33,664 nucleotides of DNA from Anaerobranca gottschalkii DSM 13577 (GTDB taxonomy: Bacteria; Bacillota; Proteinivoracia; Proteinivoracales; Proteinivoracaceae): the NCBI RefSeq assembly GCF_900111575.1, contig NZ_FOIF01000020.1, forward strand, positions 1 through 33,664, read 5' to 3'. Positions 1 to 33,664 of the stretch are shown piece by piece. Position 1 is the first letter of the stretch, and each line of letters begins with the position of its first letter. Made by a program: the position numbers and the translations under genes. Below the pieces are notes generated by a model. It ran no database searches and had not been told where the DNA came from. It saw only the letters and a list, made by a program, of their open reading frames with translations.

Positions 1-67
1 TTCTAGGCCTTTTTATCTTATTTTTACTGATAAAGTCAAGATATATCTCAAATTTAAAAGTCAATAG

Positions 68-1288
68 CTAATTATTTTCCAAAATTTGCAAAGCTTGTTT
101 TGCTAAATCTATAGATTCATCTAAATAAGCGTGGGCTCTAGCAAAGTGATGGCTACCGGTACTATTTTCTGCGAAAATAAAGTCCCACCTTATTTGTGCC
201 CTACGATGTAAGTTTCGAACCTGTTCTAAAATATCATCTTCGATATTTCCTTCTTCAACCCTTACAGCCAATTTTTCAATTAAATCCACCAATAAATCCA
301 TAGCTTCTTTAGTTTTATCTTCTACCTCTTGTTGCTTACTATTTACCCAGTCAGCAATACTTTGTTCATCATGGTTTACATGACAACCTAGACAGGATTC
401 TCTCGCTGTCTTTAAAGGACTGGTCCACCAGTGAGAAACATAAGTCTCCCCTTGATCATTTTCCATTTTAGGCATATGACAGGCATTGCAGTCCATTCCT
501 AACCTATGATGGGGACTGTCCCTGTACATTTCATATTCAGGATGTTGAATTTTGATAAGGGGGGTACCAGTCCTAGGATGGACCCAATCGGCAAAGTTTT
601 TCTCATCAAAATACCTTTCATAATCCTCTACCGTTAATCCGTATTTCCAAGGCAATACTATTGCTTTTGTATCAGGGTCTATATAATATTCTACATGACA
701 TTGGGCACAGTTTTTACTTCCCCGTTCTATTTCAAAGTCCAGTTGCTTAAAACCTATCTCTGCATGGGGAACAGTTATATGGAGTTCTCCAGGATTATTT
801 CTATGACAGCTATAACAAGTAATAGGGTATTTTGCTTCATTGGCCATTTGAACAAAATCCATGGCAAATAAATCTTCTCCATATTTATTATATAATCTTT
901 CGTAATCGGAACTTTTACAAGCTAAACAAGAGGCTCCTGGTTTAGGTCTTCCAATATTTATTACATCTTCTAAAGCATAGACATGGCCCCTGGCGGAAAA
1001 ATATTCTTTACTAAAACCAAATCCTTCATAGAGGACAGATATTTGTGGATACTTTTTAATATAGTCAATTTGCTGTTCTCCACCAAATTCAGTATCCCCT
1101 TCATTGGAATTTCGAAGATATGATTGATAAATATCGGGATATTTATCCTGCCAATAAGCTGGATCTAAAATTTTACTGGGTTGAGGTTCCCTTTCTTGGG
1201 TCATAAATTGTCTAGTGAAGTTATACCCTACAAAAACTGCTACTAATATTAAAAAACTAATTAAAATGTATTTTTGTGTTTTCGTCAC
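68..1288 (-). CDS. nrfA: Pentahaem cytochrome c nitrite reductase (ammonia-forming)
   Basis: Reduces nitrite to ammonium on the outer face of the membrane. Five haem sites are visible: the NrfA-specific CLACK (residues 121-125), where lysine replaces the usual histidine at the catalytic haem, then CYSCH (158-162), CAQCH (194-198), CNACH (267-271) and CLGCH (299-303). The calcium-site residues of the family appear kept: E200-Y201 after haem 3, and K246/Q248 in KIQHPEYE. At 406 aa it is shorter than enterobacterial NrfA (about 450-480). Residues 7-24 form one hydrophobic helix with no lipobox and no obvious cleavage site, so it is probably an uncleaved anchor. The start is GTG, about 7 nt after GAGGTG. 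It is the last gene of resB-ccsA-nrfA, 33 bp after ccsA. No nrfH partner is visible; it could lie left of the window. Confidence 0.95.
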   Translation of the reverse strand: MTKTQKYILISFLILVAVFVGYNFTRQFMTQEREPQPSKILDPAYWQDKYPDIYQSYLRNSNEGDTEFGGEQQIDYIKKYPQISVLYEGFGFSKEYFSARGHVYALEDVINIGRPKPGASCLACKSSDYERLYNKYGEDLFAMDFVQMANEAKYPITCYSCHRNNPGELHITVPHAEIGFKQLDFEIERGSKNCAQCHVEYYIDPDTKAIVLPWKYGLTVEDYERYFDEKNFADWVHPRTGTPLIKIQHPEYEMYRDSPHHRLGMDCNACHMPKMENDQGETYVSHWWTSPLKTARESCLGCHVNHDEQSIADWVNSKQQEVEDKTKEAMDLLVDLIEKLAVRVEEGNIEDDILEQVRNLHRRAQIRWDFIFAENSTGSHHFARAHAYLDESIDLAKQALQILENN

Positions 1289-1321
1289 TTAAAATCACCT
1301 CAAGGTTATTTTTCCCAGATT

Positions 1322-2131
1322 CTATAAATAACTATGCAAACTAGGTAGTAAAATATTTACTCCCATATAAGTGAATAATACGCTAATAAATCCGAATATG
1401 GAAAACCAGGCCAGTGTCTTTCCATTAACCTTTTTATTGATTCTCACATGTAAAAATACTGCATAAATAATCCATGTAATTAATGACCAAGTTTCTTTAG
1501 GATCCCAAGCCCAATACCTAGTCCAGGCTTTTTGGGCCCATACCGCCCCAGATATGATAACAAGTGTGAGAAACAAAAACCCAAAGGTCACTGTTTTATA
1601 AATTAATGGCTCTATTTTTTCCTGTTTTGGTAAATAGTTTTTGATAAAAGTTCCTTCTTTTGTTCGATGTAAAACTAAATACAAAATCCCCAAACCAAAG
1701 GCTACTCCAAAGGCTCCATAGCTAAAAACCGCTGTAAATACATGATACAATAGCCACTTACTTTGCAATGCTGGCATTAAAGGGTTAATTTCTCTAGATA
1801 AAGTAGTAGCATATGTAGTTATAAGGAGGATAACTGGAAGGATAAATATGCCTAGTCCAGGATATTTGTAGTAAAGGGAAAAGACTAAAAAACAAAGGGA
1901 AATACCCCAAGCAAAACATAGGGAAAATTCAAATTGGTTAGCTAAGGGAGGTCTTCCTGCTACAATCCAACGGCTTAATATAGAAATTGTATGGAAAATC
2001 CATCCTAAACCTAATAAATTATATCCCCACTTTGCATAGGAGAGTTTTTGTAGTACTAAAAAGCCCAAATAAAAAGCTAAAGATAATGTGTATAGTATAT
2101 AAGCTAAATTAAACGACACTCTTTCTAACAT
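1322..2131 (-). CDS. ccsA: Cytochrome c biogenesis protein CcsA/ResC (System II haem handling)
   Basis: Polytopic membrane protein that with ResB exports haem and attaches it to apocytochrome c. The family's tryptophan-rich motif is present as YWAWDPKETW near residue 210, with hydrophobic segments throughout about 269 aa. I place the start at the second in-frame ATG: AAGGAG lies about 9 nt before it, while the first ATG (2140) abuts the ribosome site and is too close to use. The gene overlaps the end of resB by about 23 bp, so the two are probably translationally coupled. nrfA, the immediate downstream gene, needs five covalent haems and is the obvious client. CcsB is an alternative name in some genomes. 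Confidence 0.92.
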   Translation of the reverse strand: MLERVSFNLAYILYTLSLAFYLGFLVLQKLSYAKWGYNLLGLGWIFHTISILSRWIVAGRPPLANQFEFSLCFAWGISLCFLVFSLYYKYPGLGIFILPVILLITTYATTLSREINPLMPALQSKWLLYHVFTAVFSYGAFGVAFGLGILYLVLHRTKEGTFIKNYLPKQEKIEPLIYKTVTFGFLFLTLVIISGAVWAQKAWTRYWAWDPKETWSLITWIIYAVFLHVRINKKVNGKTLAWFSIFGFISVLFTYMGVNILLPSLHSYL

Positions 2132-3338
2132 AATTTTCATCTCCTTTTAATAAATCTATTAATTTATCAATTAGCTGTTCTTCGTCTTTTGGGGAATATA
2201 TATATATCAAGTAATTCCCATCCCTAAGTGGGCGAATTACCACTGATCTTGGGTTAACATAAAAAGAGAGGAATAAACCTAGAATCAATAACAGGGAGGC
2301 AAACCATACCCCAGGTAGGGTTGGATCACTGGTTATCTCTAAGACTGTATATCTCTCAGGTTGGCTGAAAACTATAGTGTTTCCCCTCCACCTTATTGGC
2401 TTATTAGGTTCTATAAAGTTCATTGATTCGATTTTATTTTTATAGATCAACTGATAAATAATTATTGGATTTTCTGCCAATGGACTATTATTTACAACAT
2501 CAGGGCGAATATCTAGTACCCTGACTTTAGAATTCTCATCAATAAAATGAAAATCTTGTTGATACATTGGCCTTACTACCTTAGGCTCTCCACCAAAGGT
2601 TATGCTCATTTTAGTAGCCCAACCAGTGGCTACTTGATAAAACCTATAATTCTTATAATTCAAAGGATTATTGACGGAAACAGTTCCTGAAAATTCTTCT
2701 TCAGCATTTAAAATTTTAATATATGAATAATACTTATTTACAGAAAAATCATCTCTAAAATCTACAAGGAAATCTTCAATATATACTTGTAAATCTGTAT
2801 TAAAAACTTCTATGGTTTCACCGGGTAAACCTGATATTTGGTAACTAAAACCATATATTTTCCCTAAAAAGTAAAATAATACAAGGGACAACACAGCCAC
2901 ATGGGTTATCCAAGAACCTAAAAAACCTATTTTTCCCTTTGTACTGTATAGCAAATTACCATCAGCTTTAAATTTTTTAAAACCTAAAACCCATAATTTT
3001 TCTTTAATAACCCCAAGTTCTAAGGGTGTTTTAATATGATTTTTTCCAATGAAATAAGATGTATTGCATTTTTTATAAATTTGGGGAAGTCTAATTATAC
3101 TACATAGGAATAGATTTATTGTAAGGGCTGTAAACAACAGACTAAACCAACGGCTGTGATACATATCATGTAACTGAAAAAGTTCTATTACTGCAAAAGT
3201 TCGGGAATCATAGCGATGTTCATACCAATGTAAAGGCATTTGTTGTGGAATAAATGTACCGATAATCGATAAGATTCCTATTAGGATTAACAGTACCACC
3301 CCAGTTTTCATAGAATAGAATATCCTCAACTTTTTCAT
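2109..3338 (-). CDS. resB: Cytochrome c biogenesis protein ResB
   Basis: Second half of the System II haem-attachment complex. The N-terminal region has hydrophobic helices (about residues 12-30 and 65-85) with the ResB-like stretch around GTFIPQQMP. A third helix (about 142-160) precedes a large extracytoplasmic domain, and a last helix (about 345-362) precedes a short tail. Its length of 409 aa is normal for Firmicutes ResB. An in-frame TTG lies one codon upstream (3341), but the ATG at 3338 is preferred; it follows GAGGTGAT at a normal distance. It is the first gene of the resB-ccsA-nrfA unit, and its 3' end overlaps ccsA. Confidence 0.92.
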   Translation of the reverse strand: MKKLRIFYSMKTGVVLLILIGILSIIGTFIPQQMPLHWYEHRYDSRTFAVIELFQLHDMYHSRWFSLLFTALTINLFLCSIIRLPQIYKKCNTSYFIGKNHIKTPLELGVIKEKLWVLGFKKFKADGNLLYSTKGKIGFLGSWITHVAVLSLVLFYFLGKIYGFSYQISGLPGETIEVFNTDLQVYIEDFLVDFRDDFSVNKYYSYIKILNAEEEFSGTVSVNNPLNYKNYRFYQVATGWATKMSITFGGEPKVVRPMYQQDFHFIDENSKVRVLDIRPDVVNNSPLAENPIIIYQLIYKNKIESMNFIEPNKPIRWRGNTIVFSQPERYTVLEITSDPTLPGVWFASLLLILGLFLSFYVNPRSVVIRPLRDGNYLIYIYSPKDEEQLIDKLIDLLKGDENYVRKSVV

Positions 3339-3387
3339 CAAATCACCTCAGTGTTAAATATTCCCAAAAATTATCTTTTTAAACACA

Positions 3388-3425
3388 AAAAAAGAGATTC
3401 ACTGTTTTCACAATAAACCTCTTTT
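3388..3425 (-). terminator. Weak intrinsic terminator after the DUF2797 gene
   Basis: Read on the minus strand, AAAAGAG pairs with CTCTTTT across a 22-nt loop and continues into a run of seven T. It lies just past the stop of the gene at 3430 and before resB. The long loop makes it weaker than the other hairpins in the window. Confidence 0.4.
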
Positions 3426-3429
3426 AAAC

Positions 3430-4215
3430 TTATATTAATTCAAATATACAATTGTAACCTCTGTGTTTTCTAACGTTTAATACCCCATCTTCTAAAATAA
3501 GGTACTGTCCTTTAATCCCTAATAAATTAGATTCAATAATACTATTTTTATCTAAATCTATGGATTTCATTTTTTTCGGTTTAGCATGGGGATAAGTTAT
3601 TTTTGTTATTTCCTTTCCTTCAATTAAAAATGGGCGAAATTCATCTTTAACGACATTTTTTATCAGTTCTAAGGAAGGAATTAACTCCCCTGTTTCTTCG
3701 CCATTTAACATTTTCCGCCAATCAGTTTTATCATTTAGATATTCTGATAGAAAATGTTCCAAAAGACCTGCTGTTTTTCTATCAGGTACCAAGGCAATAG
3801 GAATACCTTCCACCGCCCCTTGATCCATCCACCTTTTAGTTAAAGTTTTTTCCCTAGTAATCCCTACTTTAACTCCACTGCTTATAGCTAAATATACATA
3901 GTGTTTTGTAAAACAATAATTTTGGGCAAATTCCTGGTCTCTACAAGTCCCTTGATGAAAGTGGCATAAGTGGGGTTTTACAATACAAAGATCATTTTCC
4001 GCTAAATCTCTAAAACAAGGATAGCAATAACCTTGATTAAATGTCTTTTTTATTTCTCTCCCACAAGCTATACAGTTTTTTACTCCATTATAGCTAATTC
4101 TTACTCTTTTACCAATCCAAGGATTTAACGATATTTGCCCATCTCCAATGTTAATAGTATATTTCACAACCTCCCCTAATTGAGGTTCCATGCCATATAA
4201 AATTCCGTATTCCAT
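3430..4215 (-). CDS. DUF2797 family protein with zinc-type cysteine motifs
   Basis: A 261-aa soluble protein with the DUF2797 pattern: CIACG at about residue 48, YCYPC at about 64, then a Cys/His-rich stretch (C77, C84, H85, H87, C91), and the run HYVYLAISSGVKVGITR. The four to six cysteines strongly suggest bound zinc. The biochemical function of the family is unknown to me. The longer reading frame begins at 4266, but I choose the ATG at 4215 because GGGAGGAG lies just upstream at normal spacing and the predicted product then begins with the family-typical MEYGILYGM. The gene is transcribed away from the Nudix gene next to it and is probably monocistronic. Confidence 0.85.
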   Translation of the reverse strand: MEYGILYGMEPQLGEVVKYTINIGDGQISLNPWIGKRVRISYNGVKNCIACGREIKKTFNQGYCYPCFRDLAENDLCIVKPHLCHFHQGTCRDQEFAQNYCFTKHYVYLAISSGVKVGITREKTLTKRWMDQGAVEGIPIALVPDRKTAGLLEHFLSEYLNDKTDWRKMLNGEETGELIPSLELIKNVVKDEFRPFLIEGKEITKITYPHAKPKKMKSIDLDKNSIIESNLLGIKGQYLILEDGVLNVRKHRGYNCIFELI

Positions 4216-4367
4216 TAACTTCACTCCTCCCATAACTTTATTATGCCTTATAATTCTATTTAGCACAAGGCTAAAAGCTAGTTGCAGTTAACTTATAAAT
4301 GGTTTAAAATTTATTTAACCAAATTGCCATCAAATAACTAAACTAAATTAATCTGGAGGAAAGGGTT

Positions 4368-4799
4368 ATGGTTAGACATTTTGCTGTAGCGGTATTTGTT
4401 GTTCATCAAGGTAAAGTTTTACTATTAAAACACAAAAAATTGAACATGTGGCTTCCACCTGGCGGACATCTAGAAGACAATGAAATTCCCGATGAAGGAG
4501 CAGTTAGGGAAGTTAAAGAAGAGACTGGTTTAGATATAATTTTGGTGGGTGAAAAAGGTTTAGACATTGATTATCCTAAGCAATTGATCCTCCCTAAAGG
4601 GATTCAACTAGAAAATATAAAGGATGACCATCAACATATAGATTTAGTATATTTTGCTAAGCTAAAGGGGAAGGACCAGTTCATCCCTAGTGAAGAAAGT
4701 GAAGAAATGGGCTGGTATTCAATAGAAAATCTCCCCCCAGATGTAAATTCTGAAATACGTTTGTGGTGTATCAAGGCTATTAAAGAATTAAGTGAATAA
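4368..4799 (+). CDS. Nudix hydrolase
   Basis: A 143-aa hydrolase of nucleoside-diphosphate-linked compounds. The Nudix box fits GX5EX7REUXEEXGU exactly at residues 33-55 (G33, E39, R47-E48, E51-E52, G54), giving the Mg2+-binding glutamates. The substrate cannot be read from the sequence; MutT-like cleaning of oxidised nucleotides and sugar-nucleotide hydrolysis are both possible. GGAGGAAAG precedes the ATG. It is a single gene, divergent from the DUF2797 gene and ending at a strong terminator. Confidence 0.93.
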   Translation: MVRHFAVAVFVVHQGKVLLLKHKKLNMWLPPGGHLEDNEIPDEGAVREVKEETGLDIILVGEKGLDIDYPKQLILPKGIQLENIKDDHQHIDLVYFAKLKGKDQFIPSEESEEMGWYSIENLPPDVNSEIRLWCIKAIKELSE

Positions 4800-4800
4800 T

Positions 4801-4839
4801 AAAAAGCAAGTTTATCCCAAAAGATTAAACTTGCTTTTT
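4801..4839. terminator. Bidirectional intrinsic terminator
   Basis: A perfect 14-bp stem (4801-4814 with 4826-4839) around an 11-nt loop. It starts with a run of A and ends with a run of T, so it can stop transcription from the Nudix gene (plus) and from the lactate operon (minus), whose last gene ends at 4903. The sequence between 4840 and 4902 is AT-rich and shows no other structure. Confidence 0.9.
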
Positions 4840-4902
4840 AAATTATTAGATTATTATTAGATTCGTATTAGATTACAGAAATATATCATTTAATAAGAGG
4901 GA

Positions 4903-6315
4903 TTAAGCATTGTATTTTACTACTTTACCTGGATTTAATATATTTTTAGGATCAAAGGCTTTTTTAATACCTTTCATTATTTCCATGGTAATATCCCCTA
5001 CCGATTCATCTAAGAAGCCGATTTTGGCATGGCCAATACCATGTTCACCGGAAACTTGCCCTTCAAGTTCAATGGCTTTTTCATACATTCTTTCCATTAT
5101 CTCTTTAACTTTTGGTTTCCACTCTTCATCTGTTAAATTATCTTTACAAGCGTAAACATGTAAGTTTCCATCACCGGCATGACCAAACTGCCTGATCCTT
5201 ACTCCAAACTCTTTTTCTAGCTGAGCACAGAATTTAACAAAATCTGCTACTCTATTTTTAGGAACTACTACATCACATTCGTCAAGACCTTGTGGAGTTG
5301 AACCTTTTATTGCCTCTAAAAATGCTCCCCTTGTTGACCAAATGGATTCATGGCGTTCTTGGGTATTAGAAATCAGGACATCAATTGCACCCTTTTCTAA
5401 ACACAATTGAGCCACTTCATCATAGATTTCCTCAATTTCTTCTTTACTATTTCCATCAAAACTCAATAAGAGATAAGCATCTGCCGATTTATCTGGAAAT
5501 TCCCTACCTAAATGTTCCTCAGCAGCTTCAATTACTTCCCTTTGCATAAATTCCACTGCCGTAGGAATTGAACGGGATCTTAAGATAAAGGGAACTGTTT
5601 CAATACATTTATCTAAACTTGGGAAAGGAACAAGGAGTGAAACAGCTTTTTTAGGTAATGGAAGTAATCTAACAATAATTTCTGTTACAATTCCTAAAGT
5701 TCCCTCGGAACCGATCATAATATCTTTAATACTGTATCCTGAGCTATTTTTAATAACTTTACCACCGGTTTCGATAATTTCACCATTAGGTAAAACAACA
5801 GTCATTCCCCTAACATAATCCCGGGTGACACCGTATTTAACAGCTCTCATACCCCCGGCATTAGTCATCACATTTCCCCCTAAAGTAGCACTTTTTTCAC
5901 CGGGATCTGGTGGGTAGAAGAGATTTTTTTCTGTGACAGCCTTATTAAAATCCATAAGTAAAACCCCTGCTTGTACTTTAGCCATTAAGTTTTCTTCATC
6001 TATTTCTAAAATCTTATTCATTTTTAAAGTTGAAATCATAATTCCACCGTGGATAGCTACAGCTCCACCACATAAACCTGTACCGGAACCTCTAGGTGTT
6101 ACAGGTATATTATTTTCATAAGCATATCTCATTATTTTAGAAACTTCTTCAGTAGTCAATACCTCCACTACTACCTCTGGCATGAATCTTCCATATTCTT
6201 GCATTTCATCATGGGAATAATCCTCATTGATATCTTCACCATAGTAAACTCTATCTTCAGAAGTAACACTGATTAGATAGTTTATATCTTGTGGTCTAAT
6301 TTTTTGGTATTCCAT
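4903..6315 (-). CDS. lctD: FAD-linked lactate dehydrogenase subunit (GlcD/LctD family)
   Basis: A 470-aa flavoprotein. An N-terminal FAD-binding (PCMH-type) domain with PRGSGTGLCGGA (about residues 96-107) is followed by the FAD-oxidase C-terminal domain, with RQFGHAGDGNLHV and SGEHGIGHAK carrying the metal/substrate histidines. GlcD-type enzymes oxidise 2-hydroxy acids. Directly after etfB and etfA, this matches LctD of the Acetobacterium woodii lactate operon, where LctBCD drives lactate oxidation with NAD+ by simultaneously oxidising reduced ferredoxin (electron confurcation). That role here is inferred from gene order. AAGGGAGGGAG lies before the ATG. It is the last gene of the larA-etfB-etfA-lctD unit. 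Glycolate oxidase is the main alternative, made unlikely by the lactate permease and racemase alongside. Confidence 0.9.
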   Translation of the reverse strand: MEYQKIRPQDINYLISVTSEDRVYYGEDINEDYSHDEMQEYGRFMPEVVVEVLTTEEVSKIMRYAYENNIPVTPRGSGTGLCGGAVAIHGGIMISTLKMNKILEIDEENLMAKVQAGVLLMDFNKAVTEKNLFYPPDPGEKSATLGGNVMTNAGGMRAVKYGVTRDYVRGMTVVLPNGEIIETGGKVIKNSSGYSIKDIMIGSEGTLGIVTEIIVRLLPLPKKAVSLLVPFPSLDKCIETVPFILRSRSIPTAVEFMQREVIEAAEEHLGREFPDKSADAYLLLSFDGNSKEEIEEIYDEVAQLCLEKGAIDVLISNTQERHESIWSTRGAFLEAIKGSTPQGLDECDVVVPKNRVADFVKFCAQLEKEFGVRIRQFGHAGDGNLHVYACKDNLTDEEWKPKVKEIMERMYEKAIELEGQVSGEHGIGHAKIGFLDESVGDITMEIMKGIKKAFDPKNILNPGKVVKYNA

Positions 6316-6337
6316 CTTTTCTCCCTCCCTTGAATAA

Positions 6338-7549
6338 TTAAACTGCTAATTCGGTAATATCTTCACCGTTTTTAATCATTTGAATAAGTTTTGGCACTAC
6401 TTCGTAAAGATCTCCAACTATACCGTAATGGGCTACATTAAAGATTGGGGCATTAGGATCTTTATTGATGGCAAATACATTTTCCGCTCCCCCCATACCT
6501 GCGGTAAACTGTACTGCTCCTGAAACTCCTAAGGTAATCATCAGTTTTGGGCGAACTGTTCTACCTGATAAACCAATTTGTTGAGAATGGTTACCCCAAC
6601 CAGCTTCTATTAAAGGACGGGTTACTGCAATTTGTCCTCCTAAAAGGTCTGCTAATTCCTGTACCATTGCCATATCTTTTTTCTCTTTTATACCTCTACC
6701 TGCTACAATTAATACATCAGCATCACTAATACTTGCCACCTTTTCCTTCTTAGCCACTTTAAGTACTTCAATTCTTGATTTTAATTTTTTAGGGTCTATT
6801 TCACAAACCTCCAAAGTTCCTGTAGGGTTTTTAACTTTTTCCGCTGCATCCATAACTTTATATCTCACTGTAGCCAATTGGGGTCTGTGGTTTGGTGTTA
6901 CTATTTGAGCCATAATATTACCACCAAAAGCAGGTCTTATTTGGACTAAATCGGTATTTTCCTTCACATCAAGGACAGTACAATCTGCCGTAAGTCCTGT
7001 TCTAAACCTTGTAGCTATTCTAGGAGCTAAGGACCTACCTACTGAAGTTGCCCCTACTAAAATGATTGTTGGTTTTACTTTATTAATACAATCTTCAAAG
7101 GCCGCTGTATAAGAATCTACTCTAAAGTGTTCCAATTCTTTATAGTCATAAACAAATACTTTATCTACACCGTACTGGAGAAGTTTATCCCCTTGTTTGG
7201 TAATTTTATCTCCCAAAAATAGGGCATAAACAGGATGATTTATTTTCGCAGCCAGTTCCCTAGCTTTCCCTATCAGTTCATATGTTACAGGATGGATATT
7301 CCCCTCCACATGTTCTACATAAACCATTATACCTTTCCAATCATCTTTATTTATTTCAGGTCTAACTTCATCTACAATCCCCATTGCTTCTAAGGGACAT
7401 TTTTTAATACAAATTTTACACATTTTACAGGCAGCATCTATGACAATTTTCCCTTCTTCAACACTAATAGCATTAAAGGGACAAGCCTCTATACAAACTT
7501 CACAAAGGGTACACTTATTATGATTTACCACTAATGCCATAATCCCCAT
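6338..7549 (-). CDS. etfA: Electron transfer flavoprotein alpha subunit with N-terminal ferredoxin domain (LctC type)
   Basis: A 403-aa protein with two parts. Residues 11-55 carry two [4Fe-4S] motifs (C13, C16, C19, C23 and C41, C44, C47, C51), each ending in CP. The rest is EtfA, including the FAD-domain region around GWGNHSQQIGLSGRTV and the conserved LGVSGAVQF. A fused ferredoxin domain is typical of EtfA subunits that serve bifurcating or confurcating dehydrogenases, so electrons probably enter or leave by ferredoxin here. It lies 7 bp after etfB and 22 bp before lctD. The start could be the ATG at 7549, very close to AAGGAG, or the next in-frame ATG at 7540, which would give a product beginning MALVVNH; the sequence does not settle this. 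Confidence 0.95.
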   Translation of the reverse strand: MGIMALVVNHNKCTLCEVCIEACPFNAISVEEGKIVIDAACKMCKICIKKCPLEAMGIVDEVRPEINKDDWKGIMVYVEHVEGNIHPVTYELIGKARELAAKINHPVYALFLGDKITKQGDKLLQYGVDKVFVYDYKELEHFRVDSYTAAFEDCINKVKPTIILVGATSVGRSLAPRIATRFRTGLTADCTVLDVKENTDLVQIRPAFGGNIMAQIVTPNHRPQLATVRYKVMDAAEKVKNPTGTLEVCEIDPKKLKSRIEVLKVAKKEKVASISDADVLIVAGRGIKEKKDMAMVQELADLLGGQIAVTRPLIEAGWGNHSQQIGLSGRTVRPKLMITLGVSGAVQFTAGMGGAENVFAINKDPNAPIFNVAHYGIVGDLYEVVPKLIQMIKNGEDITELAV

Positions 7550-7556
7550 CCTCTCC

Positions 7557-8342
7557 TTAAATAAATTTTAACTCTTTAAGTTTAGTAAACATCTGATTAG
7601 ATAGTTCTTCACCAGTACCTTCCCAAATAACTTTTTCTCCATTACTTTCAGGGTTGAATATCCTTTCTACTTGGGTAGGTGAACCACTTAAACCATATCT
7701 ATTGGGGTCTTGATCAAAGAAATCGGCAAAAGTTTTCATTATAACCGGTTTATCTTTAGTTGCCAGTTTCTTTCTATAAGAAGGTAGTCGAGGTTGGAAA
7801 ATCCCTTTTTCAACAGTGATCAAGCAGGGATATTGCATTTTTACTGTCTCCACAGTATCTGCCATATCCATTTCAACAATAATACCTTGATTATCAGCTT
7901 CTATGATTTTTGTTACCCAAGCGACATGGGGCATGTTGAGATATTCTGCTATTGCAGGACCTACTTGGGCAGTATCCCCATCAGTAGTTTGTTTACCACA
8001 GATTATTAAATCTGGTTCTCCAATAGATTTAATACCTTGGGATATAGTATAAGATGTTGCTAAAACATCGGCTCCAGCAAACTTACGGTCAGAAAGGATA
8101 TAGCCATGGTCAACTCCCATCATATAAGCTTCTTTTATTACACTTTCAGCCTGAGGTGGTCCCATGGTAATTACAGTAACTTCTGCCCCCAGTTGTTCTT
8201 TTAATTTAAGGGCTGTTTCTAAGGCATAAAGGTCATATGGATTCATTTTTGATTCTACTCCATCCCTGATCAAAACACCATTTTCATCAACGGCAACATT
8301 AGATGATTCAGGAACCTGCTTAACACATACAAAAATCTTCAT
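7557..8342 (-). CDS. etfB: Electron transfer flavoprotein beta subunit (LctB type)
   Basis: A 261-aa EtfB. It begins MKIFVCVKQVPESS and carries the nucleotide-binding region LIICGKQTTDGDTAQVGPA (about residues 117-135) that holds the bifurcating or structural nucleotide. It forms a heterodimer with the EtfA encoded 7 bp downstream, and together with the flavoprotein LctD should form the lactate dehydrogenase/Etf complex. GGGGAGGAG lies 6 nt before the ATG. Its length and motifs are normal for the family. Confidence 0.95.
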   Translation of the reverse strand: MKIFVCVKQVPESSNVAVDENGVLIRDGVESKMNPYDLYALETALKLKEQLGAEVTVITMGPPQAESVIKEAYMMGVDHGYILSDRKFAGADVLATSYTISQGIKSIGEPDLIICGKQTTDGDTAQVGPAIAEYLNMPHVAWVTKIIEADNQGIIVEMDMADTVETVKMQYPCLITVEKGIFQPRLPSYRKKLATKDKPVIMKTFADFFDQDPNRYGLSGSPTQVERIFNPESNGEKVIWEGTGEELSNQMFTKLKELKFI

Positions 8343-8378
8343 TATTTCTCCTCCCCATGTTTTTACTTTATTTAAAAG

Positions 8379-9653
8379 TTATTTAACTATAACTGAAACA
8401 CCGTCGGGAATTACAGTTATTGAAGCATCTTTCCCTTTGATTTGAAAAGCTTTTTCTAAAGCTTCTGTAACAGTATAGGCATGCTTTATATGCATATCTT
8501 CAATCATTTTTTTATCACACTGGTCTGTCACTATAAACACTGTATGTTTTTCCAATATTCTAGCTAGAATCTGAAATTCCCATTGATCTGGGATTGTCTC
8601 ATTTTGGGGAATTTGTAATACCTTTTCAGTAACTTCCCTAGGACATGAAGCATTGGCCATATACTGATAAAAGGATTCACCACCATGGCCATCATTACAT
8701 GCAGAAAGAATAATTATTACTCCCCCTTCCTTACATGATGCCTCTGCCGCTGTCATCCCCTTTACAGTTTGATAAATATTTTGATCTAATGGATATCCCC
8801 CATTAGATGTAATTACAATATCAGCTGGTACTTTTTCCACAACTGCTAGATCCTTTACGAATTGACAACCTTTTTCATGGGCTTTTTGCGGATGTCCCGA
8901 AACAGCATGAATAATCTTTTTCTGGGCATCAATTACTACATTTAATATAAATTTAAGACCAACTTTTTCTGCAGCAAAAACCATATCTTTATGAATAGGG
9001 TTGTTTTCCAGCACCCCAGTTCTAGCAAAGGGGCTAGCTATAAACTTTGAACAATGATTGGCAAGTACAGTTTTTTCCCCTGCGATACCTGGAAGTACAC
9101 TTTTCCTTCCCCCAGAAAAACCTGCGAAAAAGTGAGGTTCAATAAAACCTTCAGAGATGAGGAGCTCTGTTTCTACCGCCAATTTGTTTAACCACAGTTC
9201 ACCACCAGATGGTAAAATTCCCACAAATGCCATCTTTTCTTGATCCCAACAAACATGATTTACTATTTTTTCTTTTTTAACGATCTCTTCCCCAAATTTT
9301 TTAATCATCTCATCATGGGTAGTAGCCCGATGAAAACCGGTTGCAATCAATATTGTGATATCGATATCAGGATTAACCTTCCGAATTCTTCTAAGTAAGA
9401 TAGGTAAAGTAATTTTACTGGGAACAGGTCTAGTATGGTCACTGGTAATAATCACCATATTCTTTTTACCTTTAACTAACTCTTCTAAACTGGGACTACC
9501 GATAGGATTATCTAAAGCTTTCTCTACAATTTCTGTTTCTGTTAGCTCTGGGACAAAGTGATGGGCTTTTGATTCTAACACCCCTGCAAAATTTTCTTCT
9601 GGAATATCGACCTCCACAAAAGTAGTTGAATAAGGTATTTTGAATTTAGGCAT
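8379..9653 (-). CDS. larA: Nickel-dependent lactate racemase LarA
   Basis: A 424-aa enzyme interconverting D- and L-lactate. The residues known to hold the nickel-pincer cofactor in Lactobacillus plantarum LarA occur at the same numbers here: H108 (in ATGFHR), H174 and K184 (in PHFFAGFSGGRK), and H200 (in TVLANH). Lysine 184 is the covalent attachment point of the cofactor. The motif SDHTRPVPSK (71-80) is also typical. This supports a true racemase rather than one of the many other LarA-like 2-hydroxyacid racemases, although the substrate is inferred from context. No larB, larC or larE cofactor-synthesis gene is in the window. It is the first gene of the larA-etfB-etfA-lctD unit, with AAAGGAGG before the ATG and an operator 45 bp upstream. 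Confidence 0.92.
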   Translation of the reverse strand: MPKFKIPYSTTFVEVDIPEENFAGVLESKAHHFVPELTETEIVEKALDNPIGSPSLEELVKGKKNMVIITSDHTRPVPSKITLPILLRRIRKVNPDIDITILIATGFHRATTHDEMIKKFGEEIVKKEKIVNHVCWDQEKMAFVGILPSGGELWLNKLAVETELLISEGFIEPHFFAGFSGGRKSVLPGIAGEKTVLANHCSKFIASPFARTGVLENNPIHKDMVFAAEKVGLKFILNVVIDAQKKIIHAVSGHPQKAHEKGCQFVKDLAVVEKVPADIVITSNGGYPLDQNIYQTVKGMTAAEASCKEGGVIIILSACNDGHGGESFYQYMANASCPREVTEKVLQIPQNETIPDQWEFQILARILEKHTVFIVTDQCDKKMIEDMHIKHAYTVTEALEKAFQIKGKDASITVIPDGVSVIVK

Positions 9654-9697
9654 AAAATTCCTCCTTTATAGTATCTAATACCCTTTATTAAGTCTGA

Positions 9698-9708
9698 TGG
9701 TCAGACCA
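9698..9708. promoter_or_regulatory. FadR/LldR-type operator upstream of larA
   Basis: TGGTCAGACCA, a palindrome with one central base, fits the TGGTnnnACCA operator class of FadR-subfamily GntR regulators. It lies 45 bp upstream of larA and just downstream of the regulator gene. The same palindrome, with the same GA before it and only the central base complemented, recurs before lctP. Its position suggests repression by overlap with the larA promoter, but I could not identify a convincing -35/-10 pair. Confidence 0.78.
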
Positions 9709-9729
9709 GTTACCTTAAAAAAAATTTGT

Positions 9730-10452
9730 TTAAAAACTAGATAATCTTTTTTGCTCTTGTTCTATTATACATTTATTTACATAGTCTAAATGACTCTTCA
9801 TTCTCTCCGATGCTAATTCAGGATCCCCTTTAGCAATAGCTGCAAAAATCCCTTTATGTTGTTCGATTAATATTTCTTGGTTTTTAGGATCCATTAAAAT
9901 TTTACTTCTAGTATATTTGATTGAGATATCTATAAGATCTGAAATTGAATTTAAAATATTATAAAGCAAGCGATTTCCTGTTATTTGAGCTATTGTATAG
10001 TGGAATTTTTTATCTAATTTGATATTTAAATCTTCATCTTTACGATTTTCCTCGAGATCTTTAACAACATTTTGTAACATCAAGATCTGCTCAGTAGTGG
10101 CATTTTTTGCTGCCATAGCAGCACTACTTACTTCTAAAATTGTTCTAAACTCTAAAATTTCTTTAGGAGACTGTTCTTCTAACAAAAACAAAGTTGATAA
10201 AGGCTCTAAAAAATTATTATCTAATTTTTCTTTAATAAAGTTTCCTTCACCATGCCTACTTTCTATTAAACCAATAATTTGTAAAGCACTTAAAGCTTCT
10301 CTGATAGATGCTCTACTTACTTGCAACTGCTCCACTAATTCCCGTTCTGAAGGAAGTTTATCTCCCCTTTTTAGTTTACCTTCAATTATCATATTTTTAA
10401 TTTGCTCTATAACCAGTTCATAAACCTTTACATCTTTTATAGGGTGAAACAT
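9730..10452 (-). CDS. FadR-subfamily GntR transcriptional regulator, probable lactate regulator
   Basis: A 240-aa regulator. The N-terminal winged helix-turn-helix (about residues 10-75) has the GntR signature GDKLPSERELVEQLQVSRAS, followed by an all-helical FCD effector domain. It lies between lctP and larA, and two operators of the FadR type stand before exactly those two genes, so it very probably represses both and is released by lactate. No operator is visible in front of its own start (10453-10560), so simple autorepression is not supported. GGAGGGGGAAGT lies before the ATG. The A. woodii equivalent is lctA; the symbol is not assigned because orthology was not tested. Confidence 0.9.
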   Translation of the reverse strand: MFHPIKDVKVYELVIEQIKNMIIEGKLKRGDKLPSERELVEQLQVSRASIREALSALQIIGLIESRHGEGNFIKEKLDNNFLEPLSTLFLLEEQSPKEILEFRTILEVSSAAMAAKNATTEQILMLQNVVKDLEENRKDEDLNIKLDKKFHYTIAQITGNRLLYNILNSISDLIDISIKYTRSKILMDPKNQEILIEQHKGIFAAIAKGDPELASERMKSHLDYVNKCIIEQEQKRLSSF

Positions 10453-10560
10453 CTACTTCCCCCTCCATTCTCTTTAAATCTTATAGAAGATAAAATTATT
10501 CCTATAAATTTAATTTTATATTAAATGGAGGGGATTGTAAATGTTAATAGCTATTTTTTT

Positions 10561-12225
10561 CTAGAAAATTCCTAAATTTAAAATATATATGGTTACAAAA
10601 CCAACAATACCTACTAGTAACGCATAAATAAAGGAGGGAATTGCATTTCTTCTTATAATCTTACCTTCTACCCCTAAGATTCCTACAGTGGTACAAGCGG
10701 CCACAACATTATGAACACAAATCATATTACCGATAGCTCCACCCACTGTCTGGAGCCCTAAAATTATTGTCCTTGAAACTCCCAAACTTTCTGCCACTCC
10801 GTATTGGAAGGAACCAAATAAAATATTAGATACTGTATTACTTCCAGACATGAAAGAACCTAAAATCCCAATGAAAGGTGAAAATATTGGCCAAGCACCT
10901 TGGAAGATATTAGATGCTGCGGTGGACATTGTTAACATCATGCCATCAATTCCTGCTTCATTTACCTGGGAGAACCTCATAACCTGAACTAAAGCTACGG
11001 CAAAAGCTAAAGCTATTGAGGCTGGTAATACTTGTTTAAAGGAATTTTTCCATGCAACAGATACCCTTTCCTTATCCATCTTGTGTAAAAATATTGTCAG
11101 TATTGCCACTAAAATAAAGGGTACTGTTCCCGGTAAATACAAATATTCTAAAGAATAATTTAATGAAGTCCCTAAAATACCATTCCACCCTATTTTAAAA
11201 CCTTGTAAGTATCCCTTTACCGGTAAATTAGGCAAGCGGGTAATTACTAAAATTAAAGCAATAATAGCGTAGGGAAGCCAAGCTAACCATAAAGGCATTA
11301 GTTTTTCTCCACTATCGGTTTTAACAACCTCTTCTTTAACTTTACTTTTCCAATCTTCTTCCCATTCATCTTGAGGAGGAAAATCCCAAACATCCTTTGG
11401 AACTAAAAAGTTTCCTTTAACTGCAAGAATAACTAAAATCATTCCAACTCCCGCACCTACTAGTGAAGGAATTTCAATACCAAAGATAATTGCAACTAGT
11501 AAATAAGGTACTGTAAAGGCTAAACCTGCAAAGATGGCAAAGGGGGCAGCCTTTAGGGCAGGTTTAATACTTTTTTCTTTTCCGAAGAACTTAGTTAACA
11601 TACATAAGGCAAGTAATGGCAAAAAAGTACCTACAATAGCATGGGGAATAGCTGACCAAATCCCTACATTTTTAATAAAGGCATCTAAAGTAAGGTCAGC
11701 TCCCGCTAAAGCTTCAACACTTACCATATTTCTGTAAGCATTAACAGGAGTTCCCACTGCACCAAAGGAAACTGGAGTACTATTGCCAATTAGGGCGACC
11801 ATAGCAGCAGCTAATGGTGGAAAACCTAGTGCTACTAACAGTGGTGCCGCTAAAGCTGCTGGTGTACCAAAGCCTGCAGCTCCTTCGATAAATGCTGAAA
11901 ATAACCAGGCTATAAGGATTACCTGAATTCTTCTATCTGGTGAAATTCCATGAAAACCTTTGTTAATAGCTTTTATTGCCCCACTATTTTTTAAGGTATT
12001 CATCATCAAAATTGCACCAAAAACAATTATTAAAATATTAAATGCAGATAAAGCTCCAAAAATACTGGCTCCAGCAATCCATTGAAAACTCATCTTCCAA
12101 ACCGATGCTGCTAAAATCACAGCAATTGCCCAACTAATGGGCATAACTTTTTTTGCCGGCATATTGTACTTTGTCATAAGAACAATTGTTACTAGAATAG
12201 GTAAAACAGCCAATAAAGCCAACAT
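10561..12225 (-). CDS. lctP: L-lactate permease (LctP family)
   Basis: An integral membrane protein of about 554 aa with roughly 12 or more hydrophobic helices, belonging to the lactate permease family (LctP/LldP/GlcA). Typical stretches include [17 protein letters not shown] and the glycine/serine-rich [17 protein letters not shown], both conserved in these symporters. It brings lactate in for the neighbouring racemase and Etf-linked dehydrogenase. Transcription is separate from larA: it has its own operator about 100 bp upstream. An in-frame TTG at 12228 is 7 nt from GGGAG and could be used instead of the ATG at 12225. Confidence 0.93.
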
Positions 12226-12327
12226 CAAATCAACACTCCCTTTTTTATTAGATTTTCCCCCTTTATTTTATCTGTGCATTAAGCACAAACTATTATCTTA
12301 AACAATGATATGTAATGGCACCTCAGA

Positions 12328-12338
12328 TGGTCTGACCA
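12328..12338. promoter_or_regulatory. FadR/LldR-type operator upstream of lctP
   Basis: TGGTCTGACCA lies about 103 bp upstream of lctP. It is the reverse complement of the site before larA, and both are preceded by GA. Next to it (12340-12358) is a separate dyad, CTTACAA-5 nt-TTGTAAG, which could extend the regulatory region. The rest of the 12229-12633 gap between lctP and the response regulator is AT-rich promoter DNA for the two divergent genes with no coding capacity. Confidence 0.78.
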
Positions 12339-12560
12339 CCTTACAACTTAATTGTAAGGCTGATTTTTCGAAATGTCAAGAAAATTCTGTATTAAATGAA
12401 CGTTTTCACATTCACAACCCCTAGATTGACTTTTATTTTTTTCTTATTATTACCGGTAAAACAAGCTTTCTAGAATAAAATATAAATTCAAAAATTTTTT
12501 ATTACTGTTATTTGTTAAAATATTAAAGGAGTTGGCTTGTAAACAAAAAGTAAATTATCA

Positions 12561-12589
12561 TTTGAAGTTATGTTAATTTTATATATAAA
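12561..12589 (+). promoter_or_regulatory. Possible sigma-A promoter of the two-component operon
   Basis: TTGAAG (12561-12566) and ATAAAT (12584-12589), 17 bp apart and about 45 bp before the response regulator start. Agreement with the TTGACA/TATAAT consensus is moderate and the surrounding DNA is AT-rich, so chance is possible. Confidence 0.4.
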
Positions 12590-12633
12590 TGGTATTATAA
12601 AGTTAGTAGCCTTAATCAAAGGAGGTAGTTTAG

Positions 12634-13332
12634 ATGGAAAAGATCTTAATTGTCGATGATGATCCTAACATTTGTGAAGTTGTCAAATTATACCTAAATA
12701 ACGAAGGATACAAAACAACCATCGCTCATGATGGTAAATCTGCTATAGATAATTTTCGTGATCAAAAACCTGATTTAATAATTCTTGATATAATGCTTCC
12801 TATACTTAATGGGTATGAAGTATTAAAGGAAATTCGAAAAGAAAGTGATATCCCAATCATTATGTTGACAGCAAAGGATGATGTAATTGATAAAGTAGTA
12901 GGATTTGAAATAGGTGCCGATGATTATGTAGTTAAGCCCTTTGAACCTAGGGAGTTAGTAGCAAGGGTAAAAGCAGCTATCCGTAGAGCTACTTTAATTA
13001 AATCATCTATTGATAATAAGGATAAAGATGAAAAAATCATCAGTTATCCAGATTTAGTTATCAATCTTTCCTCTTATTTAGTTAGTTATTACGGTAAAAA
13101 CATTGAGCTTTCACCAAAGGAAATTGAACTTTTATTTTTCTTGGCCTCTCATCCAAACAAAGTTTTTACTAGGGAGTATTTATTAGAAAAAATTTGGGAT
13201 TATAATTATCCGGGGAATTCCAGAACAGTAGATGAACATATTAAAAGACTAAGAAAAAAAATTCCCGATCACAAAAATTGGGCAATTACCACCGTTTGGG
13301 GGGTTGGTTATAAGTTTGAGGTGAAGATTTAA
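12634..13332 (+). CDS. OmpR/PhoB-family response regulator
   Basis: A 232-aa protein. The receiver domain has the acidic pair D8-D9, phospho-acceptor D52 (in ILDIMLP), T79 and K101 (in VVKPF), followed by a C-terminal winged-helix DNA-binding domain (about residues 130-230) with YLLEKIWDYNYPGNSRTVDEH-type OmpR sequence. AAAGGAGG lies before the ATG. Its stop overlaps the kinase start (TAATG), so the pair is co-translated. The target genes are unknown; divergent lctP is a neighbour but has its own FadR-type operator. Confidence 0.95.
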   Translation: MEKILIVDDDPNICEVVKLYLNNEGYKTTIAHDGKSAIDNFRDQKPDLIILDIMLPILNGYEVLKEIRKESDIPIIMLTAKDDVIDKVVGFEIGADDYVVKPFEPRELVARVKAAIRRATLIKSSIDNKDKDEKIISYPDLVINLSSYLVSYYGKNIELSPKEIELLFFLASHPNKVFTREYLLEKIWDYNYPGNSRTVDEHIKRLRKKIPDHKNWAITTVWGVGYKFEVKI

Positions 13333-14753
13333 TGCTAAAAAGAAGGAGCCTTTTTGCAAAACTGTTAATTATTTATACAATGGTGCTAGTCCTTATTTTG
13401 TTTGCTATTTCTGTAGTTTTACGGATTTCCTTTCAAAGGTTATATTATTTAGATGAGTTTAGAAGGTTAGAAAATACCGCTAAAGAAATTTCTGATATTT
13501 TTATACAGTATCAGGAAGGACAAATCAGTTATTTAGAATTTGGAATAGCCGTAAGGACCTTTTCTCAAGCTACCAATGCCATTGTCCTCATAACAGACTT
13601 AGAAGGAAGAATACTATTTAATTCATCTATGATTATGATGGGAGGAAGACATCACCTAGGACAACGGACTTACTTAAAAGAAACTTTTATGCCCCAACTA
13701 AATAAAGCTGCATCGGGATGTAATGTCAGAGAATTATCAATTTCCACCGAAACATCGGAAAGGGCATTAAACCTTTTCACACCTTTAATAAAAGATAATA
13801 AAACTCTAGGAATTATTATTATAAGTCAACCAGTTCAAGATATTACCGGTATAGTCAAGAGGGTTAATGGACTAATTTGGTTTGTTGGACTTACAGGTAG
13901 TTTAGTTACTGTTTTTGCTTCTTTTATACTTTCTAAAAGGTTTACAAAACCAATTATCCAACTAAATAATGCTGCTTTATCTATGGCTTCTGGCCGTTTT
14001 GTACCAGTCCATGTTAAAACAGATGATGAACTAGAACAACTGGCAAATTCCTTTAATTACATGGGAGAGCAATTGGCAAAACAAGATGAAAATCACCGCC
14101 AGTTTTTATCCACTGTTTCCCATGAACTTAGAACACCATTAACATCTACTTTAGGTTTTATTCAAGGTATGATAGATGGAATTATCACTGCTGAACAACA
14201 AGAGCATTATTTAAAAATTACCGTCAATGAAATTAAGAGAATGATCAATTTAACCAATGACCTTTTAGATTTAGAGAGGATTAAACAAGGACATATTCAA
14301 CTTCACCGCAATCCCTTTAATCTATCCCAATTGATGGAAGAGTGTATCCAACAACTTACTCCCCTTTATGAAGATAAGGGCGTCAAAGTAACCTTCTCTT
14401 CCCCACAACAGTTAAATTTTGTTGGAGATAGAGATCGATTAAAACAAGTTTTTGTCAACCTTTTAGATAATGCCATCAGATATGCTAACAAAAGGGTAGA
14501 AATAGAAATGACTTCTAAAACTAAAGCTTTAGAAGTCACTATTAAGGACGATGGCCCAGGGATTTCTGAAGAAGACCTCCCTTATATTTTCCAAAGGTTT
14601 TATAAAGGGGATAAATCCCGTTCTACTAAAAAAGGTGGAGCTGGTCTAGGGTTGGCTATCGCTAAACACTTAATTCAGTTACACGGAGGGGATATTTATG
14701 TAATTCCCTCTGATTTAGGGGCTGTATTTAAAGTTATTTTACCTAAAAATTAA
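13332..14753 (+). CDS. Membrane sensor histidine kinase
   Basis: A 473-aa kinase, partner of the response regulator whose stop codon it overlaps by one base. Domains in order: transmembrane helix 1 (about 11-31), an extracytoplasmic sensor of about 145 aa, transmembrane helix 2 (about 180-200), HAMP linker (201-255), HisKA with phospho-acceptor H264 in TVSHELRTPL, and HATPase_c with the N box NLLDNAIRYA, DDGPGIS and GGAGLGLAIAKHL. The signal sensed cannot be inferred; the sensor domain resembles the PAS/dCache-like folds common in Firmicutes kinases of this shape. It ends directly at a terminator hairpin that has been split by the repeat element. Confidence 0.94.
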   Translation: MLKRRSLFAKLLIIYTMVLVLILFAISVVLRISFQRLYYLDEFRRLENTAKEISDIFIQYQEGQISYLEFGIAVRTFSQATNAIVLITDLEGRILFNSSMIMMGGRHHLGQRTYLKETFMPQLNKAASGCNVRELSISTETSERALNLFTPLIKDNKTLGIIIISQPVQDITGIVKRVNGLIWFVGLTGSLVTVFASFILSKRFTKPIIQLNNAALSMASGRFVPVHVKTDDELEQLANSFNYMGEQLAKQDENHRQFLSTVSHELRTPLTSTLGFIQGMIDGIITAEQQEHYLKITVNEIKRMINLTNDLLDLERIKQGHIQLHRNPFNLSQLMEECIQQLTPLYEDKGVKVTFSSPQQLNFVGDRDRLKQVFVNLLDNAIRYANKRVEIEMTSKTKALEVTIKDDGPGISEEDLPYIFQRFYKGDKSRSTKKGGAGLGLAIAKHLIQLHGGDIYVIPSDLGAVFKVILPKN

Positions 14754-14775
14754 AGAGGAGCAAATAAGCTCCTCT
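14754..14775. repeat. Terminator hairpin, first copy of a 22-bp direct duplication
   Basis: AGAGGAGC-AAATAA-GCTCCTCT, an 8-bp stem immediately after the histidine kinase stop. The identical 22 bp recur at 15045-15066, bracketing the repeat element. Before the duplication this would have been one bidirectional terminator shared with the convergent amidohydrolase gene. This copy has lost its T run on the plus strand, because the element begins straight after the stem. Confidence 0.9.
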
Positions 14776-15044
14776 CAGTTTGTAGACAAAGTCATTTTTT
14801 AAAGGCTGTGGTAATTAAACATTCTAACAAAGTCTCCGTCGAGATTTAAGGCTTCTATCTAAAAGGAAGAAGGGTACCGCTCTAATTCGCCGTCCATGGC
14901 TCAATAGAGCTTTCGGAACGTCCTGTTCCTCACCCCTTCTTCCTTTTATCTAATCAGCTCTTAAATCTACCTCCTCGACTTAATCGTATCTTTGTTTAAT
15001 TACCACAGCTGATGATGACTTTGTTATAGTTTGTCTTCAGTCTG
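14776..15044 (-). mobile_element. MITE-like foldback element, copy A
   Basis: A 269-bp noncoding element; its reverse complement matches 21008-21278 with only about eight differences by eye. The ends are imperfect inverted repeats sharing TAGACAAAGTCAT and GTGGTAATTAAACA (one base of the first is missing at one end of this copy). Inside, AAAAGGAAGAAGGG pairs with CCCTTCTTCCTTTT around a GC-richer core with smaller stems (GGAAC/GTTCC and GCTC/GAGC), so most of the element can fold back on itself. It carries no credible gene. The flanking 22-bp hairpins are direct repeats, as expected of a target-site duplication. No transposase for it is visible in the window. Confidence 0.85.
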
Positions 15045-15066
15045 AGAGGAGCAAATAAGCTCCTCT
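15045..15066. repeat. Terminator hairpin, second copy of the 22-bp duplication
   Basis: Identical to 14754-14775. It lies directly after the stop codon of the minus-strand amidohydrolase. Read from that gene the stem is followed by element sequence, not by T residues, so termination now may depend on the foldback of the element. Confidence 0.9.
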
Positions 15067-16239
15067 TTAGCCTTTATAAGCACATTTACCATTTACAAAG
15101 GTATATAAACATTTAGCGGTGAAGTTAAAGGGGTGTTTATCATAAACGGCAATATCTGCATCCTTACCTTCTTCTAAAGAACCTAATCTATGTTCTAAAC
15201 CTAAAGTTTTGGCTGGATTTATTGTAATCATTTTTAATGCCTCATATTCATCTAACCCTTCCCTTACTGCTAATGCTGCTGCATGGATTAACTGATAGAT
15301 TGGCAATACTGGATGATCTGTAGTTATAGATACTGTTAATCCAGCATCAGATAAGATCTTCAGTGACTTCAAAGTCTTGTTTTTAGTTTCAATTTTAGAA
15401 GGAACACCTAAGGATGGACCTACTACTAAAGGATAATTAAATTTTGCTACATAATCCACAATCAAATGGGCTTCACTGGCATGTTCAATAGACATTTCAA
15501 AATCAAACTCTTGGGCAATACGAATAGCTGTGGCTATATCATCTGCCCTATGGGCATGGATCCTTAAAGGCATTTCTTTATTTATTACCTTTAATATGTT
15601 TTCAAGTTTTAAATTCCTTTCTGGTTCTTTATCTCCATTTTCTTTTCCTTTATTTAACTTCCTTTGGTAATTGAGGGCTTCCACAAGGGCTTCCCGTAAG
15701 GTAGCCGCTGTACCCATTCTTGTAGATGGACACATTTTTTTACTATTATAAACCCGCTTAGGATTTTCCCCTAAGGCAGCTTTTAAACCGGCGTAATTTT
15801 TTACAACCCTCGATTCTATGATAATATTCTCTGACCAATTTTTTACTACCACTCCAACTCCACCTACCACATTACCACTTCCTGGTATTACAAAGGATGT
15901 GGTAATACCAGCTTTGATAGCATCGGTAAAACCGCTATCACTAGGGTTAATGGCATCTAAAGCAAAAAGATTTGCCGTATTAGGTGAAGTTAATTCATTA
16001 CCGTCAGCCCCTTCAAAACCCATTCCCTGTTCATAAATCCCTAAATGGGTATGGGGATCGATAAATCCTGGAAATACTAAAGCTCCATTTAAATCGATGA
16101 CTTCACAATCTTCTGGGATTGAAAAATCCCCAACTTTTGCAATTTTATCATCTTCTATTAACAAATTACCATAAAATGGCTCCCGATCTTTAATGGTATA
16201 TAATAAACCATTAACTAAAGCTTTTTTTCTAGCGTTCAT
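15067..16239 (-). CDS. Amidohydrolase, imidazolonepropionase-like (second of a tandem pair)
   Basis: A metal-dependent hydrolase of about 390 aa, COG1228-like. Metal and catalytic motifs: DPHTHLG, RIHAHRADD, SIEHASEAH and TTDHPV. The closing residues form the usual C-terminal beta segment (GKDADIAVYD). The longer frame begins at 16254, but GGAGAG lies 7 nt before the ATG at 16239, which I prefer; it overlaps the upstream paralogue by 11 bp. The two proteins are clearly homologous along their whole length and share the unusual motif GMGFEGADGNE. The substrate is unknown: cyclic amides, dipeptide-like or hydantoin-like compounds are all possible. Confidence 0.88.
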   Translation of the reverse strand: MNARKKALVNGLLYTIKDREPFYGNLLIEDDKIAKVGDFSIPEDCEVIDLNGALVFPGFIDPHTHLGIYEQGMGFEGADGNELTSPNTANLFALDAINPSDSGFTDAIKAGITTSFVIPGSGNVVGGVGVVVKNWSENIIIESRVVKNYAGLKAALGENPKRVYNSKKMCPSTRMGTAATLREALVEALNYQRKLNKGKENGDKEPERNLKLENILKVINKEMPLRIHAHRADDIATAIRIAQEFDFEMSIEHASEAHLIVDYVAKFNYPLVVGPSLGVPSKIETKNKTLKSLKILSDAGLTVSITTDHPVLPIYQLIHAAALAVREGLDEYEALKMITINPAKTLGLEHRLGSLEEGKDADIAVYDKHPFNFTAKCLYTFVNGKCAYKG

Positions 16240-17386
16240 AAACAATCTCTCCATTGATTATCGTTTTTTCCACCACTGTTTTATAATCGAATAAATGACC
16301 ACTTAAAATAATGATATCGGCATCTTTACCTACTTCTAGACTACCAACCCTATCAGCTACACCAATAATTTCCGCTGCATTTATTGTAATAGCTTTTAAA
16401 GCTTCTTCTTCAGGTAAGCCATCTTTATGGGCTAAAGCAGCACAGATTGGTAAATACTGTTGAGGAATAACAGGATGATCTGTCATAATTGCAAATTTAA
16501 CTCCAGCTTCATATAGTATACGCCCTGTTTCAAAGGTTAAATTTTGTAACTCTATCTTAGGTTTTGCAGTAAGGGTTGGACCGATAATTACCGATACCCC
16601 TTTTTTACTTAAGTAATCAGCAATCAAATGACCTTCTGTACAGTGTTCAATGGTTATATTTACATCAAACTCCTCTGCTATTCTTAAAGCAGTAACGATA
16701 TCATCTGCTCTATGGGCATGGGCCCTTAAAGGTATTTCTTTTTTCAATACCTTTACTAAACTTTCCATTTTTAAGTCCCTTTCTGGGGCTTTATCTTCAT
16801 CTTTTTCTCCCTTTTCTAATTTTTTGAGGTAGTTTTGTGCTTTAATCAATTCTTCCCTCATAATGGCAGCAGTACCCATTCGGGTTGTAGGCATTTTCTT
16901 TTGAGAATTATATACCCTCTTAGGATTTTCCCCAAAGGCACATTTTAAACCAGATGGATTGAGAATAACCATTTCATCGATGATTTTACCATATGTTTTC
17001 ATAGCTAAGGCTAAACCACCGATGACATTGGCACTTCCCGGTCCAGATACCACAGTGGTAATACCACCTTTATAGGCATCTACAAAGGCACTATCCATTG
17101 GATTGATAGCATCGATTGCCCTTAAATGGGGTGTTGATGGATTAGTCATTTCATTGCCATCAGCCCCTTCAAAACCCATTCCTTCTTCAAAGATTCCTAT
17201 ATGGGAATGGGCATCAATTATACCTGGCATGACCACTTTCCCAGCTGCATCTATTATCTCAGCTCCTTCTGGGATTTCTAAATCAGTTCCTATCCCTTTA
17301 ATTTTTGTTCCTTCAACTAAAATAGTTCCCTTTTCTAACACTTCTCCTGCCATAGTATAAATTTTTCCATTAACAATTGCTAACAT
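16229..17386 (-). CDS. Amidohydrolase, imidazolonepropionase-like (first of a tandem pair)
   Basis: A 385-aa amidohydrolase-superfamily enzyme. The N-terminal beta segment (residues 1-50) precedes the TIM barrel with DAHSHIG, RAHAHRADD, TIEHCTEGH and the catalytic aspartate in MTDHPV. It is paralogous to the downstream gene and almost certainly arose by tandem duplication. The products may form a heteromer or act on successive substrates; this is inference. AAAAAGGAGG is 8 nt before the ATG, so this gene heads the two-gene unit. Annotation as imidazolonepropionase itself would be over-precise, since no histidine-degradation genes are nearby. Confidence 0.88.
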   Translation of the reverse strand: MLAIVNGKIYTMAGEVLEKGTILVEGTKIKGIGTDLEIPEGAEIIDAAGKVVMPGIIDAHSHIGIFEEGMGFEGADGNEMTNPSTPHLRAIDAINPMDSAFVDAYKGGITTVVSGPGSANVIGGLALAMKTYGKIIDEMVILNPSGLKCAFGENPKRVYNSQKKMPTTRMGTAAIMREELIKAQNYLKKLEKGEKDEDKAPERDLKMESLVKVLKKEIPLRAHAHRADDIVTALRIAEEFDVNITIEHCTEGHLIADYLSKKGVSVIIGPTLTAKPKIELQNLTFETGRILYEAGVKFAIMTDHPVIPQQYLPICAALAHKDGLPEEEALKAITINAAEIIGVADRVGSLEVGKDADIIILSGHLFDYKTVVEKTIINGEIVYER

Positions 17387-17560
17387 ATTACCAACCTCCT
17401 TTTTTATACCTAATTCGACAAGATTTTAAAAAATCCTTTCGCTATTCGAAATTTCCATTAAATTATTATTAATTAGCTGAAGAAAATATGTCAAAGTTGG
17501 GAACCTTTTTCCTTTTTCTTTCGTCTAACAAACAACTAAAGGAAAAAAGGAGGTTTTTCA

Positions 17561-18124
17561 ATGAAAAAAATTTTTATCACAACACTTTTATTTTTAATGA
17601 TCCTTTCCACATCAGCATTTGCCATGTTAAGGGTAGTAGATTCCCAAACTGAAGCTAGATATCTTACCATTGTTCAAGAAGAATATGGAAAAGATATGAA
17701 GTTTATTGAAGGTTGGATTAAGGAGTTTTACCATTTAGAAAAAGAAGTTTATGTAATGTTCTTTATAACTGAAAAGGAAAAAATTATGGTATACCTGGAC
17801 ATGGAAACAGAAGGGATAATTTCTGAAGAAAAATTTAATGAAATGGTCGCTGAAGAAGAAAAAGCTAATAAAGATAATCCTATCTTTACTATTACTGCTT
17901 TAAAAGGGACAAATGACCCTGATGCTCCAACAAGCAGTGATGATGAAGAACAAGTACCTGATGGAGATGTAAAGATTACCGGTAAAGATGGTAGCATTGA
18001 AGTTGATTTAGTAGCAACAGGTGAAAGGGTTAGTGAAAGTAATACTAAAAATTTAGCATTAACTACTATTGGTATTGGTGCTTTAACTGGAGCATTGGTT
18101 GTACTTAAACTAAAGAAAAAATAA
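17561..18124 (+). CDS. Exported, C-terminally anchored protein of unknown function
   Basis: A 187-aa protein not matched to a family. Residues 1-21 form a signal peptide (KK, hydrophobic core, AFA cleavage-like end). The middle is hydrophilic and acidic, including an SSDDEEQ stretch, and the C terminus is a hydrophobic helix (about 164-183) ending KLKKK. This topology resembles cell-wall anchored proteins, but no LPxTG motif is present, so it is more probably held by the membrane helix. AAGGAGG precedes the ATG. It is a single gene ending at a very strong hairpin. Confidence 0.75.
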   Translation: MKKIFITTLLFLMILSTSAFAMLRVVDSQTEARYLTIVQEEYGKDMKFIEGWIKEFYHLEKEVYVMFFITEKEKIMVYLDMETEGIISEEKFNEMVAEEEKANKDNPIFTITALKGTNDPDAPTSSDDEEQVPDGDVKITGKDGSIEVDLVATGERVSESNTKNLALTTIGIGALTGALVVLKLKKK

Positions 18125-18130
18125 CTCTAT

Positions 18131-18172
18131 AAAGATTAAGGACTAGGGGAAACATCCTAGTCCTTAATCTTT
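18131..18172. terminator. Strong bidirectional terminator
   Basis: A perfect 17-bp stem (18131-18147 with 18156-18172) around an 8-nt loop, flanked by A and T tracts. It separates the plus-strand gene ending at 18124 from the minus-strand DUF2062 gene ending at 18184, so it serves both. Confidence 0.95.
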
Positions 18173-18183
18173 ATTATATTTTC

Positions 18184-18693
18184 TTAGTTCTTACAAAAAC
18201 ATTTTTGTTTTACAAACCTAGGTAACCAGATTAACCCATAAATTATTACTCCAAAAATTAGTGCATTTATTAAACCACCTAGGAAAAATTCAAAACCGAA
18301 TTCTGTAACTTTATTTAAGGTAAAAAATCTAGAAGGAGTTTCTTTAATTATTTCTAAGTTATCTATAGTTTCTTGAATAGATTCTTGAATTTGTTTTTCA
18401 ATTTCTGGTGCGGTAAACCAGCGACCTACCAACAACCTACCTGTTACCATATTTAATGAGTAGAGAATTGGAATGAAAATTCCGGTACCTAAATTTACCG
18501 TTATAGCAGCTATACCACTACCCTTAAACAATTTTGCAGTAAAGACTGAGATAAAAGGCCCTATCCCTAAAGAAGGGATAAAATTCCATCCTAATCCTAC
18601 CGCTGCCCCTAAACCAATGGCATGGGGGGTATCCTTTATATTACTTACTTTTTTCCAAACTTCATTAGTTTTCCCCAAAATTTCTCTTAGCAT
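18184..18693 (-). CDS. DUF2062 membrane protein
   Basis: A 169-aa protein with the DUF2062 core: the glycine-rich GLGAAVGLGWNFIPSLGIGP, a second helix around AAITVNLGTGIFIPILYSLN with VTGRLLVG, and a C-terminal helix near residues 135-158. Members are small inner-membrane proteins of unclear role. The end is Cys/Lys-rich (KQKCFCKN). AAAGGGTGAT precedes the ATG. It is probably monocistronic, with a terminator shared with the convergent gene. Confidence 0.8.
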   Translation of the reverse strand: MLREILGKTNEVWKKVSNIKDTPHAIGLGAAVGLGWNFIPSLGIGPFISVFTAKLFKGSGIAAITVNLGTGIFIPILYSLNMVTGRLLVGRWFTAPEIEKQIQESIQETIDNLEIIKETPSRFFTLNKVTEFGFEFFLGGLINALIFGVIIYGLIWLPRFVKQKCFCKN

Positions 18694-18756
18694 ATAATCA
18701 CCCTTTATTATGACTGCAGTTTTTATTATAGCAGTTTTAAGGGGATTAGCACAATA

Positions 18757-19662
18757 CTATTCAACTATTTTTTCTGGAATTTTAAGATTATCCCTTTCCT
18801 CAATATATAGATTATATTCAAAGCCTAGTTCCTTAAGTTCGTGTTTTCTAGCTAAAGCCTGTGCCTTTGATTCGTATAAACCTTCTTCAATGAAAAGCAT
18901 TCCTGATACATCCCCTAACATTCTAGCATTTTCACTGAAATATTCAAATTTCAATATGCTTTCTATATGCCCAACTTCTTCATGGAATGGATAAGAAGCA
19001 GTTCTTAAAGAATATAGAAGTTTAGTGGGGATCCTTTCTTCTTTTTCTTTGACAGAAATCACTATTTTATTCTCAGTTGATATTTCTTTTATTTGATAAT
19101 CAACATCTTTTTTGAAGGTAATAATAAAGCGGAATAGCTGATCATCTAAAGTTATCAATGGGTAGAAATTATCAATTAACTGGTATTCAGTTAAATCCGG
19201 CAATTTATCCTTTCCAGTGAAACTTCTTGTACCTGAAAATTCAAGGAGCAACCCATTAGGATAGCTGATAGGAATAATTGTATAATTGTTAATTCCTTCT
19301 ACCCCATCGAATTCTATAGTAAGCTCTTCCCATTGTCCTTTTTTTTCTACATCGAAATCTTTAATATCTTGGCCGTCTCCTAATTGCCCTCCTTCTATTT
19401 TACCTTGATGATTAAAAGTTAATATTTTAACTATCCTTTCTCCCCCTGGCATTTGACTTATGGCTTTAGCGAAGGTCGTAGAAATATTTACTCCTAAGAT
19501 GAAAACTATCAATAGTGAAGCAACTAAAGAAATAGTTCCTAAATACAACTTATTTTTTCTTTTCTTCATCTCTCTTTTACCTTTCTTAATCCCTTGTTTT
19601 ATTGCTAAATCTAGCTCTTTTGGTATTTCTATATTTTCGTATTGTTCTCTAAAGTTAATCAA
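18757..19662 (-). CDS. Membrane anti-sigma-like protein partnered with the ECF sigma factor
   Basis: A 301-aa protein with a short basic cytoplasmic segment (1-38), one transmembrane helix (about 40-60) and a large extracytoplasmic domain rich in beta-type sequence. This topology, with overlap of the sigma factor gene by 8 bp (TTGATTAA), is what single-pass anti-sigma factors and DUF4179-type partners show. It lacks an obvious zinc (ZAS) motif, so the sigma-binding part would be the non-canonical N-terminal segment. The start is TTG, 9 nt after GGAGG. The ligand or stress is unknown. Confidence 0.8.
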   Translation of the reverse strand: MINFREQYENIEIPKELDLAIKQGIKKGKREMKKRKNKLYLGTISLVASLLIVFILGVNISTTFAKAISQMPGGERIVKILTFNHQGKIEGGQLGDGQDIKDFDVEKKGQWEELTIEFDGVEGINNYTIIPISYPNGLLLEFSGTRSFTGKDKLPDLTEYQLIDNFYPLITLDDQLFRFIITFKKDVDYQIKEISTENKIVISVKEKEERIPTKLLYSLRTASYPFHEEVGHIESILKFEYFSENARMLGDVSGMLFIEEGLYESKAQALARKHELKELGFEYNLYIEERDNLKIPEKIVE

Positions 19663-20191
19663 CTTTTTGCACCTCCCTAAAATTACTTCTAAGAATATTT
19701 AAAGCTTTATTTAGATGAGTTTTTATTGTCCCTACAGGTTTTTCTAAAATTTCCGCTACTTGGTTAATAGTAAAATCCTCAAAATACTTCAAAATTATTA
19801 CTGATTTATACGGTTCTTTTAACTGATCAATGGCATTATACAAATCTAAATTATCTACTATATTATCTTCTATACTTAAATCTTCCCCCTCCTTTTCTAT
19901 ATGATAATTTTCATCAAAAAAACTTTCCCTTTCCTTTTTTTTACTAAAGTTTATAGCAGTATTAATTACAATTCTAGTTAACCAAGTATAAAAATACTCT
20001 GATTTTTTAACGGTCCCTATAGAAATATAGGCTTTACAGACAGCTTCACTTACTATATCTAAAGCATCTTCTTTATTTTTGACATAACTAAAAGCAATTT
20101 TATATATTTTATCCTTTTTCCACTCAATAAGCTGAGCAAAAGCTCTTTCATCACCTTTTTTCGCCTTATTTACTAGTACAATTACATCCAA
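19655..20191 (-). CDS. ECF-family RNA polymerase sigma factor
   Basis: A sigma factor of about 178 aa. Region 2 carries ERAFAQLIEWKKDKIYKIA and NKEDALDIVSEA, region 4 the HTH segment FTINQVAEILEKPVGTIKTHLNKA. The longer frame from 20209 begins inside the ribosome site itself, so I take the TTG at 20191, which follows GGAGG by 7 nt. The downstream overlapping gene is its presumptive anti-sigma partner, which would hold it inactive until a cell-surface signal. ECF factors often drive their own promoter, but no convincing ECF-type -35/-10 pair could be identified in 20192-20337. Confidence 0.92.
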   Translation of the reverse strand: MDVIVLVNKAKKGDERAFAQLIEWKKDKIYKIAFSYVKNKEDALDIVSEAVCKAYISIGTVKKSEYFYTWLTRIVINTAINFSKKKERESFFDENYHIEKEGEDLSIEDNIVDNLDLYNAIDQLKEPYKSVIILKYFEDFTINQVAEILEKPVGTIKTHLNKALNILRSNFREVQKVD

Positions 20192-20337
20192 TTTCCTTCC
20201 TCCTTCCATAAATAGTTTTCTTTTTATATTTCCCTTTATACCAATTAGACAAAGAATACACTAAAAAGGTTTTGTTTTTTTAAAAAAGGTAATACTAAAA
20301 ACAGTATATTTGAAACAACAAAAAGGGAGGAATTGCT

Positions 20338-20997
20338 ATGAGTTTATTTTTAGGCCCCATTCATCATTGGTTATACAATAAAATAATTTTATTTGAAAGA
20401 CTTGAAAAATATATTTTAGATGGATTAATTGCAGAAGTGGGAAAAGAAGCAGAAATACTCTATGGGGAGGCTTGTGATAGATATGGTCAACCTTTAGACC
20501 AAGAAAAAACTTTGGAAGAGATAATAGATCTAGATAATATTCATCAATGGCTTCAAGATAAAATTCAAAGGGCAGAACTGAGACATGGGTATTTCTTAAA
20601 TAAATCCATCGAAAAATTTGGAGATTTAGCCTATGAAGTTGCATTGGAATATTATGCAAAACAAGGTAAGTATTGTGGAGAAAAATGTGAAGAGGAAGCA
20701 AGACCACAAAATGCCCAAGAACTCTATGACCAGTTAAACAATTATATTTTAGATGGTATGCCTTGTGATCATGTAAATCAAGTTCAAATCTCTGAGCCCG
20801 ATTTAGTTCAATGGGAAGTAACCCAATGCCTACATATAGATTATTGGAATCAGGTCGGAATAGACCCAAATAAGATGTACAAGTTAAGGGAAACTTGGAT
20901 TGATGCTTTCGTTGCTTATGCCAATAGTCATTATGAGTATCGTTTTACTAATGATAACGGCATTTTAAAACACGTCATACAAAAAGTGACCCAATAA
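20338..20997 (+). CDS. Unrecognised soluble protein, 219 aa
   Basis: I do not recognise the family. The protein is mostly helical-looking and hydrophilic with no signal peptide or membrane helix. Notable patches are FLGPIHHWLYNKI at the N terminus, the cysteines in GKYCGEKCEE, and DGMPCDHVNQVQ, with several His and Cys that could bind a metal. The C-terminal half is rich in W, Y and N (IDYWNQVGID). AAAAGGGAGG precedes the ATG. Its stop lies in the loop of a terminator hairpin, and the repeat element is inserted immediately after. The frame on the opposite strand (20336-20869) is a mirror shadow with no ribosome site. Confidence 0.7.
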   Translation: MSLFLGPIHHWLYNKIILFERLEKYILDGLIAEVGKEAEILYGEACDRYGQPLDQEKTLEEIIDLDNIHQWLQDKIQRAELRHGYFLNKSIEKFGDLAYEVALEYYAKQGKYCGEKCEEEARPQNAQELYDQLNNYILDGMPCDHVNQVQISEPDLVQWEVTQCLHIDYWNQVGIDPNKMYKLRETWIDAFVAYANSHYEYRFTNDNGILKHVIQKVTQ

Positions 20998-21007
20998 AGG
21001 GTTACTT
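20984..21007. repeat. Terminator hairpin, first copy of a 24-bp direct duplication
   Basis: AAGTGACCC-AATAAA-GGGTTACTT; the stop TAA of the preceding gene lies in its loop. The second copy at 21279-21302 differs at one base (GGGTCAC), which restores a perfect stem, so this copy seems to have acquired one change since duplication. Confidence 0.88.
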
Positions 21008-21278
21008 AAGACTGAAGACAAACTATAGACAAAGTCATCATCAGCAGTGGTAATTAAACAAAGATACGATTAAGTCGAGGAGATAGATTTAAGAGCTGAT
21101 TAGATAAAAGGAAGAAGGGGTGAGGAACAGGACGTTCCGAAAGCTCTATTGAGCCATGGAAGGCGAATTAGAGCGGTACCCTTCTTCCTTTTAGATAGAA
21201 GCCTTAAATCTCGACGCAGAACTTTGTTAAAATGTTTAATTACCACAGCCTTTAAAAAATGACTTTGTCTACAAACTG
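21008..21278 (+). mobile_element. MITE-like foldback element, copy B
   Basis: A 271-bp noncoding element, near-identical to the reverse complement of copy A, so the two stand in opposite orientation 6 kb apart. It has the same imperfect terminal inverted repeats (TAGACAAAGTCAT and GTGGTAATTAAACA near both ends) and the same long internal foldback. Direct flanks are the 24-bp terminator copies. The minus-strand frame of 66 aa across it is not conserved upstream in copy A because of small insertions and deletions, so it is not a gene. Confidence 0.85.
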
Positions 21279-21302
21279 AAGTGACCCAATAAAGGGTCAC
21301 TT
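21279..21302. repeat. Terminator hairpin, second copy of the 24-bp duplication
   Basis: AAGTGACCC-AATAAA-GGGTCACTT, a perfect 9-bp stem followed on the plus strand by a T tract. The minus-strand pseudopilin gene ends inside it (its TGA is part of the stem). In the ancestral order this single hairpin would have ended both convergent genes. Confidence 0.88.
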
Positions 21303-21644
21303 TTTACATTCCTCACATTGAACTTTACCATCTTCATACAAATAAGTTCCACCATTAGGGCAAGTTATTTTGTTTTTAAGATAGCCTTCTTTTACTAAGT
21401 AATCGATAAAATCTTCATTTTTTTCTAAACCTAAATTATTAACATCAAACTCACTTACCTTTTTTACAAATTTATATTGTTCGATGGCTGCTTCAATTAT
21501 TAACCTACTACTAGCACATAGCTCTTCGTTTACTTTTTGGGAACCTATTCCGATATTAGGTACTGTTATGGCTAAGATTACCCCTAAAAGTGTTATAACC
21601 AACAGCACTTCTAATAAAGTAAAACCTTTTTGATTTTTAAACAT
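21297..21644 (-). CDS. Type IV pseudopilin, ComGC-like
   Basis: A 115-aa prepilin. The class III signal is clear: KG|FTLLEVLL with the invariant Glu at +5, and hydrophobic helix 8-30. A short globular domain follows and ends in cysteine-rich segments (CPNGGTYLYEDGKVQCEEC), with the CPxGGxY motif typical of ComGC-like and other minor pseudopilins. No prepilin peptidase, ATPase or inner-membrane platform gene is nearby, so it stands alone. GGGGGT lies before the ATG. Being isolated, its system must be encoded elsewhere, or it may be an orphan paralogue. Confidence 0.88.
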   Translation of the reverse strand: MFKNQKGFTLLEVLLVITLLGVILAITVPNIGIGSQKVNEELCASSRLIIEAAIEQYKFVKKVSEFDVNNLGLEKNEDFIDYLVKEGYLKNKITCPNGGTYLYEDGKVQCEECKK

Positions 21645-21667
21645 AAATCTACCCCCTAGAAAAATAT

Positions 21668-21689
21668 TGACCTTAGTTTCCTAAGGTCA
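21668..21689 (-). terminator. Intrinsic terminator after glutamate dehydrogenase
   Basis: TGACCTTAG with CTAAGGTCA (9 bp), a 4-nt loop, followed on the minus strand by a T-rich tract (ATATTTTT). It lies between the end of the gdh gene and the pseudopilin start, so the two are separate transcription units. Confidence 0.8.
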
Positions 21690-21780
21690 GCTTAAAACAG
21701 GTTTGTCGTGAAACTTAGTATTAATTTTCAACCTTTTTTGACAAATTCCTGCTTTTTAATTAAATTTTTTTAATTTTTTA

Positions 21781-23016
21781 TTATAGACCTCTGTATTTTA
21801 ACCCTTCGATCACTCTCTCTAATGCCACCATATATGCAGCATCCCTCATGGAAACCCCTTTATTTAGGTGCATAAAATACACTTTTTCAAAAGCATCTAC
21901 CATAATTTTTTCTAACTTGTTATTAACTTCCTCTTCATCCCAGTAATAATTCATATTATTTTGTACCCATTCAAAGTAGGAAACTGTAACTCCCCCTGCA
22001 CTAGCTAAAATATCTGGTATTACAAGTATTCCCCTTTGATGTAGTATTTCATCACCTTTAATTGTGGTAGGTCCATTGGCAGCTTCTGCTACAATTTTTC
22101 CTTTAACATTCCCTGCATTTATTTCTGTAATAACATTTTCTAAAGCTGCAGGTATTAGTACATCACAGTCTAATTCTAATAACTCTTCATTTGTCAGTTG
22201 TTGACCATTACCATAAATTACCGAACCTTTTTCCTTTTTAACCTCATTTAAAGCTACAGGATCTAGACCATCTTTGTTATATATACCACCTTTACTGTCA
22301 CTCACTCCAATAATTTTTGCCCCTGCATTATACATCAGTTCTGCTAGATAGTATCCGGCATTGCCAAAACCTTGTATTACCACTTTAGCTTCTGTTATAG
22401 GGATAGCTAATTTTTTCAATCCTTCTTTAATAGTTATAAAACAGCCCCTAGCAGTTGCTTCATTTCTCCCTTTAGATCCCCCTAAAGTTAAGGGCTTTCC
22501 TGTAACAACACCGTAATCGGTATAACCCTTTACTCTGCTAAATTCATCGACCATCCAGGCCATTACCTGTTGATTTGTATAAACATCGGGAGCAGGTATA
22601 TCTTTTTCATTGCCGATAATGGGAGCTATTGCCCTAGTAAATCCCCGGGTTATTTCTTCTAACTCCCTTGTTGATAGTTCTTTGGGATTACATTTAACTC
22701 CACCTTTACCCCCTCCAAAGGGTAATCCTACTACAGCACATTTCATCGTCATCCACATAGACAAAGCCTTTACTTCATCCATTGTCACATCAGGATGGAA
22801 TCTAATTCCACCTTTGGCTGGTCCTAAAGTATCATCATGTTGTGAACGGTATCCAGTAAAAACTCGGACAGAACCGTCATCCATTTTTACGGGGAAGGAA
22901 ACTTCCATTACCCTTTTGGGTTGTTTTAACACTTCATAAAATTTAGGATCAACCCCTAGTTTTTCACAAGCACTTTTAATTTGTTTTTGAGCTGTTTGAA
23001 AAACATTGTCTTTCAC
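21781..23016 (-). CDS. gdhA: Glutamate dehydrogenase (Glu/Leu/Phe/Val family)
   Basis: Reversible oxidative deamination of glutamate to 2-oxoglutarate and ammonia. Markers: KGGIRFHP, the catalytic lysine in LPFGGGKGGV (about residue 104), PAPDVYTN, and the Rossmann segment VVIQGFGNAGYYLAELM. The length, about 411 aa, is that of hexameric catabolic clostridial-type enzymes. The first possible start (GTG 23025) sits on the ribosome site, so the GTG at 23016, 8 nt after GGGAG, is preferred. It is probably monocistronic. NAD versus NADP preference cannot be read safely. Confidence 0.94.
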   Translation of the reverse strand: MKDNVFQTAQKQIKSACEKLGVDPKFYEVLKQPKRVMEVSFPVKMDDGSVRVFTGYRSQHDDTLGPAKGGIRFHPDVTMDEVKALSMWMTMKCAVVGLPFGGGKGGVKCNPKELSTRELEEITRGFTRAIAPIIGNEKDIPAPDVYTNQQVMAWMVDEFSRVKGYTDYGVVTGKPLTLGGSKGRNEATARGCFITIKEGLKKLAIPITEAKVVIQGFGNAGYYLAELMYNAGAKIIGVSDSKGGIYNKDGLDPVALNEVKKEKGSVIYGNGQQLTNEELLELDCDVLIPAALENVITEINAGNVKGKIVAEAANGPTTIKGDEILHQRGILVIPDILASAGGVTVSYFEWVQNNMNYYWDEEEVNNKLEKIMVDAFEKVYFMHLNKGVSMRDAAYMVALERVIEGLKYRGL

Positions 23017-23149
23017 TAAAAACACTCCCTTACTTTCAATTTATTACCATAATATCACTTTAGCATATTGAAGTGCAAGAAATTTTAGTTTTTTCACCAA
23101 GATTATGGTAAAATATATTTTGAAACACGTTATGATAGGAGTTGTTACG

Positions 23150-24358
23150 ATGTCAATAGTTGCCTATATTCAAGCTGATCTAGAAAAAAATCCTTTTCTA
23201 ACAAAAGAAATTTTAAATAAAAATATAATTGAATATACTGTAGAAAAAGTTTTACAAATTCCAGCGATCAATGATATAACTATGGTTTTATATAATAATA
23301 AAGATAATCAAAGTTTAAGTTATCTAAGGGATAAATATTCTAAAGTCAAAATCTATTTTTCTAAAGAACTAAATGCTGGTAAAAGAATGATAGAAGCTTA
23401 TCAAGACAGCAAACCTTCTGTTATTTTACGCTTTACCGGTGATCAGATTTTTTTAGATGTAGAAAGAACGAAGGAATTGATAGATAGATTTATAAATGAT
23501 AATATCGATATCCTTTATCACAATCTAGATAATGGCTTGCTTCCGGAAATTTTAACTTATGATGCATTGGAAAAATGCCAAGTCCAAATCGGTAAATTCC
23601 ATCGTTTTTTAAAATATCTTAATACCAATCCCCACAACCTTAATCTTAAAAAAGTAAAACATCCATGGGAAACACCTTTTTATCATTTTTTTGTCCGTAC
23701 AGAAAGGGAATACTACATAGCTCAGGAAATCCTTAAGTATAACTTAGATTATACTAAATTGGATATCTACGGAAACATACTTTTTGGTGATACCGGAATA
23801 TATGAAGAAGGCTGGTTCAAGAGTTTTTTAACAAAGAAATCTATCAATTACCAAGAAGAGCCTATACCTTGGATGACCTACCCTGCCATTGATTTCTTAG
23901 AAAAAAGGGTTAAAAAACACTTTAAAGTTTTTGAATTTGGTTGTGGATTTAGCACCCTTTGGTGGGCAAAAAAAGTAGACACCGTTGTGGCTTGTGAACA
24001 CAATAGTGCCTGGGTCCAAGCTATTAAAGAAAACCTTCCAACAAATGCTAAAATTATCTATGTTGACATATCTAAAGAGGATTATCCAAATTCAATTTTA
24101 AAAACGGGGGAGAAGTATCACATAGTGGTTATTGATAGTAGAGATAGAATAGACTGTGCAAAGGTAGCAGTTAACTCTTTACTCCCCGATGGAATAATTA
24201 TTTGGGATGATTCTCAACGAACTAAAGACGATGAAGGAAAAGAATATATTTTAGCCCAAGGTTTCAAAAAAATTGAGTTTACAGGGATGGGTCCAATAGT
24301 CAAAGACAAAAACGAAACAACGATATTTTATCGTGAAGGAAATTGTTTAGGTATTTAG
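23150..24358 (+). CDS. Fusion of a degenerate SpsF-like nucleotidyltransferase domain and a SAM methyltransferase domain
   Basis: A protein of about 402 aa. Residues 1-150 resemble the SpsF/NeuA-type nucleotidyltransferase fold: MSIVAYIQADL, a conserved TGD at about 96-98 (RFTGDQIFLD), and GLLPEILTYDAL. The nucleotide-binding QARxxSxRLPGK loop of active members is absent, so catalysis is doubtful. Residues about 255-370 are a class I methyltransferase: EFGCGFSTLWWA (SAM loop), an acidic end of beta 2 (CEHN) and VVIDSRDRID. I choose the ATG at 23150 because TAGGAG lies 8 nt upstream; the longer frame begins at 23105. The role is unknown; surface glycan modification is a guess. It stands alone between gdh and pepF. 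Confidence 0.8.
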   Translation: MSIVAYIQADLEKNPFLTKEILNKNIIEYTVEKVLQIPAINDITMVLYNNKDNQSLSYLRDKYSKVKIYFSKELNAGKRMIEAYQDSKPSVILRFTGDQIFLDVERTKELIDRFINDNIDILYHNLDNGLLPEILTYDALEKCQVQIGKFHRFLKYLNTNPHNLNLKKVKHPWETPFYHFFVRTEREYYIAQEILKYNLDYTKLDIYGNILFGDTGIYEEGWFKSFLTKKSINYQEEPIPWMTYPAIDFLEKRVKKHFKVFEFGCGFSTLWWAKKVDTVVACEHNSAWVQAIKENLPTNAKIIYVDISKEDYPNSILKTGEKYHIVVIDSRDRIDCAKVAVNSLLPDGIIIWDDSQRTKDDEGKEYILAQGFKKIEFTGMGPIVKDKNETTIFYREGNCLGI

Positions 24359-24368
24359 TCCTATTGCA

Positions 24369-26135
24369 TTAGGAACTCAATTTAATAAATTCTTCTATAT
24401 CTTTAATGATCAATTCTAATGAAGATTTCCAAAACTCTTTACTTGTAACATCGATACCGATGACAGCCCCTACATCTTTGATATTCATCTTACCTGTAAC
24501 AGCCAACAGTTGATCATATTTTGGAATGAAGTCTTTACCCTCCTTGAGATACTGGGCATATATACCTTTAGCAAATAATAAACCAAAGGCATAAGGGAAA
24601 TTATAGAAGTTCCTTGCTGCATAGTAATAATGGGGTTTACATACCCACATATAAGGATGGAGATAATTGTGGTCTAAACCATCTCCGTAAGCCTCTTTTT
24701 GTGCTTCTAACATTATTTCTTTAAGTTCATTTACAGATAAATTATGATCTTCCCTACGTTTAAATAATTCTGTTTCAAATAGGTATCTAGAATAAATATC
24801 GACAATTACCTGCCCTGCATCGGATATCACAGTCTCTAGTATTGTCAATTTTTCTTCATCGGTAGCTTCCTTTAATGCAGCATTCATAACAATAGCTTCA
24901 TTAAAGATAGAAGCAGTTTCCGCCAAAGGCATAGGATATGAGGTGTTTAATATACTTTCATCCTTTAAGCAATATCCATGATAGGCATGGCCTAATTCAT
25001 GGGCTAAAGTGGTTACATCACTTAAACTACCGGAAAAATTAGTTAAAATCCTACTTTCCTTTATTGATTGAAGGTTACTGCAAAAAGCACCTCCCCTTTT
25101 ACCTTCCCTAATTTCAGCATCTATCCACTTTTTCTCAAAGACCATATCGGTAAAATCCGCTAATTTATCACTAAAGGTTCTAAAATGTTTAACGATAAAT
25201 TTTCTAGCTTCCTCAAAGGTAAATTCCATTTTAACTTCCCCTAAAGGAGCAAAAAGTTCATAAAATGGCAATCCTTCTTGATACCCTAATAACTTAGCTT
25301 TTTGACGATAATATTTATGAAAATTTGGTAAAGCTTCTTTAATTCCTTCTAACATGGCATCAAGGGTTTCTTGATCCATCCTAGAGTCTAAGAGAGTTTT
25401 TTCTAATGGGGAAGAATAACCTCTAAGTTTTGCTAATGTTATTACCTCCCCTTTAATCCCATTTAAACAAGCAGCAGAGGATTCTACTATTTTTTCATAA
25501 CTTTTCAATTCAGCATAATAGGCAGCTTTCCGTACTTTAGGGTCTTTATCATGGGCCATATTTCTAACAACTGGTAATGGGAGCTGCTTCTTTTCTCCAT
25601 TTACCTCCATATCTACTAGTAATGTGGAAGTCAGCTTATCTTGAAGTTTACTCCATCCTTGAGAACCGGTGTTAACCATTTTAGCAATGATAACTTCTGC
25701 TTCTTCTGATAACAGGTATTTTGTTTTTCTAGCGATTTCCTTTAAATAAAAGTTATGTTCTTTTAATAATGGAGAGGTTTCTATAACTTCTTCTAAATTT
25801 TCTAACCCTCCTATCCATTTTTCGATTTTCACTATAGATGAAGTAAGTTCTGTAGATTTAAATTGTAGTTTATCTAAATAAAATAATGCTTTTTCATCTT
25901 TAGTATTTACACTTAAGGATAAATGGCAAAATCCCATCAGTCTAGAAAAATTGGTGTAATATTCTTTGATTAAACCGATTACTTCTTCTAATTTCCTTTG
26001 TGGACTTTGATAATCACTCAAATTATCAGTAACCCAATTTTTCAGCATTTCCATTTGTTCATCAACAATGGCAAAGTCCCTTTGAAACTGTTCAGAATCA
26101 AAGGAAGAGTATAAAGATTCTAAACTCCACCGCAT
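24369..26135 (-). CDS. pepF: Oligoendopeptidase F, M3 family
   Basis: A cytoplasmic zinc metallopeptidase of 588 aa that cleaves medium-length peptides. The zinc site is HELGH at 379-383 with the third ligand in the downstream ETASIFNEA. The size and the N-terminal all-helical part fit the PepF group. GGGAGG is 9 nt before the ATG. It is a single gene, convergent with the fusion gene (10 bp apart). With glutamate dehydrogenase and the Liv genes it fits peptide and amino-acid use. Confidence 0.95.
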   Translation of the reverse strand: MRWSLESLYSSFDSEQFQRDFAIVDEQMEMLKNWVTDNLSDYQSPQRKLEEVIGLIKEYYTNFSRLMGFCHLSLSVNTKDEKALFYLDKLQFKSTELTSSIVKIEKWIGGLENLEEVIETSPLLKEHNFYLKEIARKTKYLLSEEAEVIIAKMVNTGSQGWSKLQDKLTSTLLVDMEVNGEKKQLPLPVVRNMAHDKDPKVRKAAYYAELKSYEKIVESSAACLNGIKGEVITLAKLRGYSSPLEKTLLDSRMDQETLDAMLEGIKEALPNFHKYYRQKAKLLGYQEGLPFYELFAPLGEVKMEFTFEEARKFIVKHFRTFSDKLADFTDMVFEKKWIDAEIREGKRGGAFCSNLQSIKESRILTNFSGSLSDVTTLAHELGHAYHGYCLKDESILNTSYPMPLAETASIFNEAIVMNAALKEATDEEKLTILETVISDAGQVIVDIYSRYLFETELFKRREDHNLSVNELKEIMLEAQKEAYGDGLDHNYLHPYMWVCKPHYYYAARNFYNFPYAFGLLFAKGIYAQYLKEGKDFIPKYDQLLAVTGKMNIKDVGAVIGIDVTSKEFWKSSLELIIKDIEEFIKLSS

Positions 26136-26233
26136 TATAATCTGCCTCCCTGTTAATTATTTCTGTATATGAATTATTCGATAATAAAATAATTATTCCT
26201 TTTTTTTGTTCATTAAAAATTTATTTATAATTT

Positions 26234-26256
26234 AAGGAGCCAAGTTTTGGCTCCTT
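26234..26256 (-). terminator. Terminator of the thiolase-fold/CoA-transferase cluster
   Basis: A perfect 10-bp stem (AAGGAGCCAA with TTGGCTCCTT) around 3 nt. It overlaps the stop of the gene at 26256 and is followed on the minus strand by AT-rich sequence. The rest of the gap to 26135 is AT-rich promoter DNA of pepF. Confidence 0.75.
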
Positions 26257-27239
26257 TACCATTTATATAAAGCTGCTGCTACGGCAAAACCTACCCCTGA
26301 AGAAATAAAAATAACGTTATCCCCCTTCTTTATCTTCCCTTCCTTTAAAGCTATATCTAAAGCCATGGGAATACATGCTGAACCGGTATAACCGTATTTA
26401 TCCATAATACAGGTGGTTTTTTCCATAGGCAAAGCTAAAATTCCCATTACTTCTTCTATTACCCACTTATTTATTTGGGTGAAAAAAATGTGATCTACAT
26501 CTTGAATATCTAAAGAATTTTTCTCCAGTAAATCTTTAATCATCGGAGACCATAATTTAATGTTCCGATCAGGAGGCAGTGGCTTTAAAAACTGTAGTAA
26601 ATGCTGTTTTTTTTCAATACTTTCATGGGTTATTGGGTACTTAGTTCCTCCCCCATAGATCCCTAAAAAGTCGTATTGAGTTCCATCGGCGATAAGTTTT
26701 GAATCAACAAAGCCCCTTTGTTCTGAAGTCCCAGATATTACCACAGCCCCGGCTCCATCGGCAAAAATAGGGAAAACATTGACATCGGTTTTATCAACAT
26801 ATTTAGTCATATTATAAACACCGATTAACAAGATATTGTTATAGCCACCTGACATTACCATCCGTGACGCCACATCTAAGCCGGTAACAAATCCGGCGCA
26901 AGAGGCGTTAATATCAAAAGTACCGGCATTAACAGCTTTTAAACGTCCCTGAACCACTGAAGAAGTGGCAGGACTTATATATTCCGGAGTATCTGTTGTA
27001 ACAATGATTAGATCTAAATCTTCAGGTTTTAACTTAGCATCTGCTAAAGCCTTTTCCCCTGCTTTTGTAGCTAAATCTCCACTACTCTCATCATCCCCTG
27101 TAATATAACGTTGTTTTATTCCTAATTTTTCCTCTAAACTTGGTTTAAGGGGTTGATTTAGTAATTTTTCCATCTCTTCATTGGTAATTAAATTTTTAGG
27201 AACATACATCCCACTTCCAGTAATTACAGCTCTTCTCAT
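26256..27239 (-). CDS. FabH-like (KAS III) thiolase-fold enzyme lacking the catalytic His and Asn
   Basis: A 327-aa member of the beta-ketoacyl-ACP synthase III fold. The nucleophile is kept: C114 in INASCAGFVTG. Against E. coli FabH, the catalytic histidine position (HQAN) is T254 (FFTQINKW) and the asparagine (GNTS) is Y284 (YGYTGSAC). So it has the acylation cysteine but not the residues for decarboxylating malonyl-ACP, and is unlikely to be a normal fatty-acid starter enzyme. It is 19 bp after the CoA-transferase and is the last of the cluster. It may be a non-decarboxylating acyltransferase or one half of a heterodimer. Confidence 0.82.
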   Translation of the reverse strand: MRRAVITGSGMYVPKNLITNEEMEKLLNQPLKPSLEEKLGIKQRYITGDDESSGDLATKAGEKALADAKLKPEDLDLIIVTTDTPEYISPATSSVVQGRLKAVNAGTFDINASCAGFVTGLDVASRMVMSGGYNNILLIGVYNMTKYVDKTDVNVFPIFADGAGAVVISGTSEQRGFVDSKLIADGTQYDFLGIYGGGTKYPITHESIEKKQHLLQFLKPLPPDRNIKLWSPMIKDLLEKNSLDIQDVDHIFFTQINKWVIEEVMGILALPMEKTTCIMDKYGYTGSACIPMALDIALKEGKIKKGDNVIFISSGVGFAVAAALYKW

Positions 27240-27258
27240 CCTTATCTCTCCCCAATAA

Positions 27259-28578
27259 TTAGATAAGCTTTAACTTTATTCCTTCTTCTAAGAGCTCATC
27301 CCTAAAATCTGGGTGAGCTATGTTAATCAACTTTTTCACCCTGTCCCTGACAGAAGTTCCCCTTAAAGCAGCTACTCCATATTCAGTAACTACAAAGTCC
27401 ACATCATTGCGGGATAAGGAAACCACTGCCCCATGGGTTAATCTAGGGACTATTTTAGAAATTGTTTTTCTCCCTTCACTACCAGAAACTCTAATGTTAG
27501 CAGTTGAATAAAGGGCAATGATAGATTTTCCCATCTGTGAAAGTTGTGCCCCAATGGCGGTATCAGCTTGCCCTCCAGTGCCACTAAACTGCAGGTGGCC
27601 TATAGATTCTGAACAGCATTGACCAGTTAAATCTATTTCTAATGTTGTATTTATCGACACCATTTTATAATTTTTACCTATAACATAAGGATCATTAACC
27701 CACTTACCATTTAAGATCTGAACCCCTGGATTATCATCAATAAAATCATATAATTTCTTACTACCTAAAGCAAAGGTTGCGACCATTTTCTCAGGAAATA
27801 AAGTTTTTTTCCTACCAGTTATCACCCCTGCCTTAAATAAGTCTACCATTCCATCGGTAAACATTTCAGTATGGATTCCCAAGTCTTTTTTATTGACTAA
27901 TTGAGAAGCAACAGCATTAGGTATTCCTCCGATCCCCAACTGAATAGTTGAACCATCTTCTACTAAATCAGCAATATACTTACCGATTATTTTATCTTTT
28001 TCGTCAGGCTCTCCATTGGGAAATTCCGGTACTGGATAATTAACCTCAACTATGTGGTCTATTTGGCTTATGTGTATTGTTGTATCACCAAAGGTTCGGG
28101 GGTAATTGGGATTGACTTCTAAAATTACCAAATCTGCCCCTTCAATAATTTCCCTTTCATAAGTAGCACTCAAAGATAAGGAAAGAAAACCATGTTTATC
28201 CATTGGCGAAGCTGTTCCCACAAATATATTACATTTCTTATATTGTACCCTTTTAGTTCCTGCAAAATGGAGGTGATTGGGTATAAAGGTCGCCCTTCCT
28301 TCACCATGGGCCGCTCTAAGTCCAGGGGTGTAAAACCAGCTTTCTAAAGAAAAACTTTTTTCATATCCCTTTTCTGAGAAAAAACGATAGTTATTCATCG
28401 GCAGACAACAAGTCACTGTAACATCACTAACTTTAGGAGCTATAGTATGAAGGTTACTTAAAAATTCCCTCGGCTCTGCCGCTGCCAAAGCGGTGATGAT
28501 ATGATCTCCCGATTTTACTTTATCTAGGGCTTCTTCTACAGTTATAACTTTCCTTTTATATTCTTCTATTATCTTCAC
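27259..28578 (-). CDS. Acetyl-CoA hydrolase/4-hydroxybutyrate-type CoA-transferase
   Basis: A family I CoA-transferase of about 439 aa. It transfers CoA between acetyl-CoA and another acid. The catalytic glutamate lies in GIHTEMFTDG (E238 counted from the start chosen here), with the acetyl-CoA hydrolase glycine motif LGIGGIPNAVAS before it and FVVTEYGVAALRGTS near the C terminus. The first in-frame TTG (28599) lies before the ribosome site, so I use the GTG at 28578, 8 nt after GGAGG. Lying between two divergent FabH-like genes, it probably charges or releases the acid these act on. The acid is unknown. Confidence 0.88.
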   Translation of the reverse strand: MKIIEEYKRKVITVEEALDKVKSGDHIITALAAAEPREFLSNLHTIAPKVSDVTVTCCLPMNNYRFFSEKGYEKSFSLESWFYTPGLRAAHGEGRATFIPNHLHFAGTKRVQYKKCNIFVGTASPMDKHGFLSLSLSATYEREIIEGADLVILEVNPNYPRTFGDTTIHISQIDHIVEVNYPVPEFPNGEPDEKDKIIGKYIADLVEDGSTIQLGIGGIPNAVASQLVNKKDLGIHTEMFTDGMVDLFKAGVITGRKKTLFPEKMVATFALGSKKLYDFIDDNPGVQILNGKWVNDPYVIGKNYKMVSINTTLEIDLTGQCCSESIGHLQFSGTGGQADTAIGAQLSQMGKSIIALYSTANIRVSGSEGRKTISKIVPRLTHGAVVSLSRNDVDFVVTEYGVAALRGTSVRDRVKKLINIAHPDFRDELLEEGIKLKLI

Positions 28579-28600
28579 TTCTATTACCTCCTCTACCAAA

Positions 28601-29626
28601 CTAAACCACTGGTCCCCACCGGATTACATTTGCTGCCCAAGCATAGCCTATCCCAGCAGCTATCATAGAGATTATTGTCCCATCTTTTATTTTCCCCTGT
28701 TCTAAAGCTAGTTGTAAAGATAAAATTTGATCAATTTGCCCAATATGACCATAGTCTTTTAGATAAATAGATTGATCTTCATTAAGACCTAATAATTCTA
28801 AAAGATATTTATGCATAGAATATTTAAAATGCAGTACAGCCAAATAACCTAATTGTTCTCTTTTAATACCTGATTTCTCAAAGGCTTTATCGATACAATA
28901 AAGCCAATTTTTCATTGATACCTCATTTAACCTATCTTTCATATGCTGCTCGTCAAAGATTTTTAAAGATTTATAGGCTTTAGGCAAATTCTCTGCAGTA
29001 ATGGGGTTTACTATACCACCAAATTCTACTCCTACATCTCGAGCTAAACTACCGTCGGTAATGATATGACTTTCTAACAATAGATTCTTTCCATAATTCT
29101 TTTTCAGGATTATAGCTCCAGCACCGGCAGCTAAGTTATACATCATTGATAAGGATTTATCGGTATAATCTATAAAGTCTCCGTTTCTATAGCCCCCTAC
29201 TATCATAACACAATTTATATCTTTGTCAGCTAACATAATATCTTTAGCTATCTTCATTGCCGATACAGTGGAACAACATCTTTGCTGAACATCAATGGCC
29301 CAAGCCCTTTTAGCCCCGATTTGTTCTTGAATATAAATCCCAGAAGTAGTTAAAGGATATTCTTTCCATTCTTCACCGATACAAATAATTAAATCCAACT
29401 CTTCTGGATCAACCCCTGTATTTTCTAAGGCATTTAATGCTGCCCGTACCCCCATTTCCTGGGTTCCATCCCCTTCACCGGGGATAACCTTTTGTACTAT
29501 CCCTAACTTCTCGATAATAGCCTCTTCTGTCCAAATCCCATTGGTCTCTTTTGCTATTTCCTTAGCTGTCATTCTCCCTTTTGGAATATATAAACCTGTT
29601 CCAACAATACCTACATGATCTTTCAT
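28601..29626 (-). CDS. FabH-like (KAS III) thiolase-fold enzyme with altered catalytic residues
   Basis: A 341-aa KAS III-fold protein. The cysteine lies in DVQQRCCSTV (C117, with a second Cys at 118). The histidine is kept at H266 (VLHFKYSMH) but the usual HQAN context is lost, and the asparagine of GNTS is replaced by H294 (DYGHIGQ). A Cys-His-His arrangement is therefore likely. It differs strongly from the other copy 20 bp beyond the CoA-transferase, so the pair is not a recent duplication. It starts the three-gene unit, with an SD-like GAGGGG and AAGAGG before the ATG. Confidence 0.82.
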   Translation of the reverse strand: MKDHVGIVGTGLYIPKGRMTAKEIAKETNGIWTEEAIIEKLGIVQKVIPGEGDGTQEMGVRAALNALENTGVDPEELDLIICIGEEWKEYPLTTSGIYIQEQIGAKRAWAIDVQQRCCSTVSAMKIAKDIMLADKDINCVMIVGGYRNGDFIDYTDKSLSMMYNLAAGAGAIILKKNYGKNLLLESHIITDGSLARDVGVEFGGIVNPITAENLPKAYKSLKIFDEQHMKDRLNEVSMKNWLYCIDKAFEKSGIKREQLGYLAVLHFKYSMHKYLLELLGLNEDQSIYLKDYGHIGQIDQILSLQLALEQGKIKDGTIISMIAAGIGYAWAANVIRWGPVV

Positions 29627-29656
29627 CCTCTTCCCCTCCCCAAAAAGTTTGAAGGT

Positions 29657-29682
29657 ACCCTTGCAACTTTCGCTGCAAGGGT
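29657..29682. other. Intergenic hairpin between the hydrolase and the KAS III-like genes
   Basis: ACCCTTGCA with TGCAAGGGT, a 9-bp stem. The minus-strand T run comes only 10 nt later, so it is a weak terminator, or a processing or stability hairpin inside one transcript. Confidence 0.6.
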
Positions 29683-29704
29683 GAAAAAATAAATAGGAGG
29701 TAAT

Positions 29705-30493
29705 TTATTTTAAGAAATCAATAATAGCTTTATTAGTTTCTTCTGGCTGTTCCATAAAAAACACATGACCTGCTTTTTCAATAATTATCATTTTTGAGCA
29801 AGGTATTTTTTCTTTTAATAAGACTGCATTTTCCGGAGGAACTACCCTGTCCCCTTTACCTGCCAGTATTAAAGTTTCACTTTTTATCTTTTCCACTCTA
29901 TTTTCAGCATTAAAACCTGCCCCTGCCATCAGTTGTCGTTGGTAAGCATATTTAGGTTGAGGATCCTTCATTTTCTCTTCCATGATTTTATTCAATACCT
30001 CTTCATTTAAGTTATCTTTATCTAACGCGGTAGCTATAGCTTCTTTTATTTCATCTAAGGAGGTGTAAACCCCTCCACCCTTTAACATAATTTGAAGAGT
30101 TTCCATTGGAATAGGAATACTATTAGGTCCCCCAAAAGAGGTAGAGCAAAGAATTAACTTATCTACCATATGGGGATATTTTAAAGCAAATTCTTGGGCT
30201 ATAAATCCCCCCATAGATACACCCAATATATGGGCTTTTTCTATCCCCAATTTACTTAACAATTCCGCCAAGTCATCGGCAAACATTTCTATAGTGTATT
30301 CACAATCCGGTTTATCTGTTTCTCCTACCCCTCGGTTATCAAAAACTATCACTTGAAAGTGTTTTGCTAATTCATCGATTTGCTTATACCACATCCAAGT
30401 AGCATAACCTAATCCTTCTATGAGAACTAATGGTGTACCTTCACCATGGATTTCATAATACATTTGAATATCATTAACTTGTATTTTCGGCAT
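29705..30493 (-). CDS. Alpha/beta hydrolase
   Basis: A 262-aa serine hydrolase. Triad: S93 in GVSMGG, D215 in GKGDRVV and H243 in KAGHVFF. The family-typical HGEGTPLVLIEG lies near the N terminus. Many such proteins are esterases or C-C bond hydrolases; the substrate cannot be read. AAAAGGGGTGAT precedes the ATG. It lies between livK and the KAS III-like/CoA-transferase genes, so it may act on the same substrate, perhaps releasing an acid from an ester or dione; this is inference. A partial terminator and a hairpin separate it from its two neighbours. Confidence 0.9.
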   Translation of the reverse strand: MPKIQVNDIQMYYEIHGEGTPLVLIEGLGYATWMWYKQIDELAKHFQVIVFDNRGVGETDKPDCEYTIEMFADDLAELLSKLGIEKAHILGVSMGGFIAQEFALKYPHMVDKLILCSTSFGGPNSIPIPMETLQIMLKGGGVYTSLDEIKEAIATALDKDNLNEEVLNKIMEEKMKDPQPKYAYQRQLMAGAGFNAENRVEKIKSETLILAGKGDRVVPPENAVLLKEKIPCSKMIIIEKAGHVFFMEQPEETNKAIIDFLK

Positions 30494-30513
30494 AATATCA
30501 CCCCTTTTATTAC

Positions 30514-30541
30514 AAAAGCCCGAGAAAAATCCCAGGCTTTT
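30514..30541 (-). terminator. Intrinsic terminator after livK
   Basis: A 12-bp stem on the minus strand (AAAAGCCTGGGA with TCTCGGGCTTTT, two G-U pairs) with a 4-nt loop; the 3' arm ends in a short T run. It is weaker than the others, so some read-through into the alpha/beta hydrolase is likely. Confidence 0.7.
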
Positions 30542-30546
30542 TAGTT

Positions 30547-31749
30547 TTAGTATTCAATAAAATCAGTTACCAATTCAAAGGCATAAAATCCATTTTCTAA
30601 ACGAATAACTCTACTCATTGCCATTTTAGTTACACCCTGACGAACCCCTGGTTTATAAGAGATTTCTGGAGCTAATCCTTCAGTGAATACCATCCTTTCC
30701 ATTGCTTTAATGTAGCCTTCCCAAGTCAAGTCATCTCCAGCTTCCCTTAGTCCTGCCACAAAGGTTTCAGCCGCTACCCAACCAGCCATAGTATATGCAT
30801 TGTAAGCACTACCATTTGGAAAATATTTTGCCATAGCCTCTTTTAATGGTTTTAAACTTTCCTCATTTACATCAAGCCATCCTAATACGTGGAGATTCAA
30901 AATGGCATTTGGTGCACCAGGAGAAGCTAATGCTAAAAAGGATGCATCGGCATTGGAATATGATGTTAACATAGGAATGTTGATTGAATGATCTTCAGCT
31001 TCTTTCAAAAAGTTAGTTACACCACCGGATAAAGCATAAATAATAATTAAGTCAGGTTGTATTTCGTTAATCCTTTGGATTTGTACTGAAAAATCTGTAT
31101 CTGTTGCAGCAAAGGCTAGTTCAGCTTTTAGAATATCAGATTTTCCTAAACCTGCTAAACCATCTTTAAATCCTTTTAAGCCATCTCTTCCCACATCATC
31201 ATTTTGATATAAAATTACTACTTTTTCAGCCTTAAATTTTTCTACTGCAAATTTAGCCTTTAATTTGCCTTCATACTGGTAGTTTGGTTGAACTGGGAAA
31301 AAATTGTCTCCAAGTTTAGTAAGCTCTGTAGCACCAGAACCAAAATAAACCGATGGGATACCAACTTCTTTAACTACATCGGCAGAAGCTAGAACACCGG
31401 GAGTACCCAATTGACCAACAATAGCAAAAACTTTTTCATCATAAATTAGTTTTTCTACCCCTTCTAAAGCTTTGACAGGGTTAAATTCATCATCAATATG
31501 GATCAATTGAATTTTTCTACCATTTACTCCCCCTTGATCATTGATCATTTTAAAATAAGCTTCCATCCCTTGTAAGTAAGGCTCCCCAATAAAAGCTAAA
31601 ACTCCTTCCCTAACTGCAACTGTTCCTACCTTAATTGTATCTTCAGTAACTCCTTGGGCGTACTCTACTTCTTTTTTAGCAGTTGAGCAAGCTGTCAATA
31701 ACAACACTAAGGCTAACAAAATTACTAATAGTTTACTCATTTTTCTCAT
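30547..31749 (-). CDS. livK: Branched-chain amino acid-type ABC transporter substrate-binding lipoprotein
   Basis: A lipoprotein of about 400 aa. The signal with lipobox LLLTAC is followed by a periplasmic-binding type I domain (leucine/isoleucine/valine-binding group), with VKVGTVAVREG-like start, GVNGRKIQLIHIDDEFNP and FAIVGQLGTPGVLA. The ligand could be a branched-chain amino acid, but the family also binds amides, aromatics and other acids. The ATG at 31749 is 7 nt after GGGGG; a GTG one codon upstream is possible. It is downstream of livG-livF in the same direction, and a small hairpin (31777-31795) lies before it. Confidence 0.88.
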   Translation of the reverse strand: MRKMSKLLVILLALVLLLTACSTAKKEVEYAQGVTEDTIKVGTVAVREGVLAFIGEPYLQGMEAYFKMINDQGGVNGRKIQLIHIDDEFNPVKALEGVEKLIYDEKVFAIVGQLGTPGVLASADVVKEVGIPSVYFGSGATELTKLGDNFFPVQPNYQYEGKLKAKFAVEKFKAEKVVILYQNDDVGRDGLKGFKDGLAGLGKSDILKAELAFAATDTDFSVQIQRINEIQPDLIIIYALSGGVTNFLKEAEDHSINIPMLTSYSNADASFLALASPGAPNAILNLHVLGWLDVNEESLKPLKEAMAKYFPNGSAYNAYTMAGWVAAETFVAGLREAGDDLTWEGYIKAMERMVFTEGLAPEISYKPGVRQGVTKMAMSRVIRLENGFYAFELVTDFIEY

Positions 31750-31776
31750 CACATTTCCCCCTTTTTTCTATATAGT

Positions 31777-31795
31777 AATAAGCCTTTCGCTTATT
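31777..31795. other. Small hairpin before livK
   Basis: AATAAGC with GCTTATT (7 bp) around 5 nt, in the livF-livK gap. It has no T run on the minus strand directly after, so it is not a clear terminator. It could protect the livK message, which is often made in excess over the ATPases. Confidence 0.45.
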
Positions 31796-31830
31796 AACTA
31801 ACTTAATTGTTGAGCTTTAAATTAGAAAAC

Positions 31831-32538
31831 TTAATGACCACCTAAATAGGCCTTTTTCACTTTATCATCATTTTTCAAATCTTCAGCTTTCCCTTGATGA
31901 ACGATCTTTCCCGTTTCTAAAATATAGCCGTAATCGGCGATATTTAATGCTTGAACTGCATTTTGCTCTACTAGTAAAATTGTAGTCCCTTCTTCCTTTA
32001 TTTGCTTGATAATTTGAAAGATATTTTTAACTATTAATGGTGCTAAACCTAGAGAAGGTTCATCAAGTAATAACAGTTTGGGTTTTGCCATCAAAGCCCT
32101 TCCTATAGCTAACATTTGCTGTTCCCCACCAGATAATGTTCCGGCAATTTGTTTTTTCCTCTCCTTTAAAATTGGAAAGTAATTATATACCCTTTCAAAG
32201 GTTTGAGGAATATTTTTTTTATCTTTTCGAGTATATGAACCTATTTTTAAGTTTTCTTCAACAGTCAACTCAGGAAAAATCTGTCGTCCTTCTGGTGATT
32301 GAACTATCCCTTCTGCAACTATTCTCTCTACCGATAATTTAGTTAAATCTTTTCCCATAAATTCAATTGAACCACTTTTAACTGGAAGGATCCCTGAAAT
32401 AGCTTTAAGGGTAGAGGTTTTTCCGGCACCATTTGCCCCTAATAAAGTGACAATTTTACCTTCTGGAACTTCCAAAGAAACATCCTTCAAAGCATGGATA
32501 TAGCCATAAAAACAATTGACAGCTGAAAGCTTTAACAT
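31831..32538 (-). CDS. livF: Branched-chain amino acid ABC transporter ATPase LivF
   Basis: A 235-aa ATPase with Walker A GANGAGKT (34-41), signature LSGGEQQMLAIGRA and Walker B LLLLDEPSLGLAP; this combination and the length are LivF-like. It overlaps livG by 7 bp and is translated just after it. GGAAGAGGT precedes the ATG. It needs the LivH/LivM permeases, which are not visible. Confidence 0.93.
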   Translation of the reverse strand: MLKLSAVNCFYGYIHALKDVSLEVPEGKIVTLLGANGAGKTSTLKAISGILPVKSGSIEFMGKDLTKLSVERIVAEGIVQSPEGRQIFPELTVEENLKIGSYTRKDKKNIPQTFERVYNYFPILKERKKQIAGTLSGGEQQMLAIGRALMAKPKLLLLDEPSLGLAPLIVKNIFQIIKQIKEEGTTILLVEQNAVQALNIADYGYILETGKIVHQGKAEDLKNDDKVKKAYLGGH

Positions 32539-33317
32539 ACCTCTTCCCCCTTCCCTAAATAGGCCTCTTGTACACCTTGATCCTTTTGTATTTCCCCAGG
32601 GGTTCCTTCCGCTATCTTCTTGCCAAAGTTTATGGCACAGATTCTTTCACAAATATCCATTACTAATCCCATATCATGCTCTACTAGTAAAACTGTAATA
32701 TCCAATTCATCTCTAATTTTCTTTATTAGTTTAGCTAGTTCTTTTGTTTCAGTACTATTCATACCTGCTGCCGGTTCATCTAATATCAATAACCTAGGTC
32801 TAGAAATCAATGCTCTCCCTAACTCAATTAATTTTTGAGTACCATAGGATTGGGCGGCAGCTGGCAAATTTTCTAACCCTTTAAGACCTAAAAACTCTAT
32901 AATTTCCATTGCTTTTTCCTTTACCCTTTTTTCTTCCTTTACAATATAAGGTAACTTAAAACCTTCTGCTAATATATTTCCTTTAGTTCTACAATGTTCC
33001 CCTACCATAATATTTTCCAAAACTGTCATCATCTTGAAAAGCTCAACATTTTGAAAGGTCCTAGCTAATCCTTGACCAATAATTTGGTGAACCTTTAGTT
33101 TTACTAAATCAATTTCTTCATCAACTTTACAAAAGATAACTTTCCCCTGATCAGGTTTATAAAACCCACTGATACAGTTAAAGATTGTAGTTTTACCAGC
33201 ACCATTAGGACCGATGAGACCATAGATGCTTTTTCGGGGAACTGTAAATGATACATCATCTACTGCTTTTAACCCACCAAAACTTATTGATAAGTTCTCA
33301 ACTTTTAAAATTTCCAT
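32532..33317 (-). CDS. livG: Branched-chain amino acid ABC transporter ATPase LivG
   Basis: A 261-aa ATPase with Walker A GPNGAGKT (36-43), a LivG-type degenerate signature (QSYGTQKLIELGRALI) and Walker B RLLILDEPAAGM. It lies upstream of livF with a 7-bp overlap. Its 5' side is not preceded by livM or livH as is usual: the DNA from about 33400 belongs to an insertion sequence. Whether this is an IS-broken operon or the native promoter cannot be decided from the window. Confidence 0.93.
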   Translation of the reverse strand: MEILKVENLSISFGGLKAVDDVSFTVPRKSIYGLIGPNGAGKTTIFNCISGFYKPDQGKVIFCKVDEEIDLVKLKVHQIIGQGLARTFQNVELFKMMTVLENIMVGEHCRTKGNILAEGFKLPYIVKEEKRVKEKAMEIIEFLGLKGLENLPAAAQSYGTQKLIELGRALISRPRLLILDEPAAGMNSTETKELAKLIKKIRDELDITVLLVEHDMGLVMDICERICAINFGKKIAEGTPGEIQKDQGVQEAYLGKGEEVC

Positions 33318-33406
33318 CTCTATCCCCCCATCTTTGCACCCGTATTGTAAAACTTTTTTTATATAAAAGTAGCTTAAACAACCTTTATTTATAGCTTTTT
33401 ACAAAA

Positions 33407-33500
33407 AACAACTTGCCACCCCCTTAATCTTCGTTCATAATTGAGGTACACACACCAAATAAACAAAGAAAGAAAGGAGTGACAAGTTGTTACCTCAATT
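33407..33500 (+). other. Overlapping alternative inverted repeats at the transposase start
   Basis: AACAACTTGCCAC (33407-33419) pairs with GTGACAAGTTGTT (33479-33491) with one mismatch; AATTGAGGTA (33439-33448) pairs with TACCTCAATT (33491-33500). The two 3' arms share a base and both lie over the ribosome site and start codon, so the hairpins compete or stack and would hide the start. This may be the left end of the IS and a translational brake. Confidence 0.6.
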
Positions 33501-33664
33501 TATAACATATTGTTTAGAAATAATCAAGCAGCAAAATGAAATTATCTGTACTTTAATTACTTTGCTTATTAAAAAGAGTGTGTTTAATAAACCTTCAAAG
33601 GAACCAGTTAATAAACCATATAGGAAACTTCAGGTGGATGAGCTCCCTGTAGTTGAGAAGTTAG
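33487..33664 (+). CDS. Probable insertion-sequence transposase, N-terminal fragment (cut by the window end)
   Basis: An open frame of 59 codons continuing past the window. The start is TTG at 33487, 7 nt after GGAG. The product begins with a hydrophobic or amphipathic stretch (LPQFITYCLEIIKQQNEII) and then a basic region (NKPYRKLQVDELPVVEKL), a pattern I associate with IS transposases. The exact family is not certain. Upstream repeats that mask the start support an IS origin. It lies in opposite orientation to livG. Confidence 0.6.
   Translation, partial: MLPQFITYCLEIIKQQNEIICTLITLLIKKSVFNKPSKEPVNKPYRKLQVDELPVVEKL

Follow-up and report, generated by a model that had tools for sequence, protein, structure and literature searches.

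The question raised by this locus is how a 270-bp repeat came to lie twice in one stretch of DNA, each time exactly between two copies of a hairpin where the ends of two genes meet, and what moves it and what it carries. The window, by which we mean the whole stretch of 33,664 nt of Anaerobranca gottschalkii DSM 13577 DNA that was analysed, lies on contig C20 of a 2.3 Mb genome assembled in 110 contigs (G000), and its relevant features are collected in Table 1. A preliminary description, made from the sequence alone, had placed copy B between 24-bp hairpin copies differing at one base, in the orientation opposite to copy A and with the stop codons of both neighbouring genes in or next to the stem, and all of this held, the stop codons abutting the hairpins at copy A and lying inside them at copy B. 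The two hairpins of copy A are identical to each other, and copies A and B are 98 % complementary. Element B is non-coding, and the element is predicted to fold into a long, nearly unbroken stem on either strand (z = -12.5 and -12.9). We also note a tandem gene duplication next to copy A (15067-17386), where adjacent paralogous genes of 395 and 385 aa share about 70 % DNA identity over long stretches with a spacing of about 1156 nt.

Table 1. Features of copies A and B and of the RNA core of copy B (positions in the window)
Feature	Position	Strand	Remarks
Gene ending at left hairpin of A	13332..14753	+	
Hairpin duplicate of copy A	14754..14775	.	22 bp, AGAGGAGCAAATAAGCTCCTCT
Mobile element copy A	14776..15044	-	Orientation opposite to B
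Second hairpin duplicate of copy A	15045..15066	.	22 bp; single in the empty site of G001
Gene ending at right hairpin of A	15067..16254	-	
Gene upstream of B	20338..20997	+	Stop within left hairpin of B
Left target hairpin copy of B	20984..21007	.	24 bp, AAGTGACCCAATAAAGGGTTACTT; holds the TAA stop of the upstream gene
Mobile element copy B	21008..21278	+	271 bp, ends aAGACTGAAGACAAAC...TTTGTCTACAAACTG; first base C>A in copy B
Match to Rfam RF01731 (TwoAYGGAY RNA)	21075..21222	+	38.9 bits, below gathering score 43
Stem P1, 5′ strand	21110..21119	+	GGAAGAAGGG; closes the two-hairpin core
Hairpin 1	21124..21138	+	GGAAC[AGGAC]GUUCC, GGA loop
Hairpin 2	21153..21164	+	GCC[AUGGAA]GGC, GGA loop
Stem P1, 3′ strand	21179..21188	+	CCCTTCTTCC
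Right target hairpin copy of B	21279..21302	.	One mismatch to left copy; holds the stop of the downstream gene
Convergent gene downstream of B	21297..21644	-	Stop within right hairpin of B

When the host genome was searched with copy B using BLAST, at least 40 copies were found, mostly 94-98 % identical, together with fragments, and searches with the end pattern added further copies, many of them at contig ends. Nearly every copy in this genome is laid out as a terminator hairpin, then CAG...CTG, then the same hairpin again. In five genomes of the phylum (G000, G002, G257, G128 and G042) the ends and flanks of 81 elements were paired, using a direct-repeat search that made no use of palindromicity and counted a flanking repeat at a score of 12 or more. 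Such a repeat flanks 64 of the 81 testable elements, as against 1.1 % when flanks were shuffled between copies, and all 64 duplicated insertion sites are non-redundant; no clear duplication was found at the other 17, some of which have decayed hairpins on both sides. The hairpin-flanked arrangement is thus not a matter of chance, given at least 40 copies and this excess over shuffled flanks, and the earlier argument to that effect from two like insertions is upheld. No intact autonomous copy was found in G000 by the element-end pattern search, the extra matches being truncated or core-deleted copies, and no relative was detected among plasmids, phages or viral contigs at the sensitivities used. 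Core-pattern matches in Bacteroidales, Limnoglobus and D16-51 contigs were set aside, being without element context and looking like chance.

The preliminary description had allowed that its reading would fail if the flanking repeats proved to be part of the element, and this is not borne out. A search of the genome of the congener G001 gave no match to the element, and when the region of copy A is aligned to contig C9 of G001, its flanks match at 87 % and 85 % and the two matches share precisely 21 nt, the hairpin of the copy A site; the empty site carries ...ATTAAAGAGGAGCAAAATGCTCCTCTTTAGC... once. Because the empty site holds one hairpin, and because the hairpin differs at every site, the flanking repeats are a duplicated target and not parts of the element.

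The duplications are 15-30 bp long (mean 23.2; 64 sites in five genomes) and are in symmetrical register with the hairpin: its centre lies no more than 1 nt from the centre of the duplication in 61 of the 64 sites, both duplication ends fall 0-4 nt outside the outermost G:C pair in 51, and symmetric arm pairing averages 0.77 as against 0.28 in control windows. Target sequences are unrelated between sites, interior positions of the duplicated site holding only 0.03-0.13 bits. The earlier claim that targets share structure and no primary sequence therefore held, except for a weak edge preference (first base A in 53 of 64, last base T in 48 of 64); these A...T edges sit in the A- and T-rich flanks that intrinsic terminators have anyway. 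It had also been claimed that duplication length tracks hairpin length, and this held in part, since it hinges on how the stem is defined: with the stem bounded by its outermost G:C pair the correlation is clear (Spearman rho 0.60, p 1.5e-7), and with the full predicted stem including A/T-tract pairing it is weak and not significant (rho 0.21, p 0.10). As to gene context, the proposed target was a terminator between convergent genes; the terminator part held and convergence failed as a rule, since only seven of the 26 classifiable copies in G000 lie between convergent genes, 19 between co-directional ones and none between divergent ones. We take the target to be a terminator in any gene arrangement that has one, with no need for a convergent pair. 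In the co-directional cases the element lies either way relative to the upstream gene (9 versus 10). Structure-specific targeting is supported, as an inference from end products and without biochemical data.

The probable mobilizer was recognized from the element ends. These read CAGACTG..AGACAAA and CAGTTTG..AGACAAA, and as CAGACTGAAGACAAA and CAGTTTGTAGACAAA they match the ends of insertion sequences (IS) in G383, in G001 and on contig C59 of the host genome itself. The G383 element is 1562 bp long, has the ends CAGTTTGTTGACAAA and CAGACTGTTGACAAA, encodes an IS1182-family transposase and has on either side a copy of the hairpin AAGTGCAGAG..CTCTGCACTT, the two being identical in the stem and different in the loops; the reading frame of this complete copy is broken. 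At contig ends of G001 a hairpin is followed either by CAGACTGTAGACAAACCCC... and then an N-terminal transposase ORF, or by CAGACTGAAGACAAAAGC... and then a C-terminal transposase ORF on the other strand. Two of these contig ends, carrying opposite IS ends, share an identical 32-bp hairpin, longer than any in the 15-30 bp range above, and are most readily explained as opposite flanks of a single insertion, a pairing that rests on the identity of the hairpin, with the IS split over the contig ends. The IS in G383 and G001 thus show the same whole-hairpin duplication as the 270-bp element (exact over 32 bp in G001). Their proteins belong to the NCBIfam IS1182-family model NF033551 (longest 279.7 bits, cutoff 270) and contain the Pfam domains DUF772 and DDE. 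On C59 a truncated IS1182 transposase of 234 aa lies about 110 bp inward from the element end CAGACTGAAGACAAAGTC, which adjoins a hairpin. The G000 assembly, many of whose 110 contigs are broken at repeats, yielded no intact IS1182 element with matching ends; for a MITE (a miniature, non-autonomous element) an intact partner in its own genome is common but not indispensable.

Since its ends and its hairpin duplication match those of IS1182 elements, and a truncated transposase is present in the host, the 270-bp repeat is best read as a non-autonomous mini-transposon (MITE) of the IS1182 group, which we regard as likely. Mobilization in trans by an IS1182-family transposase is inferred from the identity of the ends, which is shown, and from the shared target behaviour; there are no transposition data. 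Five 501-aa IS1182 copies in G002 were rejected as partner, having other ends (GAGGGCACTGAAAAAG) and duplications of about 8 bp. IS1202, which targets dif sites (PMC10132070), was dropped as a candidate, the transposases found being IS1182. We note separately that G002 has other IS1182-like IS with the ends GAGGGCACTG and duplications of about 8 bp (L207 and L208), the one at L208 lying in the loop of a terminator hairpin with GCTTTAGC duplicated.

The full explanation that we think likely is an IS1182 MITE, moved in trans, that takes a terminator hairpin as its target and duplicates the whole of it. The transposase would recognize the element ends plus the terminator hairpin and would link each 3′ end of the element to the 5′ foot of one of the two target stem-loops. 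The simplest substrate would be an extruded cruciform, in which arms of any length would bring the attack points side by side at the four-way junction, and gap repair would then give one complete hairpin on each side; each neighbouring gene would thereby keep a terminator, and at copies A and B its stop codon as well. Attack at the 5′ feet with duplication of the whole stem-loop was drawn on paper as 'pathway b' by Wan et al. (2017; PMC5678879), who proposed for IS1272 a 3′-foot attack in which the stem-loop is lost, and who drew as 'pathway c' the duplication of the loop alone. Our data fit pathway b, with the 5′-foot attack itself inferred; the preference for a cruciform over a single-stranded hairpin is likewise an inference, since the data do not distinguish the two. 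A DDE transposase with a fixed stagger would not produce duplications of 15-32 bp that vary with the stem.

Several other readings can be weighed against this one. In the first, the element spread by site-specific recombination, or by homologous exchange, between terminator repeats, and the flanking hairpins are its attachment sites; this would account for the hairpins that directly adjoin the element on both sides in nearly all copies. This reading is all but excluded, being already refuted by the empty site, where a single hairpin is present, and by the hairpin sequences, which are part of the local terminators and different at every one of the 64 sites; the inverted-repeat ends, moreover, match those of IS1182 elements with a DDE transposase. 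It is also conceivable that the target is a single-stranded hairpin, at a replication fork or in an R-loop, with the second strand attacked later. Terminators do fold readily as single strands, and cruciform extrusion would be poor for several of the short A/T-rich stems, but the duplication is symmetric about the dyad in 61 of 64 sites, as expected for concerted attack on two strands at one junction, and a second coordinated step would be needed; we consider this unlikely. Less likely still is that structure is incidental and that long staggered cuts follow from a preference for A/T-flanked dyad symmetry or from a protein bound at terminators (such as RNA polymerase or NusA). The weak A...T edge preference in A/T-rich flanks speaks for it, but duplications that vary with the stem over 15-30 bp (rho 0.60), and the 32-bp case besides, are not what a fixed stagger would give.

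The body of the MITE matches an RNA family, TwoAYGGAY (RF01731). An Rfam search of the window at the gathering threshold gave no match, and the family was found by a permissive search; six of 18 scanned loci score 43.0-44.6 bits and one other copy 45.7, the gathering score being 43. The core has two GGA-loop hairpins, whose loops AGGAC and AUGGAA are AYGGAY-like. GGA is kept in both loops in G002, G257, G128, G042 and Syntrophomonas, and the stems vary between lineages with pairing intact (GGAAC/GUUCC, GAAAC/GUUUC, GCC/GGC and GGCGCC/GGCGCC); most G257 elements keep both hairpins but score under the model threshold used. TwoAYGGAY occurs in 51 of 398 genomes of the phylum, often in multiple copies. 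In G042, G128 and G257 it lies in elements whose ends and hairpin duplications match those of the G000 element, whereas in G022, G039, G068, G080, G250, G297 and G343 the repeats that contain it are about 255-310 bp long, have other ends and showed no detected hairpin duplication. Among the multicopy repeats with unrelated ends are those at L137 and L138 (G250), L156-L158 (G039), L159-L161 (G080) and L174 and L175 (G343), and one such end, GAGTCACGGGGACGGTTCT, resembles RAYT-associated repeats; the unrelated ends suggest that mobile repeats of several kinds may have picked up the RNA. Syntrophomonas sp. MAG STD2_151 also has a multicopy repeat, a longer one, whose TwoAYGGAY core scores 31.8 bits (L081, L082, L084 and L085).

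TwoAYGGAY was described as a probable RNA, not clearly cis-regulatory and of unknown function (Weinberg 2010; PMC2864571), and a motif study proposed that it is bound by CsrA (PMC4333381). The csrA gene is present in 282 of the 398 genomes, in 49 of the 51 with TwoAYGGAY and 233 of the 347 without it (Fisher p 4e-6, uncorrected for phylogeny). In G000 itself csrA lies on contig C9 at 36476-36631. The core could therefore be a CsrA-binding RNA, a possibility inferred indirectly from the loop motif and this co-occurrence, without binding data. It is also possible that the core is merely a strong palindrome that aids transposition or acts as a landing pad. Core-deleted derivatives at their own hairpins (L060, L056 and L075) and the targeting of a core hairpin loop by another IS1182 element in G002 favour the palindrome. 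Against it stand the GGA retained in each loop although the stem sequences vary between lineages without loss of pairing, and the fact that Rfam models the core as a conserved RNA, present across the phylum, with which csrA co-occurs. A bolder reading, to which we give rather less than even credence, is that mini-transposons spread a CsrA-binding RNA to the 3′ ends of genes through shape-reading, hairpin-duplicating transposition; were it true, TwoAYGGAY would be a mobile post-transcriptional regulator or a CsrA sponge, not an ordinary cis-regulatory RNA. Core-deleted and short derivatives of the element were seen in G000 at L060, L056, L064, L074 and L075, several of them at their own hairpins, and the RNA core may therefore be dispensable for transposition.

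The MITE is itself a target for other IS. At least 12 MITE copies in G002 (L244-L251 and L256-L259) hold a different IS1182-family IS of 1656 bp (ends CAGACTGTGTG, 392.9 bits). Its insertion point is one and the same nucleotide within the hairpin 1 loop in all of them, GACGT (5 bp) being duplicated there, and the IS occurs either way round. Most copies of this IS are 99-100 % alike and their host MITEs 89-98 % alike, and its orientation does not segregate with the host MITE sequence. Repeated independent homing into the loop of hairpin 1 fits these data best; it resembles pathway c. Two MITE copies of G000 (L071:5604-5929 and L058:6750-6860) have in their P1 hairpin a further IS, with ends GGGGCTGTCGGGAAATAG and GGGATTGTCGGGAAATAG; at a third copy (L010, after the element) this IS occupies the right-hand target hairpin, and it may target hairpins too.

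Structure-guided DDE transposition with duplication of a whole stem-loop can now be studied on an abundant natural data set of 64 sites in five genomes, plus one empty site; the product was drawn in 2017 and is otherwise undocumented in the searchable literature (subscription journals and ISfinder lay outside our search). Whether duplication length follows stem length becomes directly testable. The orphan family TwoAYGGAY gains a home as the body of a mobile repeat, with a CsrA link that can be tested. Dozens of intergenic insertions per genome can be tolerated at low cost because each leaves a terminator to both neighbours.

Among known systems, insertion into or next to a hairpin is shared by IS200/IS605 elements, REP/RAYT and group IIC introns, although the enzymes differ there (an HUH tyrosine transposase or a reverse transcriptase), and to our knowledge none of them duplicates a whole hairpin target; IS200/IS605 and REP insertion is characterized by the absence of target duplication, in contrast to the duplications of 15-30 bp found here. 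For the IS1182 family, ISfinder gives variable direct repeats, and whole-hairpin duplication may be recorded there unanalysed. The articles on TwoAYGGAY that we examined (PMC2864571 and PMC4333381) do not mention mobility, whereas here and in at least nine other genomes it forms the body of multicopy repeats of 255-310 bp. Other short non-autonomous elements with an IS1182-family partner are known, for example the MITEs of ISMac2 in Methanosarcina acetivorans (PMC3852290), but these are 160-169 bp long with listed direct repeats of 4 or 0 bp, in contrast to the 15-30 bp hairpin duplications and conserved RNA body of the present element. A close parallel in targeting is IS1272/TnSha1, shown to delete the stem-loop at terminators (Furi 2016; PMC4923244), which shares with the present elements an IS1182-family transposase and terminator or inverted-repeat hairpin targets without a primary-sequence consensus. 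Stem-loop replacement of the IS1272 type is not what we find, since IS1272 deletes the stem-loop and makes no duplication, whereas here the whole stem-loop is duplicated, at 64 sites and from the one hairpin of the empty site, and the majority of copies, at 270 bp, have no transposase.
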